Of a DNA stretch of 64,000 nt, positions 1-64,000 are shown piece after piece. Origin of the DNA: Verrucomicrobiia bacterium (GTDB taxonomy: Bacteria; Verrucomicrobiota; Verrucomicrobiia; Limisphaerales; CAIMTB01); the NCBI GenBank assembly GCA_019634625.1, contig JAHCBA010000001.1, positions 248,001 through 312,000 of the forward strand, given 5' to 3'. How positions within the stretch are numbered: the stretch's first letter is position 1; each line of letters starts with the position of its first letter. A program made the translations under genes and the position numbers. The notes beneath the pieces were generated by a model that was not told where the DNA came from, did no database searches, and worked only from the letters and a program-made list of their open reading frames with translations.

Positions 1-996
1 TTGGAACTGCCCCCGGTTCACCCGGATCCGCCCCCCGCTCCCATGAAACGTCACCCCGTTCCCAGATACATGCCGGACCACCGTCCCGTTCGCGTACCGA
101 TAGCTCACCCCGCTCTGCGCATCGGGCCGGTCCGCCGGCAGCACCTCGACCGGACCGCTCTCGTCCATGCCCATCGCCCATTGCGCGATGTCGAAATGGT
201 GCGCCCCCCAGTCGGTCACCATCCCGCCCCCGTACTCCCGGTAGTTCCGCCAGTTCGGGAAATGCCTATGCACCCCCCGCGGACTCAACTCCGAATGATA
301 CGGACGCCACCGGGCCGGCCCCAGCCAAAGATCCCAATTCAAACCCGGCTGGGCCGCCTCCTCCGGCAGATCGCACCACCGTCCCGGCCCGCCAACCCCC
401 ACCTCGATCTCCTCCACCTTCCCGATCGCCCCGTTGCGCACCAACTGGCACGCCCTCCGGAATTCCCGCGATGACCGCTGCATGCTCCCCACCTGCAGCA
501 CCCGCTCATGACGCCGGACCGCCCTCACCAGTTCCCGTGCCTCGCGGATCGACTGCGTCAGCGGCTTCTCGCAGTAGATGTCCTTCCCGGCCTTCGCCGC
601 GGCGATTCCGATCCACGCGTGCCAGTGGTCCGGCGTCGCAATCACCACCCCGTCCAGCCCGGGTCGCGCCAGCAACTCCCGGAAATCCTCCGCCGCATGG
701 CACCCCCCCCGCCCGCTTCCCCCAGCCTCCTTCGCGTAATGGTCATCCACCATGCGTCGCGCGTTCTCCCGGCGGTCGCCATCCACATCGCAGACCCCGA
801 CCACCCGCACGTTGCCCCGCCGCAGGCAATTCCCCAGCAGCCCGCGCCCCTGCGTCCCCATCCCGATGAATCCAAGCTCGATCCGGTCGTTGGGCGACAC
901 CTCGGCACCCCAGACCCCCGATCGCAACACCGCCGGAGCGGCCAGAATCATCGCGGAACAACGCAGAAAGGAACGACGGGCAAGGCGGTGTGACAT
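1..996 (-). CDS. Gfo/Idh/MocA family oxidoreductase, Tat-exported, 3' end outside the window
   Basis: Minus-strand frame open from the ATG at 994-996 to the window edge (332 codons, no stop reached). The N-terminus carries a twin-arginine signal (RRSFLR followed by a hydrophobic stretch), so the protein is probably exported folded with its cofactor. A Rossmann nucleotide-binding motif follows (GFIGMGTQGRG), then the family EKP motif (CEKPLTQS) holding the catalytic-type lysine. Further on the C-terminal domain has a GGGMVTDWGAHHFDIAQWA segment. The family oxidises or reduces sugars and related compounds with NAD(P); the substrate cannot be read from sequence. The C-terminus is missing only because the window ends. 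It is divergent from the histidine kinase gene, with a 159-bp palindromic element between them. Confidence 0.88.
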   Translation of the reverse strand, partial: MSHRLARRSFLRCSAMILAAPAVLRSGVWGAEVSPNDRIELGFIGMGTQGRGLLGNCLRRGNVRVVGVCDVDGDRRENARRMVDDHYAKEAGGSGRGGCHAAEDFRELLARPGLDGVVIATPDHWHAWIGIAAAKAGKDIYCEKPLTQSIREARELVRAVRRHERVLQVGSMQRSSREFRRACQLVRNGAIGKVEEIEVGVGGPGRWCDLPEEAAQPGLNWDLWLGPARWRPYHSELSPRGVHRHFPNWRNYREYGGGMVTDWGAHHFDIAQWAMGMDESGPVEVLPADRPDAQSGVSYRYANGTVVRHVSGNGVTFHGSGGRIRVNRGQFQ

Positions 997-1075
997 GGCG
1001 TGGAACGGTTTCCGGCGAATCTCCCAAAACCCGTGCCGGCGGACAATCCCAACCTGCCGCACCGCCCGTCAGCCA

Positions 1076-1234
1076 GTGCATCCCGGAGTTGTCGGTAGAG
1101 GTGCAGACTTCGCGAAGCGTCGCTTCGGAGGGCCGAGTTCCACGAGGCCGCAACGGTGTGGAGCGTTGGGTTGAGGACTCCCAGAGCTCGTCCCTCCGAT
1201 TCGCTGGCTCGGTACCGACAACTTGGGGATGCAC
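1076..1234. repeat. 159-bp palindromic element, copy A1
   Basis: First of four full-length copies of a dispersed element. The ends form an imperfect terminal inverted repeat, GTGCATCCCGGAGTTGTCGG at the left and CCGACAACTTGGGGATGCAC at the right. Inner arms around CGGAGGG / CCCTCCG also pair, so one strand could fold into a long hairpin with a loop of about 25 nt. It lies between the divergent oxidoreductase and histidine kinase genes. A 14-bp direct repeat, CACCGCCCGTCAGC, flanks it at 1060-1073 and 1232-1245 and may be a target-site duplication. The rest of 997-1381 shows no gene. Confidence 0.85.
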
Positions 1235-1381
1235 CGCCCGTCAGCAGATTCCCGCTGCATCTCCGTCGCACCCCCTGCCGCGCAGCCAGGAACCCCACAG
1301 TCCCCTCCCTCGCCGGGCTTTACACCGTCGGCTCGCGCACCATGCTCACACGGTCTCCTCCATCCAAGCGCCGGTTCCCTC

Positions 1382-3790
1382 ATGCCCACCCTCATCCAGC
1401 GCCTGCAAACCCTTCTCGCCCGGACCCGGGGCGGATTCAGGCCCGGGGGCGAAACCGACACGGTCAGGGGAGGCCAACCCCTGGACCACGCCCTCCGTGC
1501 CTTCATGGACCACTGCCCCGCCGCCGCCTTTATCAAGGATCGGGACGGACGCTACCTCTACGCCAATGCCGTTTGGTGCCGGCAGTTCGATCCACCAGCC
1601 CGGAACTGGCTCGACCGGACCGACCACGATTTCTGGCCCCCGGCCACCGCCGCCCTCTTCCGCGCCAGCGACCTCGATTGCCTCGACCGGAACGCCGTCC
1701 TCCAGCGCGAAGAAACCGGGCTCTCCCGCGACGGCACCCTCCGCGCCTGGCTGGTGCTGAAATACCCCGTCCCCACCTTCCGAGGGCCCGGTGTCGCCGG
1801 CATGGCCTGGGAAATCACCGACCGTCGCCGCGTCGAAGACGCCCTCCGCGAACATTCCGACCTCCTCCACAACGCCCAGCGCCTCGCCCGCATGGGAAGC
1901 TGGAATCGCGACCTCGCCTCCGGCCGCCTTTCCTGGTCCGACGCCACTTGCGAACTGTTCGGGATCCGCCCCGAATCCTTCCAGGAAACCCTCGATCACT
2001 TCCTCTCCTTCGTCCTCCCCGAAGACCTCGCCGGGCTGCTCGAAGTCCTCCGGCAGGCCCAAACCACCGGCACCATCGAAGCCGAGTTCCGCATCCGTCG
2101 CCCCGACGGACAGATCCGCTGGATGTACGAGCGCGGCAACGTCCAGACCGACGACTCCGGCCGGCCCGTCCGACACCTCGGGATGATCATGGACATCACC
2201 GAACGCCATCAGGCCGAGGCCGCGCTCCGCGCCAGCGAGGAGAACTTCCGTCACACCTTCGAAAACGCCGCCACCGGCATCGCCGTCATCACCCCCGAAG
2301 GCCGCTTCCTCGACGCCAACACCGCTTACTGCCGGATGCTGGGCTACGCCCTCGACGATCTCCGCCAGTGCGATTTCCCCGCCCTCACTCATCCCGACGA
2401 CCGCCCCCGGGTCCTCGAACTCCTCCGTGAACTCCTCGCCGGACACCGCAGCAGCTTCGTGATCGAGATGCGCTGCCTCGGCCGCAACGGGAACACCATC
2501 TGGTGCCGTGTCAGCGTTTCCGCCCGGCCATCCCCCGACGGGCGCCCCCAACGCATCATCGGCGTCGCCGAGGACATCACCCGCCACAAACACCTCGAAC
2601 ACCAGTTCCTCCGCGCCCAGCGCATGGAAAGCATCGGCACCCTCGCCGGCGGCATCGCCCACGACCTCAACAACGTCCTGGCCCCCATCCTGATGTCCAT
2701 CGAACTCCTCAGGCTCCGGGATACCCGGGGGGAAAATGCCGACATCCTCAACACCATCCACGCCAGCGCCAGGCGCGGCGCCAATATGGTGAGTCAGGTC
2801 CTCTCCTTCGCCCGCGGCAGCGTGGACGGCCAGCGCGTCGATGTCCGCCTTGGCGTGGTCGTGGACGATCTCGTCCGCATCCTCGGAGACACCCTCCCCA
2901 AGAACATCCGGGTCCTGCCCCGCATCGCCCCCGACCTTCACGTGATCCAGGCCGACCCCACCCAGCTCCACCAGATCCTCCTCAACCTCTGCGTCAATGC
3001 CCGCGATGCCATGCCCCGCGGTGGCGAAATACTCGTGGCCGCGGAAAACCAGGTCATCGATGCCCAATACGCCGCCTTGCATCTGGATGCCCGTCCCGGT
3101 TCCTACGTCCGCCTCGCCGTCGAGGACACCGGCAGCGGTATGCCGCCGGAAATCCTCGAGAAGATCTTCGACCCGTTCTTCACCACCAAGGAACTCGGCA
3201 AGGGCACCGGACTCGGGCTTCCCACCACCCTCGCTATCGTGAAAGGTCATGGCGGGTTCCTCCGCGTGTCCAGCGAGGTCGGCGTCGGCACCCAGTTCCA
3301 CATCTTCCTGCCCGTCCACTCCCCGACCGAACCCGCCACCGGAGTCCCTGCCCCCGCCTCCGATCCCGATACCGCCCCCCGCGGTCAAGGGGAACTCGTC
3401 CTCGTCATGGACGACGACCCCGCCATCCGGCAGGTCACCCGGCAAACCCTCGAAGCCTTCGGCTACCGCACCCTCCTCGCCGCCGATGGCACAGAGGGCA
3501 TCGCTCTCTACGCCCGACACGCCTCGGAGATCGATGCCGTCGTCACCGACATGATGATGCCGGTCCTCGACGGTCCCTCGGCGATTCAAGTCCTCCGGCA
3601 GATCAATCCCGACGTCCCCATCATCGGCGCCAGCGGCCTTCCCGATGCCCACCGGGCTGCCTACCTCGGCGAAACCGGCATTCGCCACTTCCTGCCCAAA
3701 CCCTACACCGCCGCAACCCTCCTCAGCACCCTCGCAGCCGTCCTCCATCCTCCTCCCGGACCCGGACCCGGCCCAACCCCCATGCCGTGA
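1382..3790 (+). CDS. Cytosolic hybrid sensor histidine kinase, three PAS domains plus receiver
   Basis: 802 residues. Start taken at the ATG at 1382; an in-frame upstream start would lie inside the palindromic element. Three PAS-like domains occupy about 36-155, 165-280 and 285-405. A HisKA domain follows with the H-box GGIAHDLNN (phospho-accepting His427), then an HATPase domain with N, G1 (DTGSGMP) and G2 (GKGTGLGL) boxes at about 540-670. A C-terminal receiver domain has the acceptor Asp723 in [12 protein letters not shown]. There is no signal peptide or transmembrane segment, so it should sense an internal signal. No response regulator or transcription factor is adjacent, so the output is unknown. 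It converges on the E3 gene. Confidence 0.92.
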
Positions 3791-3836
3791 CCCGGCACCC
3801 TCGGGCAGCCCGCTGCAGGGATGCCCCGGCCTCGCC

Positions 3837-3854
3837 GTCCCGCAGCTGCGGGAC
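3837..3854. terminator. Possible bidirectional terminator
   Basis: Perfect 18-bp palindrome GTCCCGCAGCTGCGGGAC in the 109-bp gap between the convergent histidine kinase and lpdA genes. No clear T-run follows on either strand, so the role rests mainly on position and symmetry. Confidence 0.35.
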
Positions 3855-3899
3855 CAAAACCCCTCGTCGCGGGGCCCCTTCCAGTCTTCAGACAGGCTC

Positions 3900-5315
3900 T
3901 CAGCCGTTTCGGCGCCGCTGCACCGCGTGGGTCGCATGGCCGAAGTACAATTCCGCCGCCTCCATCAGGGTCTCGGACAACGTCGGGTGCGGATGTACGC
4001 ATTCCGCCAGGTCCGTCACCGTCGCCCCCATCTCCACCGCCACCACCCCTTCCCCGATCAATTCCCCCGCCCCGTGTCCCACCAGACCCACCCCCAGTAT
4101 CCGCTCCGTCCCGATTTCGATGATCAGCTTGGTCAGACCCTCCGGCCGGTCAAAGGTCAGCGCCCGTCCGGAAGCACCCCATGGAAATTTCGCCACCTCG
4201 ACCTCCACCCCTTTCTCCCGCGCCTCCGCCTCGGTCAATCCGCACCAGGCGAGTTCCGGTTCGGTGAACACCACCGCAGGCACCACGAATTCCCGGCTGG
4301 GCGCCGTCTCCCCCGCGATCGCATTCACCGCCAGCCGCGCCTCCTTGGCCGCCTTGTGCGCCAGCAACGCTCCCCCCACGATGTCCCCAATCGCGTAAAT
4401 CGCCGGATCGTCCGTCTGCAGCGACTCGTTCACCTTGATGAACCCCTTGTCGTCCCGCTGCACCTTCGTGTTCTCCAATCCCAGATCCACCGCCGTCGGC
4501 CGGCGACCCACCGCCACCAGCACCCGGTCGTACACTTCCTCCGCCACCTTGCCCTCGTGCTCGATCGTCACCCGGATCTGTTTCCCGGACGTCGCCATCG
4601 ACATCACCCGGGCCTTGAACCGCATGCTCTTGAATTTCCTCTCCGCCGCGCTCAGCACCGGCCGCGCCAGGTCCGGATCCGCCCCCGCCAGCAACGTGTC
4701 CAGCGCCTCCACCAAATGCACCTCGCTCCCCAGCAGCGCATACACCGTCCCCAGTTCCATCCCAATATACCCACCCCCAACCACCAGCAACCGCGCCGGA
4801 ATGTCCGGGATCTCCAACGCCTCGGTCGACGTCATGATCCTCGGGTTCCCCAGATCGAACGCCCTCGGAAGCGCCGGCACCGACCCCACCGCCACAATCG
4901 CGTGCTCGAAACTCAAATAACGCTGCCCCTCCCCCGTCTCGACCCTCAACGTCCGGCTGTCGTCGAAATGCGCCTTCCCCATCACCACCTCCACCCCGCG
5001 CGACTTCGCCAGGTGCCCGATCCCTCCCGTCAGCTTGTCCAGGATCGACTCCTTCCAGCTCCGCATCTTCGCCAGATCAATGACCGGCTCCCCAAAACTC
5101 ACCCCGCGATGCGCCGATTCCCGCGCCTCCGCAATCATCTTGGTGGCGTGCAATAGCGCCTTCGACGGGATGCACCCCCGGTTGAGACACACCCCCCCAA
5201 GGCGGTCCATCTCCACCAAAACGACCTTCTTGCCCAGGTCCGCGGCGTAAAACGCGGCGGCGTAGCCCCCGGGGCCGCCACCGATCACCACCAGTTCCGT
5301 CTTCTCAGGTTCCAT
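3900..5315 (-). CDS. lpdA: Dihydrolipoyl dehydrogenase (E3)
   Basis: 471 residues, normal family length. The protein reoxidises dihydrolipoamide on E2 using FAD and NAD+ in the cytosol. An N-terminal FAD motif VVIGGGPGGYAAA is followed by the redox disulfide GGVCLNRGCIPSK (Cys43, Cys48). A second Rossmann motif (VVGGGYIGMELG) binds NAD. The C-terminal active-site His-Glu pair is in HPHPTLSE. The gene lies 48 bp downstream of the E2 gene on the same strand, so the two are probably co-transcribed. No E1 gene is adjacent. Confidence 0.96.
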   Translation of the reverse strand: MEPEKTELVVIGGGPGGYAAAFYAADLGKKVVLVEMDRLGGVCLNRGCIPSKALLHATKMIAEARESAHRGVSFGEPVIDLAKMRSWKESILDKLTGGIGHLAKSRGVEVVMGKAHFDDSRTLRVETGEGQRYLSFEHAIVAVGSVPALPRAFDLGNPRIMTSTEALEIPDIPARLLVVGGGYIGMELGTVYALLGSEVHLVEALDTLLAGADPDLARPVLSAAERKFKSMRFKARVMSMATSGKQIRVTIEHEGKVAEEVYDRVLVAVGRRPTAVDLGLENTKVQRDDKGFIKVNESLQTDDPAIYAIGDIVGGALLAHKAAKEARLAVNAIAGETAPSREFVVPAVVFTEPELAWCGLTEAEAREKGVEVEVAKFPWGASGRALTFDRPEGLTKLIIEIGTERILGVGLVGHGAGELIGEGVVAVEMGATVTDLAECVHPHPTLSETLMEAAELYFGHATHAVQRRRNG

Positions 5316-5363
5316 CTTGCGAAATGGCCAAATCGATTCTCTACGCCTCCCACCGCCAACCCC

Positions 5364-6701
5364 CTACAGCCGGATGTCCTCCTCCGAAAACCCTTCCAGC
5401 GCCGCCACCAGATCCACCATGAACCGCGCCGCCAGGCCCCCGTCGATCAACCGGTGATCGTACGTCAACGCCAGCGGCATCATCGTCCGCACCGTCACCG
5501 ACCCGTCCCGCACCACCGCCCGCGGCGCACTGCGTCCCAACCCCAGGATCGCCACCTCGGGCTTGTTCACGATCGGCGTGAAATGCGCCCCCCCTATGCC
5601 CCCCTGGTTCGAGATCGTGAAGGTCCCCCCCTGCATCTCCGCCAACCTCAGCTTCCGCTCCCGCGCCTTCCCCGCCAGTTCCTGAACCTCCTTCGACAAC
5701 GCCACCAAATCCTTCCGGTCCGCATCCCGGATCACCGGCACCAGCAACCCCGCCTCGGTGTCCACCGCCAGCCCCAGGTGAATGTACCCCTTCAACACCA
5801 CCTCGTTCGTCGCCTCGTCCAGACTCGCATTCAACAACGGATGCCGCCGCAAAACCCCCGTCACCGCCCGCAGCACAAACGTCGTCAGCGTCAACCGCGC
5901 CCCCCGCTCCTCGTACACGCCCGCATACCGCTTCCGCATGTCCATCAATGCCGTCACATCCGCGTCGTCGAACTGCGTCACCGTCGGCAGCGTGCTCGCA
6001 CTCTCCACCATCCGCTCCGCAATCGTCTTCCGAAGCGCCGACATCGGCTTCCGCTCCACCGGACCCCATTGCTCGAAATCGATCGATACCACCGCCGGCG
6101 CCGGCCTCCCCGTCGCCGTCTTCCGCGGCCGGCCCGCCAGCGCCCGCAACCGCGCCACATACGCCTTCAAATCCCCCACACCCACCTGTCCGCTCCGACC
6201 CGTCCCCCGGATCGTCCGCAGATCAATCCCCAAATCTCGCGCCACCCGCCGCACATACGGCCCCGCCGCCGGGTTCTCGTTGACGATCGCCTCCTTCCAT
6301 TCACCCCCGCCCTCGCCCTCCCCTCCGTCCGGCGCCTCCTCTTCCATCTCCGCCTCCGGACGCGGCCGCCGCCCCTTTCGCCCCCCGTCGGACTTCGATG
6401 CGCCCCCGCCGTCCGTCTTGACTTCCGCCTTGCCCGCCCCCTCCGCCTTCGGCGCCTCCGGCTCCTTCCGCCCCCCTTCCAATACCAGGATAAGCTGCCC
6501 CACCGAGATCTTGTCCCCCTCCTTCACCGCCACACGGCTCACCGTCCCGGCCGCCGGTGCCGGAATCGGCGCCACCGCCTTCCCCGTCTCCAGTTCGATG
6601 ACGTTCTGACCCTTCTTGACCGTGGCCCCCGCCTTCACCAGAACACTGACCACGGTGCCGGAATCGGCGCCTTCTCCAAGATTGGGGAGTTTTACATCCA
6701 T
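5364..6701 (-). CDS. 2-oxoacid dehydrogenase dihydrolipoamide acyltransferase (E2)
   Basis: 445 residues from the ATG at 6699-6701; the frame stays open further upstream, but MDVKLPNLGEG is the standard start of a lipoyl domain. Single lipoyl domain at 1-77 with Lys41 in LETGKAV as the lipoylation site. A charged, Gly/Lys/Glu-rich linker of about 60 residues follows, then a peripheral subunit-binding domain at about 144-182. The catalytic CAT-type domain fills 215-445 and has the active-site HRLIDG (His416, Asp420). It transfers acyl groups to CoA. Pyruvate is the likeliest substrate, but without E1 nearby this is inference. It is upstream of lpdA on the same strand. Confidence 0.93.
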   Translation of the reverse strand: MDVKLPNLGEGADSGTVVSVLVKAGATVKKGQNVIELETGKAVAPIPAPAAGTVSRVAVKEGDKISVGQLILVLEGGRKEPEAPKAEGAGKAEVKTDGGGASKSDGGRKGRRPRPEAEMEEEAPDGGEGEGGGEWKEAIVNENPAAGPYVRRVARDLGIDLRTIRGTGRSGQVGVGDLKAYVARLRALAGRPRKTATGRPAPAVVSIDFEQWGPVERKPMSALRKTIAERMVESASTLPTVTQFDDADVTALMDMRKRYAGVYEERGARLTLTTFVLRAVTGVLRRHPLLNASLDEATNEVVLKGYIHLGLAVDTEAGLLVPVIRDADRKDLVALSKEVQELAGKARERKLRLAEMQGGTFTISNQGGIGGAHFTPIVNKPEVAILGLGRSAPRAVVRDGSVTVRTMMPLALTYDHRLIDGGLAARFMVDLVAALEGFSEEDIRL

Positions 6702-6777
6702 ACCCGTCACAGACCGGACACGGTGCGCATCCGCCGCCTTCAAGCCGAGAAAATTCTGGCCGGGCGCCCGCCCGTCC

Positions 6778-7052
6778 GTGCATCCCGGTTTTCGGAACTC
6801 GCCCAAACCACCCCTCGTGGAGAATCGTACTCAGCCCGAAGGGCGGTACTGGGACTCGTCCTCGAACCCGCAGGCACACCGTTTCGAGCGTTGCCTTTGT
6901 GCCCGCCCAATGGGTTCGATCCTGCTCGGACCTCCCATTCCGCATGGGAACTGGGGAGGGTGAGTCCGATTAAGATTAAGATTAAGATTAGGAATAAGAA
7001 TAAGACCATGATTACGAGTGCGAGGTCTGCTGCACGAAACTGAGATGCGCCC
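6778..7052. repeat. Dispersed repeat B1 with hexanucleotide array
   Basis: Element in the gap between the divergent E2 and isomerase genes. The left end GTGCATCCCGG resembles the end of the 159-bp elements and the right end is TGAGATGCGCCC (7041-7052). A core around 6828-6860 (CAGCCCGAAGGGCGGTACT, a small hairpin) recurs near 21.5 kb and 54.3 kb. Near the right side are 3.5 copies of GATTAA (6968-6990) followed by AT-rich variants. No ORF is supported here. The promoters for both flanking genes should lie in or next to it. Confidence 0.65.
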
Positions 7053-7086
7053 CCCACCCACCCAACGCCGGGCACCCTCCATCCCC

Positions 7087-8058
7087 ATGAACGCCTTGGC
7101 CCGAGCCCGCCAGGTCCTCGCCCTCGAAATCGCCGGCCTCCAGGCCGTCTCCCGCCAGCTCGACCGCTCCTTCACTGACGCCGTCGCCCGCATCGCCGAG
7201 GCCCTCGCACACCGCGCCAAACTCGTCGTCGTCGGCATCGGCAAGTCCGGCAACATCGCCCAGAAGATCGCCGCCACCCTCACCAGCACCGGCTCCCCGG
7301 CCGTCGTCCTCAATGCCGTCGATGCCCTCCATGGCGACCTCGGGCTCGTCACGGACCACGATGTCGTCCTCGCCCTCAGCTACTCCGGCGAAACCGACGA
7401 ACTCCTCCACCTCCTCCCAGCCCTCCGCCGCCTCTCCCGCTCCCTCATCGCCCTCACCGGCGCCCCCCGTTCCACCCTCGCCCGCCATAGCGACCTCGTC
7501 CTCAATGTCCGCATCCCCCGCGAAGCCTGCCCCTTCAACCTCGCCCCCACCACCAGTACCACCGCCATGCTCGCCCTCGGCGACGCCCTCGCCATCGCCG
7601 TCATGGAATCCCGCGGTTTCACCAAACCCCAGTACGCCCAGGTCCATCCCGCCGGCGCCATCGGCCGCGCCCTCCTCACCAAGGTCTCCGACATCATGCG
7701 CACCGGCGACCGCAATCCCCTCGTCCCTCTTCATGCCTCCGTCCGCGATGCCCTCCTCGTCATGACCCGCGCCAAAGCCGGCAGCGTCGCCGTCGTCCGC
7801 CCCTCCGGACGCCTCGCCGGCGTCTTCACCGATGGCGACCTCCGGCGCCACATGGCCTCCGATGCCGCCCTCCTCGAACGCCCCCTGCGCGATGTCATGA
7901 CCCGCCAACCCGTCACCGTCCGAGCCGACGCCCTCGCCGCCGACGCCCTCCGCATCTTCAACGAACGCCAGATCGACGATCTCATCGCCGTGGACGCCAA
8001 AGGCCGGCCCGTCGGCATGGTCGATCTTCAGGACCTCCCCCGCCTCAAACTGCTCTAA
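7087..8058 (+). CDS. kdsD: KpsF/GutQ-family D-arabinose 5-phosphate isomerase
   Basis: 323 residues from the ATG at 7087. An alternative in-frame GTG at 7018 would begin inside the repeat element and adds a non-conserved leader. The SIS domain holds the phosphosugar-binding GIGKSGNIAQKIAATL motif and SYSGETDEL. Two CBS domains follow, beginning near MRTGDRNPLV and VMTRQPVTV. The enzyme interconverts ribulose 5-phosphate and arabinose 5-phosphate, the first committed step toward Kdo for lipopolysaccharide, in the cytosol. No other Kdo gene is nearby. Length and domain order match the family closely. Confidence 0.94.
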   Translation: MNALARARQVLALEIAGLQAVSRQLDRSFTDAVARIAEALAHRAKLVVVGIGKSGNIAQKIAATLTSTGSPAVVLNAVDALHGDLGLVTDHDVVLALSYSGETDELLHLLPALRRLSRSLIALTGAPRSTLARHSDLVLNVRIPREACPFNLAPTTSTTAMLALGDALAIAVMESRGFTKPQYAQVHPAGAIGRALLTKVSDIMRTGDRNPLVPLHASVRDALLVMTRAKAGSVAVVRPSGRLAGVFTDGDLRRHMASDAALLERPLRDVMTRQPVTVRADALAADALRIFNERQIDDLIAVDAKGRPVGMVDLQDLPRLKLL

Positions 8059-8087
8059 CCACCCACGCTTCCCACCCCGCAGCGATC

Positions 8088-9560
8088 TTGCTTTTGACGT
8101 CTGCTTCAGCGCTGCTTTCCCCAGTGACCATTCCGGCGGATCTCTACCGCCAGTGGCGAACCCAAGGAGGATCCGCCCTGGCCCTTGCCGAACGGCGCCC
8201 GTGCGGCGCCCCCCCAGAACGTTGGCTTCAGGAAGTCTGGGCCCATCAACGCATCCGGCGTGCCAGCCTCCAGACCACCGACGGCCAGCCCCTCGTCATC
8301 CTCCACCCCGGCTTCTGGAACCGCGAGGCCGGCCCCGACTTCCTCCGCGCCATCCTCCAACGGGGCACCCAGCCCCCGGTCTCCGGCGACATCGAAATCG
8401 ATCTCGCCTCGTCCGGCTGGAAGTCCCATGGCCACGCCGGCAACGCCGCCTACCGGAACGTCATCCTCCATGTCGTCTGGGACCCCCCCGCCCATCCCGC
8501 CCCCCTCCCCACCCTCGTCCTCCGTGACCTCCTCGATGCCCCCCTCGACGAACTCGAATCCTGGGTCGGCGGCGCCAGCGACCCGTCGTCCGCCTGGCTC
8601 GCCGGTCACTGCTCCGCCCCGCTCGCTGAACTCCCCGCCCCGGCCCTCGCTGACCTCCTCCGCCAGGCCGGCCTCGTCCGGCTCCAGATCAAGGCCCTCC
8701 TCTTCCGCGCCCGCGCCCGCGCCGCCGGCTGGCAGCAGGCCCTCTGGGAAGGCCTCTTCCGCGCCCTCGGCTACAAGCACAACGCCTGGCCCATGCAGCG
8801 CCTCGCGGAAATCCTCCCCCTGACCCTCGATCACCCCGTCGATCCCAACCTCACCCGCGAAGCCTGGGAAGCCCGCCTCCTCGGCCTCAGCGGCCTCCTC
8901 CCCGCCGAACCCAAGGCCGGCACCTATTCCCGCCGCCTCTGGGACCTCTGGTGGCGCGATCGCGGCCCCTTCGATTCCGCCCTCCTCCCCGCCCGCCTCT
9001 GGCGCCTCAACGGCGTCCGCCCCGTCAATCATCCCCAGCGCCGCCTCGCCATCGCCGCCTCCTGGGTCGCCGATCCCTCCTGGATCGCCCGCCTCGAATC
9101 CTGGTTCCTCGCCCGTCCCCTCCATCCCCACGCCGAACGCTCCCTCGCCGAAGCCGTCCGACCCGATCCCCACCGCTTCTGGCGCCGCCATTGCACCCTC
9201 ACCGCCCGCGAACTCCCTCAACCCCTCCCCCTCCTCGGTGCCGGCCGCCTCAACGACATCGCCGTCAACGCCATCCTTCCCTGGTTCTGGGCCCGCGCCG
9301 ATGCCGGCGGCCGAACCGCCGACCTCGATTACCTCTCCGCCCTCTACCTCAATTGGTCCGCCGGCGAGGATAACGCCGTCCTCAAACTCGCCCGCTCCCG
9401 ACTCCTCGCCGAAGCCCCCCCCTTCCGCACCTCCGCCGCCACCCAGCAAGGCCTCCTCCAGATCGTCAGCGACTTCTGCAGCCACTCCAACGCCCTCTGC
9501 GATCAGTGCCCCTTCCCCCGCTGGATCCGTTCCCTCGCCGATCCCGCCCCACCGGCCTGA
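8088..9560 (+). CDS. DUF2851 family protein
   Basis: 490 residues if the TTG at 8088 is used; a GTG at 8124 is an equally possible start. Recognised as DUF2851 from the N-terminal ILHPGFWNREAGPDF block, the GDIEIDL and HGHAGNAAYRNVILHVVW blocks, and the C-terminal cysteine cluster CSHSNALCDQCPFP. The C-terminal cysteines suggest a metal or Fe-S site, but the function of this family is not known to me. It lies 29 bp after the isomerase gene on the same strand and 81 bp before the Rrf2-type regulator, so co-transcription with kdsD is possible. Confidence 0.85.
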   Translation: MLLTSASALLSPVTIPADLYRQWRTQGGSALALAERRPCGAPPERWLQEVWAHQRIRRASLQTTDGQPLVILHPGFWNREAGPDFLRAILQRGTQPPVSGDIEIDLASSGWKSHGHAGNAAYRNVILHVVWDPPAHPAPLPTLVLRDLLDAPLDELESWVGGASDPSSAWLAGHCSAPLAELPAPALADLLRQAGLVRLQIKALLFRARARAAGWQQALWEGLFRALGYKHNAWPMQRLAEILPLTLDHPVDPNLTREAWEARLLGLSGLLPAEPKAGTYSRRLWDLWWRDRGPFDSALLPARLWRLNGVRPVNHPQRRLAIAASWVADPSWIARLESWFLARPLHPHAERSLAEAVRPDPHRFWRRHCTLTARELPQPLPLLGAGRLNDIAVNAILPWFWARADAGGRTADLDYLSALYLNWSAGEDNAVLKLARSRLLAEAPPFRTSAATQQGLLQIVSDFCSHSNALCDQCPFPRWIRSLADPAPPA

Positions 9561-9576
9561 AATTCCAATCCTGCGT

Positions 9577-9609
9577 TTGACACCCCCGCCCGCTCTGAGC
9601 ATGAATAAG
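9577..9609 (+). promoter_or_regulatory. Candidate promoter of the isc-like operon
   Basis: A consensus -35 hexamer TTGACA (9577-9582) is followed at about 17-19 bp by the AT-richer CATGAATAAG (9600-9609), an imperfect -10. It sits just upstream of the inverted repeat and the Rrf2-type gene. Confidence 0.4.
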
Positions 9610-9612
9610 AGC

Positions 9613-9635
9613 AATCGGACGTTTTTAATCCGATT
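9613..9635 (+). promoter_or_regulatory. Candidate Rrf2/IscR-type operator
   Basis: Perfect 7-bp inverted repeat AATCGGA (9613-9619) and TCCGATT (9629-9635) separated by 9 bp, ending 6 bp before the ATG of the Rrf2-type regulator. Size and symmetry suit a dimeric Rrf2 protein, and the position fits autorepression of the operon. The assignment is inference from position and symmetry. Confidence 0.55.
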
Positions 9636-9641
9636 TCAATC

Positions 9642-10106
9642 ATGCACATCTCGCGCGCAGGAGAATACGGAGTGCTCGGTCTGCTCCGACTGGCCCAGCA
9701 GCCGGTCGGCCAGCCGGTCATGATCGATGCCGTCAGCCGGGATGAGTCCATTCCCAAGAGCTTCCTCGCCAAGATCTTCCAGGACCTCGCCAAAGCCGGA
9801 ATCCTGCGCTCCCAACGCGGTGCCGGCGGCGGCTTCGCCCTCGCCCGCCCCGCCGGGCAAATCACCGTCCTCGAAGTCATCGAGGCCATCGATGGCAAAA
9901 TCGCCCTCCAGCGTTGCCTCGGTGAAGTCCCCGATTGTGAACGACGCGAAGGCTGCGTCCTCTGCGGCCTGTTCGAACAAGCCCAGGACCGCCTCAAGGA
10001 GGTGTTCGGCCAGACCACCCTCGCCGATCTCGCCCGCCGCTCCATTGCCGGTCACCCGCACGCCCTCGCCACCCCTGACCCCGTTTCCGTTCCCACTCCC
10101 CTCTAA
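9642..10106 (+). CDS. Rrf2 family transcriptional regulator, IscR-like
   Basis: 154 residues. The N-terminal winged helix-turn-helix contains the family wing block SQRGAGGGFALARP. Four cysteines (Cys92, Cys99, Cys105, Cys108) lie in the loop that holds the Fe-S cluster ligands in IscR-like members, so cluster sensing is plausible. As first gene of a run with IscU, an IscS homologue and Mrp, it most likely controls Fe-S assembly genes in response to cluster status. An inverted repeat just upstream of its start is a candidate autoregulatory site. CymR- or NsrR-like ligand specificity cannot be excluded from sequence alone. Confidence 0.88.
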   Translation: MHISRAGEYGVLGLLRLAQQPVGQPVMIDAVSRDESIPKSFLAKIFQDLAKAGILRSQRGAGGGFALARPAGQITVLEVIEAIDGKIALQRCLGEVPDCERREGCVLCGLFEQAQDRLKEVFGQTTLADLARRSIAGHPHALATPDPVSVPTPL

Positions 10107-10130
10107 ACCTTGAATTCCGGAGATCCAGTC

Positions 10131-10565
10131 ATGAGCGATACCTACACCCTGTACAACAAGACCGTGATGGAACACTTCCTCAACCCCCGCAACATGGGCG
10201 ACCTGCCCGATGCCGATGGCGTGGGAGAGGTCGGCGCCGCCGCCTGCGGCGACATCATGAAAATGAGCCTCAAGGTCGAAAACGGCCGCATCCTCGATGC
10301 CCGTTTCAAAACCTTCGGCTGCGGGTCCGCCATCGCCAGTTCCAGCATGGCCACCGAACTCATCAAGGGCCGTACGGTCGAAGAGGCCCTCCAGTTCTCC
10401 AACCAGGAGGTCGTGGATGCCCTCGGCGGTCTTCCCCCGGTCAAAATCCACTGCTCGGTCCTTGCCGAGGAGGCCCTCAAGGCCGCCCTCGAAGACTACG
10501 TCAAGCGCCACCCGGAGGCCGCTTCCAAGGTGAGCCCAGCCGCCCTGGCGCCCTCGCCGGCCTGA
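10131..10565 (+). CDS. iscU: IscU-like Fe-S cluster assembly scaffold
   Basis: 144 residues from the ATG at 10131, preceded by a GGAG ribosome-binding site; a TTG at 10110 is less likely. All scaffold ligands are present: Cys39 and Asp41 in ACGDIM, Cys64 in FGCGSAIASSS and Cys108 in KIHCS. The LPPVK motif at 101-105 is the HscA chaperone docking sequence of true IscU proteins, although no hscA or hscB is nearby. The protein builds a transient [2Fe-2S] cluster on sulfur from a cysteine desulfurase. It follows the regulator by 24 bp. A tail of about 15 Ala/Pro/Ser residues extends beyond the usual end. Confidence 0.94.
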   Translation: MSDTYTLYNKTVMEHFLNPRNMGDLPDADGVGEVGAAACGDIMKMSLKVENGRILDARFKTFGCGSAIASSSMATELIKGRTVEEALQFSNQEVVDALGGLPPVKIHCSVLAEEALKAALEDYVKRHPEAASKVSPAALAPSPA

Positions 10566-10698
10566 GCCGGCCACCTGCCGCTCGACACCGCCCGGGCGCG
10601 TGGCCCATCCTCGCCCGCGCCCGGCTCCACGGAGTCACTCCGGCTTCCGCCGTCCTGTGCTCGTACCCCCGTACCCGCCGCTCCAGCCCGGACCCTTT

Positions 10699-11964
10699 AT
10701 GCGCCAAGTCTATCTCGATCACCTTTCGTCCACGCCCCTCCTGCCCGAGGCCTTCGAGGCCATGAAGCCCTACTTCCTCGACGCCTACGGCAACCCGTCC
10801 TCACTCCACCAGCACGGGCTCCGCGTCCGCGATGCCCTCGCCCGGGCCCGCACCCAGATCGCCGCCCTCATCAACGCCGAGTCCGCCGACGACATCCTCC
10901 TCACCTCCTGCGGCACCGAGTCCGTCAACCTCGCGGTCAAGGGCGTCGCCTACGCCAATCGGCGCCGCGGCAATCACATCGTCTGGAGCGAGGTCGAGCA
11001 CCCGGCGGTGATGAATTCGGTCGAGTTCCTCGAGAAGGAAGGCTACTCCCACACCAAGGTCCCCGTGGACCCCGAGGGCCGCGTCCTCGTCGATCGCCTG
11101 GTCGAGGCGATCACCGACAAAACCACCCTCATCTGCCTCCAGCTCGCCAATCACGACATCGGCACCCTCCAGCCCGTCGCCGAGGTCGGCCGCATCGCCG
11201 CCGAGAAAGGCATCGCCTTCTTCGTCGATGCCAATTCCGCCGCCGGCTGGACCCCCATCGACGTCCAGAAACTCGGCGCCAACCTGCTTTCCCTCTCCCC
11301 CCACCGCTTCTACGGACCCAAGGGAGTCGGGGTCCTTTACCGCAATCGCCGCGCCCGCCTCGTCAGCATCCTGCACGGAGGCGTCCAGGAGAACGGCCGC
11401 CGTGCCGGCACCGAAAACGTCCCCGCCATCGTCGGCGCCGGGGTCGCCGCCGAACTGGCCCTCCGCGACATGGCCGCCCGCATCGCCCATGTCGCCCCGC
11501 TCCAGGCCCGGCTCTGGAACGGTCTCAAACAGCGCATCCCCTACATCAAGCTCAACGGCCCGGAACCCGGTCCCGACCGCATCTGCAACAACCTCAACCT
11601 CTCCACCGAATTCATCGAGGGCGAGGGCCAGTTGCTCCTCCTCGACCTCAACGGCATCGCCGTGGCCAGCGGCTCAAGCTGCGTCAGCAAGTCCCTCAAA
11701 ATCTCCCACGTCCTCGCCGCCATCGGCCTCGATCACGCCCTCGCCCAGGGCAACCTCATCCTTACCCTCGGCAGGGACAACTCGGCCGACGACATGGATT
11801 ACGTGGTGGAGACCTTCGCCGGAATCGTGGACAAGCTCCGCCACATGTCCCCCATGTGGGAGGAGTTCCAGAGCGGTGTCATCGACTCCGTCATCCACCC
11901 CACCGGCCGCGGCAAGTCCTTCAGTGCCCATGCCGCCGATGTCTCCGGCAAACGCGCCCACTGA
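10699..11964 (+). CDS. IscS/NifS-family class V aminotransferase-fold protein lacking the PLP lysine
   Basis: 421 residues, aligning by eye over its full length with IscS, including the C-terminal SPMWEEFQSGV segment that in IscS contacts IscU. The mobile catalytic cysteine is kept (Cys328 in ASGSSCVS), as is His101 in EHPAV. The cofactor lysine, normally in an S-x-H-K block, is replaced by Arg203 in LSLSPHRFYGPKG (codon CGC at 11305-11307). The usual DAxQ block reads VDANS (Ser180) and NNE reads NHD (His152). Standard desulfurase chemistry through a PLP-lysine aldimine is therefore not expected. A structural or regulatory partner of IscU, or different chemistry, is possible. Start chosen at MRQVYLDHLS. 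It lies 133 bp after iscU and 15 bp before mrp. Confidence 0.88.
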   Translation: MRQVYLDHLSSTPLLPEAFEAMKPYFLDAYGNPSSLHQHGLRVRDALARARTQIAALINAESADDILLTSCGTESVNLAVKGVAYANRRRGNHIVWSEVEHPAVMNSVEFLEKEGYSHTKVPVDPEGRVLVDRLVEAITDKTTLICLQLANHDIGTLQPVAEVGRIAAEKGIAFFVDANSAAGWTPIDVQKLGANLLSLSPHRFYGPKGVGVLYRNRRARLVSILHGGVQENGRRAGTENVPAIVGAGVAAELALRDMAARIAHVAPLQARLWNGLKQRIPYIKLNGPEPGPDRICNNLNLSTEFIEGEGQLLLLDLNGIAVASGSSCVSKSLKISHVLAAIGLDHALAQGNLILTLGRDNSADDMDYVVETFAGIVDKLRHMSPMWEEFQSGVIDSVIHPTGRGKSFSAHAADVSGKRAH

Positions 11965-11979
11965 CCGGCTCCCCTCTCC

Positions 11980-13053
11980 ATGACCCCACCCGACCAGGTC
12001 CTCGGCGTCCTCAAAACCATCCGCTACCCCGGGTTCAGCCGGGACATCGTGTCCTTCGGGCTCGTCAAGGACACCGCCGTCGCCAACGGCGCCGTCACCG
12101 TCACCCTCCAACTCACCAGCGCCAACCCCGACGCCGCCCGCCAGATCAAGGCCGAGGCCGAGACCGCGCTGCGTGCCCTGCCCGGGGTCGAACGGGTCTT
12201 CGTGGACGTCCGGCAACCCGCCGCCTCCCCAGCCCAGGGCGCTCCTGCCCAGGCCGCCGCATCCGGCCCGCAGGGCGGCCCATGGTCCCAGCAGAACCGC
12301 GTGCCCGGTGTCCGACGGGTGGTGGCCGTCGCCAGCGGCAAGGGCGGCGTCGGCAAATCCACAGTCTCGGCCAATCTCGCCTGCGCCTTCCAGCGCCTCG
12401 GCCTGGCCACCGGACTCCTCGACTGCGACATCTACGGCCCCAGCATCCCCCTCATGATGGGCTGCCGCGAACGCCCCGAGGTCAGCGCCGACCAGAAGCT
12501 CATCCCCCCCGTCCACCACGATGTCCGCCTCATGAGCATCGGCTTCCTCATCGAGGACGACCAACCCGTCATCTGGCGCGGCCCCATGATCGTCAAGACG
12601 ATCCAGCAGTTCCTCATGCAGACCGACTGGGGTGGCCTCGATGTCCTGCTGGTGGACCTCCCCCCGGGCACCGGCGACGCCCAGCTCACCCTCTGCCAGT
12701 CCGTTCCCCTCGACGGCGGCGTGGTGGTCACCACCCCCCAGGAGGCCTCCGTCGGCGTCGTCCGCAAAGGCATGGCCATGTTCAACAAGCTCCATGTCCC
12801 CATCCTCGGCATCGTCGAGAACATGAGCTACTTCACCGCCCCCGACGGATCCCGTATCGAGATCTTCGGCCACGGCGGCGGCGCCCGGGAAGCCGAACGC
12901 GCCCAGGTCCCCTTCCTCGGCGAAGTCCCCATCTTCACCGAGATCCGCGCCGGCGGCGATGCCGGTGTCCCCGTGGTCGTCGGCGCCCCCGACACCCCGC
13001 CCGCCCAGGCCTTCCTCCGCCTCGCCGAATCCCTCCGCGGCCGCCTCGCCTGA
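11980..13053 (+). CDS. mrp: Mrp/NBP35 (ApbC) family Fe-S carrier ATPase
   Basis: 357 residues. An N-terminal MIP18/DUF59-type domain (about 1-80) is joined by an Ala/Pro/Gly linker (80-108) to a ParA-like P-loop domain with the deviant Walker A GKGGVGKST (120-128) and LLVDLPPGTGD. Family members transfer Fe-S clusters to apoproteins. The CxxC pair found in many homologues after ENMSYF is absent (ENMSYFTAPDGSRIEIFGH), as in a cysteine-less subgroup known from other bacteria. It lies 15 bp after the IscS-like gene, so translation in the same transcript is likely. Confidence 0.92.
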   Translation: MTPPDQVLGVLKTIRYPGFSRDIVSFGLVKDTAVANGAVTVTLQLTSANPDAARQIKAEAETALRALPGVERVFVDVRQPAASPAQGAPAQAAASGPQGGPWSQQNRVPGVRRVVAVASGKGGVGKSTVSANLACAFQRLGLATGLLDCDIYGPSIPLMMGCRERPEVSADQKLIPPVHHDVRLMSIGFLIEDDQPVIWRGPMIVKTIQQFLMQTDWGGLDVLLVDLPPGTGDAQLTLCQSVPLDGGVVVTTPQEASVGVVRKGMAMFNKLHVPILGIVENMSYFTAPDGSRIEIFGHGGGAREAERAQVPFLGEVPIFTEIRAGGDAGVPVVVGAPDTPPAQAFLRLAESLRGRLA

Positions 13054-13147
13054 TCGGTTCCTTCCCCGAACACGAACCCAGGCGCGACCCCAGGCGCGAA
13101 AGCCTTTGCCGTCCGGGTCCCCAACCGGCTAAGACCAGCGCCGCGGT

Positions 13148-13786
13148 ATGCTGCAACTGCTTCGCGACGGCGATCCCTTCATCTGGCTGCTGGTCCTCAC
13201 CTCCGTGGTCGCCCTCGCCATGATGATCGAACGCGGCCTGGCCCTTCGCTGGTCCCGCATGATCCCCCCTCCCCTCCTCGACGAACTCGAACGCTTCACC
13301 CACGGCGGCCGCGCCGATGCCCTCGAACGCCACGCCCTCCAGTTCGACTCGCCCCTCGGCCGCCTCATCCGCCTCGGCATCGCCAATACCACCCTCCCCC
13401 GCGACGAAAACCGCGACGCCGTCGAGACCCGCGCCCGCCGCGAAGTCTCCCGCATGGAACGTGGCATCGTCGTCCTCGAAATCATCGTCGGCATCGCCCC
13501 TCTCCTCGGCCTCGTCGGCACCATCCACGGCCTCATCATCCTCTTCGGCGACGTCAGCCAGATGGGTCTCGCCGACAGTTCCGTCTTCGCCCGGGGCATC
13601 GCCATCGCCCTCAACGCCACGCTCCTCGGCCTCCTCATCGCCATCCCCTCCCTCGTCGCCTGGAGCTACTTCAGCCGCAAGGTCGAGAGCATCGCCATCG
13701 AGATGGAATCCGCCTGCAGCGAACTCCTCGACCACCTCTACCCGAAGTCCGCCGAACCCGCCCGCCCTCCCGCCAACCTGCCCTGA
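13148..13786 (+). CDS. exbB: ExbB/TolQ/MotA family proton channel protein
   Basis: 212 residues. One transmembrane segment near the N-terminus (FIWLLVLTSVVALAMMI) and two after residue 110 (the second in VVLEIIVGIAPLLGLVGTI, the third in IALNATLLGLLIAIPSLVAW) match the ExbB topology, with a cytoplasmic loop between the first and second. With ExbD it should form an inner-membrane proton-driven motor that energises an outer-membrane or envelope process. No tonB or receptor gene is adjacent, so the client is unknown. The gene is 6 bp upstream of exbD and 94 bp downstream of mrp. Confidence 0.92.
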   Translation: MLQLLRDGDPFIWLLVLTSVVALAMMIERGLALRWSRMIPPPLLDELERFTHGGRADALERHALQFDSPLGRLIRLGIANTTLPRDENRDAVETRARREVSRMERGIVVLEIIVGIAPLLGLVGTIHGLIILFGDVSQMGLADSSVFARGIAIALNATLLGLLIAIPSLVAWSYFSRKVESIAIEMESACSELLDHLYPKSAEPARPPANLP

Positions 13787-13792
13787 ACCCCC

Positions 13793-14212
13793 ATGCGCTT
13801 CACCCAGGGCAGACGCCGCGCCGCCCCCTCGGTCATCATCGTCTCGCTGATCGATGTCCTCCTCGTCGTCCTGATCTTCCTCATGGTCACCACCACCTTC
13901 CGCCAGTCCCCCTCCGTCCCCATCGTCCTCCCCGAAGCCCGACAGGACGTCCGCCAGGGCGCCTCCACCGACCGCCGCATCGTCACCATCCAGCGCAACG
14001 CGCCCCACCTCTTCCTCGATACCCTCCCCATCGCCTTCGAGGACCTCGAACGCGAACTGGTCGCCAGCACCGCCCGCAACACCAACCTCACCCTCACCAT
14101 CGCCACCGACGAAGGCGCCCCCTTCGGCGAATTCTGGCGCGTCTCCGAAGCCGCCCAACGCGCCCGGTTCCGCCACGTCGAAGTCGCCACCCGTTCCCCC
14201 GCCGCCCCCTGA
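13793..14212 (+). CDS. exbD: ExbD/TolR family biopolymer transport protein
   Basis: 139 residues. Short basic N-terminus, one transmembrane helix (SVIIVSLIDVLLVVLIFLM) carrying the conserved aspartate of the proton path (SLIDVLLV), then a periplasmic domain. It partners ExbB, whose gene ends 6 bp upstream. It is the last gene of the run starting at the Rrf2 regulator, although the 94-bp gap before exbB leaves a separate promoter possible. Confidence 0.92.
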   Translation: MRFTQGRRRAAPSVIIVSLIDVLLVVLIFLMVTTTFRQSPSVPIVLPEARQDVRQGASTDRRIVTIQRNAPHLFLDTLPIAFEDLERELVASTARNTNLTLTIATDEGAPFGEFWRVSEAAQRARFRHVEVATRSPAAP

Positions 14213-14405
14213 TCCGCGACCTTGGGTTGACACTTCACGGTCGGTCTGGCATCGCAAGACTGTCGCACGGATTGTCCGTCGGCGTTTCAGCCCACAGTCG
14301 TACTCGATGTTGGGGCCGTGATCGCCGGTCCGCCCGGGTCTGCACGTCCCCCACCAGGGCCGACGGACCCCCCGCCAATCCCGATGTATCCAATCGACTG
14401 ACCTA

Positions 14406-17400
14406 ATGACGAGCCACCCATCCCCCCAACGTCCCGGCCATCCCAGCCCCTTCGCCACCCGCACCTTCCTCGCCCTTGCCCTCGCCCTCGCCGGGTGCCT
14501 CGGCGCGCTTTCGGCCCGGGCCCAGGGACCCATCCAGAACGGGCAGCTTGTCTCCGCCTCCATCTCCCCCGCCGGTGACGTGGACAACTGGACCTTCGCC
14601 GTCCAGGCCGGCGACGCCATCGTCATCAGCATGGGTGGCCCCGCCTTCAGTCCCCGCCTCCGCCTCTACGACCCCGACAACATCGAAGTCGCGGACGCAT
14701 TCCGGACCGCCTCCGCCAATCGCGATGTCCACCTCCAGCATCGCGCCACCAAGTCGGGCACCTACACCGTCCTCGCCAGCAGCTACACCGCCGCCGGCAC
14801 CGGTGACTACATCCTTCAGCTCATCGTCGCCCCGGGCACCCCCTCGATCTCCCCGGGCGACGACGGCGGTCCGCTCGTCAACGGCGGCTTTCACACCGGA
14901 GTCATCGCCCTCGGCGATTCGGATCCCTGGACCTTCGAGGCCAACGCCGGCGACAAAGTGGTCCTCCGCATGGGCACTTCCACCTATGTGCCCCGCCTCC
15001 GCCTCTTCGACCCCAACGGCGCCATGGTCGCCGAAGCCTTCAACACCGCGTCCGCCAACCGGGACATCGAACTGACCGCCGTCGCCACCAATGCCGGGCC
15101 CTACACCGTCGTTGCCGCCCCCTATTACGACAACGGTGCCGGCGAATACTCGCTCTCCTTCGTCAAGGCCCCCGGCGCCATCACCATCACCGAAGGCGAC
15201 CAGGGCGGTCCCCTCACCAACGGCGGTATCCACCCGGCCGAACTCACCGTCGGCGACCTCGATGCCTGGACCTTCTCCGCCGCCGCCGGCGACCGCGTGA
15301 TCCTCCGCATGGGCGCCACCGGTTTCGTGCCCCGCCTCCGCCTCTATGACCCCAACGGTGCGCTGGTCTCCGACGATTTCAGCACCGCCTCTGCCAATCG
15401 CGACACCGAACTCAGCGCCGTCGCCACCAATGCCGGCCCCTACACCGTCGTCGCCTCCGCCTATTACCCCAACGGTGCCGGCCCCTACACCCTCTCCTAC
15501 GCCAAGGCCCCCGGCGCCATCACGGTCTCCCCGGGGGACCACGGCGGACCCCTCACCAACGGCGGACGCCACCCCGGCAGCCTTTCGGTCGGCGACATCG
15601 ATGCCTGGACGTTCGATGCGAACGCAGGCGACCGCCTGATCCTCCGCATGGGCACCACCGCCTTCGTCCCCCGCATCCGCCTGTTCGGCCCCGACGGCGC
15701 GCCCCTTGGCGACGTCTTCAGCACGGCAAGCGCCAGCCGGGACAACGAACTCGCCGCCATCGCCACCGCCTCCGGCCCCCACACCGTCGTGGTGGCCGCC
15801 TACTACGCCAATGGGGTCGGCGACTACCATCTCTCCCTCGCCCGTGCCCCCGGTGAATTCGTGGTCTTCGAAGGCGACCAGGGTGGTCCCCTCACCAACG
15901 GCGCCCGGCACCCCGCCAACCTCGCCGTCGGCGATCTCGACCTCTGGACCTTCAACGCCCAGGCCGGCGGCTCCGCCTCCGTCCGCGTCGGTTCCACCGG
16001 CTTCGTGCCCCACCTCCGGCTCTTCGACCCGAATGGCGCGCTGGTCGCCAATGAGTTCAGCACCGCCTCCGGCACCCGCGACATGGAACTCTTCGCGGTC
16101 ACCACCAACGCCGGCCCCCATACCGTCGTCGTGTCCGCCTACTACGCAGGGGCCGGTGGCGATTACGACCTCACCTTCTTCCAGGCCCCCGGCGAAATCG
16201 TCACCTCCGAGGGCGACGAGGGCGGCCCCCTCACCAACGGCATGATCCATGCCGGCACCCTCCCCCTCGGAGATATCGACACCTGGACCTTCTTCGCCAC
16301 GCCCGGCGACAGCAACAATGTCGCCGTCACCACCACCGGTTTCGGCCCCTGGCTCCGCCTCTTCGATGCCCAGGGCCGCATGGTCGCCCAGTCCTTCTCC
16401 ACCGCCTCCGGCAACCGCACCGCCACCATCGCCTACAACGTCACCAATGGCGGACCCCACACCGTCACCCTCAGTGCCTACTACTCCGGCGGCACGGGCA
16501 CCTACGAACTGCGTTACCTCCGCTTTCCCCCGGACCTCAACATGCCCGACGACCCGGAGATCCCGGAACTCGTCCCCTGGACGGCCTCCATCAACGCCCA
16601 GGACCCCCTCGAGCCCACCAAGCCGCTCACCTTCAACCTCCTCTCCGGGCCCCCCGGCCTCACCCTGACCCTCGACGGCGCCACCAACGCGGTTCTCAAC
16701 TGGACTCCGACCGAGGAACAGGCCCCGGGCACCTACACCGTCGAGGCCACCGTCACCGACCTCGTCAACGGTCGTGCCTTCATTCGCACCAACTCCTTCA
16801 CCATCGTCGCCCGGGAGGTCAACACGCCCCCAATCCTCACGGTCCCGGGACCCCAGTCCGTCGATGAACTCACGCCGTTCTCGGTCACAGTGTCCGCCAC
16901 CGACTCCGACCTCCCCCCCAATCCCCTCACCTTCTCCCTCGCCTCCCCTCCCGAGGGCATGACCATCGACCCCGCGTCCGGTGTCATCCACTGGACCCCG
17001 TCCGAAGCCGACGGCCCCGGCACGTACGAGATCCGGGTCGTTGTCACCGACGAAAGCCCCGAGGCCGTCAACGCCACCAGCCTGAGCGTGACCAACGCCT
17101 TCACCCTCACGGTCAATGAGGTCAATTCCGCCCCGGTCCTCCCGCCGGTCGCCGATCGCACCGTCCCCGAAGGCACCCCCCTCGTGGTCGAAAACATCGC
17201 CACCGACGCCGACCTTCCGCCCAACCTTCTCACCTACTCCCTCGTCACCGCCCCTCCCGGCGCCGCCATCAGCCAGTCCGGCGTCATCACCTGGACCCCC
17301 ACCGAGGCTCAAGGTCCTTCCGTCAACCTCTTCGTCACCGTCGTCACCGACAACGGCGTCCCCGCCCTGAGCGCGACCAACTCCTTCACCGTCACGGTCA

Positions 17401-18230
17401 TCGAGGTCAATCATCCCCCGGTCCTTACCGTCCCCGCCGACCAGACCCTGCCCGAACTCTCCACCCTGAATGTCTCGGTCTCCGCCACGGATCCCGACCT
17501 CCCGGCCAATCCCCTGACCTTCAGCCTGGCCTCCGCTCCGTCCGGCATGACCCTCGACCCCGCCACCGGCGCCATCGCCTGGACCCCCACCGAGGCCCAG
17601 GGCCCCTCCACCAACCTCGTCGTCGTGGTGGTCACCGACTTCAATGACGCCGCCCTCACCGACCAGCGCCTCAGCGTCACCAACTCCTTCACCGTCGTCG
17701 TCACCGAGGTGAACGAGCCTCCGGTCCTCGGCGCCCTCACCGACCGCGTCGCCCAACCCGGCATCCCGCTCACCTTCACCGTCACGGCCACCGACCCGGA
17801 TCTGCCGGCCAACACGCTGACCTTTGCCCTCGATGCCGCCCCCGACGGCATGACCCTCGACCCCGCCACCGGTGTCCTCACCTGGTCCGCCACCCCGGCC
17901 CAGATCGGCACCCACACCGTGACAGTCCGCGTCAGCGACGACGGTTCGCCCAGCCTCAGTGACACCGGAACCTTCGACGTGCTGGTCACCAGTGCCCGTT
18001 CCGAACTCACCCTCGAACGGATCGCCGGGGGCCTTATCCAGGTCAGTGCCACCGGTGACATCGGCGAAACCTACGAACTCCAGGCCACTTCCAACCTCAC
18101 CGTCTGGGAGCGCCTCGCCCAGTTCGAACTCACCACCCCGCCCTACCGTTACATCGACCCGGCCTCGGCCACGGCGCCGCTCCGGTTCTACCGCCTCTAC
18201 CTCGCCCCGCGACCCGCCTCCGAACCGTAA
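14406..18230 (+). CDS. Very large exported repeat protein, PPC-like and Ig-like repeats
   Basis: 1274 residues with a signal peptide (hydrophobic ALALALAGCLGALSARA). About residues 42-720 hold one degenerate and five clear repeats of about 112 residues. They share the pattern GD-GGPLTNGG-H, GDLDAWTF-A-AGD, RLRLYDPNGA and STASANRD, resembling bacterial pre-peptidase C-terminal (PPC) beta domains. Residues about 720-1190 hold five Ig-like repeats of the putative-Ig type (PPVL..., ATDPDLP.NPLTF, MTLDPATG.I.WTP). The C-terminal 80 residues (ELQATSNLTVWERL ... RFYRLYL) resemble a terminal domain common in large PVC exported proteins. No catalytic motif is seen; a cell-surface or adhesive role is inference. 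The 193-bp gap upstream of it (14213-14405) holds no gene. Confidence 0.85.
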   Translation: MTSHPSPQRPGHPSPFATRTFLALALALAGCLGALSARAQGPIQNGQLVSASISPAGDVDNWTFAVQAGDAIVISMGGPAFSPRLRLYDPDNIEVADAFRTASANRDVHLQHRATKSGTYTVLASSYTAAGTGDYILQLIVAPGTPSISPGDDGGPLVNGGFHTGVIALGDSDPWTFEANAGDKVVLRMGTSTYVPRLRLFDPNGAMVAEAFNTASANRDIELTAVATNAGPYTVVAAPYYDNGAGEYSLSFVKAPGAITITEGDQGGPLTNGGIHPAELTVGDLDAWTFSAAAGDRVILRMGATGFVPRLRLYDPNGALVSDDFSTASANRDTELSAVATNAGPYTVVASAYYPNGAGPYTLSYAKAPGAITVSPGDHGGPLTNGGRHPGSLSVGDIDAWTFDANAGDRLILRMGTTAFVPRIRLFGPDGAPLGDVFSTASASRDNELAAIATASGPHTVVVAAYYANGVGDYHLSLARAPGEFVVFEGDQGGPLTNGARHPANLAVGDLDLWTFNAQAGGSASVRVGSTGFVPHLRLFDPNGALVANEFSTASGTRDMELFAVTTNAGPHTVVVSAYYAGAGGDYDLTFFQAPGEIVTSEGDEGGPLTNGMIHAGTLPLGDIDTWTFFATPGDSNNVAVTTTGFGPWLRLFDAQGRMVAQSFSTASGNRTATIAYNVTNGGPHTVTLSAYYSGGTGTYELRYLRFPPDLNMPDDPEIPELVPWTASINAQDPLEPTKPLTFNLLSGPPGLTLTLDGATNAVLNWTPTEEQAPGTYTVEATVTDLVNGRAFIRTNSFTIVAREVNTPPILTVPGPQSVDELTPFSVTVSATDSDLPPNPLTFSLASPPEGMTIDPASGVIHWTPSEADGPGTYEIRVVVTDESPEAVNATSLSVTNAFTLTVNEVNSAPVLPPVADRTVPEGTPLVVENIATDADLPPNLLTYSLVTAPPGAAISQSGVITWTPTEAQGPSVNLFVTVVTDNGVPALSATNSFTVTVIEVNHPPVLTVPADQTLPELSTLNVSVSATDPDLPANPLTFSLASAPSGMTLDPATGAIAWTPTEAQGPSTNLVVVVVTDFNDAALTDQRLSVTNSFTVVVTEVNEPPVLGALTDRVAQPGIPLTFTVTATDPDLPANTLTFALDAAPDGMTLDPATGVLTWSATPAQIGTHTVTVRVSDDGSPSLSDTGTFDVLVTSARSELTLERIAGGLIQVSATGDIGETYELQATSNLTVWERLAQFELTTPPYRYIDPASATAPLRFYRLYLAPRPASEP
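14850..16480 (+). repeat. Tandem DNA repeats of about 338 bp inside the large exported gene
   Basis: Five successive units begin near 14850, 15184, 15524, 15860 and 16203, each with a variant of GGCGGTCCCCTCACCAACGG. The period of about 338 bp keeps the reading frame. Nucleotide similarity is high enough that unit gain or loss by recombination is likely. Confidence 0.8.
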
Positions 18231-18241
18231 GGGCTCGCGTC

Positions 18242-18269
18242 GATGCCAGCGCCCAACCAGCCTGGCATC
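18242..18269. terminator. Possible terminator between convergent genes
   Basis: Stem GATGCCAG / CTGGCATC (18242-18249 and 18262-18269) with a 12-nt loop in the 48-bp gap between the large exported gene and the U32 gene. There is no T-run, so support comes from position and pairing. Confidence 0.3.
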
Positions 18270-18278
18270 CACCCTCCC

Positions 18279-20900
18279 CTACCACGCGGCCGCATAGGCC
18301 GCGTCCGACCAGCGGTCGAGACCCAGATCCGACCCGGTGGCCCGTCCCAACTGGCCCCGGGTGACGCCCAGTTGATTCACCAGGCGAAACTCCCGCCACA
18401 ACGCCTCCGGCTCCAGTTCGCCGCGCAGCAACCGCCGGTACCGGTCGATGTAGAGCCGCGTCTCCTCCGCCGTTTCGTCCAGGAACTCGATCCGGAAATG
18501 ACGCGCCCCCGCCGCCACGAATCGCCGGGCGTGGTCGGCCCCGGTCTGCGCACGCGCGTTGAACACGGTGTTGCGGCACCCGGCGTCGGCCTTGACCGGA
18601 TGCGCCGCCCCAACCCGGTCGCGAAGCTGAAGCGCATGGCGGTCGCAGGGTCGTCCGCAGTCGCGGTAGTCCTTCCCCTTCGACAGAAACGCACAGAAGA
18701 CGCAGTGCTCCATGTGAAACATCGGCATGTGCTGGTGCAGCGTGATCTCCAACCGGCCCGCCGGCACCTGCCCGAGAAGACCCTCGAGCTGTTCCGCATT
18801 GAGATCGTAGCTCGCCGTGACCCGCTCCAACCCGTGCCGCTCCAGCCAGTATTCCGCACTCAGCCCGTTGGCCACGTTGAGACTGAAGTCGCCCACCCGC
18901 CGCCCGGACGGAAAGGCGGCCGGATGATCGTGGTTGCGAATCAGGAAGCCGTCGGGCTCCGCCGCGCGCACCTGCTTCAGGATCCAGTCCTCGCCAGGCT
19001 TGAAGACACGCGGCGGCGCCAGATACACCGCAGCCTGGCCCCGGCTCCGCACCCGGGCCACCACGTCGCCATACCGCTTCGGATCCTCGAACTCGCAGTA
19101 TAAAGTCCCCACCCCCGCCTCCAGCGCCGCCTCGAGCTGGGGCAGGGTGCGGACCAGGACAATGGGATCGATCGGAGCCTTGCTGCCGTCGCCCCCGGCC
19201 GCACCCGCGGAAGTCGCGGAAGTCGCGGCGCGCGGCCCGGTCAACGCAGACGCGCCGCCTTCGATCAGGCGCCAGCGACGCGGCCGGACCCGGGCGGCAA
19301 GCAATTCCTCCACCGCCGCCCGCCGAAGCCGGTTGAGTTCGCTCAGTGGCAGAATGACCGGTCCCTCAAGCCGGTTGGTCAGTTCCCCAAGATGAAACGG
19401 CGTGCCGCCAAGCCGGCCGAATTGTTCCCGCAGACGGTCGGTGTCGAGGGGACGTGACCGGGCCACGTCGAGCGGTGGCTCCGACGCCACCCGAGCCACA
19501 TGACCGTCCCCGTCACGGACCACCAGCGTCATCGGCATCCCGGCACCGCCGTGGACTTCCGCGGAAACCGGTCGCGTGTACCGCGGTTCGGTGCCGCCGA
19601 ACGACTGGCGCAGCTCCCGGTCAAGCTCCGGATCGCTCGTCTTCCAAAGGCGCTGACCCGCCCGAACCCGACGCAGATCGACGGCGCCGGAAAGAAAGGA
19701 AAGCGCGACGTCGGAAGTGCCGGACCGTTGGGCGTGAACCTGGAACACCCGCCCCCCCTCCTCGGCAGCGTCGGGCGCGCCGGCATCGAACACCACCCCG
19801 TCGCCGGCCTTGAGCGGGGCGACGGGACGAAGCCAGACGCGATCGCCCTCGACGCGATCGACGGTTCCCAGGAAGACGCCCCGCTTCTTGCCGAACCGGG
19901 CATGCACCAGCCGCTGGTTGTCGATGCCATCGAGCCAGCCGGTGTGCAGCCCGCGGCTGAAGGCCATCTCCATTTCGTACCCGGCAGACCGACCCGAGGT
20001 CGCCCCGTCGTCACGGCCCCGGCTGGCCGTCGAGGGTCGTCCCGACGCCTCCACCGGAAAGTGCCGGTCAAGGGCCGCCCGGTACACCCGCACAATGCTG
20101 GCGACATACTCAGGCGACTTGAGGCGTCCTTCGATCTTCAGGCACGACACCCCGGCCCGCGCCAGGTCCGGAAGCCGTTCGAGGCCCGCCAGGTCCTGGG
20201 GACTCAACAGGTAACGACGGTCGCCAAGCTCCACGCTCTTCCCGTCCGACAGGAGCTCGTACGGCAGGCGGCAGGCCTGGGCGCATTCGCCACGGTTCGC
20301 CGAACGGCCCCCCAGCGCCTCGCTCGTCAGGCACTGCCCCGAATAGGCGACACAAAGCGCGCCATGGACAAACGCCTCCAGCGGCAGCCCTCCGTCCCCG
20401 GCCGCCAGACTGTCGCGAATGCGGGCGATCTCGGTGATCGAGTTCTCACGGGCCAGCACCACCCGCTGGCAGCCGAGTTCGCGCGCGCAGGACACCCCCG
20501 CCGCGCTGGTCACCGTCATCTGCGTCGAGGCATGGATCGGGAAATCCGGCGACAGTCTCCGCACCAGCCGGCACAGGCCGATGTCCTGCACGATCGCCGC
20601 ATCGACGTCCGCCGCAATCAGGGTGCGCAGGTAGGCTTCCGCTTCAGCCAGCTCCCCGGGAAACACCAGCGTGTTGAAGGCGACATACCCGCGAACCCCC
20701 CGGCGGTGCAGCCAGGTCATCAACTCGGGCAGATCCGCCTCGGTGAAGTTCTGCGCCCGCAGCCGCGCATTGAACCGCGCCAGCCCGAAATATATGGCAT
20801 CCGCGCCATTCTCGACGGCGGCGCGGGCACACTCCCAATCCCCGGCCGGCGCCAGGAGTTCGGGCGGACGGGAGGGTGGGGACGACAGGACTTCGGCCAT
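18279..20900 (-). CDS. U32 family protein with DUF3656-type middle, probable RNA hydroxylase
   Basis: 873 residues from the ATG at 20898-20900 (MAEVLSSPPSRPPELLAPAG). The N-terminal U32 block includes ELLAPAGDWECARAAVENGA, IHASTQMTV, the ECAQACRLPYEL cysteines and CLKIEGRLKS. A middle region of about 300 residues matches the insertion typical of longer members. A second U32-like half holds CVFCAFLSKGKDYRDCGRPC and a later Cys. Although named peptidases, characterised members such as RlhA and TrhP hydroxylate rRNA or tRNA, so RNA modification is more likely than proteolysis. The cysteines probably bind an Fe-S centre. The gene stands alone, convergent with the large exported protein. Confidence 0.85.
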   Translation of the reverse strand: MAEVLSSPPSRPPELLAPAGDWECARAAVENGADAIYFGLARFNARLRAQNFTEADLPELMTWLHRRGVRGYVAFNTLVFPGELAEAEAYLRTLIAADVDAAIVQDIGLCRLVRRLSPDFPIHASTQMTVTSAAGVSCARELGCQRVVLARENSITEIARIRDSLAAGDGGLPLEAFVHGALCVAYSGQCLTSEALGGRSANRGECAQACRLPYELLSDGKSVELGDRRYLLSPQDLAGLERLPDLARAGVSCLKIEGRLKSPEYVASIVRVYRAALDRHFPVEASGRPSTASRGRDDGATSGRSAGYEMEMAFSRGLHTGWLDGIDNQRLVHARFGKKRGVFLGTVDRVEGDRVWLRPVAPLKAGDGVVFDAGAPDAAEEGGRVFQVHAQRSGTSDVALSFLSGAVDLRRVRAGQRLWKTSDPELDRELRQSFGGTEPRYTRPVSAEVHGGAGMPMTLVVRDGDGHVARVASEPPLDVARSRPLDTDRLREQFGRLGGTPFHLGELTNRLEGPVILPLSELNRLRRAAVEELLAARVRPRRWRLIEGGASALTGPRAATSATSAGAAGGDGSKAPIDPIVLVRTLPQLEAALEAGVGTLYCEFEDPKRYGDVVARVRSRGQAAVYLAPPRVFKPGEDWILKQVRAAEPDGFLIRNHDHPAAFPSGRRVGDFSLNVANGLSAEYWLERHGLERVTASYDLNAEQLEGLLGQVPAGRLEITLHQHMPMFHMEHCVFCAFLSKGKDYRDCGRPCDRHALQLRDRVGAAHPVKADAGCRNTVFNARAQTGADHARRFVAAGARHFRIEFLDETAEETRLYIDRYRRLLRGELEPEALWREFRLVNQLGVTRGQLGRATGSDLGLDRWSDAAYAAAW

Positions 20901-20970
20901 ACGAACGGCCGCAACGCTGCCACAGAGCCCACCCGTTCGGCGAGCCCGGCAACGCCCCTGCGATTTCACA

Positions 20971-21082
20971 GGGCGCATCTCTATGGTGTCGGCGATGCGC
21001 GAAACCTCGTTGCTCCTGTCGATACCGATTCCGATACCGACCCCGATTCTGTTGCACCTTCCGACAACTCGCAGATGCGCCC
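20971..21082. repeat. 112-bp element with GGGCGCATCT inverted ends
   Basis: Perfect 10-bp terminal inverted repeat GGGCGCATCT (20971-20980) and AGATGCGCCC (21073-21082). Between them lie TCGG/CCGA sub-terminal matches and a hexamer array of CCGATA/CCGATT variants (about 21019-21050). The ends match those of elements near 7.0, 35.9, 37.2 and 54.2 kb. Confidence 0.6.
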
Positions 21083-21123
21083 GAGCACAACGGTCCCGGC
21101 AGCTTCCCCTTCGATCCGGTCAC

Positions 21124-21190
21124 GGAAACCCGCAGGGTTTCCAGAAAATAGCCGGGGGTCGAACCCGCGGAGCCGGGTCCGACCCCCGGG
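21124..21190. repeat. Two consecutive hairpins
   Basis: GGAAACCC-GCA-GGGTTTCC (21124-21142) is a perfect 8-bp stem. It is followed by a longer stem, about 21149-21190, in which CCGGGGGTCG and CGACCCCCGG pair together with flanking bases. No gene overlaps. At 21277-21300 the motif CGCGTCTCCGCGTCTTCGCG is another short intergenic repeat. The remainder of the 765-bp gap (20901-21665) shows no supported gene. Confidence 0.5.
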
Positions 21191-21423
21191 CAGAAGTCCC
21201 ACCTCGCACACGACCCCGCCAGGGGTCGCAGCCCCCATCCGTCGGGTCCGAGCCGACTCGACGCTCCCGCTACCTCCTTCGCGTCTCCGCGTCTTCGCGT
21301 GATCACCAGGCGTCGCGTTGCACCCTTCGATCCAACCGCCCTGCCGGATTCTCACCCCGCGAATGCAAAGCGGCCCGATCCCCGAAGGATCAACACCGAC
21401 GTTCAACCCGCTCTCGAAAGCCC

Positions 21424-21640
21424 GCGCATCTCGGGTTCTCGGAACGTATGATACTCCCCCCCAAACCACCCCTCGCACGACTCGTACTCAGCCCGAAGGG
21501 CGGTACTCGGACTCGTCATCAAACCCGCTACACACCTTCTTGGGCCTCGCCTTGTGGCGGGGTCCATGAGTTCGGTCTCGCTCGGCCCTCCGGTTCCGCG
21601 TGGCCGCTTGGAAGGGCGATCACGAGTACGAGTACGAGGG
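21424..21640. repeat. Dispersed repeat B2
   Basis: Shares with B1 the left end (GCGCATCTCGGGTTCTCGGA here), the CCAAACCACCCCTCG block, the hairpin core CAGCCCGAAGGGCGGTACT and the right region around CCGCGTGG. It ends in a short hexamer array of CGAGTA (about 21614-21636). It lies 26 bp downstream of the end of the next minus-strand gene. Confidence 0.65.
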
Positions 21641-21665
21641 GAACCCGGCCCTCCGAGTTCGCCCC

Positions 21666-24600
21666 TCAGCGTCGCACGCGGAAATACTTCCCGGTGGCGC
21701 TGGCCGGCTCGGTGTAGCTGCCGGAACTGTTCCCCGTCGTCGTCCACGGCCCGTTGACCGCCGGCGCCGACTCCAGCGTGCCGCCGCCCGTCCAGGTGAG
21801 GGTCACGTTCCCGCCCGCCAGCACTGGACGGCCGAGAGAGGGCGGTTCCGAATCGGGCGGCAACTCGTAGATCTCGATGAAGGCGATCTTGTTGTTCGCG
21901 GCGCCCGGACCGTTGCCGATGCTCAGCCGCCCATCCGACACCGTCACCACCCCCTGCCCCTCAAAGAACCGCACGTCTGTCGTCGCCGCGCCCTGGACGA
22001 TGGTCACCCCCTCGGCCTGGAGGTTGAACACGCTGTCGAAAAACCCGGGATCCCCGCCGACCATGAACACGTTGTACCGGCCGTTCTCGACCTCGATCTC
22101 CCACAAGGTTCCCGAGGGCTGCGCCCGCTGCAGGTGATTCAGCGTGTCGTACCGCGTGTCCGGCGCCAACGGGCTCATCCGGTATCGGGCGCCCCCGGTG
22201 TTGTCCACATCCCATCCGTACAGGAACCCGTTGCCCCGATCCCCAAATTCCTCCCCGAAATCGGCCAGGTACCCGGGGGGCGCATCCACCTCGTAGTTCT
22301 GGAAGTTGATGGCGATGGGCTCGCCCACCAGGAAGTTCACCCAGGCGGATTCCCCGGTGAACCCGCGATTGTCCGTGGCCCGCGCCATCACCCGGTAACG
22401 CCCGGGCAGCACCCCCGCCCAGTCGAACTGGTACGGCGCGGTCGTGTCCGTGCCCACCACCCTTCCGCTGCCGTCGAGGAAATCGACCCGGACCACTTCC
22501 CCACCCTGGGCGCTCGCCGTCGCCGCCAGGGCAACGGTCGCCGGCCCCACCGGAATCCGCGTCCCGTCCGTCGGCTGCGTCAGGGCAACCGTCACCGCTC
22601 CCACCGTGGACGACCCCACCGTGTAGGCCCACGCATTCTCCGCAGTGCCGCGAACCAGCCGGACCTGCACCGTCGAGGACGGCGGAAACGGTTGCGTCGG
22701 CGCGTAGCGCAACGTGGTGATCGTCCCGACGGTGGTCCGTTCCGCCGTCACCTGCGCACCGTTGACCCACAATTGCGGGGTCGTGGCACCCACGTTCTCC
22801 AGCTCCACCACGATCGCCTCGTCCGGCGGCACGTCGGACGCCCCCGCCGCAGGCCCATGCGACACCAGACGCGGCACCGGCGTCCCCGTGAACGTCCGGT
22901 ACGCCCGGATCCCGTCGCCCCGTTCCCGATCGTTGATCAGCGTCTGCGACAGGGTCACCGGATGCTGCGACTTGAACTCGACGCTCGCGCCGCCCGTGCC
23001 CTCCCACCAGAGAAGCCGGAAGGGATAAATGCCGTCCTGCTCGACAATGAAATCGAAAAACGTGTTGGCCGCCCCCCGGCCGCCGCTGAACTCGCCCAGG
23101 GTCAGGTGGACCGCATCCCGCGGGTTGGGCGAGGTGGACACCTTGAACCCGTCGTCACTGTTCACCCCGAACCGGTACCGGCCCCTCCTCAAGTCCAGAT
23201 AGGTCACCGCCTCCGCCACGATCCAGTTGTTCTCCGCCACGTCCCCGTCGAACAGCAGCCCGGGAATGATCGCGTCCTCGAATCCGTTTCCGGCGTTGAA
23301 GTCGCCTGCGTTGGCGTACTGCTGGTTCCAGTTGATGAGTTCGACATTGTGCGTGCCGTCGGCGTTGTCGCCCGGGGTCGAGTAGTTGTCATACGGCTCG
23401 CCCGTCCCCGGATCGAGGAATCGCCGGTGGATCTGGTGCTCCGCCGCCGCCGTGCTGTTGTTGTCGGCAAACCCCGTCCGCGCCACCGGCAGCCCGGTGA
23501 AGTTGTCCATCTGGTACATGTCCACAATGAACCCCGACGATGAGGTGTTCACCGATCCCGCCGGCACCGCGTAACTCGCCGGGATCACCGCGAACCCGGC
23601 GTGGTTCTCGACCCCGAACGACCACGCCACCGTCGCGCTCTGACCGCCGGAATCCACGTACGTCAGGGACACGTTCACCGTCGATCCCGAAGCCCACAGG
23701 GAGTCCGGCACATGCTCGACCAGCAGGTTCCCGCCCAACGTGCTGGTGGTCACCGTGGCCGGCGCCCCGTTCACCGTCATCTGCACGCCGCTCGCCGAGG
23801 GCGTGGTGCCCCGCGGCATCAGCACCGCCTGGATCCGCGCGTTGGCCGGCACGCCGCTGCTGTGCCCGAGCGGATACACGCTCGCCGAGGGCACCAAGGC
23901 CCCGGCCGGCCTTGGATACGACCGGATGCCCTGCGCGTGAGTCCGCGTGTTCACCGGAATGAACTCCGCCGTACCGTCCGGATCGGGCTGGTGCACCGAG
24001 AAGAACTCGAGATTCGCCCCGCCCCCGCCCTCATACCAGACCAGCCGCACCGGATAGATCCCGGCCACTTCCACCTTCACGTAAAACAAGGTGTCCGCCG
24101 ATCCGCGCCCCCCCTCGAACACGCCCAGCACCACGTTGCCCGGATGCCGCGGATCCGAACCCGCCGTCACCCGGAAACCGTCGTCGCTGTTCACCCCCAG
24201 TCGATGCAGCCCGGCCGTCAGGTCCAGGTAGCCAATGATCTCCCCCGCGATGTTGTCCCGGTTCAGCCCGCTGTCCGGATCGGTGCCCGGAATCCCCGGG
24301 ATCGGCTCGTCCGGAAACGATGGCGTCGAACCGCTCTGGAAATTCCCCACCTCGACCAGGTTCCCGCCGTCGTTCAACTCCTGGTTCCAGTTGATCCGCT
24401 CCGCCGCGTGCGTCCCGTTCGGATTCGAACCCGCCAGCGCGAAGTCCTCCAGATACCCGCCCGTCACCGGATCTCGCAGGATCCCTGCCAGTTGCAGCTC
24501 CGCCCGAACCGTGTTGTTCGGCAGATCCGCCCCCGGCCAGACCGCCGTGTCACGACCCTGCACCACCCGCGCCTCGAAGCCCGACGCCGCGGTCGCCACC

Positions 24601-25622
24601 GCAGCCGACGGCACCGCGTCCGCCGCCGTCAGCGTCGCGTAATACTCGACCGTGAATTCCAGCTCGGACACGACCTCCACCGGGGGAGTCGCATCGTCGG
24701 TGAACCGCAACACTGCCGTGTGCGCCGACATCGACGCGTACGGCTCGGTCAATCGGTACCGCACCCGCGTGGTCCCGCCCTGTGCGCTCACCTGCAACTG
24801 CCCTGTCACATCCGTCCCGTCGATGGACAACCGCACACTGTCCGCACGCAACCGCGTCGTCTCGCCGTCGCTGATCTCGAACACCGTCCCCAGCAGATCC
24901 CCCGCCGCCCGGCTCACGAACGGCCGCGACGGCACCGGCTTCACCACCAGGCCGTACATGTTCCGTCCCCCGTTCTCGGGTGTCCCCAGGGTCAACACGC
25001 CCGCCGGAACCCGCTTCCCATACACCGACGACCACTGGTTCAACCCCACCCCGGGCCCCACCCCGTCGCCGCCCTCGTCCACTCCCACCTCGTCCGGTTC
25101 GTCGGCGTTCGATCGCCGGTTCAAGCCATTGCGGACCGGTTCCCATCCGCCCTCGGTGACCCAGAACATCGTGTTCTCGATGTTCGGCGGCGTGCTGTTG
25201 ACACCGTCGGGATGCCGGTTGTCGATCAAAAGGTACACATCCGCCGGCTGCGACAGCGTGATCTCGACCACGTAGGGGTCGTTGTCCCGGTCGTCGTTCG
25301 GAAACATCACATACTCCCCGCCCACCAGGTATCCCGGCAGCGGCAGCGACGTGCTGGCCCCGTTCCACTCATGGTTCCGGTCGTTGAAGCACGGCACGTC
25401 CTCCCCGAAAAACGGCACCGTGAATCCCGCACCCTCGTTCGGATGATCGAAGGTCTGACCCGTGAACTTCGGCGGCTGCTCCAACGGGTCCGCCCCCTCG
25501 ACAATCTGCGCGTCCGTGATGATCGGCAGCGACCATCCCGCCGACATCCCCAACCCGAACGCCAACCCGAACGCCAACCCCGCCGCCAGCGTCCGCCAAC
25601 CACGATTCAGGATTCGTTTCAT
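21666..25622 (-). CDS. Very large exported protein with two PA14-like units and Ig-like domains
   Basis: 1318 residues from the ATG at 25620-25622, which gives a clean signal peptide (AAGLAFGLAFGLGMSAGWS). Two related modules each contain a block like HNVELINWNQ, then YLDLRRGRYRFGVNSDDGF, GGRG and IYPFRLLWWEGTGGA. That architecture is like PA14-type carbohydrate-binding domains. A Big_7-like Ig domain follows (PTDGTRIPVGPATVALA ... VDFLDGSGRVVG). A malectin/galactose-binding-like domain comes next (INFQNYEVDAPPGYLADFG ... NGRYNVFMVGGDPG). The C-terminal tail ends YFRVRR. A role in binding extracellular glycans is inferred; no catalytic domain is recognised. Confidence 0.82.
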   Translation of the reverse strand: MKRILNRGWRTLAAGLAFGLAFGLGMSAGWSLPIITDAQIVEGADPLEQPPKFTGQTFDHPNEGAGFTVPFFGEDVPCFNDRNHEWNGASTSLPLPGYLVGGEYVMFPNDDRDNDPYVVEITLSQPADVYLLIDNRHPDGVNSTPPNIENTMFWVTEGGWEPVRNGLNRRSNADEPDEVGVDEGGDGVGPGVGLNQWSSVYGKRVPAGVLTLGTPENGGRNMYGLVVKPVPSRPFVSRAAGDLLGTVFEISDGETTRLRADSVRLSIDGTDVTGQLQVSAQGGTTRVRYRLTEPYASMSAHTAVLRFTDDATPPVEVVSELEFTVEYYATLTAADAVPSAAVATAASGFEARVVQGRDTAVWPGADLPNNTVRAELQLAGILRDPVTGGYLEDFALAGSNPNGTHAAERINWNQELNDGGNLVEVGNFQSGSTPSFPDEPIPGIPGTDPDSGLNRDNIAGEIIGYLDLTAGLHRLGVNSDDGFRVTAGSDPRHPGNVVLGVFEGGRGSADTLFYVKVEVAGIYPVRLVWYEGGGGANLEFFSVHQPDPDGTAEFIPVNTRTHAQGIRSYPRPAGALVPSASVYPLGHSSGVPANARIQAVLMPRGTTPSASGVQMTVNGAPATVTTSTLGGNLLVEHVPDSLWASGSTVNVSLTYVDSGGQSATVAWSFGVENHAGFAVIPASYAVPAGSVNTSSSGFIVDMYQMDNFTGLPVARTGFADNNSTAAAEHQIHRRFLDPGTGEPYDNYSTPGDNADGTHNVELINWNQQYANAGDFNAGNGFEDAIIPGLLFDGDVAENNWIVAEAVTYLDLRRGRYRFGVNSDDGFKVSTSPNPRDAVHLTLGEFSGGRGAANTFFDFIVEQDGIYPFRLLWWEGTGGASVEFKSQHPVTLSQTLINDRERGDGIRAYRTFTGTPVPRLVSHGPAAGASDVPPDEAIVVELENVGATTPQLWVNGAQVTAERTTVGTITTLRYAPTQPFPPSSTVQVRLVRGTAENAWAYTVGSSTVGAVTVALTQPTDGTRIPVGPATVALAATASAQGGEVVRVDFLDGSGRVVGTDTTAPYQFDWAGVLPGRYRVMARATDNRGFTGESAWVNFLVGEPIAINFQNYEVDAPPGYLADFGEEFGDRGNGFLYGWDVDNTGGARYRMSPLAPDTRYDTLNHLQRAQPSGTLWEIEVENGRYNVFMVGGDPGFFDSVFNLQAEGVTIVQGAATTDVRFFEGQGVVTVSDGRLSIGNGPGAANNKIAFIEIYELPPDSEPPSLGRPVLAGGNVTLTWTGGGTLESAPAVNGPWTTTGNSSGSYTEPASATGKYFRVRR

Positions 25623-25775
25623 AGGCACCTTCGCATCTGTGTCGTCCTCGCGCCCCCGGTACTCCCACCTACCGTGACACCAACTCCGCCGCCACGGTCC
25701 ATCGCCAGCAGGACTTTCCGGGATCGCCGCAAGAAAATCAGCCATCCTCCCCGAAGCAAGCCAATTGAGACCTAT

Positions 25776-25920
25776 GTAATGGGACCAGCTGTAATGAGAC
25801 CGGCTCTTTATTGTTGCCAACCCAATCCAACATCATCCTCCGCAGGCGGATAGTATAGTGGGACTGACAATGTATTGTTGACACGGCGTCAGATCGTGGG
25901 ACTGACGCATAATTATTGAC
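25776..25920. repeat. Cluster D1 of 26-bp motifs
   Basis: Two 24-25-bp copies of the type GGGACTGACAATGTATTGTTGAC (25859-25882 and a variant at 25896-25920). They are preceded by a 15-bp tandem pair TGTAATGGGACCAGC / TGTAATGAGACCGGC (25776-25805). The same motif clusters recur at 40.3 and 54.4 kb. The rest of the 458-bp gap (25623-26080) holds no supported gene. Confidence 0.6.
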
Positions 25921-26080
25921 GGCCCCCTACAGCATCATCCTCCACGGCAGGGCAGAATTTCTGGCGGGGACTGGGATCGGGCGGCATCCTGGCGTCAACA
26001 ATCTTGCGCCTGCCTTGATATTTTGGAGAAGTCGGACTCGCGCACTCGCCCTTCATACCCCGTCGCGTTTACATCCCTCC

Positions 26081-27994
26081 ATGCGACCCCTGGCCCTTCT
26101 TGCCCTCCTTGTTGCCATGCTCCACCCGGCCCCGGCGCAATCCCCCGGCAACCGCCTCGCCTACCTCGACGACCCCAACCCCTTCCACGTCGGACTCCAC
26201 TTCCCAAAGCTCACTACGCCGCAATGGATCGGCGATCCCCGCGTCGAGGCAGTGGTCACCTTCGGCATCGATGACCTCCGTCAGTCCACCCCCTATGAGG
26301 CCTTTCTCCGGCCCATCCTCGATCGCCTCCAACGCATCGACGGCCGCGCCCCGGTCAGCATCTTCTGCAACGCCCTCGATCCCGACGATCCCCAGTTCCA
26401 AACCTGGCTCGCGGAAGGCGTCTCCCTCGAAGTCCACACCCTCGCTCATCCCTGCCCGATCCTCGCCAAAGGCGACTTCGCGGCGGCCGAAACCACCTTC
26501 CATGGAGGCGTCGATCTCGTCGCCCGCATCCCCGGCAACACCCCCGTCGCCTTCCGCACGCCCTGCTGCGACTCGATCAACAGCCCCAGCCCCCGCGTCT
26601 TTCACGAACTCTTCGCCCGTTCCAGCCCCGAAGGCCGCTTCCTTCGCATGGATTCCTCCGTGGTGGTCCTGCTCACCACCAACCACCCGGCCCTCCCCCG
26701 CGACCTCGTCCTCGATCCTGAAGGACGCCACCGCTTCACCCAGTACCTCCCCTTCCCCAATTTCGTCACCACCGTCGAAGACTACCCCTACCCTTGGATC
26801 GTCGCCGACGTCGGCTGGGAGTTCCCCTGCCTCGCCCCCAGCGACTGGCAGGGACAACGCCTCCGCGGCAATGCCCACCCCCAAACTCTCGCCGACTGGC
26901 AGGCCGCCCTCGCGGCCGTCGTCCAGCTCCAGGGCGTCTTCAACTTCGTCTTCCATCCCCACGGCTGGAGTTCACCCGCCCAGTTCGTCGAGTTCATCGA
27001 CCATGCCCGCACCGTCCACGGCCCCCGCGTCCTTTTCCTCACCTATCCCGAAGCCCTCGACCGCCTTACCCGCCACCTCGGCGCCGGACAACCGCTTCGC
27101 GCCGACGATGGCGGCGACAACGGCATCCGCCTCCTCGACCTCAATCGCGACGGTTATCTCGATGTCCTCATCGGCAATCCCGACCTCCGCCTGACCCGCG
27201 TCTGGAACCCCGCCTCCCGTTCCTGGACCGACTCGCCCCTCCCTTTCACCCTCGTCGAAAACACGCCCTCCGGTGCCCGGCGTCCCGCCGGTGTCCGCTT
27301 CGGCGTCCTCCACCCCGACGGCCGCCCCTCCGCCCTCGTCCGCACCGAAAACCAAGCCGGCGTCTGGACCTTCGATGGCTCCCGCTGGATCGCCGAACCC
27401 GGGTTCCTCCACGGCCTCGATCTCGCCGGCCAACCCATCCTTACCCAACGCCATGAACGCGACCTCGGCGTCCGGCTCCGGGACGTGGACGGCGACGGCC
27501 GCTGCGAACTCGTCGTCGCCAACCCCGACCAGTCCGTCATTCTCCGCTGGAACCCCGCACGCAATGCCTGGGAACCCTCCGGTCTCGCCTTCCCCGAGGG
27601 CGTCCACTTCGTCAATTCCGACGGCCACGACGACGGCGTCCGCTTTGCCGACGTGAATGACGACGGGCATCCCGACCTCTTCCACTCGAATGAATCCCGC
27701 TACGGCCTCTGGCTCTACCAACCTGCAACGGACGCCGGCGGCAATCGCGGATGGAGTCGGCAAGTCATGGCCGGAACCCGCGCCATCCCCGTCGGCACGC
27801 GCAACCCGGCCCCGCCCACCCCCGCCGACGAAATCCCCGCCTTCGTGCGTGCCGGACCCCGGCGCAACAACGGCGCCTGGTTCCATTCCCGCCATCTTTG
27901 GATCCAAAATGAGGACACCGCCCACCTCCCCGATCTGGTGGACCGCCGGGCCTTCGAGGACCTGCTCCGCGGCATTTCCCAACCCGCCAACTGA
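26081..27994 (+). CDS. Exported polysaccharide-deacetylase-fold protein with FG-GAP/VCBS repeats
   Basis: 637 residues from the ATG at 26081, which is followed at once by a signal peptide (PLALLALLVAMLHPAPAQ). The N-terminal half resembles a NodB-fold deacetylase: FGIDDL provides the paired aspartates and HTLAHPCP the metal-type HxxxH, then FVFHPHGWSSP near the end of the domain. The second half has calcium-binding-like FG-GAP/VCBS repeats (DLNRDGYLDVLIG, DVDGDGRCELVVA, DVNDDGHPDLF). In PVC bacteria such modules are often joined to heme dehydrogenase domains; none is present here. It acts outside the cytoplasm, probably on a polysaccharide, but activity is unproven. Confidence 0.8.
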   Translation: MRPLALLALLVAMLHPAPAQSPGNRLAYLDDPNPFHVGLHFPKLTTPQWIGDPRVEAVVTFGIDDLRQSTPYEAFLRPILDRLQRIDGRAPVSIFCNALDPDDPQFQTWLAEGVSLEVHTLAHPCPILAKGDFAAAETTFHGGVDLVARIPGNTPVAFRTPCCDSINSPSPRVFHELFARSSPEGRFLRMDSSVVVLLTTNHPALPRDLVLDPEGRHRFTQYLPFPNFVTTVEDYPYPWIVADVGWEFPCLAPSDWQGQRLRGNAHPQTLADWQAALAAVVQLQGVFNFVFHPHGWSSPAQFVEFIDHARTVHGPRVLFLTYPEALDRLTRHLGAGQPLRADDGGDNGIRLLDLNRDGYLDVLIGNPDLRLTRVWNPASRSWTDSPLPFTLVENTPSGARRPAGVRFGVLHPDGRPSALVRTENQAGVWTFDGSRWIAEPGFLHGLDLAGQPILTQRHERDLGVRLRDVDGDGRCELVVANPDQSVILRWNPARNAWEPSGLAFPEGVHFVNSDGHDDGVRFADVNDDGHPDLFHSNESRYGLWLYQPATDAGGNRGWSRQVMAGTRAIPVGTRNPAPPTPADEIPAFVRAGPRRNNGAWFHSRHLWIQNEDTAHLPDLVDRRAFEDLLRGISQPAN

Positions 27995-27999
27995 TCCAA

Positions 28000-28077
28000 C
28001 GAAGCTCCCGTCGAGCTTCGCATCGCCCCATCCCGAAAACCATGCGGCGCGGCACCCTTCACGGATCGCCGCGCCGC
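28000..28077. terminator. Two hairpins between convergent genes
   Basis: CGAAGCTC-ccgtc-GAGCTTCG (28000-28020) is a perfect 8-bp stem starting 6 bp after the stop of the deacetylase-like gene. GCGGCGCGGC / GCCGCGCCGC (28044-28053 and 28068-28077) is a perfect 10-bp stem before the end of the lipoprotein gene. Both fit transcription termination for convergent genes, without long T-runs. Confidence 0.5.
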
Positions 28078-28098
28078 CAGAAGCCGCCGAAGAACCGA

Positions 28099-28479
28099 TC
28101 AGTTCGTCCCCGACAACTTCGCCATCAATCCCGCCGGGTTGTCCTTGAAGTCGTCGATGCAGCCCTTGCAGCAGAACTTGATCTGCTGTTGCCCGTACAC
28201 CATCACGATCGGGTCGCCCATGCTCCCCAGCTTCTCGCCCGCCACAATGCAGGTATCGAGGGGATAGGCGCGGGCCGCCGCCAACTGCTCGGCCGTGGGG
28301 GACTCGATCAGGCCCGTCGCAGCGACAGCCGCCGCAGGTGCACCATAGGCGCCCGCACCGGCACCGGCACCCGACGACTCCTCGTCCGCACCGTCCCCGC
28401 CTCCACACCCGGACACCACCACCGCGGTGACCACCACGAGGCCAAGGGACAACCAGCTCAGCAAGGGAGACTTTTTCAT
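28099..28479 (-). CDS. Small lipoprotein with TRASH/YHS-like metal-binding domain
   Basis: 126 residues from the ATG at 28477-28479; frames open further upstream but MKKSPLLSWLS is a typical lipoprotein leader. The lipobox is VVSGC, so the mature protein should be lipid-anchored. After an Ala/Gly-rich spacer comes a domain with YPLDTCIVAGEKLG and FCCKGCIDDFKDNP. This cysteine spacing (C-x29-CCxxC) is characteristic of TRASH/YHS metal-binding modules. A periplasmic metal-handling role, perhaps copper, is inference. The gap 28480-28718 upstream shows no gene. Confidence 0.8.
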   Translation of the reverse strand: MKKSPLLSWLSLGLVVVTAVVVSGCGGGDGADEESSGAGAGAGAYGAPAAAVAATGLIESPTAEQLAAARAYPLDTCIVAGEKLGSMGDPIVMVYGQQQIKFCCKGCIDDFKDNPAGLMAKLSGTN

Positions 28480-28718
28480 AAGGTATAGGTTGGTTCGTTG
28501 ATTTTCGTTCAGGCGCAAACCCCGGGGTGGCAACAGGCCAAAGCCTGCCCACGGACCAAGGTGGAGTGCCCAGCGCACCCGATCATGCACAGTGTCCCCC
28601 CCCCTGCAACCTCCCCGCCATCGCCGCCCCATCGTTCCGGAACTCCGGCCACCCGGCATCTGCCGTGCGACGCCCGGCCCGTCTTGCCCTTTGGCCCACA
28701 GGGATCGTACAAACCCGC

Positions 28719-30287
28719 GTGCCTGCGCCCACCCCACGCCCTGACGCCTCGGCCATCAGTCCCGGCCTGAAACGGTACCTCTACGGTACCGCCACCCTTA
28801 CTGGGGCCATCGTCCTTGTGGTCGAGATTCTCGGCGCCAAGATGCTCACCCCCTGGTTCGGCTCGTCGCACTTCGTGTGGACCGCCCAGATCGCCATTAC
28901 CCTTCTGGCCCTGGCGGTCGGATACTACATCGGAGGCCGGCTCGCCGATCGGTATCGCCGTCTCTCGCTCGTTTACCTCGGACTGGTCGGCGCCGCGGTG
29001 TACCTGGGTTTCACAGTGCTCGTTCGCGCCCAACTGGCCGCCGCCTGCCTCGCCCTCAGCCTGCCCATCGGCAGCGTGGTCGCCTCCCTCGCCCTGTTCT
29101 TCGTGCCGCTTACCCTCCTGGCCATGGTCGGACCCTACTTCATCCGCACGGTCACCCAGTCGGTCGAAGGGGTCGGTCGAACGGTCGGTCAACTCTCCGC
29201 CCTCGGCACCATCGGCAGCGTCCTGGGCGTGGTCGTGACCAGCTATCTCCTCGTCCCCTTCGTGCGCGATTCCCGCGCCATGCTCGGAACTGCCGGCGTC
29301 CTGGTGCTTCTCGCCGCCATCTATTTCGTCATCTGGGGCCGGCGCGATGGCGGCAACGGCGGCTGGATGGCCGGTGCCCTCCTGGTCCTCCTGGTCGGCT
29401 ACGCCGGAATCCGCCGCGAGACGGGCACCACCTTCCGGCACCACGTGGAACTGGCCTATGCAAACTCCCACTTTGGCTCGATGCAGGTGATCGAATCCCG
29501 CGACGGCCGCCGCCGCTATTACCTCAATGACCTGCTGATCCAGAATACTTACGACCCCGTCGCGAAACGCAGCCTCTCGATGTTCACCTACGGCCTCTAC
29601 CACCTCTCCTACGCCTACACCCCCGAACTCCGCACCGCCCTCTGCCTCGGCATGGGCATCGGCATCGTCCCCCGCCAACTGGCCGCCGACGGCGTGGAGG
29701 TCGATGTCGTCGAAATCAATCCCGCCGTGGTCCCCATCGCCCAACGCTGGTTCGATTTCGACCCCTCCGCCGTCCGCCTCATCTTTGATGACGCCCGCCA
29801 CTACATCCGCGTCGCCACCCGCCGCTACGACACCGTCCAGCTCGACGCCTTCCTCGGCGATTCGTCTCCCTCCCACCTCATGACCCGCGAGGCCTTCACC
29901 GAGATCCGCCGCCTCCTCCAACCCAACGGCACCCTGGTGATCAACGCCTTTGGGAACTTCGAACCCGAACGGGATTTCTTCGCCACCTCGCTCCACCAAA
30001 CCCTCCGCGCCGTGTTCGCCAGCGTCGTCGTGCATGCCTCCCCCGGCGGCAATACCCTCTACGTCGCCTCGGACCGCACCCCGCTCGAATTCACCCCTCC
30101 CGCATCCCTGGCCCATGTGGCGCCCCAGGCCCGCGCCGAACTCGAAAGCGCCCTCGCCGGCCCGTGGCCCGTGGATTCCAGCCGCGGCATCGTCCTCACC
30201 GACGACTACAACCCGGTCGAGTTCTACGACGCCCCCAACCGCGAACGCACCCGCCGACTCCTCGCCCGCTCGATGCAGAACTGGTAG
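28719..30287 (+). CDS. Membrane protein fused to spermidine-synthase-like methyltransferase-fold domain
   Basis: About 522 residues from the GTG at 28719; a GTG at 28527 in the same frame would add a non-hydrophobic leader, so the start is uncertain. The first 250 residues hold about seven transmembrane helices beginning at AIVLVVEILGAKMLTPWFG. The C-terminal part is a spermidine synthase-type Rossmann domain: CLGMGIGIVPRQL, VDVVEINPAVVPIAQRWF, DDARHYIR and LDAFLGDSSPSHLMT. Such fused MFS/spermidine-synthase proteins are widespread, but their substrate is usually unproven. It stands alone and converges on cutC. Confidence 0.85.
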   Translation: MPAPTPRPDASAISPGLKRYLYGTATLTGAIVLVVEILGAKMLTPWFGSSHFVWTAQIAITLLALAVGYYIGGRLADRYRRLSLVYLGLVGAAVYLGFTVLVRAQLAAACLALSLPIGSVVASLALFFVPLTLLAMVGPYFIRTVTQSVEGVGRTVGQLSALGTIGSVLGVVVTSYLLVPFVRDSRAMLGTAGVLVLLAAIYFVIWGRRDGGNGGWMAGALLVLLVGYAGIRRETGTTFRHHVELAYANSHFGSMQVIESRDGRRRYYLNDLLIQNTYDPVAKRSLSMFTYGLYHLSYAYTPELRTALCLGMGIGIVPRQLAADGVEVDVVEINPAVVPIAQRWFDFDPSAVRLIFDDARHYIRVATRRYDTVQLDAFLGDSSPSHLMTREAFTEIRRLLQPNGTLVINAFGNFEPERDFFATSLHQTLRAVFASVVVHASPGGNTLYVASDRTPLEFTPPASLAHVAPQARAELESALAGPWPVDSSRGIVLTDDYNPVEFYDAPNRERTRRLLARSMQNW

Positions 30288-30359
30288 GCTCAGCACCCCG
30301 TCCCGCAGCCCTCCCCCCCGGGCAGCCACGCTCCCGCCCGTTCATCGGCCGATGACTCT

Positions 30360-31115
30360 TCAGTCCGCCCCGCTGGCCAGGTCCCGGAACGCCCGCACCC
30401 GCGCCTCGCTGGAAACCTTGATCCCATATTCCGGCGGCCCCAGCGACGCCCCCATCGCCACCCGCCCGTTGCGGAACCGCATCCGGCTGTCCCGCATGGC
30501 GCTGGCCGATCCATGAATCTCCCGCGCCCCCGTGGTTCGCAGGATCTTCTCCAAATTGCGCTCGGTGACCCCGCCCCCCGGCATGATGCTCAACCGGTCC
30601 CCCGCCCGCCGCACCAGGTCCGCAATCAATTCCATCCCCTCCACCGCGGTCCGCTCCTGTCCCGATGTCAGCAACCGCGCCGCCCCCAACTCCAGCACCG
30701 CATCCAGCGCCGCATTCGGATCCGCCGCCATGTCGAACGCCCGATGGAAGGTCACCGGCAACCGGCCCGCCGCCTTCATCAGCCGGGCCGTCCGTTCCCG
30801 ATCCACAGCCCCCTCCGGATCCAGCAACCCCAGCACGATCACATCCGCCCCCAACTCCTGCGCCACCGCAATGTCCCGCTCCATGACCTCGCACTCGTCA
30901 TCGGTGTAGCAGAAGTCCCCTCCCCGCGGCCGGATCATCACCGCCACCTGGATGCTCAACCGCTCCCGCACCGTCCGGATCAGACCCGCGCTGGGCGTCA
31001 ACCCGCCCTCGAACAGGGCCGAACACAACTCGACCCGGTCCGCCCCGCCCGCCTGCGCCGCCACGGCCGACTCGACCGAATCCACACAGATCTCCAACTG
31101 CACGCGCGCTGCCAT
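30360..31115 (-). CDS. cutC: CutC family protein
   Basis: 251 residues with TIM-barrel CutC signatures: LEICVDSVESAVAAQAGGA, RVELCSALFEGGLTPS, VMIRPRGGDFCYTDDE, FHRAFDM, LLTSGQ and IMPGGGV. It is historically linked to copper tolerance; the biochemical role is not settled. It is the third gene of a minus-strand operon, 9 bp after the GNAT-like gene. An association with the phosphodiesterase-sulfotransferase gene upstream is not explained by known function. Confidence 0.95.
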   Translation of the reverse strand: MAARVQLEICVDSVESAVAAQAGGADRVELCSALFEGGLTPSAGLIRTVRERLSIQVAVMIRPRGGDFCYTDDECEVMERDIAVAQELGADVIVLGLLDPEGAVDRERTARLMKAAGRLPVTFHRAFDMAADPNAALDAVLELGAARLLTSGQERTAVEGMELIADLVRRAGDRLSIMPGGGVTERNLEKILRTTGAREIHGSASAMRDSRMRFRNGRVAMGASLGPPEYGIKVSSEARVRAFRDLASGAD

Positions 31116-31124
31116 GGACCAAGC

Positions 31125-32057
31125 CTACCGGGACCCGCCGGCCCGATCGAGCCGGTAAAGGTCCGTGGTCTGCAGCAGGCACCCGCCGCTGCGTCGGGCC
31201 ATCTGGGCGGTCTCGTCCTGCCGCCCAACCTGCGCGGTGAGGAGTACCCGGGTGATGCCCCGGGTTGGAAAAACCTCCAGAGGCCCGTTCATCAGGGTCG
31301 GATTGATCGCCGCGGAATGGGCCAGGTATTCCCGCGCCACCGCCCGGTACTTCGTAAAACAACGGGATGCCCCGATGTCCTGGATCAACACCACCCCGGC
31401 GAGGACTCCGTTCACGAACACGACATGGGAGAGCGCCCGGTCGAATCGCTCGATCGCGTTCCCGCCGGCCGGTCGTCCGTCCGGTGCCGACGCGGCTTCG
31501 TCCTCGAACCCGATGCCGGCCTCCCCCGCCAGACCATGGTCCCGCAGCAACCGGGCCATGGCCTCGACGTGCTCGTTGGCGGGAATCCCGTGCCAGACGG
31601 TGCCAAGCCGTTCCAGGCGCCGGACCGAGGACGGCAGCACGGCCTTCACGCGGCGATGGAGGCCGGCAGTCGGCATCTCCCAGACCTGCTCGGTCCGGTG
31701 GAGGACGAATCCCGCCTGCTCCAGAAGCCTTCCGGGCAGTCGTTCCCGCCGGTCCTGGATCTCCAGGGGCAGATGGCCGTGGACTCGGGCCATCGTCGCC
31801 GCAGCGTCGATCAGCGAAGCGGCGGCCGGCGCCTCCAGAAAGCGGGGTCGGATCCGCAATTGAAGTCTGCCTGCCGCTCCGGTACCCGCCCCGGGTTCCA
31901 AGGCCGCCGCACCGACCAGTCGTTCTGGATCGGCCGCCACGAGCACCCGCAGATGGGGCGGCGTTCGGAAGCCCTCCGTGTCGAGAAGGTCCCCCAACCG
32001 GTCGAGCTCGTCCGGCCAGGGCGCTCGCACCTCGAAACCAGGCGGGACGACCCTCAT
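31125..32057 (-). CDS. GNAT-like protein, possibly with two acetyltransferase folds
   Basis: 310 residues. The start ATG (32055-32057) overlaps the stop of the upstream gene by ATGA, which fixes it and indicates translational coupling. Two regions look GNAT-like: the first half with GFEVRAPWPDELDRLGDLLD and LEQAGFVLHRTEQVWEM, the second with DRALSHVVFVNGVLAGVVLIQD and AQMARRSGGCLLQTTDLYRL. I see no definitive acetyl-CoA pyrophosphate loop, so the fold is tentative and the substrate unknown. The clear part is its tight coupling with the phosphodiesterase-TPR-sulfotransferase gene. Confidence 0.6.
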   Translation of the reverse strand: MRVVPPGFEVRAPWPDELDRLGDLLDTEGFRTPPHLRVLVAADPERLVGAAALEPGAGTGAAGRLQLRIRPRFLEAPAAASLIDAAATMARVHGHLPLEIQDRRERLPGRLLEQAGFVLHRTEQVWEMPTAGLHRRVKAVLPSSVRRLERLGTVWHGIPANEHVEAMARLLRDHGLAGEAGIGFEDEAASAPDGRPAGGNAIERFDRALSHVVFVNGVLAGVVLIQDIGASRCFTKYRAVAREYLAHSAAINPTLMNGPLEVFPTRGITRVLLTAQVGRQDETAQMARRSGGCLLQTTDLYRLDRAGGSR

Positions 32058-34774
32058 GCGTCGCTTCCCCCGGCATCCGGGGATCCGGTCACCCGGTTGC
32101 GATGGAGTTCCGGCCGGACCGCGTCGCGCATGGCCGCAGGATGAGGCAGGCGTTCCGTCCCGAGAAAGGCGGACAGCCGGTCCACCCACGGTCCCGGATC
32201 CGCGACGAGTTCGGGATACTCGACGGTCAGGGTCTCAAACTGCGGGTGCCGCGCGACGTAGGCACGCAACCATGCCTGGTGTTCCCGCAACGATTCGATC
32301 ATCCACGATGCCGGTGCCGCCGTTCCGCCCCGACGTTCCAGGAAGAGCCCCTGGGACCGGGCAATTTCCTCCGCCGGACGACCCATCACGATCACCTGGT
32401 ACCGATGCTGAACCGGCAGGTGCGGCAGCAGCGGGGCCACCACCTTGACCGCCCGCCCTTCCGCGTCATCGAGCAGGTCGGGCCGCCAGGGCAGGTCCCT
32501 CACCGCCTCCCATTCCAGGTACCCTTCGGGATTGTCTTCATCCGCGGCCCGAACCCCGTCCGTCATCGGTTCCAACCCGCCGAGCCGGAGCATCTGCATC
32601 ATCAGGGAGGTCCCGGAACGGGGAAGCCCCGTGACCACCACAATGGTGCGGCCGGACGACCCTGGCGCAGGCGGCATCGGCCACCGCTCCACGGGAACAC
32701 GGGAGGCGCGCAGGGCGGCGCGCTGGCGCACGGCTTCGGCCAGACGTCGGGCTGCCGCCTCGCGCAGCGTCGCAACCGGAGTTTGGGCAACGCCCTGAGC
32801 AAGGCGCTGGCGTTCCCGTTCCTCGAGGACTTCCAACCGCTTCGTCAATCCGGGCAGGGAGTTGGGAAGACGTTCCAGCAGGTGTTGGATCGGCTGGAGA
32901 AGGGCGGGCTGGCGATCGAACGCCTCCATGCATGCGGCCAGGGCCTGCTCCCCAAGGCCAAGCGGTTCTGCCGCCTGGGCAACCGTGAGATGCGCCAGCG
33001 CTTCGTCGTCGTCGAGCGCCACCGCCTTCTCCGCCTGGGACAGCGCTTCCCCCCATCGACCCGCCCGGAGACTCGCGCGGGCCCGTCCCAGCCAGGCCCT
33101 CGGATCGTCGGACTGCTGCTCGAGAGCCCGGTCGAAGGCTTCCCCTGCACGGTCCCACCGTTCCAGATGCAGGCAGGCCAATCCCGTCTGCGTCGCCAGT
33201 TCCGGAAGATCCGGCGCCAACGCCCGCACGGCCTCGAAATGTTCCAGAGCCGCACCGTGATCTCCACGAGCCATCTCAAGTTGCCCGAGGATGAACCGGG
33301 CCCTCGGATTCCCGTCGCCGGCGTCCCGCATGACCTCCTCCGTGCGCCGGCTTTCGACGTCCAGCCCCAGGCGGATCTGGCACAGCGCCAGTTGAAACGC
33401 CATGTGACCCTGTTCCGGCCGGTGAAAGCAGGCCTTCTCGAGATGCGGCAACGCCTCCTCGTACAGTCCGGCATCCATCAGTCCCACCCCCGTGTTCCAT
33501 GCCGTCTCCACCTCGGCAAACGCCACCGGATCCTCCCCGCGCGGCATCCGAAGGTACCCAAGGGCGGCAAACTGATCGAGCAGGGCCGCAGACCCCGGTT
33601 CGCTCTCCATCACCGAGGGCGGGGGGAACTGCAACCGGCCCTCCCGGCCCTCCCAGGTCGGAATCGTCCCCGGACCGGTCGGAACGTCCATCGCCTGCCA
33701 CAAAGGTCGCCCGTCCATGTCTTCGGCAACCGGCAGTCCCAGCAGCGACAACACCGTCGGCGTCACGTCGAGGACGTTGGCCCGCCGCAACGTCACCCCC
33801 GCCCGAACCCCCGGCCCTCCCATCGCCAGCATTCCCATCGGATGATGCCAGGCGGCCGCGGCCGTCGCGAGCCGCGAGGTCCCCAGCGGACGGCGTTGGT
33901 CCGTGTGAAACCCATGATCGGACACCAGCACCAGCGTGGTGTCGGGACCCGCGGCGTTGAGAAGGTCCGTGAGCAGCAGATCCTGAAGGCGATAGGCGTT
34001 GTCCACGACATCCTGGAAGAACTCGAAGGCGCGCGGATCCACCCCCTCCCGAAACGGCGGACGGTACGCCATGAAGTCGTGCCCGATCCAGTCGAGGAAA
34101 TGGTAGTGCACGGCCAGAAAGGACGCCGGTTCGTCCCGCACGAGGCTCACCGCCAGATGATGCACCGTGTAAAGCTCGGCCAGTCGGGTCAGCAGCGTCG
34201 GTATCGCCCCGCCAAGGGAGGTTCCCAGCTCACGCCAGCGCGGAACCAGCAGATCCAGTAGGGCGGGATCGAGTTCTTCGGGCCGGACCCGGCACTCGGC
34301 CATGCCGGCAAGTCGTTCCGCCGGGAAAACTGATCCCTCGGGGATGGGCCACGGCGCGTCGTGGGCCGTCGGCGGACGCACCAACGCCTCGGAAACGCTG
34401 ACGCCGTGAAGGGGTTCTGCCGGATGCGACGCGAACCATCCGACCGCATGGCTGCCCAGGCCCGCCTCGGAAAGAATGTTCCAGACCGCCTTGCAGCGCC
34501 GCGACCGGCTCGAAACCGCCTGGATCTGGCGGGTGACAGGATGGACCTCCGCGAACCCCTGGATCCCGTGCCGATGCGGACGCTTGCCCGTGGCCATCGA
34601 GGTCCAGACGATCGGCGACAGATACGGAGGCAGACTGCGCAGCCGCGCCGTGACGCCTTCCCGGACCAGTCGCCCCAGTTGGGGAAGCTGCCCGGCACGA
34701 ATCAGCGGCTCGGCAACCCGCCAGTCCGCGCCGTCCCAGCCGACCAGGATCACCCTGCGGACGGCCCTCACCAT
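32054..34774 (-). CDS. Phosphodiesterase - TPR - sulfotransferase triple fusion
   Basis: 906 residues. Residues about 1-400 are an alkaline-phosphatase-superfamily phosphodiesterase with VGWDGADW, the nucleophile-type SPIVWTSMATG, HFLDWIGHDF and VSDHGFHTD, so the metal site looks intact. About 420-650 are TPR-like helices (WNTGVGLMDAGLYEEALPHL and later units). About 712-890 resemble a sulfotransferase: the PAPS-binding P-loop VVTGLPRSGTSLMM, then MGRPAEEIARSQ and VEYPELVADPGPWVDRLSAFLG. No signal peptide is seen, so a cytosolic site is likely. The combination suggests handling of sulfated or phosphorylated polymers or lipids; this is inference. It overlaps the next gene by 4 bp. Confidence 0.85.
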   Translation of the reverse strand: MVRAVRRVILVGWDGADWRVAEPLIRAGQLPQLGRLVREGVTARLRSLPPYLSPIVWTSMATGKRPHRHGIQGFAEVHPVTRQIQAVSSRSRRCKAVWNILSEAGLGSHAVGWFASHPAEPLHGVSVSEALVRPPTAHDAPWPIPEGSVFPAERLAGMAECRVRPEELDPALLDLLVPRWRELGTSLGGAIPTLLTRLAELYTVHHLAVSLVRDEPASFLAVHYHFLDWIGHDFMAYRPPFREGVDPRAFEFFQDVVDNAYRLQDLLLTDLLNAAGPDTTLVLVSDHGFHTDQRRPLGTSRLATAAAAWHHPMGMLAMGGPGVRAGVTLRRANVLDVTPTVLSLLGLPVAEDMDGRPLWQAMDVPTGPGTIPTWEGREGRLQFPPPSVMESEPGSAALLDQFAALGYLRMPRGEDPVAFAEVETAWNTGVGLMDAGLYEEALPHLEKACFHRPEQGHMAFQLALCQIRLGLDVESRRTEEVMRDAGDGNPRARFILGQLEMARGDHGAALEHFEAVRALAPDLPELATQTGLACLHLERWDRAGEAFDRALEQQSDDPRAWLGRARASLRAGRWGEALSQAEKAVALDDDEALAHLTVAQAAEPLGLGEQALAACMEAFDRQPALLQPIQHLLERLPNSLPGLTKRLEVLEERERQRLAQGVAQTPVATLREAAARRLAEAVRQRAALRASRVPVERWPMPPAPGSSGRTIVVVTGLPRSGTSLMMQMLRLGGLEPMTDGVRAADEDNPEGYLEWEAVRDLPWRPDLLDDAEGRAVKVVAPLLPHLPVQHRYQVIVMGRPAEEIARSQGLFLERRGGTAAPASWMIESLREHQAWLRAYVARHPQFETLTVEYPELVADPGPWVDRLSAFLGTERLPHPAAMRDAVRPELHRNRVTGSPDAGGSDA

Positions 34775-34873
34775 GACTCCGTTGCAAACCCCATGGGCAA
34801 CCTGCCGAGTGAATCGATGCTCATGGCCGGAAGGGTCCCTTGAAACAAGCCGGACCGCCCGGCTTCAACGCCC

Positions 34874-35032
34874 GTGCATCCCGGAGTTGTCGGGAGAGGT
34901 GCAAGCCTTGCAAAGCGGCGCTTCGGAGGGCCGAGTTCCACGAGGCCGCAACGGTGTGGAGCGTTGGGTTGAGGACTCGCAGAAGTCGTCCCTCCGATTC
35001 GCTGCCTGCTCGCCCACACCTCCGGGATGCAC
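34874..35032. repeat. 159-bp palindromic element, copy A2
   Basis: Same length and end signature as A1. The left flank GCTTCAACGCCC and right flank GCTTCAACGCG share a 10-bp direct repeat. It lies between the start of the fusion gene and the stop codon of the first PEP-CTERM-like gene, ending 5 bp before that stop. It is the left part of duplication unit 1. Confidence 0.85.
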
Positions 35033-35036
35033 CGCT

Positions 35037-35699
35037 TCAACGCGCCCGTTGCCGTCGCCGGTAAAGGGCCGCACTCCCGGCCAGTAAAGCCATGACGAGG
35101 GCGGATTCCTTCACCTCGGGAATGGCACCGGCCTGGATCGCCACCCCAGGCGTGGTCTCCACCGCGAATCCGTACAGCGTGAGTTGCATCCCCGCCGTGT
35201 ACTCCACGTCCGCCCATCCGTACCGGGTCTCCGCCCCGTCGGTCAGCCGCAGTCCGATGTATCCACGCTGACCGGCCGGCCAGTTGGCGTTGTTGCCACC
35301 GTACGAATTGATGTAGTTGCCTGTACCCCAGTTTCCTGATCCATCGATCGCGGCGCCCGCCTCCACACGGGCGGCATAGGAACCCTGTGTTTGAAATGAC
35401 CGGCCGGTCGGCTGCCCTAGAATGGCAGGCTTGTTCGAAATGCCAGAATCAAAGATCAACCTGAAATCGGCTCCAGTGAAGCTGCTGTTGGACCAGGCGC
35501 CCGGTCCCCCGGTCTCACCCAGGTCAAAGTAGAGAGAGCTGCCGCCCGATATGGTCCCGCCTGAGGTGACCTCGGTGAAGACGACCGTGCCTTGGGCGGA
35601 TCCGGCCGCGGCAAGACCGACAAGGGTGCTGCCGACCAGCGGCAAGGCCCGGTTACCGGGCACCGCCGTGGAAGAGGTGGAGCTGGTAGAAGAAGTCAT
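35037..35699 (-). CDS. PEP-CTERM-like exported protein, copy 1
   Basis: 220 residues. A Ser/Thr-rich N-terminus leads into a signal-like segment (LPLVGSTLVGLAAAGSAQG). The mature part is Gly/Ser/Asn-rich with GYIGLRLTDGAETRYGWADV, a block seen in PVC PEP-CTERM proteins. The C-terminus reads IPEVKESALVMALLAGSAAL then RRRQRAR, that is a short PE motif, hydrophobic helix and basic tail, a PEP-CTERM-like sorting signal. It would be cleaved by an exosortase and placed at the surface; no exosortase is in the window. It is paired with a tandem copy 1317 bp away. Confidence 0.78.
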   Translation of the reverse strand: MTSSTSSTSSTAVPGNRALPLVGSTLVGLAAAGSAQGTVVFTEVTSGGTISGGSSLYFDLGETGGPGAWSNSSFTGADFRLIFDSGISNKPAILGQPTGRSFQTQGSYAARVEAGAAIDGSGNWGTGNYINSYGGNNANWPAGQRGYIGLRLTDGAETRYGWADVEYTAGMQLTLYGFAVETTPGVAIQAGAIPEVKESALVMALLAGSAALYRRRQRAR

Positions 35700-35927
35700 G
35701 GATGCGATCGTTGGTTCAGGTGTATCACGCGTTGGACTGGCACTGCGCCCTGGAACTTTTCCGAACCGACGGCCCTCCCGATCCCCTCTGGAGATTGGAC
35801 GGCACCGAAGGGCGGCACGACTTCCTGCCCGGGCACGACGTCCACATCGTCCCAGCACCGCCAGACTATCGTCTATAAGTAAATCTGCTACGCCCAGGCG
35901 CGTGCCATCGGGAAATGTCGTGCCACC

Positions 35928-36180
35928 CGGGCGCATCTCAGATGCTCCGCTCCCGCCTCCGCCGGTCATGGTGGGTCCTTGAAAGCGCATGCTCGCAATG
36001 TGGAGTGCGGGGCTCCGCACCGCTTTGGATCCGGGCGCCGGAAGCCCGCCCAAACGCCGCCCGGGCCTCCATCGTCCCTTTCCCCGCCCAGCGGATTCGA
36101 TCCGATCCGGGCTACCGACTCCACGGGGGGACTGGGAGGAACATCAACCAGGCTCGCTGCGATTCCTTGAGATGCGCCCG
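35928..36180. repeat. 253-bp element C1 with 13-bp inverted ends
   Basis: Perfect 13-bp terminal inverted repeat CGGGCGCATCTCA (35928-35940) and TGAGATGCGCCCG (36168-36180). The interior has the hairpin GTGCGG-GGCT-CCGCAC near 36005-36020 and a 100-bp block shared with C2. It sits upstream of PEP-CTERM-like copy 1 and abuts element A3. Confidence 0.72.
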
Positions 36181-36190
36181 TGCCACTCCC

Positions 36191-36349
36191 GTGCATCCCG
36201 GAATTGTGAGGAGAGGTACGAGCCTCGCGAAGCGTGGCATCGGAGGGCCGAGTTCCACGAGGCCGCAACGGTGTGGAGCGTTGGGTTGAGGCCTCGCAGA
36301 ACGCGTCCCTCCGATGCGCTGCATGCTCGCCCACAACTCCGGCATGCAC
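36191..36349. repeat. 159-bp palindromic element, copy A3
   Basis: Same length as A1, A2 and A4. The inner arms read GCATCGGAGGG and CCCTCCGATGC here, perfectly complementary, whereas A1 has a mismatch in this part. It ends 5 bp before the stop of PEP-CTERM-like copy 2, as A2 does for copy 1. Confidence 0.85.
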
Positions 36350-36353
36350 CGCT

Positions 36354-37016
36354 TCAACGCGCCCGCTGCCGTCGCCGGTAAAGGGCCGCACTCCCGGCCA
36401 GTAAAGCCATGACGAGGGCGGATTCCTTCACCTCGGGAATGACCCCGGCCTGGATCGCCACCCCGGGCGTGGTCTCCACCGCGAATCCGTACAGCGTGAG
36501 TTGCATCCCCGCCGTGTATTCCACGTCTGCCCAACCGTACCGGGTCTCCGCCCCGTCGGTCAGCCGCAGGCCGATGTATCCACGCTGACCGGCCGGCCAG
36601 TTGGCGTTGTTGGAGCCCGAGTAATTGAGGTAGTTGAATGTACTCCAGCTTCCCGATTCACCGATCGCGGCGCCAGCCTCGACGCGGGCGGCGTAGCCGC
36701 TCTGTGTTTGAAACGAACGGCCGGACGTCGGCGCTAAGATGGTAGGCTTGCCCGAATTGCCGTAATCAAATAAAAATTGGAAATCGGCTCCAGCGAAGCT
36801 GCTGTTGGACCAGGCGCCCGGTCCCCCGGTCTCACCCAGGTCAAAGTAGAGAGAGCTGCCGCTCGAAATGGTCCCGCCTGAGGTGACCTCGGTGAAGACG
36901 ACCGTGCCTTGGGCGGATCCGGCCGCGGCAAGACCGACAAGGGTGCTGCCAACCAGCGGCAAGCCCCGGATACCGGAAACAGCCGTGCAAGGGGAGGAGG
37001 AGGAGGAGGAAGTCAT
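36354..37016 (-). CDS. PEP-CTERM-like exported protein, copy 2
   Basis: 220 residues, exactly the length of copy 1, with the same signal-like segment and C-terminal sorting-like tail. The last 66 residues differ from copy 1 at one position (Val for Ala before IPEVKESALV). The centre (about residues 75-150) is much more divergent: for example FQFLFDYGNSGKPTILAP against FRLIFDSGISNKPAILGQ. Sparing of the ends suggests recent duplication with gene conversion at the ends or selected change in the exposed centre. Confidence 0.78.
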   Translation of the reverse strand: MTSSSSSSPCTAVSGIRGLPLVGSTLVGLAAAGSAQGTVVFTEVTSGGTISSGSSLYFDLGETGGPGAWSNSSFAGADFQFLFDYGNSGKPTILAPTSGRSFQTQSGYAARVEAGAAIGESGSWSTFNYLNYSGSNNANWPAGQRGYIGLRLTDGAETRYGWADVEYTAGMQLTLYGFAVETTPGVAIQAGVIPEVKESALVMALLAGSAALYRRRQRAR

Positions 37017-37226
37017 GGATGGGATCGTTGGTTCAGGGGTATCATGCGTTGGACTGGCACCGCGCCCTGGAACGTTTCCGCACCGACGGTCCTACCGATC
37101 CCCTCTCAAGGTCGGCCGGCAACGAAGGGCGGCACGACCTCCTTCCCGGGCACGAATTCCATATCGTCCCAGCCCCGCCGAACTATCGTCTATAAGTGAA
37201 TGTGCTACGCCCAGGCGCGTGCCACC

Positions 37227-37412
37227 CGGGCGCATCTCAGATTCTCCGCTCCCGCCGCCGCCGGTCATGGTGCGTCCTCAAGAGCGCACGCTCGCAATGT
37301 GGAGTGCGGGGCTCCGCACCGCTTTGGATCCGGGCGCCGGAAGCCCGCCCAAACGCCGCCCGGGCCTCCATCGTCCCTTTCCCCGCCCGGCGGATTCGAT
37401 CCGATCCGGGCC
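37227..37412. repeat. Element C2, right end missing
   Basis: Begins with the same CGGGCGCATCTCA end (37227-37239) and carries the 100-bp block shared with C1. Similarity stops near 37412 and no TGAGATGCGCCCG right end is found before the epimerase gene. The remaining sequence to 37568 shows nothing recognisable. Confidence 0.65.
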
Positions 37413-37568
37413 TCCAACTCCACGAGAGGGCTGGGAAGAACGTGATCCTGTGAATCCTGTCCAAACCACCTCGGGTCATCCTTGGGGACGATGGCAAGGC
37501 CCCTGGCCCAGCCCCGCAGGCTTGACCCGCGCTTTCTTTCCTCGTAGGCAGGCGTCCACTATTCGCGC

Positions 37569-38897
37569 ATGCGCCCGTCCTGGCTCAAGGCATCTCTCGC
37601 CGCCCTGCTTGTCTTCCTTTCGGCCGATGTCCCGGTCCGTTCCGCCGAGGTGCCGCCGGCCTCTCATCCCGACGCCACGGAGCTGCGCCGTCAGGCCGAA
37701 CGCTGCCGCAACCTCCTCAACCGCTCGGTCCTCAACTTCTACCTCCCCGGCAGCGTGGATGCCGTCCATGGCGGTTACCTCGAAGACTGGCGCGATGGCC
37801 GCTTCGTGCATCGAGGCGAGAGGTTCCTCACCCTCCAGGCCCGTCAGCTCTGGTTCTTCGCCACGCTCGCCGCCGGGAACCACGACCGCGCCCGCTGCCT
37901 CGAAGCGGCCTGGGCAGGGTACGTCTTCCTCGAACGTGCCTTCCGCGACGTCCGCCTGGGCGGCTACTTCTCGAAGACCGACGACCTCGGCGTCCCCACC
38001 GACACCCGGAAGCACGCCTACCATAACGCTTTCGCCCTGTACGCCCTCGTCGCCTATCACCGGGCCACCCGCGACCGCATTGTCCTCCGCCGCGCCCAGG
38101 ATCTCTTTCGCACCCTCGATCAGCGCGCCCACGACCCCCGTCATGGAGGCTACATCGAGTTCTTCCATGCCGACTGGCGCCCGGTCACCAACCCGTCCGA
38201 ATCCGCCTACATCGGCGCCATCGGCACCAAGACCTACAACACCCACCTTCACCTCCTCGAAGCCTTCGCCGCCCTCTACCGGGTCTGGCCCGACGCCCAA
38301 CTCCGCGTCCGTCTCGAGGAACTCATCCGCATCAACACCCTCACCGTCCAGCACCCGGCATACCGCTTCAACCTCGACGGCTGGACCCCCGACTGGCGGC
38401 CGGTGGACAGCCCCGGCAATCACCGGGCCAGTTACGGCCACGACATCGAATGCCTGTGGCTGACCCTCGATGCCGTCCGCGCCCTGGGCCTCCCCGAGGT
38501 GCCGCTGCACGGCTGGGCCCGCGGACTCGCGGAGTACACGCTCCGGTACGGGTACGACACCGAACACGGCGGCCTCTTCTACGCCGGAGAAGCCGGCCAG
38601 CCCGCCGACGACACGCGGAAGGAATGGTGGGTCCAGGCCGAGGCCCTTGTCGGACTGCTCGAACTCTACCGGATCACCGGCCGGCCGGAACACTACCAGG
38701 CCTTCGCCCGCACCCTCGACTTCATCGAGCAGCACCAGATCGCCCCCGACGGCGGCTGGTGGGCCACCCTCAACGAAAACGGCTCCGCCCATCCCAACCC
38801 CTCCCGCAGTTCCATGTGGCAGGGCGCCTACCACAGCGGACGTGCCCTCCTCCTCAGCTCCCAGATTCTCCAGACCCTTCAACCCAAACCCAACTGA
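37569..38897 (+). CDS. Exported N-acylglucosamine 2-epimerase family protein
   Basis: 442 residues with an N-terminal signal peptide (LAALLVFLSADVPVRSA). The (alpha/alpha)6-barrel AGE family is recognised from HGGYLEDW, RFLTLQARQLWFFA, GGYFSKTDD, ASYGHDIECLWLTLDA and KEWWVQAEALVGLLELY, which include the His and Trp/Glu positions of the active site. Members epimerise sugars at C2, for example cellobiose or mannobiose, and export suggests an oligosaccharide substrate. One base separates it from the next oxidoreductase, so the two form an operon for sugar metabolism. Confidence 0.88.
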   Translation: MRPSWLKASLAALLVFLSADVPVRSAEVPPASHPDATELRRQAERCRNLLNRSVLNFYLPGSVDAVHGGYLEDWRDGRFVHRGERFLTLQARQLWFFATLAAGNHDRARCLEAAWAGYVFLERAFRDVRLGGYFSKTDDLGVPTDTRKHAYHNAFALYALVAYHRATRDRIVLRRAQDLFRTLDQRAHDPRHGGYIEFFHADWRPVTNPSESAYIGAIGTKTYNTHLHLLEAFAALYRVWPDAQLRVRLEELIRINTLTVQHPAYRFNLDGWTPDWRPVDSPGNHRASYGHDIECLWLTLDAVRALGLPEVPLHGWARGLAEYTLRYGYDTEHGGLFYAGEAGQPADDTRKEWWVQAEALVGLLELYRITGRPEHYQAFARTLDFIEQHQIAPDGGWWATLNENGSAHPNPSRSSMWQGAYHSGRALLLSSQILQTLQPKPN

Positions 38898-38898
38898 C

Positions 38899-40053
38899 AT
38901 GTCCCAACCCATCACCTCCCTTCGTGCCGGCATCATCGGCACCGGCTTCATCGGACCCGCCCACATCGAAGCCCTCCAGCGCCTCGGCATCCCCGTCCGC
39001 GCCATCGTGGACAACGACCGCGCCAAGGTCGTCGCCGACAAGTGGGGCATCCCCAACGCCATCACCGATCTCGATCACCGCAAGCTGGTCGCCCACCCCG
39101 AGGTGGATGTCGTCCACATCGCCTCCCCCAACAAACTTCACGCCCAGCACGCCAGCGACGCCCTCAAGGCCGGCAAACACGTCATCTGCGAGAAACCCCT
39201 CGCCATGACCTCCAAGGAAACCGCCCAGCTCCTCAAGCTCGCCGCCACCCGGCCCAGGCAGATCTTCGCGGTCAACTACAACCTCCGCTTCTACCCCGCC
39301 ATCCTCCAGCTCCGCGCCGCCGTCCAGCGCGGCGATCTCGGCGACATCTTCCACGTTAACGGCTCCTACATGCAGGACTGGCTCCTCAAGGACACCGACT
39401 ACAACTGGCGCCTGCTGCCGAACGAGGGGGGCGCCCTGCGCGCCGTCTCCGACATCGGCACCCACTGGATGGATGCCGCCTCCTTCGTGCTCGGCACCCG
39501 CATCGAGCAGGTCTATGCCCAGCTCGAAACCCTCCACAAGAAGCGCCGCCGCCCCATCGGCGAGGTCCAGACCTACTCCAAGGCCTCCGCCAACCAGAAG
39601 TACGAGACCTATCCCGTCCAGACCGAGGATTACGCCGCCGTCCTCCTTCGCTGGACCAACGGAGTCTTCGGCAGCCTCAACGTCTCCCAGGTCGCCGCCG
39701 GTCGAAAGAACTGCCTCCGCCTCGAAATCTACGGATCCAAGAAGTCCGCCTGGTGGAACTCCGAGGAACCCAACACCCTCCACTACGGTTCCCGCGACGG
39801 CGCCAACGAGACCTCCCTCCGCGGCTCCCCGGGCTTCCTCGAAGACATCGCCGGCTTCTCCGACTACCCCGGCGGCCACGCCGAGGGATTCCCGGACACC
39901 TTCAAGATGAACTGCCGCGCCATCTACTCAGCCATCGCCGCCGGCAACCGCAAGGGCGCCCTCTTTGCGACCGTGGAGGACGGCCACCACGAAGTGAAGG
40001 TCTGCGACGCCATCCTCAAGAGCGGCACCACCCGCCGCTGGGTCAAGGTCTGA
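38899..40053 (+). CDS. Gfo/Idh/MocA family oxidoreductase, cytosolic
   Basis: 384 residues; the ATG at 38899 follows the epimerase stop by one base. Rossmann motif GIIGTGFIGPAH, EKP motif CEKPLAMTS and the later SDIGTHWMDAASFVLG are family signatures. There is no signal peptide, unlike the other two family members in this window. It probably oxidises or reduces a sugar with NAD(P) downstream of the epimerase; the substrate is unassigned. Confidence 0.93.
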   Translation: MSQPITSLRAGIIGTGFIGPAHIEALQRLGIPVRAIVDNDRAKVVADKWGIPNAITDLDHRKLVAHPEVDVVHIASPNKLHAQHASDALKAGKHVICEKPLAMTSKETAQLLKLAATRPRQIFAVNYNLRFYPAILQLRAAVQRGDLGDIFHVNGSYMQDWLLKDTDYNWRLLPNEGGALRAVSDIGTHWMDAASFVLGTRIEQVYAQLETLHKKRRRPIGEVQTYSKASANQKYETYPVQTEDYAAVLLRWTNGVFGSLNVSQVAAGRKNCLRLEIYGSKKSAWWNSEEPNTLHYGSRDGANETSLRGSPGFLEDIAGFSDYPGGHAEGFPDTFKMNCRAIYSAIAAGNRKGALFATVEDGHHEVKVCDAILKSGTTRRWVKV

Positions 40054-40252
40054 CCCGCCCCCGCCACCCAAACCAGGCCACACGCAGTTCTTCGCGGGCG
40101 CGTAAGCCCCGCCCACGCCCCGCCCCACCAACGTCGCGAACCCCGGAGAATTCCATCCGCGGTTCGCACCCCTTCCAGCCCCGGCAATTTCAAAGTGCAC
40201 GAACCATCCGCCCTCGGCGGCGGCGGCGGTCAACAAACAAGAAACCAAAGCA

Positions 40253-40426
40253 ATTGGTCAGGCATTGTATTGCTGACACCGCTTCCCCGCTTCTCCCAGC
40301 TTGGCCCCACCGGAAATCCCATCCACCTACTCCGCCACGAACTCCTCCTAATTATTGGTCAGGCATGTCATTGCTGACAGTGGGGGATCGGGTCGAAGAC
40401 AATAGGTCAGGCGTTTCATTGCTGAC
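40253..40426. repeat. Cluster D2 of 26-bp motifs
   Basis: Three copies of the pattern AATAGGTCAGGCnnnnCATT then GCTGAC: 40253-40277, 40354-40378 and 40401-40426. They are the same family as clusters at 25.8 and 54.4 kb, with TCAGGC in place of ACTGAC. No ORF covers them. Confidence 0.65.
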
Positions 40427-40515
40427 ACCCCCAGCCCAGCCCAGCCAGATGCCCCCCCCCGGCACCCCGGCAGTTCCGGTTGCCGAAAGAATCCTTATCG
40501 CTGGTCGTCAATATT

Positions 40516-40553
40516 GAGCTGCCGGTCTCTTTTTGGAGCTGCCGGTCTCTTTT
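40516..40553. repeat. Tandem 20-bp repeat
   Basis: GAGCTGCCGGTCTCTTTT occurs twice with a 20-bp period (40516-40533 and 40536-40553), followed by the T/C-rich CTCTTTTGTCTCTTG. It lies about 170 bp upstream of the next gene's start and could influence its expression. The rest of 40054-40722 holds only the D2 motifs. Confidence 0.6.
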
Positions 40554-40722
40554 GGCTCTTTTGTCTCTTGTCTTGGATTGGGGCCGCGGGCTTCGAGGTT
40601 TGGTGCGACAATCTGAAACTGAAAACACGCCCAAGCACCCAATGCCGCCCTTCGCCGCCCGCTTTCACTTGGTTTCCACCACCTCGGGCGATAGCCTTGG
40701 GCCTGTCACCTCGACGTATCCC

Positions 40723-42126
<1,404 letters not shown>

Positions 42127-42167
42127 GACCCGGCTTCGCCCGGTCCCGGCGGGTTCGACCCCCGCCC

Positions 42168-42980
42168 ATGTCGCCGCACCCCCATGCCGCTGGTACCCGA
42201 CCCGCCGCACAGGCAGGCCGGTTCTACCCATCGTCACCCATCCATCTCGGCGAAATGGTGGAACGTTTCCTCGCGGAAGCCTCCCCCGGGGGCCTCCCCG
42301 CCCCCAAGGCGGTCATCGCACCCCACGCGGGTTATCGCTATTCCGGTCCGATCGCCGGGTCCGCCTTCGCCGCCTGGGCCTCGCAGCCGTCCTCCATCCA
42401 GCGCGTCGTGCTGTTGGGTCCATCCCACTTCGTGAACTTCCACGGGATCGCCCTCCCCGACGCCTCCGCCTTCGCCACCCCGCTGGGTACCGTCCCCCTC
42501 GACCCTGGTGCGGTCGAATCCCTCTTCGAACTCCCCGACATCCATACCCTCGACGTGGCCCATTGCCGGGAACACGCCATCGAAGTCGAACTGCCGTTCC
42601 TTCAGCGGTTGCTTCCCACCTTCACCATCGTCCCCCTGATCGTGGGTCGGGCCACCGACAACGCCGTCCGCACCGCCGTGGATCGCCTGTGGGGCGACGC
42701 CGAAACCCGCTTCGTTCTCAGCTCCGACCTCAGCCACTACCTCCCCTCCGAGGAGGCACGTCCGTTGGACCGATCCACCGCCGACGCCATCGAGGACCTC
42801 CAACCGCAGCCCCTGACGCCTTCCCGCGCCTGCGGGTACCGCATCATCCGCGGCTTCCTCGCGGCGGCTGCCCAACGGGGCCTGATCGCCAAAACCGTGG
42901 ACCTCCGCAATTCCGGGGACACCGAAGGCCCCCGCGACAGCGTGGTCGGCTATGGAGCCTTCCACTTCGGCCCAGGATGA
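42168..42980 (+). CDS. amrB: Memo family protein (AmmeMemoRadiSam system protein B)
   Basis: 270 residues. Signature blocks are the start QAGRFYPSSP, APHAGYRYSGPIAG, LLGPSH, EHAIEVELPFLQ and LSSDLSHY, which contain the histidines and other polar residues of the dioxygenase-like metal site. In many genomes it is linked to an AMMECR1 protein and a radical SAM enzyme; neither is adjacent here. The function of the bacterial protein is unresolved. It is 41 bp downstream of the exported oxidoreductase. Confidence 0.9.
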   Translation: MSPHPHAAGTRPAAQAGRFYPSSPIHLGEMVERFLAEASPGGLPAPKAVIAPHAGYRYSGPIAGSAFAAWASQPSSIQRVVLLGPSHFVNFHGIALPDASAFATPLGTVPLDPGAVESLFELPDIHTLDVAHCREHAIEVELPFLQRLLPTFTIVPLIVGRATDNAVRTAVDRLWGDAETRFVLSSDLSHYLPSEEARPLDRSTADAIEDLQPQPLTPSRACGYRIIRGFLAAAAQRGLIAKTVDLRNSGDTEGPRDSVVGYGAFHFGPG

Positions 42981-43277
42981 AAGGATGACGCTAGCCGGCG
43001 CTGAAAGACCGCCCTCCGCGTCCTGAGCCAGCCCAACTCCACCCACGCCCAATCCCCAAATCGCCCCCGCGTTCCTCGTCCCATGCCTCCGCAAGCCCCT
43101 CATACAACCGGGTGATCTCGTCCGCGCCGGATCGCATCTCTCCTTCCCGCTTCATCGCAAACCCCAGGCCATCAGGGGTTCCACCAGCGCCACAACGCCC
43201 GTGGAACCCCTGCATGGATTCGCTGCCGCGGATACGGGAAGCCCCCCGCCCCCGCCCCCGCTGTCTCGTCCCCGCCG
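42981..43277. other. Gap with one weak short ORF
   Basis: A minus-strand 74-codon frame (42991-43215) contains the protein-like stretch SGADEITRLYEGLAEAWDEE, more acidic than typical shadow frames here. I do not recognise it and see no ribosome-binding site, so it is only a candidate. Nothing else is seen in this stretch. Confidence 0.25.
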
Positions 43278-44147
43278 CTACTCGCGCGGATTTCCGCCCT
43301 GCTGCCGGGCGCGCTCCTGCTCGATCAGCTTCTGTGCGTCCTCCGCCTTGATGACTTCGATCTTGGCCCCCCTCGCCAGTTCCTCAGCCGACGGGACCTT
43401 GATGATGTCGCTGGTGACCGGTTGGGCCGGCGCGGCGCGCTCCACATCGAGCAATTCCACATCGAAAATCAGCACCTGATTGGGCCCGATGCTGGCCGGA
43501 CCGCGCTGGCCGTAAGCCAGTTCGGAGGGGATGTAGAACTGGAACTTCGACCCCGTGGACATCAGTTGGAGACCCTCGGTCCAACCCTTGATCACCCCGT
43601 TCAGCGGGAAGGTCGCCGGCTGGCCGCGGTCCACCGAACTGTCGAACTTCTTCCCATCGATCAGCGTGCCGGTGTAATGCACGGTCACCTTGTCCGTCGC
43701 CGCCGGCTTCACACCCTCGCCCATCTTCAGCACCTTGTACTGCAGCCCCGAGGCGGTGGTCACCACCCCCTCCTTCGTCTTGTTCTCCTCCAGGAACTTC
43801 TCCCCCGCCGCCTGGTTCTTGAGCCCTTCCTCCTGGTTCTTCACCTCGAACCGCGCCTGGACTTCCTTCTGAAACTCCATCATCGCCTCCCGGATCGCCG
43901 CGTCATCCAGCAGCAGATCCCCGTCCGCGTTCACATCCCGCACCGCCCGCATGTAGGCGTCCCAGTCCAACTCCGCCCCCCGGCTCTTCCACAGGTTCGC
44001 CGCCTGCACGCCCAGGCCGTAACTGGCCTTCTGCCGGGCGTCCTTCAAATCCGCCGCAGACCGGATCTCGGCGGCCGTGGCCCCCAGACAGGCCGCTGCA
44101 ACCGCAACAGCCGAACAACGAGTCAAAACGTGGTGCATCGCAATCAT
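43278..44147 (-). CDS. Periplasmic FKBP-type peptidyl-prolyl isomerase, Mip-like
   Basis: 289 residues from the ATG at 44145-44147, beginning with a signal peptide (LTRCSAVAVAAACLGATAA). The N-terminal helical domain (SYGLGVQAANLW ... AAGEKFLEEN) is the FKBP_N dimerisation type. The FKBP domain at about 130-235 holds VTVHYTGTLIDGKKFDSS, VIKGWTEGLQLM and ELAYGQRG, with active-site aromatic and Asp residues. A C-terminal extension of about 50 charged residues (PSAEELARGAKIEVIKAEDA) follows and is unusual. It is a folding helper for exported proteins. Confidence 0.92.
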   Translation of the reverse strand: MIAMHHVLTRCSAVAVAAACLGATAAEIRSAADLKDARQKASYGLGVQAANLWKSRGAELDWDAYMRAVRDVNADGDLLLDDAAIREAMMEFQKEVQARFEVKNQEEGLKNQAAGEKFLEENKTKEGVVTTASGLQYKVLKMGEGVKPAATDKVTVHYTGTLIDGKKFDSSVDRGQPATFPLNGVIKGWTEGLQLMSTGSKFQFYIPSELAYGQRGPASIGPNQVLIFDVELLDVERAAPAQPVTSDIIKVPSAEELARGAKIEVIKAEDAQKLIEQERARQQGGNPRE

Positions 44148-44322
44148 GAGAAGCGGATTGTCCACACCCGCCCGCGAATTTCAACGACGGCCTCGCGGAA
44201 CCCCGCCTGCCGCGTTCACCCCTTCCCTTCACTCCGGAGGGACGGGCTGCGCGATTCCCCACCCCATCCCGCCACTCCCCTGCCGACCTCACAACCTCAT
44301 CCCCCACCCATCGCGTACCCGA

Positions 44323-44405
44323 AACGGTGTGCAGCGTTGGGTTGAGGACTCGCGGAACTCGTCCCTCCGATTCGCTGCCTCCCCTCCCACAACTCCGGGA
44401 TGCAC
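44323..44405. repeat. Half copy A5 of the 159-bp element
   Basis: Only the loop and right arm are present, starting at AACGGTGTGCAGCG and ending at the GGGATGCAC right end. The spacing from AACGG to the end (83 bp) equals that in full copies, so the left arm was lost cleanly. It lies between the divergent FKBP and MBOAT genes, in a gap (44148-44612) with no other recognisable feature. Confidence 0.75.
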
Positions 44406-44612
44406 CGCCTTCAACGTCCGGGGTATCAACACTCTGGACCTTCCGCCGTCGCCTGGGGTATCCAGTGCCCGCCCTATGAATCGGTTGTCGAACCGCCGGC
44501 CGTCGAAGTCGGTGCCCTGCCGCCCCGGCGCCATGCCCCCCGGCGGTCCCCGGCACGACGGCGGCGTGACGGACTCCGCGACCGGCCGCTGACTCCCTTC
44601 CCGGCCGAGGTC

Positions 44613-46019
44613 ATGGTCTTCACCACCCAGATATTCGTCTTCTACTTCCTGCCTGTCTTCCTGCTGGTCTATTACAATCTCCCGTTCCGGTGGCGCAATG
44701 CCTGGATCACGGTGGGCAGCTATGTCTTCTACGGCTGGTGGGAACCCTGGTTCGCCGGCCTGATGCTGTTCACGACCGTGATGGACTTCATCTGGGGCCG
44801 CGTCATCACCCGGCCCGGAGCGACACGATTGCAGCGGCGCGGCGCCGTCCTCGCCTGTGTGGTGGCGAATCTCGGCATCCTCGGGTTCTTCAAGTACTAC
44901 ATGTTCGCCGCCGAGACCCTCAACGCCATGCTCGCGTCCGTTGGCGCCCGGCAGTTCCAGGTCCTGCAGGTCGTCCTCCCCATCGGCATCTCGTTCTACA
45001 CCTTCCACTCCCTGACCTACATCCTCGACCTCTACCGGGGACACGCCACGCCGGCAAAGTCGTTCTCCGTCTTCTCCGCCTTCGTGGCCCTGTTTCCCGT
45101 CCTCGTGGCGGGTCCGATCATTCGCTACAAGACACTCACCGCCCAATTGCACGAACGCGAACACACCGTCTCGCGGTTCGCCTCCGGCGTGGCCCTGTTC
45201 ATCATCGGCTTCGCAAAGAAGATCCTCCTCGCCAATCCCTGCGGCCACGTGGCCGACACGGTCTTCGCAGCCGCCCAACCCCACGCGATCGACGCCTGGG
45301 TGGGTGTCGTGGCCTACGCCTTCCAGATCTACTTCGACTTCTGCGGCTACTCGGACATGGCCGTGGGCCTCGCCCGCATGCTGGGGTTCGAGTTCCTCAA
45401 GAACTTCGACGCCCCTTACCGGTCCGAGAGCATCACCGACCTCTGGCGGCGCTGGCACATCTCCCTCTCAAGCGTCCTTCGCGACTACCTCTACATCGCC
45501 CTCGGCGGCAACCGGAAGGGGGAGACCCGCACCTACTTCAACCTTGCCGTTGTCATGGTGCTCGGCGGCCTCTGGCACGGCGCAAAATGGAACTTCGTGC
45601 TCTGGGGTGCCTTCCACGGGCTCCTCCTTGCCTTCGAACGATGGCGCCATCGCCGGAGTGTCTACGCCGCCTGTCCCAGACCGTTCCGCATCGGCTTCAC
45701 GTTCGTCCTGATGCTCCTCTCCTGGGTCCTCTTCCGGGCCGACACTCTCACCGACGCCCTCGAACTCTATCGCGCCATGTTCGGTCTCGGCTCCCCGCAC
45801 GAGGTCGCCGCTCTCATGGCCGCCAGCATCTACACGCCCTATCGCCTCATCATCCTCGCCATCGGCACCATGCTCGTCTTTCAACCGCTCCAGGCTCATG
45901 ACTGGGCCTCCGCACCGGTGACCTGGGGAAGGATTGCCCTCCTGCTGCCGCTCTTCGCCTTCTCGTTGATGGCCATGTTCTCACAGGACTTCAACCCGTT
46001 CCTCTATTTCCAGTTCTGA
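44613..46019 (+). CDS. MBOAT family O-acyltransferase (AlgI/DltB type)
   Basis: 468 residues from the ATG at 44613, with 10 or more predicted transmembrane helices. The MBOAT signatures are ISFYTFHSLTYILDLYRG, DLWRRWHISLSS (His282) and GGLWHGAKWNF (His322, the likely catalytic histidine). Proteins of this type pass acetyl groups across the inner membrane for O-acetylation of exopolysaccharide or cell-wall polymers. The following gene, 6 bp downstream, encodes an AlgJ/AlgX-like SGNH partner, which supports a two-component acetylation module. The acceptor polymer is not identified. Confidence 0.94.
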   Translation: MVFTTQIFVFYFLPVFLLVYYNLPFRWRNAWITVGSYVFYGWWEPWFAGLMLFTTVMDFIWGRVITRPGATRLQRRGAVLACVVANLGILGFFKYYMFAAETLNAMLASVGARQFQVLQVVLPIGISFYTFHSLTYILDLYRGHATPAKSFSVFSAFVALFPVLVAGPIIRYKTLTAQLHEREHTVSRFASGVALFIIGFAKKILLANPCGHVADTVFAAAQPHAIDAWVGVVAYAFQIYFDFCGYSDMAVGLARMLGFEFLKNFDAPYRSESITDLWRRWHISLSSVLRDYLYIALGGNRKGETRTYFNLAVVMVLGGLWHGAKWNFVLWGAFHGLLLAFERWRHRRSVYAACPRPFRIGFTFVLMLLSWVLFRADTLTDALELYRAMFGLGSPHEVAALMAASIYTPYRLIILAIGTMLVFQPLQAHDWASAPVTWGRIALLLPLFAFSLMAMFSQDFNPFLYFQF

Positions 46020-46025
46020 CCGCCC

Positions 46026-47195
46026 GTGAACCGTCTGCGCGATCCCCGCTGGTCCCTCATCCTCGCCTTCCTCGCCGTCATCGGCGGCGTGCCGGCCGTC
46101 CAGCTGGCAATCGAGGCGGTCCGGGACGATCGGTTCCGGGTGTTCGACATCGTCAGCCAGGTCCCCTCGGCCCCCAACCTGCGCGCCTATGAGCACGGTC
46201 TCGAGGAGGCGAACTGGGCCGCCAGGGCCAGCCGGCCCTGGATGCAGTTCGCCCAGTTCGAGTGGCTCAGGGACGGCGGCAGCAAGGCGATCATCGGACA
46301 GGACGGCTGGTACTTCTACACGCCCGGCCTGAATTACCTCCTGACCCGGCCTTCCCCCACCCTTCGGAGCGGAACCACCAACGATCCCCTTCCCGCAATC
46401 CTCGACTTTCGGGATCAACTCGCGCAGCGGGGCATCCGATTGATCCTGATGCCCGCGCCCAACAAGGAAAGCGTCTATCCGGACCGTCTCACCCCGCGCT
46501 CCGCCTCCCTCCGCGCCGTCATGGCCCCCCGCACCCGCGAGGTGCTCGACCGTCTCCGAGCCGCCGGGGTCGAGGTCATCGACCTGTTCGAACTCTTCGC
46601 CCGCGCCCGAGCGGAGGACAATCCTGAAGCCGAAACACCCCTGTACCTGGCGCAGGATACCCACTGGTCCCCCGCCGGTGTGACCCTGGCCGCCCGGGAA
46701 GCCGCACGGCGCCTGCTCGAACTCGGTTGGGTCCGCCAGGGCCAGGTCCGCTACGACGAACGTCCGGCTCCCATTCAACGCCTGGGAGATGTCCTGCGCA
46801 TGCTGCAGGTGCCGACAATCTCCCAGCACATCGCTCCCGAGGCCGTACCGACCCTCCAGATCATCCGCAGTGACTCCGGAGAACCCTACACCGATGCGGC
46901 GGAGGCGGAGATTCTCGTGCTGGGCGACAGCTTCATGCGGATCTACCAGCAGGACGAACCCGGATCCGCGGGCTTCGTCGCCCACCTCGCCCGGGAACTC
47001 CGGCAACCGCTGATGGCCCTGGTGAACGATGGCGGCGGTTCCACGCTCGTCCGCCGTGAACTTCGCGCCCGACCCGCCTTCCTCAGAAACAAGTCCGTGG
47101 TCCTCTGGGAATTCGTCGAACGGGACATCGGCCTCGGCGTCCAGGGCTGGAGCCTCGAACCGCTGCCCCCGGAACTGCCCGCCCCGGCACCGTAA
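46026..47195 (+). CDS. AlgJ/AlgX-like SGNH O-acetyltransferase
   Basis: 389 residues, GTG start at 46026, with an N-terminal membrane anchor (SLILAFLAVIGGVPAVQLAI). The SGNH-like domain shows the family blocks IIGQDGWYFYTPGL, APNKESVYPDRL, LAQDTHWSPAG (Asp/His pair) and LVLGDSFMRIY (nucleophile Ser). Such proteins take the acetyl group delivered by an MBOAT protein and transfer it to a polysaccharide in the periplasm. It is co-directional with the MBOAT gene and 6 bp from it. It converges on the SGNH esterase gene. Confidence 0.9.
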   Translation: MNRLRDPRWSLILAFLAVIGGVPAVQLAIEAVRDDRFRVFDIVSQVPSAPNLRAYEHGLEEANWAARASRPWMQFAQFEWLRDGGSKAIIGQDGWYFYTPGLNYLLTRPSPTLRSGTTNDPLPAILDFRDQLAQRGIRLILMPAPNKESVYPDRLTPRSASLRAVMAPRTREVLDRLRAAGVEVIDLFELFARARAEDNPEAETPLYLAQDTHWSPAGVTLAAREAARRLLELGWVRQGQVRYDERPAPIQRLGDVLRMLQVPTISQHIAPEAVPTLQIIRSDSGEPYTDAAEAEILVLGDSFMRIYQQDEPGSAGFVAHLARELRQPLMALVNDGGGSTLVRRELRARPAFLRNKSVVLWEFVERDIGLGVQGWSLEPLPPELPAPAP

Positions 47196-47203
47196 TCCAC
47201 CGG

Positions 47204-48142
47204 TCACGGTTGCGCGGGCGTCTCTCCGGATTCCACCACATGCGCCCGCAGACTCGCCGGCAACGCCCGAACCACCAGCCCCGCAAACGCCTCCGCACCG
47301 GCCTCGGAGAAATGAAGATAATTGCCAGGCCACCAGATATACTCGCTCCCGCTTTCGCCCAGCCCGTTGACGAAGTCCGAACTCAGCTGGTTGAGATCTA
47401 TGAAATGGACATCCAGTTCCGTCGCCACGTTCCGGATCACCGCAAAGCGATCCTGGTAGATCGGTATCAGCTTGCCTGTGGCATCAAAAAGCTTCCGCGC
47501 AGGCGGTGTCAGCAGGATGGGGACACCCCCGAACTCCCGAATATCCCGGACGATCATGCCAAGGTACTCGGCGAACTCCGGCAGGGTGGTCGTATGCGTC
47601 GGCAGCGAGCCAAACTCGTCGATCAGCCCGAATTGTATCAGCACGTATTCCGGACGCAGCGCCACCATCTGCGCATGCTCGGCCGAACTCATGAAGGACT
47701 TGCTGCTCTGACCCGGCATCGCGAGGTTCACGACCCGGGCGGTGGGCTTGAAATACCCGTACATCCCCTGTCCCCAGCCGTGAAAGTGACTGAGATTGCT
47801 CGTGAAGTCCGCCACCGTGGAGTCGCCGGTCAACACCACCGTGATCGGCCCGGCCGGCGGCGTCCACGGCGCCAGCCTGTAAAAACGCATCGGCCCGCCC
47901 GGCTCCTCAATCCGATGCGATGACTGGCTCCATACGGCGTCATCAAGGTCCTCCCACTGGAGCATGTCCCCGCTGCCCTGCAGCACATACCGCGTCTCCG
48001 GAGGTCCTTCGGCCCCGATGAGCAACGCGCCCTCACTGTCCACCCTGATGGACAGGGTCTGGCCCGGCGCGGAGGCGCAGGCGGACGCCACCACGGCGGC
48101 GGCAAACAGGCTCAGCCGAAGGGAAACGACACGGTTCTTCAT
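47204..48142 (-). CDS. Exported SGNH/GDSL hydrolase, rhamnogalacturonan-acetylesterase-like
   Basis: 312 residues from the ATG at 48140-48142, with a signal peptide (SLFAAAVVASACASAPGQ). Residues about 30-95 form a small beta domain like the terminal domain of PVC exported proteins. The catalytic domain has VVLTGDSTVADF (Ser nucleophile), a block II Gly in LAMPGQSS and YLHFSEAGAEAF (His). The usual GxND block is degenerate (FGLIDEFG). It probably removes acetyl groups from a polysaccharide. It is the last gene of a three-gene minus-strand operon and lies opposite the acetylation pair. Confidence 0.85.
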   Translation of the reverse strand: MKNRVVSLRLSLFAAAVVASACASAPGQTLSIRVDSEGALLIGAEGPPETRYVLQGSGDMLQWEDLDDAVWSQSSHRIEEPGGPMRFYRLAPWTPPAGPITVVLTGDSTVADFTSNLSHFHGWGQGMYGYFKPTARVVNLAMPGQSSKSFMSSAEHAQMVALRPEYVLIQFGLIDEFGSLPTHTTTLPEFAEYLGMIVRDIREFGGVPILLTPPARKLFDATGKLIPIYQDRFAVIRNVATELDVHFIDLNQLSSDFVNGLGESGSEYIWWPGNYLHFSEAGAEAFAGLVVRALPASLRAHVVESGETPAQP

Positions 48143-48159
48143 GCGATGCGGGGTCAGTT

Positions 48160-48849
48160 TCAATAACCGAGACTCTTCGGCTGGCCTTCGAGGACCTCCG
48201 CCAGATTGTCCTGCGTGACAATCAGCGGCTCCCCGGTGCGCGCATCCACCACCACCGCCGCCAGAATCTTGCCACTCCGGAACGCCGCCGCGGCCCGCGC
48301 CGGCGACCCGAGCACACGCAGGTCAGGCAGCAGCAGACCGAATCCGCGCGGATCACCCTCCTCCCAGACCTTCAATCCCTCCACGCCAATCGGCAGGCCG
48401 ATCAAACTCACAATCACCCGGCACTCCGGATGCTCCTCCGCCAGCCGGTCCACCGAGGCGGGCTCAACCAGGAAACTCAACGGCGTCCGTGAATCGGGCG
48501 GGATGATGACGGAGGCGGGATCCGTGTGGTATTCCGGTCGGATCTCCGGAAAGACCACCTTCAACTCCGACCGGGATCCAAGCCCCTCCCGCAGGCCCCG
48601 GGTTCCCGCCCGCTCGAACCGCCCCGTGTCATCGCGACGCCCCGAATCGCGGGCGAACGGATTGGACAGCACCAGCACGGGACTGCCCGGACGCATCCCG
48701 GCGAGGGTCTCTCCCAGCAACTTCATGGCCCGCTGCCGGGCATCGAGAGCCTCGCCCCGCGGACCCGAGGGCCGCAGCACCAGCACCAGGGCCACCGCCG
48801 CGACCGCCGCCAACCCTGCCCCCAGCAGAATCCTCCTTGGCGGGGTCAC
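48160..48849 (-). CDS. Single-pass membrane protein of unknown function
   Basis: 229 residues. The GTG start (48847-48849) overlaps the stop of the prepilin-like gene by GTGA, which fixes it. One N-terminal transmembrane helix ([17 protein letters not shown]) leads to a soluble exported domain containing [36 protein letters not shown] and [21 protein letters not shown] do not recognise a family. Coupling to the prepilin-like protein suggests a linked envelope role; 17 bp separate it from the esterase gene. Confidence 0.75.
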
Positions 48850-49535
48850 GGGAAATACCCGGGAATGGTGTCCTGCCCGAACAGCGCCGGAATTCGCAAC
48901 GCCTCGAGCCGGGCCCGGTTCATCCCTTCCGCATGCCCGTCCAAGAACCACCCGTTCGCCGAACGGTTGTGGCGTGCATGCACCTCGTCCGTCGCGTTGG
49001 TCCGGAAGTTGTGAAACTGTACCGCCCCCATTCCCCGCCGTCCCCGGCTGGTCGTATCCGCCAGATGGACGTATTCCGTCGGATTGGGAACCGCCGTGAC
49101 CACCACATTCTCGTTGAACTCGCCCGTCGTCACCTCCCGCGGCGGATCCGACCACACGCCGAAGGTCTGGAACCAGTTCGTGAAGTCACGCGGCCGGTAG
49201 GACGGGCAGAGGAAGATCGATCGCGATCCCGCCGCCTGGTTCGAGTACAGCAACCCCCCCCACGTAAACTGCACGTCCAGCGGCGCGGCAATCTGAATGC
49301 GACCCTCGTGCGAGTCGGCGTAGAGGAGCGCAAACAACCCGACCTGCTTGAGATTGTTCAAACAGTGGATCTGGCTGGCCTTGGCCTTGGACTGACTCAG
49401 CGCCGGCAACAACATCCCGGCCAGAATCGCAATGATGGCGATCACCACCAGCAACTCGATCAGCGTGAACCCTTTCCGCGTGAATCCTTGGGAATCTCCG
49501 GAAGACATCCCCCTGCCCTTCGTACCCTTCTTCAT
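48846..49535 (-). CDS. Type II secretion/pilin-like protein with DUF1559-style prepilin leader
   Basis: 229 residues from the ATG at 49533-49535; a second ATG at 49508 is possible. The leader peptide ends in GFTRKG, followed by the pseudopilin helix [20 protein letters not shown], cleaved and methylated by prepilin peptidase. The mature part has [20 protein letters not shown] and a C-terminal H-x-DGHAEGM block typical of the many PVC prepilin-like proteins. These are envelope or secretion-related, of unknown individual function. It is the first gene of a three-gene operon and overlaps the next by 4 bp. Confidence 0.9.
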
Positions 49536-49753
49536 AATCTCACCTGCCCCACTCCCCGCCGCGATCCAGCATGCCCCTCCCCCTCGGGACCACCTACCCT
49601 GCGATCCCTCTCGGAAGGGCCTCGGTCCGGGTCGGGCTCCGGGTCTGGATCTGCGATCGGCCATGAAACGGCGTTCCTTGCCTTAGTTTCATCCAGTGTC
49701 TTCAGGCGCTCGCCGCACGTTCAAGTGAAATCCAGCCCTTCCTGAACGCCGCA

Positions 49754-49912
49754 GTGCATCCCGGAGTTGTCGGTAGAGGTGCGAACTCCGCCAAGCGGCG
49801 CTCCGGAGGGCCGAGTTCCACGAGGCCGCAACGGTGTGGAGCGTTGGGTTGAGGACTCGCGGAGCTCGTCCCTCCGGTTCGCTGGCTCGGTACCGACAAC
49901 TTGGGGATGCAC
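49754..49912. repeat. 159-bp palindromic element, copy A4
   Basis: Ends GTGCATCCCGGAGTTGTCGG and CCGACAACTTGGGGATGCAC as in A1. The inner arms read CTCCGGAGGG and CCCTCCGG: relative to A1 (TCGGAGGG / CCCTCCGA) a T-A pair has become C-G, a compensatory change. It lies between the divergent prepilin-like and LysRS genes. The rest of 49536-49980 shows no gene. Confidence 0.85.
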
Positions 49913-49980
49913 CGGGACGCGATCGGCCCCCACTTTTTTGCTCCATCCGGCCACCCGCCCTCTGCTATCTCCACTCCCCC

Positions 49981-51885
49981 GTGTCCAACACCACGCTCGC
50001 CGAGATTCGCCAGACCCGGCTCGACAAGGCCGCCACCTTGCGGGCGAAGGGCCTCAACCCCTACCCGTCCACATCCCGACGGTCCCACTACGCTCAAGCC
50101 GTCCTCGACAGCTTCGCCACCCTCGAAGGACAGGAGGTAACTGTCGCCGGACGCCTCATGTCCCTCCGCGACCAGGGCGCCCTCGCCTTCGCCCATCTCC
50201 AGGATCAGTCCGGCCGCCTCCAACTCTTCCTTCGCAAAAACCTCGTCGCCCCCACCGACGCCGCCACCGGCTGCCTCGGCTTCGCCGACCTCCACCTCGC
50301 CGATCTCGGCGACATCGTCGAGGCCACCGGCAAGGTGATGCGAACCCAGCGCGGCGAGATCAGCGTCCTGGTCGAAAGCCTTCGCCTCCTCACCAAGGCG
50401 ATCCGCCCCCTCCCGGACCAGTGGTCCGGCCTGAAGGACCGCGAACAGGTCCTTCGCAAACGCTACCTCGACACCACCCTCGAACCCGCCAGCCGGGACC
50501 GCTTCGCCCTCGTGGCCCGCATGGTCGCCGCCATCCGCACCTTCCTCGCCGGACGCGGCTTCCTCGAATTCAACACCCCGGTCATCCAGCCCCAGTACGG
50601 CGGCGGCACCGCCAAGCCGTTCAAGACCCACGTCAATGCCCTCGGCGTGGACATGTACCTCGCCATCTCCCACGAGCTCTACCTCAAGCGCCTCATCGCC
50701 GCCGGATACGACAAGGTCTTCACCATCGGCCGTTACTTCCGCAACGAAGGCATCGACCGCTCCCATCATCCCGAGTTCTCCATGGTCGAAACCATGACCG
50801 CCTACGAGAACTACGAGTACAACATGCAGCTCGTCGAAGACCTCTTCCGTCACGTCGCCGTCGAGGTCTTCGGACGCACCACCTTCACGGTCAAGGGCCA
50901 TACCGTCGATTTCGCCGCCCCCTGGCGCCGTCTCCGCATGGTCGAGGCCGTCAAGGAACGCTGCGGCATCGACTTCGCCGCGGCAGCTTCCACCGACGAC
51001 GCCAACGCCCACCTCGCCACCCTCGGCATCGCCGAACCCCAACCCTCGCCGGGCCATGCCCTGGTCAAGGCCTTCGAGGTCCTCGTCGAACCCACCCTCG
51101 TCCAGCCCACCCTCATCTTGGGTCATCCCATCGAGATCTCCCCCCTCGCCAAACCCATGGCCGACGACCCGCGCTTCGTCGAGCGCTTCGAAATCTTCAT
51201 CGGCGGCATGGAGTGCGGTGACAACTGGAGCGAACAGAACGATCCCGCCCAGCTCCTCGAAACCTGGCGCCATGCCTACCGCGAGGCGGAACGCGACGAG
51301 GGCAGGTTCCACACCCTCGACTTCGACTTCATCGAGTGCCTCGAGTACGGCCTCCCCCCCACCACCGGCATCGGCCCCGGCGTCGAACGCATGGCCATGA
51401 TCTTCTGCGAACAGGAGAACATCGACGATGTCATCTTCTTCCCCCTCATGCGCCCGGTCGTCACCCCCATCAATGCCCAGCTCTATGGCATCGAAAAAGC
51501 CCCCGATCCCGCCCCGGTGGACTGGTCGGGGGCCGCGACAGTGACGCTCGACGAATGCAAGCGACTCTGCCGCGATGGCGCCCTCGCCCCGCGCGTCTCG
51601 AACCTCATCGTTCGTCCCCACGTCCGGATGTGGTCCGCCATCGCCCCCTCCGCGGTCATCCGGTTCACCGCCCACGCCGACATCGAGGGCTTCCTCCCGC
51701 ACGGCACCCTGCGTGTCACCGGTCTCCACCTGCCCCACGACACCAACGAACCCCAAACCGCCGCCGCTGAACTCACCGAGTTCCTGAACACCCAATTCCC
51801 CGGGGCGAGCGTTACCGTCGAGCTGCCCGCCCAACCTCCCGCCCCGCCCACCGCCCCCCCCCAGATCGATCCGGTCAACCCCTGA
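49981..51885 (+). CDS. lysS: Class II lysyl-tRNA synthetase with C-terminal extension
   Basis: 634 residues from the GTG at 49981 (VSNTTLAEIRQTRLDK). The N-terminal OB-fold anticodon domain fills about 45-150. The catalytic core has motif 2 (TIGRYFRNEGIDRSHHPEF), LGHPIEISPLAKPM and motif 3 (GIGPGVERMAMIF). It charges tRNA-Lys with lysine. The core ends near residue 495 (FFPLMRP); about 140 further residues are not part of ordinary LysRS (about 500 residues), including RFTAHADIEGFLPHGTLRV and a Pro-rich tail. I do not recognise that extension. The stop overlaps the convergent gene by 11 bp. Confidence 0.94.
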   Translation: MSNTTLAEIRQTRLDKAATLRAKGLNPYPSTSRRSHYAQAVLDSFATLEGQEVTVAGRLMSLRDQGALAFAHLQDQSGRLQLFLRKNLVAPTDAATGCLGFADLHLADLGDIVEATGKVMRTQRGEISVLVESLRLLTKAIRPLPDQWSGLKDREQVLRKRYLDTTLEPASRDRFALVARMVAAIRTFLAGRGFLEFNTPVIQPQYGGGTAKPFKTHVNALGVDMYLAISHELYLKRLIAAGYDKVFTIGRYFRNEGIDRSHHPEFSMVETMTAYENYEYNMQLVEDLFRHVAVEVFGRTTFTVKGHTVDFAAPWRRLRMVEAVKERCGIDFAAAASTDDANAHLATLGIAEPQPSPGHALVKAFEVLVEPTLVQPTLILGHPIEISPLAKPMADDPRFVERFEIFIGGMECGDNWSEQNDPAQLLETWRHAYREAERDEGRFHTLDFDFIECLEYGLPPTTGIGPGVERMAMIFCEQENIDDVIFFPLMRPVVTPINAQLYGIEKAPDPAPVDWSGAATVTLDECKRLCRDGALAPRVSNLIVRPHVRMWSAIAPSAVIRFTAHADIEGFLPHGTLRVTGLHLPHDTNEPQTAAAELTEFLNTQFPGASVTVELPAQPPAPPTAPPQIDPVNP

Positions 51886-52438
51886 TCGATCCTCCTCCCG
51901 CCTTCAACACCTCCAGCAGCCGGCCCACCTCCTCCATCTGCTCCCGCGCCTGGTCCAGATACCGCCGCGCCTCCCCATCGTACCCGTCCACGGAAGCCGA
52001 CCAGACCCGGTTCAGATACCGCTCCCCCGCCGCGAACCGGTTCATCACCTCGGCGTACGCCGGCAACCCGTACCGCCCGATCAGCGCCCGCCGCGCCTCC
52101 GCAAACCGGCTCAGATCGTCCCGCACCGTCCGGTCGATCCATTCGTGCAGCGTCTCCGGCCCGTCCCCCGACGCCACCCGCGCGTTGATCTCCCGGAGAT
52201 GGCCGTTGATCCGCCCGATCGACTCCTCCAGCACCCGCGTGTCCCGTTCGCCCGCCGCAACGTCCCCCAGGACCTGGGACCGCGCCCGCCTCACCAGTCC
52301 CACGCCCGCCACGGCCAGTCCCAGCGCCGGAATGAACAGGCCCCACACCACCCGATCCTCCTCCGTCTGCACCGCCAGGAGTGCGGCCAACACCACCCCC
52401 GCCGTCAGCAATCCGTATCCCCATCGCTTCAACTTCAT
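51875..52438 (-). CDS. Small membrane protein with helical domain, unknown function
   Basis: 187 residues. Its ATG (52436-52438) overlaps the stop of the OPT transporter gene by ATGA, so they are translationally coupled. Two short transmembrane helices (GLLTAGVVLAALLAV, GLFIPALGLAVAGVGLV) are followed by a charged, helical domain (VLEESIGRINGHLREINARV ... DQAREQMEEVGRLLEVLKAG), likely coiled coil. No family recognised. The operon position suggests an accessory role for the transporter. It overlaps the end of lysS by 11 bp on the opposite strand. Confidence 0.8.
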   Translation of the reverse strand: MKLKRWGYGLLTAGVVLAALLAVQTEEDRVVWGLFIPALGLAVAGVGLVRRARSQVLGDVAAGERDTRVLEESIGRINGHLREINARVASGDGPETLHEWIDRTVRDDLSRFAEARRALIGRYGLPAYAEVMNRFAAGERYLNRVWSASVDGYDGEARRYLDQAREQMEEVGRLLEVLKAGGGSIRG

Positions 52439-54171
52439 CCCGCACCTCCTCCCGCCCGCAGCACCGCCACAATGGCATGCCCCACCCCGACCAGCGCCTC
52501 CCCCACGATCAATCCCGCCGCCACCGGAATCCCTGTCTCCTCGCTGAACCGCGTTCCCTTCCACCGGTCGCACGCCAGTCGCGCCACCGTCCCCACCGTG
52601 TAGGTCAGAACCACATAGAACGGCAGATAGAAACCCAGCCCCACCAGGATCCCCAGACCCCCTATCCCGCTCGCGCTCAACACCGCGCCCAGTCCCGCCC
52701 CCGCGAGATACTTCTGAATCGGAATGTCCCCGCCCAGGATCCCCGTGATCACTCCTGCCAGCGCCTGACCCTGCGGCGCCGGATACTTGTCGCCCCCCAG
52801 CGGCGCATCCCGGTGCAAGAAGAACAGCAGCCACAACACCAGCGGCGGCCCCAGCCAGACCCCCAGGAACTGCGCCACCTGCTGCCGCCGCGGCGTCGCC
52901 CCCACGAGATACCCCGTCTTCAAGTCCAGCATCAGATCGGTCGCCTGCGCCATCGCCACACACGCCGCCGCCCCCACCAGGACCGCCGCCACCACCGCCA
53001 TCCGGTCCCCAAGCCCCGCCCCGATCAACAGAAACAGCGTCACCGCAATCAACGTCATCCCCGACAACGGCGACCAGTTGGTCCGCCCGATGCACTCCGA
53101 CAGAATCACCCCCGCCATCCAGATCCACAGCGTCCCCAGCACCGCCATCGTCACCCCGCGTCCCCACGTCATGTTCGGCACCGCGTTGGCCGCCAGCACC
53201 AACAGCAGCACAAACGCCCCCGCCACCGCCGCGTACAACAACCCGATCGGCATCTCATCCCGTGCCGCCACCGACCCCGACCTCGCCGCCGCCTGCATGC
53301 TCCGCACCGCGCTCACCATCATCGGCAACGCCAGCACCACCCCCATCAGCGCCCCGCCCACCAGCATCCCGATCCCAACCGGACGGAACAATTCGTTCTG
53401 CAAATAGCGCGTCACTCCCTGCCCCCGTTCCGCCAGCACGTCCGCCCCCGGCAGCAGTCCCTGAACATTCAGCACCGGCGCCAGCACCCAGTAACACAGG
53501 AACCCGCCGATCACGAAGAACACCCCGCCCCGACCCGACAGGAATCCCACCCCGACGGTCATCAACGAGACGTACCACGTCGCGTTCAGAAACGCCGGGA
53601 GCCCCAGCCACCGCCCGACCGGCGCGGTCCCGAAGTCCGCGGCCAGACTCGCCGCATGCACCAACCCGCTCACCGCCGCCCCGCCCAGCAGCAGCCACGC
53701 CTTCCGCACCCCCGCCCCCGGCGACTTCAGAATGGCCGCCACCGCCTGCCCCCCGGGAAACGCCAGCCGCTCGAAGTCGATCATCTGCTTCCGCAAGGGA
53801 ATGATGAACGCGATCCCCAGGATCCCCCCGGTGATGCAACCCAGCACGGTCACCGGCACGTTGAAATCCGTGTACCCCAGGATGAACAACGCCGGCAGCG
53901 AAAACACCATCCCCGCCGACGCCGCATTCACCGCGCTGGCCAGACTCTGGTTGATGTTGTTCTCGACGATGCTCCGGCGCCGCAACAAACCCCGCAGAAT
54001 CCCGAATCCCAGGATCGCCGCCAGTTCCGAACCCTCGATCGAAAACCCCAGCTTCAAACTCGCGTATCCCACGCTCAACGCGATGATCGCCCCCAGGAAA
54101 TACCCCACCAGCACCGCCGTCCACGTCAGCTCCGGATACGGTCGGCTCGACTCGGTCGCAACAGCCTTCAT
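52435..54171 (-). CDS. OPT family oligopeptide transporter
   Basis: 578 residues from the ATG at 54169-54171, with about 14-16 hydrophobic helices. Recognised from ELTWTAVLVGYFLGAIIALS, NINQSLASAVNAASAGMVF, the FPGGQAVA block and LMLDLKTGYLVGATPRRQQ, which are OPT signatures. Members take up oligopeptides or metal-chelate compounds with protons. The substrate is not predictable. It lies directly upstream of, and overlaps by 4 bp, the small membrane protein gene. Confidence 0.9.
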   Translation of the reverse strand: MKAVATESSRPYPELTWTAVLVGYFLGAIIALSVGYASLKLGFSIEGSELAAILGFGILRGLLRRRSIVENNINQSLASAVNAASAGMVFSLPALFILGYTDFNVPVTVLGCITGGILGIAFIIPLRKQMIDFERLAFPGGQAVAAILKSPGAGVRKAWLLLGGAAVSGLVHAASLAADFGTAPVGRWLGLPAFLNATWYVSLMTVGVGFLSGRGGVFFVIGGFLCYWVLAPVLNVQGLLPGADVLAERGQGVTRYLQNELFRPVGIGMLVGGALMGVVLALPMMVSAVRSMQAAARSGSVAARDEMPIGLLYAAVAGAFVLLLVLAANAVPNMTWGRGVTMAVLGTLWIWMAGVILSECIGRTNWSPLSGMTLIAVTLFLLIGAGLGDRMAVVAAVLVGAAACVAMAQATDLMLDLKTGYLVGATPRRQQVAQFLGVWLGPPLVLWLLFFLHRDAPLGGDKYPAPQGQALAGVITGILGGDIPIQKYLAGAGLGAVLSASGIGGLGILVGLGFYLPFYVVLTYTVGTVARLACDRWKGTRFSEETGIPVAAGLIVGEALVGVGHAIVAVLRAGGGAG

Positions 54172-54241
54172 CGCGGGCCCACAAACAACCATCCCCGCCC
54201 CCTCCCCGCCAAGCCTTTTGCCCCGGGGACTCGGCACCCCT

Positions 54242-54330
54242 GGCGCATCTCAGCGTCCCGCCGCCGGCCTTCCACCGTGATCGCACTCAACCCGAAGGGC
54301 GGTACCCGGGCTCGCCCCCGCAACGAGGCG
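54242..54330. repeat. Partial dispersed repeat B3
   Basis: Starts GGCGCATCTCAG (54242-54253) and carries the core CAACCCGAAGGGCGGTAC, as B1 and B2 do. It then fades. It is upstream of the OPT gene, in the gap 54172-54779. Confidence 0.55.
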
Positions 54331-54381
54331 CTGGCGCACCTTGGTCCGACTCTCGGATCCCCCACGCATCAAGTTCAAGTT

Positions 54382-54485
54382 AATAGGACTGACAATGTAT
54401 TGTTGACCCAGACCAAGTGAGATAATGGGCCGGCCATTCTAATGTTGATGCTGATAAATAATGGGACTGACAGGCTACTGTTGAC
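54382..54485. repeat. Cluster D3 of 26-bp motifs
   Basis: AATAGGACTGACAATGTATT then GTTGAC at 54382-54407, a diverged copy starting at 54424, and AATGGGACTGACAGGCTACT then GTTGAC at 54460-54485. It is the same family as D1 and D2. Confidence 0.65.
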
Positions 54486-54545
54486 TCGGAGGGTCGCTGG
54501 AGATTCGGGTCGGGACCACAACACGGGATCCGCATTGCCCTGCCC

Positions 54546-54683
54546 ATGCCTTTCCGTCATCCTTGCCGCGTCGTGAATTCCGCCGGGAACATTCTCCGTC
54601 GTCGCGGCGCCCCCAAGGGCGCCGCCCGGGCCGCTGCCTGGGTAGAGGCGGCCGGCGGTGGCTTTCCGGACGATTCGCGCTGA
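54546..54683 (+). CDS. Candidate small ORF before a terminator-like hairpin
   Basis: 46 codons, ATG to TGA, encoding a basic 45-residue peptide with NSAGNILRRRGAPKGAARAA. It ends 23 bp before the hairpin at 54707-54738. I recognise no family and see no strong ribosome-binding site. It could equally be the upstream part of a structured leader RNA for the EamA gene. Confidence 0.25.
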   Translation: MPFRHPCRVVNSAGNILRRRGAPKGAARAAAWVEAAGGGFPDDSR

Positions 54684-54706
54684 ATCCAGCATCCCATCGT
54701 TCCTGA

Positions 54707-54742
54707 AAGCCCGCCGCTTGTGCCCGGCGGGTTTTGTGTTTC
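54707..54742 (+). terminator. Intrinsic terminator or attenuator upstream of the EamA gene
   Basis: CCCGCCG and CGGCGGG form a perfect stem around the loop CTTGTGCC, followed by TTTTGTGTTT, the best intrinsic terminator in the window. It points toward and ends 38 bp before the EamA start, so it either ends an upstream transcript or attenuates the transporter. Confidence 0.65.
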
Positions 54743-54779
54743 CCCCGGCAGGCAACGGTCCCAGGGAACCCCGTATCCC

Positions 54780-55787
54780 ATGTCACCGCCCGATTCCCCC
54801 CCCGCCGCGTCACCCCGGCCGCCCCTCGTCTGGGGCGCGCTGTTTATCGTGTACGTCGTCTGGGGCTCCACCTACCTCGCGATCAAGGTGGCCATCGAAA
54901 CCATGCCGCCCCTCCTCATGGCCGGCGCCCGATTCGCAATCGCCGGCGGACTGCTCTACGGACTCCTTCGCCTCCAGGGCCGGCGCCTGGGAGGCCTGGT
55001 GCCCTGGCGCAATGCCTTCCTCGTCGGCACCGCCCTCCTCGCCGGCGGCAATGGCGGCGTCTCCTGGGCCGAACAAACCGTTCCCTCCGGCATCGCCGCC
55101 CTCGTGATCGGAAGTGTCCCCCTCTGGTTCGCCCTCGTGGACTGGGTCCGCCCGGGAGGCACCGCCCCTTCACGCCGCACCTGGACCGGCATCGCCCTCG
55201 GTTTCGCCGGCCTCGGCATCCTCGGCGCCCCTGCCGTCGCCGGACAACCGGTCGATCCCGCCGGGTTCGCCGTGCTGCTCGTTGCCTGCGTCTTCTGGGC
55301 CAGCGGTTCGATCTATTCCCGCCACACCCCCAACCCTGGCTCCCCGTGGCTCACCGTCGGCGCCCAGATGCTCTGCGGGGGACTGGTCCTCCTCGTTGCC
55401 TCCGCCGTCTCCGGTGAAGCCGCGACGTTCGACTGGCGCGGCGTGTCGGCCCGTTCCTTCTGGGCACTCGTCTATCTGATCGTCGCCGGTTCGTGGATCG
55501 GCTTCAGCGCCTACATCTGGCTCCTCCGTGCCACCACCCCCGCCCGGGTGTCCTCGTACGCCTATGTCAATCCCGTCGTTGCCGTCCTCCTCGGCTGGGC
55601 CGTGCTCGGCGAACCCCTTACCCCCCGGATCGGCATCGCCGCCACGGTCATCCTCACCGGCGTCATCGCCCTTACCCTGCCCGCCCGCCGTCCGACCCGT
55701 CCGCCTTGCGAAGGGCCCGCTGGGGACCCGTGCTCATCGGAAACAATCCCGGACAGCACCCGAACCGCTCGTGAAACGCCTGGCTGA
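54780..55787 (+). CDS. EamA family (DMT) transporter
   Basis: 335 residues from the ATG at 54780. Ten hydrophobic segments and two EamA repeats: the first begins VVWGSTYLAIKVAIETMPPL, the second WASGSIYSRHT onward, with the late SYAYVNPVVAVLLGWAVLGE block. It resembles YedA/RhaT-type exporters of amino acids or other metabolites. A terminator-like hairpin 38 bp upstream suggests attenuation. The last 116 bp overlap the 3' end of the convergent AraC-type gene; the C-terminal tail after the last helix is Pro/Thr/Glu-rich. Confidence 0.93.
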   Translation: MSPPDSPPAASPRPPLVWGALFIVYVVWGSTYLAIKVAIETMPPLLMAGARFAIAGGLLYGLLRLQGRRLGGLVPWRNAFLVGTALLAGGNGGVSWAEQTVPSGIAALVIGSVPLWFALVDWVRPGGTAPSRRTWTGIALGFAGLGILGAPAVAGQPVDPAGFAVLLVACVFWASGSIYSRHTPNPGSPWLTVGAQMLCGGLVLLVASAVSGEAATFDWRGVSARSFWALVYLIVAGSWIGFSAYIWLLRATTPARVSSYAYVNPVVAVLLGWAVLGEPLTPRIGIAATVILTGVIALTLPARRPTRPPCEGPAGDPCSSETIPDSTRTARETPG

Positions 55788-56679
55788 AATGGCTCAGGCT
55801 GGAGTACCCGACCTCCATCGCCGCCTCGGTCACGTTGAACCGGCCCGACCGGAGCAGCTCGGCCGCCCGTTCCAGACGCAGTTGCCGCAGGTACTGCGGC
55901 AGGGTCATCCCCATCTCCGACGAGAAGGTCCGGCTCAGGTAATACGGACTGCACCCCACCAATCGTCCCAGTTCCTCCAACCCGGGCGGCTCGGACAGCC
56001 GTTCCCTCAGGATGGCCACGACCTTCTCGACCCGCGCATGCGCCAGCCGCCGCGCCCGGGCACAAAACAGCTCGCGATCGTCCGAGGGTTGAAAGAGCAA
56101 TTCGACCACCAGCTCGATTGCCTTGGCCTGATACCAGAGCACCTGCCCCTCCAGCAGCACCGGCGGCCGCCGCAATGTGCCCAGCAGCGCCTGCTGCCGT
56201 GCCGACAGCGGAAGTGACGCCCCCACCCCCGATCGCGCCCGGTCGCTCCCCACCAGCGCCTGCACCACCGGGTGCAACCACGCCCGGTACCCGTTCAGAT
56301 GCCGCCGCAGGAACTCCGCCGACAGCTCGACGGTGATGAACCGATGCCGCTTGTGCGCCCGCCGCTGCGCCGAGATTGTCCCCACTCCACAGACATAGAA
56401 TCCCGCCATTCGCGGCCGGAACTCCAGGACGTTTCCCGCCGCCGTCACCTGCCCTTCCCCCTCGAAGTTCAGGCAGATCTCCACGCTCCCCGCATGGAAA
56501 CTCCGGCTCCAATCCACATCGCTCCCAGCCTCGAAATCGTGCCACTCGAAACTGAAACCATGCCGCCGGAAACTCCCCCCCAGATGCCGCCAGTCCGCCC
56601 CCACCGACGTCCATACGGCCCCCTCCCGTGTCGCCGGACCGGAAACCTTGTCTTCGTCATGGTTGCCTTCGGTGGACAT
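55672..56679 (-). CDS. AraC family transcriptional regulator
   Basis: 335 residues. The N-terminal cupin-like domain (SVEICLNFEGEGQVTA, FRPRMAGFYVCG) would bind an effector. The C-terminal AraC domain at about 220-320 has two helix-turn-helix units, PGLEELGRLVGCSPYYLSRTF and FNVTEAAMEVGYSSLSHFSQAFHERFG in part. Its stop lies inside the EamA gene, giving a convergent 116-bp overlap that could couple their expression through antisense transcription. Control of the neighbouring transporter is possible but inferred. Confidence 0.93.
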   Translation of the reverse strand: MSTEGNHDEDKVSGPATREGAVWTSVGADWRHLGGSFRRHGFSFEWHDFEAGSDVDWSRSFHAGSVEICLNFEGEGQVTAAGNVLEFRPRMAGFYVCGVGTISAQRRAHKRHRFITVELSAEFLRRHLNGYRAWLHPVVQALVGSDRARSGVGASLPLSARQQALLGTLRRPPVLLEGQVLWYQAKAIELVVELLFQPSDDRELFCARARRLAHARVEKVVAILRERLSEPPGLEELGRLVGCSPYYLSRTFSSEMGMTLPQYLRQLRLERAAELLRSGRFNVTEAAMEVGYSSLSHFSQAFHERFGCCPGLFPMSTGPQRALRKADGSDGGRAG

Positions 56680-56767
56680 CGCCTTTTCGGCCTGGTTTTC
56701 AACTCCGGCTGCCCCCCCGGAATGGTCCTTCCCTCCGCCCGGCGCCGTTCTCCAAGGCGAGCCCCCG

Positions 56768-57058
56768 TCAGTGGGCCGGCTGCCGGATGGTCACGTCACC
56801 CCCCAGCACCTTGACGCAGCAGGCCAGACGGAACTTCTCCGGATCCCGGTTCCACTGGTCCAGCACGTCCAGCTCCTCCGGAGTCGGCTCCTCCAGATGG
56901 GCCATGCCGCTCACCACCTCGACCACGCAGGTGCCGCACGAGCAATTGAAGCATCCCGCCTCCATCTCCACCCCCGCCTTCTCCCCCGCCTCCAGAAGCA
57001 ACTCTCCAACCTCCACTTCGGCGGTCACATCGGCAGGCAGTACAGTCACTTTGGGCAT
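56768..57058 (-). CDS. [2Fe-2S] ferredoxin
   Basis: 96 residues, usual plant/adrenodoxin-type size. Cluster cysteines are Cys36, Cys41 and Cys44 in GCFNCSCGTC, with an extra Cys39, and the fourth ligand in LACCVKV (Cys80 or Cys81). The GDVTIR end is typical. An electron carrier in the cytosol; no partner reductase or oxygenase is adjacent. It lies 88 bp upstream of the AraC gene's start on the same strand order and is divergent from the TPR gene. Confidence 0.93.
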   Translation of the reverse strand: MPKVTVLPADVTAEVEVGELLLEAGEKAGVEMEAGCFNCSCGTCVVEVVSGMAHLEEPTPEELDVLDQWNRDPEKFRLACCVKVLGGDVTIRQPAH

Positions 57059-57214
57059 GAGGCGTCGGGGGGTCCGTCCAGTCGAACCGGCCGGGAAACG
57101 TATGGCCCCGCTCCCCGCCCGGTCAAGAAGCGCGGCTTTCTGCTTGCACCCCGGGCGTGCGCCTCAATCGTTCACCCCGTGAGTCAACCGGATCCGTTGC
57201 GCAAGTCGGCCCGC

Positions 57215-57937
57215 ATGCCGCGCGCCCCCAACGACCTCATCGTTCCCACACCCCGCACCTCCGCCCCCGCGGCCCTGCTCGCCGCCCTCACCGCCGCCCT
57301 CACCCTCGCCGCCACATCGCCCCTGCCCGGCCCCGCCGATCGTGCCCGGGAGGAGCAGCGCCTCCTCGATCGCCTCGCCTCCGAAGGCACCAATGCCCCG
57401 GCCCTCTTCGCCCTCGCCGACCTCTGCCACGACATCGGGGTCGATGGCGACAAAAAGGCCGTGCTCCGTGCCGAGTCCTACCTGCGCCAGCTCCTCAGCC
57501 TCGAACCCGACCATGCCCAGGCCCTCGCCCTCCTCGGCTCGGTGTACACCCTGAAGGGCCGCGACGCCTTCTGGCCCCCCACCCAGCTCCGCCTCGTCCG
57601 CGAAGGGAATGCCTTCATGGACCAGGCCGTCGAACTCGCCCCCGACGACATCGCCACCCGCAAGATCCGTGCCCTCAACAACGCCCACATGCCCGACTTC
57701 CTCGGCCGTGCCGAAATCGTCCGCGCCGACCTCGACTGGCTCTGGACCCGCATCGAGGCCGGCCCCGTCCCCCTCGGCGTCTCCGCCCGTCAGCAGGTCG
57801 GCCTCCACCTCGGACGCCGCCTGAAACGCGAGTCCCGCCCCGACGACGCCCGGCGCGTCTGGGAAACCGCCCGGGATTTCGCCCCGGACTCCCCCGATGC
57901 TTCCGAAATCAACGCGGAACTCGCCCGCCTCCGCTGA
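57215..57937 (+). CDS. Probably exported TPR-like protein
   Basis: 240 residues from the ATG at 57215; a GTG at 57179 is an alternative. A hydrophobic N-terminus (AALLAALTAALTLAATSPLPG) looks like a signal peptide. TPR-like helices include AESYLRQLLSLEPDHAQALA, ALLGSVYTLKGRDAF, AVELAPDDIATRKIRALNNA and the C-terminal ARRVWETARDFAPDSPDA. Possible scaffold for protein interactions in the envelope. It is 4 bp upstream of hpt. Confidence 0.8.
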   Translation: MPRAPNDLIVPTPRTSAPAALLAALTAALTLAATSPLPGPADRAREEQRLLDRLASEGTNAPALFALADLCHDIGVDGDKKAVLRAESYLRQLLSLEPDHAQALALLGSVYTLKGRDAFWPPTQLRLVREGNAFMDQAVELAPDDIATRKIRALNNAHMPDFLGRAEIVRADLDWLWTRIEAGPVPLGVSARQQVGLHLGRRLKRESRPDDARRVWETARDFAPDSPDASEINAELARLR

Positions 57938-57941
57938 TCCC

Positions 57942-58607
57942 ATGCCCCGCTCCCGTCCCAGGTCCGGCCCAGGCCCCACCCCGGCCGCCCCCCCTCCCCC
58001 CGTCCCCTCCGCCTGGCGCTCCGACATCGCCCGGGTCCTCCTCACCGAAACCCAGATCGCCAACCGCGTCGCCGAACTCGCCGACGAGATCCAACGCGAC
58101 TTCGCCTCCCGCGATACCGTCGTCGTCGCCATCCTCAATGGCACAGTCCTCTTCCTCGCCGACCTCCTCCGCCATCTCGATTTTCCCGTTCGACTCGACT
58201 TCGTCGGCACATCCAGCTACGGCACCTCCACCACCCCCGGCCATCTCTCCTTCACCCGCACCACGCGCCTCGACGTCCGCAATCGCGATGTCCTCGTCGT
58301 GGATGACATCCTCGACACCGGAAAGACCCTCGACCGCGTCGTCACCCACCTCCGCCCCTTCAAACCCCGCCGCCTCCGCACCTGTGTCCTCCTCGACAAG
58401 AAAGCCCGACGCCAGGTGAAGATTCGCGGCGATTACACCGGGTTCGCCATCCCCGACGAATTCGTGGTCGGCTACGGCCTCGATTTCGCCGAACGCTACC
58501 GCAACCTCCCCTTCATCGGCGTGCTCAAGCCCGAAATTCTCCATCCGGACAATCCCTCCGCCCACGCCCAACGACCGCCCCGCCCGGGCCCCCGCCGCCC
58601 CGCATGA
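57942..58607 (+). CDS. hpt: Hypoxanthine phosphoribosyltransferase
   Basis: 221 residues from the ATG at 57942. The PRPP-binding motif VLVVDDILDTGKTL, the flexible-loop region VGTSSYGTST and the C-terminal FVVGYGLDFAERYRNLPFIG identify the bacterial Hpt family. It makes IMP or GMP from free purine bases and PRPP in the cytosol. An unusual Pro/Ala-rich N-terminal extension of about 25 residues and a Pro/Arg-rich tail frame the usual 180-residue enzyme. It sits 4 bp after the TPR gene and 7 bp before moaD. Confidence 0.93.
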   Translation: MPRSRPRSGPGPTPAAPPPPVPSAWRSDIARVLLTETQIANRVAELADEIQRDFASRDTVVVAILNGTVLFLADLLRHLDFPVRLDFVGTSSYGTSTTPGHLSFTRTTRLDVRNRDVLVVDDILDTGKTLDRVVTHLRPFKPRRLRTCVLLDKKARRQVKIRGDYTGFAIPDEFVVGYGLDFAERYRNLPFIGVLKPEILHPDNPSAHAQRPPRPGPRRPA

Positions 58608-58614
58608 TCTCCGC

Positions 58615-58863
58615 ATGATCTCCATCCGCATCCGCTACTGGTCCTGGTTCCGTGACCTGACCGGCACCGACTCCGAGGAGCTTCAGGTTCCCGAGGGACT
58701 CCAACTCGGCGAACTGCTCGACCGTGTCCGCACCCGCCACCCGCGCCTGGCCGAGGCCCGCAATTGCACCCTCGCCGCCGTCGGCGTCGACTACCAACCC
58801 GCCACCTTCCAACTCAGCCCCGGCGATGAAGTCTCCCTCTTCCCCCCGGTCCAGGGCGGTTGA
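58615..58863 (+). CDS. moaD: Molybdopterin synthase sulfur carrier subunit
   Basis: 82 residues, beta-grasp fold, ending in the Gly-Gly that is adenylated and thiocarboxylated. The start block ISIRIRYWSWFRDLTGTDSE and the end DEVSLFPPVQGG are characteristic. Together with MoaE it inserts the dithiolene sulfurs into molybdopterin. The adjacent moaE gene begins 41 bp later (or overlaps if its upstream TTG is used). Other moa genes are not in the window. Confidence 0.93.
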   Translation: MISIRIRYWSWFRDLTGTDSEELQVPEGLQLGELLDRVRTRHPRLAEARNCTLAAVGVDYQPATFQLSPGDEVSLFPPVQGG

Positions 58864-58904
58864 AGATTCCCAACGCCCTCCCCCGCCGCGTGCCATTCCC
58901 GCCC

Positions 58905-59309
58905 ATGCAGTCCGAACTCCTCATCGGCCCCGACCCCATCCCGCCACCCGACCCCGCCGCCGCCCACACCTGGCAATCCACGTGCGGTGCGGTGATCACC
59001 TTCCTCGGCGTCGTCCGGGACGACGAAGCCGGCCAGCCCATCGCGGCCCTCGATTACGAGGCCTTCGTCCCCATGGCCGAACACCAGTTCGCCAGGCTCT
59101 TCGCCGAACTCGAACGCCGCTGGCCAACCGTCCGCTCGCTCCGCCTCGTTCATCGCATCGGACGCGTCCCCGTGGGCGAACCCTCCCTCCGCATCGACCT
59201 CGCCGCCCCGCACCGCCCCGACGCCTTCGCCGCCTGCCAGTGGCTCATCGACGAAATGAAACGCGTCGTCCCCATCTGGAAACGCCCCGTTCCCCGCAAC
59301 GCCACCTGA
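58905..59309 (+). CDS. moaE: Molybdopterin synthase catalytic subunit
   Basis: 134 residues from the ATG at 58905; a TTG at 58860 overlapping the moaD stop would add 15 residues. Family blocks are GAVITFLGVVRDDEAG, LDYEAFVPMAEHQF, LRLVHRIGRVPVGEPS and MKRVVPIWK with the conserved active-site lysines. It transfers sulfur from MoaD to precursor Z. It implies that the organism makes molybdenum cofactor. Confidence 0.93.
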   Translation: MQSELLIGPDPIPPPDPAAAHTWQSTCGAVITFLGVVRDDEAGQPIAALDYEAFVPMAEHQFARLFAELERRWPTVRSLRLVHRIGRVPVGEPSLRIDLAAPHRPDAFAACQWLIDEMKRVVPIWKRPVPRNAT

Positions 59310-59324
59310 CCCAATCGACGCAAA

Positions 59325-59344
59325 ATTCGTGCATATGCACGAAT
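59325..59344. promoter_or_regulatory. 20-bp perfect palindrome, candidate operator
   Basis: ATTCGTGCATATGCACGAAT is perfectly self-complementary over 20 bp and AT-richer than its surroundings. It lies 133 bp upstream of the DUF1549/DUF1553 gene and 16 bp after moaE, a good position for a regulator of the downstream pair. The binding protein is unknown. Confidence 0.5.
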
Positions 59345-59476
59345 GTTACGCTCATTTCCAGCCGTCCCCCGGCCCCCCACACAGCAACGGCCCCCGACTC
59401 CCGTCCCCCAACCCCCTCCCGGACCAGGCCCGAATGTGGTTGGCGGCAACCAAACCCTTGTGAAAGCCTCCCTACC

Positions 59477-62377
59477 ATGAGCCCGTTGGTGAGGTTGGCG
59501 GTCACCGCAGCGGCCTGGGCATGGACCCGCTTCGCGATCGCTGCCAGCACATTTTCAGCGCCTGCGCCCGGGGCCACGACGGATTTCAACCGCGACATCC
59601 GGCCCCTCTTCACCCAGCACTGCACCGCCTGCCATGGCGGCGTCAAGGCGGCCGGCCGGATCTCCTTTGTGTACCGGGACAAGGCCATCGCCGTCGGCCG
59701 ATCCCGTGAACCGGCCATCCTCCCAGGGGACCCGGACGGATCCGAGGTGATCCGCCGCATCACGTCCTCCGATCCCGGTGAACGCATGCCGCCACCGGAC
59801 CACGGCCCGGCCTTGTCGGAGTCGGAAATCGCCACCCTGCGCCGCTGGATCCTGGACGGCGCACCCTGGAGCGAACACTGGTCCTTCGTCCCGCCTCAGG
59901 ATCCCCCCGAACCGGAAGTGTCGGACCCTTCGTGGATCTCCGTGCCAGCCGATCGCTTCATCCTCGCCCGCCTGGACGCGGAACGCCTGCGACCCTCGCC
60001 CGAGGCCGGACCCGCCGAATGGCTGCGTCGCGTCACCCTGGATCTCACCGGACTGCCCCCCTCGCCATGGGAATTCCAGGAGTACGTCGAGGATCGACGC
60101 GAAAACCCCTCCCAGGCCCGCAAACGGGTGGTCGACCGCCTCCTGGCTTCACCGCGGTTCGGGGAACGCTGGGCCGCCATGTGGCTCGACTTGGCCCGGT
60201 ACTCCGACACCTACGGTTACGAAAAGGATCCTCACCGGGACATCTGGCCCTGGCGCGACTGGGTGATCCGGGCGTTCAACGACGATCTGCCCTTCGACCA
60301 GTTCACCGTCCGTCAACTGGCAGGGGATCTCCTTCCGAACCCGACCGCCGACGACCTTCTGGCCACCGCCTTCCATCGCAACACCCAAAACAACACCGAG
60401 GGCGGTACCGACGACGAGGAGTTCCGCACCGTCGCCGTCCTCGACCGCGTCAACACCACCTGGACCGTCTGGCAGGCCAGCACCTTCGGATGCGCCCAAT
60501 GTCACGACCATCCCTACGACCCCATTCCCCATCGGGACTACTACCGGTTTGCCGCCTTCTTCAACAACACCGAGGACTGCGACCAGAACGACGATTATCC
60601 CCGGATCCTCTTCCCACGCGATGACGAGCGGCGCGAGGAGGGGGTGGCCTGGCAGCGCCAGATCCGTTCCCTGCGCGAGTCGCTCAACGATGAGGCCCTC
60701 GCCGTGGTGCGGACCGTGACCGACTGGAAACCCGTGGTCCCGACATCCGCCGTCGCCAGTGGCGGCACGGTCACCGTCGGAGACGATGGCCGCCTCGAAG
60801 CCGAAGGCACCCTCCCGGTCAAGGTGACCTACACCCTCTCCGCCCCTGTCGTGCCGGGACTGACCGCCCTGCGCCTCAACATCGACCCCTTGAACGGTGA
60901 CCCGAAGAGTGCCCCGGAACGCGGCCAGGCGTTCTCGAAGATCACCCTGGCCCTGGTGCTGCCCGGATCCACCAACCAGCCGGTCGCCCTGAAGGAGGTG
61001 GTCGTGGATTACTTCGCCGGACCGCTGAACCCGGACGGCATCCTCGCCGGGGGCGGTGGCTTCGGCAGTTACCCCGTCATGACCACCTCCCGACAGGGGG
61101 TGCTTCTCCTGGAAAAGCCCCTCGAGGCGCCCTCGGATGCCACCCTGGAAATCGTCCTGGATCATGGCATCGCCTCCAACAGCGGCGTTCAGGGTTGTCC
61201 GCTCAGGCGCTTCGCCCTCTCCGCCTCCACCGATCCCAAATTATCCGCCCTGGCCCGCGACGCCGAACGCCTCGATCGCTGGCAGGCTCTCGCCGACTTG
61301 CGGGACCGGGTGAAGGACATCCCGGGCACCCGCGTGCCCGTCATGGTCGAACGCGTCGAGGCAGCCCGTCGGGAAACCCGGGTGTTCGTCCGCGGCAACC
61401 GGACCACCCTCGACGAAAAGGTGGAACCCGGCGTCCCCAACATCCTCCGCCCCCCGGCCACCGAAGGTCCGATGAGCCGGCTCGACATGGCCCGCTGGCT
61501 GGTGGGGGACCAGAATCCGCTGACCGCCCGGGTGCTGGCCAACCGGCTCTGGGCGGAGCTGATGGGCCGGGGCATCGTGGAAACCCTCGAGGATTTCGGG
61601 GCCAGCGGCGCCCAGCCCACCCATCCTGAATTGCTCGACCACCTCGCCCTGCGACTCCGCGACGATTGGGGGTGGTCCTTCAAGCGGTTCCTGCGGGAAA
61701 TCGCCCTCTCCTCGACCTACGCCCAGAGTGCCCGCGTCACTCCGCGGCTGGCGGAACGGGACCCCGGCAACCGGTTCTATGCTCGCGGGCCCCGGGTGCG
61801 GCTGACGGCCGAAATGGTGCGGGACCAGGCGCTCGCCCTGTCCGGCTCGCTCGCCTCCAAGGCGTTTGGCCCGCCAGTTTATCCTCCCCAGCCCGACGGC
61901 GTCTGGAGCACGGTGTACAGCGGGGATCAATGGAACACCTCGACCGGTGCCGACCGCTTCCGCCGCGCGGTGTACACCTACCAGAAACGCACCAGCGGTT
62001 ACCCGGTGTTCCTCACCTTCGACGCCCCCACCCGGGATGCCTGCACGGCGCGGCGCCTGCCCAGCAACACCCCCCTCCAGGCCCTCGCCCTCCTGAACGA
62101 CCCCGCCTTCATCGAAATGGCCCAGTCCCTCGCCAACCGCATGGAAGCAGCGGGCGACCATCCGGCGGAACAAATCCAATACGCCTGCCGGCAGCTCCTC
62201 CTCGAACCTCCGCCGAAGTCCATGGTCGACACCTTGCTCACCCTGTACCGCGGCGCCCTGGACGAGTTCCACGCCAACCCGCATACCTTCGAGAAACTCG
62301 GCCCCACCCCGGAGCGGGCCGCACTCGTCCTGGTGGCCAGCACCCTCTTCAATCTCGATCTCGCTCTCAACCGCTGA
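59477..62377 (+). CDS. DUF1549/DUF1553 protein with cytochrome-type heme sites (PSCyt1/PSCyt2/PSD1)
   Basis: 966 residues from the ATG at 59477, with an N-terminal signal peptide. The PSCyt1 domain has the heme motif CTACH (Cys49, Cys52, His53) and a later MPPPDH axial-type Met. The PSCyt2/DUF1549 domain begins at ISVPADRFILARL and includes DLTGLPP, ERWAAMWLDLARY and a second CxxCH, CAQCHDHPYDP (Cys339-His343). DUF1553 fills the C-terminal part (LTARVLANRLWAELMGRGIV, RLPSNTPLQALALLNDP). Such proteins with a partner DUF1501 are abundant in planctomycetes and verrucomicrobia, acting in the periplasm; a role in polysaccharide-linked electron transfer is suspected, not shown. Confidence 0.92.
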   Translation: MSPLVRLAVTAAAWAWTRFAIAASTFSAPAPGATTDFNRDIRPLFTQHCTACHGGVKAAGRISFVYRDKAIAVGRSREPAILPGDPDGSEVIRRITSSDPGERMPPPDHGPALSESEIATLRRWILDGAPWSEHWSFVPPQDPPEPEVSDPSWISVPADRFILARLDAERLRPSPEAGPAEWLRRVTLDLTGLPPSPWEFQEYVEDRRENPSQARKRVVDRLLASPRFGERWAAMWLDLARYSDTYGYEKDPHRDIWPWRDWVIRAFNDDLPFDQFTVRQLAGDLLPNPTADDLLATAFHRNTQNNTEGGTDDEEFRTVAVLDRVNTTWTVWQASTFGCAQCHDHPYDPIPHRDYYRFAAFFNNTEDCDQNDDYPRILFPRDDERREEGVAWQRQIRSLRESLNDEALAVVRTVTDWKPVVPTSAVASGGTVTVGDDGRLEAEGTLPVKVTYTLSAPVVPGLTALRLNIDPLNGDPKSAPERGQAFSKITLALVLPGSTNQPVALKEVVVDYFAGPLNPDGILAGGGGFGSYPVMTTSRQGVLLLEKPLEAPSDATLEIVLDHGIASNSGVQGCPLRRFALSASTDPKLSALARDAERLDRWQALADLRDRVKDIPGTRVPVMVERVEAARRETRVFVRGNRTTLDEKVEPGVPNILRPPATEGPMSRLDMARWLVGDQNPLTARVLANRLWAELMGRGIVETLEDFGASGAQPTHPELLDHLALRLRDDWGWSFKRFLREIALSSTYAQSARVTPRLAERDPGNRFYARGPRVRLTAEMVRDQALALSGSLASKAFGPPVYPPQPDGVWSTVYSGDQWNTSTGADRFRRAVYTYQKRTSGYPVFLTFDAPTRDACTARRLPSNTPLQALALLNDPAFIEMAQSLANRMEAAGDHPAEQIQYACRQLLLEPPPKSMVDTLLTLYRGALDEFHANPHTFEKLGPTPERAALVLVASTLFNLDLALNR

Positions 62378-62394
62378 CCGCCGACCGCACCGCC

Positions 62395-63882
62395 ATGAAT
62401 CCCGCCGATCCGCTGTTGACCCGTGAGCAGTTGCTCCATCACACCCGCCGGCATTTCCTGCGCGACTGCGCCAGCGGCCTCGGCGCCCTCTGGCTGGCCA
62501 CCACCGCCGGCCGCGCCTGGGGCGCCTCCGGCGTCAGCCAACGCGACCCCGCCCGTCCGCTCCTGCCCGTGGACCCGCCCCTGCCGGCCCGGGCGAAGCG
62601 CGTCATCTACCTCCACATGGCCGGAGCGCCCAGCCAGCACGAACTGTTCGACTACAAGCCCGAACTCGCCAAGCTCGATGGCAGGGACTGTCCCCCTTCA
62701 CTCCTCGCCGGCCAGCAGTTCGCCTTCATCCAGGGCGTCCCCAAGTTGCTCGGACCCCAGTTCCCCTTCCAACGGCATGGCCAGAGCGGACAGTGGGTCT
62801 CCGACCGGCTGCCCCACTTCGCCTCGGTGGTGGACGACGTCTGCTTCATCAAGTCGATGGTCACCGACCAGTTCAATCATGGCCCGGCCCAGTTGCTCAT
62901 GCACACCGGCACCCAGAATCCCGGGGCGGCCAGTGCCGGAGCCTGGGCCACTTACGGACTGGGTTCCGAAAACCAAAACCTCCCGGGCTTCATCGTCCTG
63001 ACCAGCGGCGGCAAAGACCCCGACGCCGGCAAATCGGTCTGGGGCTCCGGATTCCTCCCCTCCGTCTATCAGGGCGTTCAATGCCGTTCCCAGGGCGATC
63101 CCGTCCTCTTCCTCTCCAATCCCGCCGGCATCACCCGCAGTCAACGGCGTCGCACCCTCGACGCCCTGCAGGAAATCAATCAGCGGACGGCCCGCGAAGT
63201 GGGCGATCCCGAAACCCTCACCCGCATCGCCCAGTACGAACTCGCCTACCGCATGCAGGTGGATGCCAGCGACGCCTTTGATATCACCCGCGAACCGGCA
63301 CCCATCCACGAACTCTACGGCACCCAGCCCGGCCGGGAGTCCTTCGCCAACAACTGCCTCCTGGCCCGGCGCCTGGCGGAACGAGGCGTCCGTTACATCC
63401 AGTTGTTCGACTGGGGCTGGGATTCCCATGGCGCCGGAGAGTCCGAGGCGCTTCATCACGGGTTCAAGGACAAGTGCCAGAGCATCGATCGCCCCCTCAT
63501 GGCACTCCTCACCGACCTCAAACAACGCGGCCTCCTCCAGGATACCCTCGTCGTCTGGAGCGGTGAGTTCGGTCGCACCCCCATGCGCGAAAACCGGGGC
63601 GGGGTCGAAATGAAGCTCGTCGGCCGGGACCACAACCCCGCCGCTTTCACCTTGTGGATGGCCGGGGGCGGCGTCCGTGCCGGCCATTCCCACGGAGAAA
63701 CCGACGACTTCGGCTACCGCTCCGTCATCGATCCAGTCTCGGTCCACGACTTCCACGCCACCCTCCTCGCCCTGCTCGGCTTCGATCATCTCCGACTGAC
63801 CTATCCCGTCTCCGGCGTCAGCATGCGCCTCACCAACGTCACCAAGCCCGGCAGTCAGGTCGTGCAAGGGGTGATCGGTTGA
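62395..63882 (+). CDS. DUF1501 family protein, Tat-like leader
   Basis: 495 residues from the ATG at 62395. A twin-arginine-like leader (TRRHFLRDCASGLGALWLA) precedes the DUF1501 domain, recognised from RVIYLHMAGAPSQHELFDYK, SMVTDQFNHGPAQLLMHTG, FDWGWDSHG, WSGEFGRTP and DHNPAAFTLWMAGGGVRAG. The fold is related to alkaline-phosphatase-like sulfatases. It pairs with the DUF1549/DUF1553 gene 17 bp upstream, an arrangement common in PVC bacteria. Enzymatic activity is unproven. Confidence 0.93.
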   Translation: MNPADPLLTREQLLHHTRRHFLRDCASGLGALWLATTAGRAWGASGVSQRDPARPLLPVDPPLPARAKRVIYLHMAGAPSQHELFDYKPELAKLDGRDCPPSLLAGQQFAFIQGVPKLLGPQFPFQRHGQSGQWVSDRLPHFASVVDDVCFIKSMVTDQFNHGPAQLLMHTGTQNPGAASAGAWATYGLGSENQNLPGFIVLTSGGKDPDAGKSVWGSGFLPSVYQGVQCRSQGDPVLFLSNPAGITRSQRRRTLDALQEINQRTAREVGDPETLTRIAQYELAYRMQVDASDAFDITREPAPIHELYGTQPGRESFANNCLLARRLAERGVRYIQLFDWGWDSHGAGESEALHHGFKDKCQSIDRPLMALLTDLKQRGLLQDTLVVWSGEFGRTPMRENRGGVEMKLVGRDHNPAAFTLWMAGGGVRAGHSHGETDDFGYRSVIDPVSVHDFHATLLALLGFDHLRLTYPVSGVSMRLTNVTKPGSQVVQGVIG

Positions 63883-63913
63883 GCGTTGCCTCCACCCCGG
63901 GATCAGGACGTGC

Positions 63914-64000
63914 ATGACCCGATTCCGTCACCCGTTATCCCCAGCGCCCATGCCGAAACGCACCCGTAGCCGGACCTTCCCGGACCTGCATCCGCCCCGG
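63914..64000 (+). CDS. Possible start of a further gene, cut by the window
   Basis: Open frame from the ATG at 63914 (or ATG at 63950) to the window end, encoding a basic N-terminus (MPKRTRSRTFPDLHPPR from 63950). Too short to identify; it begins 31 bp after the DUF1501 stop. Confidence 0.3.
   Translation, partial: MTRFRHPLSPAPMPKRTRSRTFPDLHPPR

Follow-up and report, generated by a model that had tools for sequence, protein, structure and literature searches.

Assembly of iron-sulfur clusters on the scaffold protein IscU is taught to require a desulfurase in the same complex. The locus described here, which lies in a window of 64,000 nucleotides from a Verrucomicrobiia bacterium (the whole stretch of DNA that was analysed), raises the question of how IscU could be served when the IscS homologue encoded beside it lacks the lysine that holds pyridoxal phosphate (PLP), and what function would then be left for such a protein.

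Sequence and predicted structure of R-IscS

The homologue, designated R-IscS, shows the full-length fold of class V aminotransferases (Pfam PF00266, Aminotran_5, 212 bits vs a cut-off of 21.5) and falls under the cut-off of every NCBIfam desulfurase model, NifS being the best (427 vs 530.75) and IscS reaching 344 vs 643. Its translation contains the motifs SLSPHRFYGPKG in the PLP lysine block, LANHDIGT, FVDANSA, EHPA with His101, and ASGSSCVSK with Cys328. E. coli IscS, whose sequence was verified against 1p3w, was used as the alignment reference. Relative to this enzyme, the internal-aldimine lysine is replaced (Lys206 to Arg203), as are the PLP-contacting Asn155 and Gln183 (to His152 and Ser180) and Glu156 (to Asp153), and Asp180, His104 and Cys328 are retained as Asp177, His101 and Cys328. 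The catalytic cysteine still lies on a mobile loop (residues 325-333, low pLDDT), and Asp177 is the residue that pairs with the PLP ring nitrogen. An AlphaFold2 model with a pLDDT of 84.5, which carries no information on cofactor content, finds its best Foldseek matches (E 1.9e-45) in NFS1-ISCU complexes and in the IscS proteins of A. fulgidus and E. coli.

Most of what had been claimed from the DNA letters alone is borne out by translation and alignment: the arginine codon at the lysine position, the further pocket changes in VDANS and NHD, and the retention of Cys328, His101 and an IscS-type C-terminal segment. It had also been argued that AAG or AAA becomes CGC by at least two substitutions, too many for a single base error; this exclusion stands, but three substitutions are in fact needed.

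Table 1. Features of the isc locus and of R-iscS, in positions of the window
Feature	Position	Strand	Remarks
Rrf2-family regulator (IscR-like superfamily)	9642..10106	+	Pfam Rrf2 124.8 bits; NCBIfam rrf2_super above cut-off
iscU, Fe-S scaffold	10110..10565	+	TIGR03419 190.4 bits, cut-off 187.9
R-iscS, IscS/NifS homologue without PLP lysine	10699..11964	+	421 aa
His152-Asp153 in place of Asn155-Glu156	11152..11157	+	
Ser180 in place of Gln183	11236..11238	+	
Arg203 codon (CGC), where E. coli IscS has the Schiff-base Lys206	11305..11307	+	
Cys328, persulfide/ligand cysteine, retained	11680..11682	+	
IscS-type C-terminal helix (SPMWEEFQ.G) and extra tail (GRGKS...SGK..H)	11848..11964	+	
mrp/apbC, Fe-S carrier P-loop NTPase	11980..13053	+	Pfam ParA/NUBPL 313 bits, FeS_assembly_P

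Conservation among relatives

Homologues from Verrucomicrobiota were collected from a sample of 58 genomes and from 80 loci of named genomes, two sets that overlap in part and together give 110 sequences. Arg occupies position 203 in 105 of them and Lys in the other five, encoded by CGG (38), CGC (30), CGT (28), CGA (8), AGG (1), AAG (3) and AAA (2). The fixation of Arg203 in orthologues that keep the operon, which had been named as a point to check, is indeed found. The other replacements are also nearly fixed. Asn155 is replaced by His in 104/110 homologues, Glu156 by Asp in 108/110, and Gln183 by Ala or Ser in 106/110, whereas NNE and Gln183 are each present in 34/34 canonical enzymes. Cys328 is found in 110/110 homologues and in all 42 clade representatives, and much of the remaining pocket is retained (Asp177 110/110, His101 109/110, His202 106/110, Thr238 103/110). 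Pairwise dN/dS of R-IscS within the genus is about 0.08-0.16, which indicates purifying selection and lies in the range seen for the canonical NifS that these genomes also encode. Sequencing error is excluded by the arginine common to 105 of the 110 relatives and a pseudogene by the low dN/dS; R-IscS is a maintained protein, neither an error nor a relic.

Lysine at position 203 occurs in L017, L021/L113, L030 and L119. The sequence-only reading had named lysine-bearing orthologues in the same operon as a ground for its refutation; taken to the letter, two such genes do stand beside IscU (L017 and L113), yet Asn155 and Gln183 are still missing from them, as from the other lysine-bearing members. 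In the ones included in the tree, the Asp177 block reads DAEA. More damaged pockets are seen in deeper members of the clade. In one of them, L166 (genome G323), the PLP pocket is largely lost, with the equivalents of His104, Ser203 and Lys206 gone (Ser at His101, Gly at Arg203), and Cys328 stays, which suggests that the cysteine is important independently of PLP.

The C-terminal helix separates these proteins from the NifS-type enzymes of the same order: an equivalent of Trp387 is present in 37 of 42 clade members, the other five being gapped, and in 0/12 of the NifS-type proteins. Over the whole IscU footprint, as taken from PMC2854127, a raised identity to E. coli IscS was looked for and rejected, the values being hardly above those of canonical enzymes; within this footprint, the Trp and EGE motifs alone stand out.

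Genomic context and possible sulfur sources

The operon of the window reads rrf2-iscU-R-iscS-mrp, and the placement of the gene between intact iscU and mrp, as originally described, is correct. The upstream Rrf2 regulator remains under the IscR equivalog cut-off (81.6 vs 207.55). The real start of iscU is probably the ATG at 10131, and its product retains all three Cys, the Asp and LPPVK. Most of the named relatives of this locus come from Verrucomicrobiota MAGs, several of which bear the label Pedosphaera. Among 80 related loci, in counts limited by contig ends, IscU is encoded just upstream in 65, an Rrf2 regulator upstream in 57 and mrp just downstream in 34. In the scaffold itself, Cys46, Asp48, Cys71, Lys112 and Cys115 are conserved in 74-75 of 75 IscU relatives; the sole IscU with Phe at the first cluster cysteine (AAAFGD) is encoded at L159:1635-2024. 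In the retrieved stretches of the 80 loci, the C-terminal tail and a nearby IscU are found together in 65, the tail alone in 3, IscU alone in 5 and neither in 7. One operon is split, with rrf2-iscU about 69 kb away from R-iscS on the same contig (L161, genome G024).

In SUF-bearing genomes, less similar R-iscS genes often have no adjacent IscU, and several lie beside mrp. This suggests that IscU was perhaps not the original partner, and R-IscS may have been associated with mrp before it was with IscU.

The genome to which the window belongs (6.74 Mb, 97% complete) yielded no SufB/D, for which the control genomes were all positive, and a single NifU_N match in a profile search, which is the IscU of the operon; no second IscU was found. 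At a threshold of at least 150 bits, IscU is present in 15 of 58 genomes of the order, 13 of which, including this one, have no SufB/D. SufB/D is present in 41 of the 43 genomes without IscU and absent from the other two (G002 and G013), which are possibly incomplete. The Fisher p of 3e-9 for this distribution is descriptive only, as the genomes are related and the events not independent. Since neither SufB/D nor a second IscU was found in the window's genome, R-IscS and IscU are probably the main cluster-building system there, and likewise in the other 12 IscU-bearing genomes that lack SufB/D.

A second, canonical desulfurase, whose presence elsewhere in the genome had been left as a point to check, was found. 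The canonical HK motif occurs in at least three homologues, encoded on contigs C24, C2 and C31. The protein of C24 scores above the NifS cut-off and contains SLSAHK, NNE and DAVQ, and its gene lies next to, and is divergently oriented from, those of sulfite reductase (cysI), cysH and cysD. NifS-type proteins with SLSAHK are also encoded in most of the other SUF-less genomes examined. SufE as an obligatory sulfur carrier was considered and rejected, because it was not found in five SUF-less genomes (G007, G015, G019, G024 and G035). A lone SufE with the active-site cysteine motif VPGCTSRLW is encoded in the window's genome, which has no SufB/D, at C11:154928-155284 (L193:1465-1905, minus strand).

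Descent

In a maximum-likelihood tree, the Arg-type proteins and the few Lys-bearing sequences with altered pockets form one clade with a support of 100, separate from the canonical NifS/IscS enzymes of Verrucomicrobiota, including those of the same genomes. The Lys-bearing L017, L021, L119 and L030 are nested within it, so that their lysine would most simply be a return from arginine. Once six long rows are removed, A. fulgidus IscS and the R-IscS clade are weakly supported as sisters (81); with those rows included, they are not sisters.

Proposed role and alternative explanations

The preferred reading, to which a probability of about two in three can be given, is that R-IscS is a former desulfurase that no longer makes a persulfide from cysteine but docks IscU, with Cys328 serving as a persulfide carrier or as a cluster ligand. 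The protein would have kept the IscS fold and would bind IscU through its IscS-type C-terminal helix. Cys328, on its mobile loop, could take up persulfide or sulfide sulfur made elsewhere and pass it to IscU; the source would be either sulfate assimilation or the canonical NifS-type enzyme that the genome also encodes. Alternatively, it might transiently ligate the cluster while this is being formed on IscU, as has been reported for A. fulgidus IscS, after which both the docking and the ligand or relay role are modelled here. Whereas the residue changes, their fixation, the operon, the lack of SUF matches and the canonical desulfurases are observed, we infer the loss of activity, the binding of IscU and the sulfur route. 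Desulfurase activity is absent from the E. coli IscS variants K206A, Q183E and H104Q (PMC9978102); with the counterparts of both Lys206 and Gln183 missing, cysteine desulfuration by R-IscS is unlikely, judging from these mutants. A sulfide route appears chemically possible, because H2S is able to feed IscU in anaerobic E. coli without IscS (PMC13015791). More tentatively, desulfurase and docking functions might be divided between two proteins in the main, probably sole, Fe-S assembly machinery of a large bacterial lineage: canonical NifS would make the sulfur, and a PLP-independent descendant of IscS, perhaps of common descent with the archaeal Lys-less forms, would present it to IscU.

The main rival to an inactive partner is the continued use of a PLP-like ligand, which we regard as unlikely. 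The conserved phosphate cup and Asp177 would hold PLP or PMP in the absence of a Schiff base, and an altered or slow cysteine chemistry would employ Arg203 or His152 as a general acid/base. Such a ligand may indeed still bind, given the invariant Asp177 and the largely conserved His101, His202 and Thr238, and the replacement residues are nearly fixed, as a functional pocket would lead one to expect. Some PLP is likewise retained by E. coli IscS K206A, but K206A or Q183E alone is enough to kill the activity of that enzyme (PMC9978102). In R-IscS, Lys206, Gln183 and Asn155 have all been lost, and the pocket residues vary or disappear in deeper members of the clade, in which Cys328 persists.

R-IscS could also be the inactive half of a heterodimer in which a canonical NifS-type enzyme is the active half and R-IscS supplies the IscU docking site. 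IscS enzymes are dimers, and the Lys-bearing NifS encoded in the same genomes lacks the C-terminal Trp helix. This arrangement is nevertheless quite improbable, given that R-IscS and NifS are only about 39-41% identical and that their genes are unlinked. Finally, an ordinary active desulfurase with Arg substituting for Lys is hardly credible in spite of the intact gene within an isc operon, because an internal aldimine is not expected from Arg and further catalytic residues are lost, and the error or pseudogene forms of this explanation are refuted by the arginine counts and dN/dS given above.

Comparison with known systems

The inactive IscU partner preferred here has archaeal precedents. A. 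fulgidus IscS, with Asp in place of the essential lysine, is reported to show no desulfurase activity and to ligate the [2Fe-2S] cluster of IscU through a cysteine, and M. acetivorans IscS1 is reported to be a Lys-less IscS encoded with an IscU (PMC7585200). The supposition of the sequence-only reading that no such class had been described therefore fails, and its interpretation is supported in part, as right in direction. No paper on a Lys-less IscS of Verrucomicrobia was found in the literature searched. Within that literature, a lineage-wide Arg form in bacteria and its role as apparent sole IscU partner in SUF-less genomes appear to be new.

A bacterial lineage seems to live without SUF, its IscU being paired with an IscS homologue that no longer has the catalytic lysine. 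It becomes testable whether IscS can fulfil its roles in cluster assembly (docking, cysteine ligand, relay) independently of its enzyme chemistry, for which about a hundred natural variants are on offer. Proteins of the R-IscS clade are probably misannotated where they are called cysteine desulfurases.

Among the known systems, E. coli IscS and human NFS1 share with R-IscS the fold (TM about 0.85-0.88), the IscU operon, Cys328 and the C-terminal Trp helix, whereas R-IscS is without the equivalents of Lys206, Asn155 and Gln183 and below the NCBIfam IscS/NifS cut-offs. The canonical NifS of contig C24 is homologous and 39% identical; unlike R-IscS, it has the three intact pocket motifs and passes the NifS cut-off, and it has no C-terminal helix Trp. 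M. acetivorans IscS1, similar in its reported lack of the catalytic lysine, differs in its archaeal host, which has two further IscSU pairs. A. fulgidus IscS (PDB 4EB5, 4HVK and 4R5F) resembles R-IscS in the IscS fold, the IscU partner (encoded alongside R-IscS in the window and in 65/80 loci) and the loss of the Schiff-base Lys with retention of the Cys. It also shares with the clade the change of Gln183 to Ala and the CxSK motif, with Lys three residues past the catalytic Cys; this residue, Lys331 in R-IscS (11689-11691), is Lys in 31/42 and Arg in 7/42 clade members and mostly Gly in the sampled canonical enzymes. The two proteins differ in that A. fulgidus IscS, from an archaeal anaerobe, has Asp for Lys and Asn for His205 and retains Asn155 and Glu156, whereas R-IscS is bacterial and has Arg, the change of Asn155 to His and an extra C-terminal tail.
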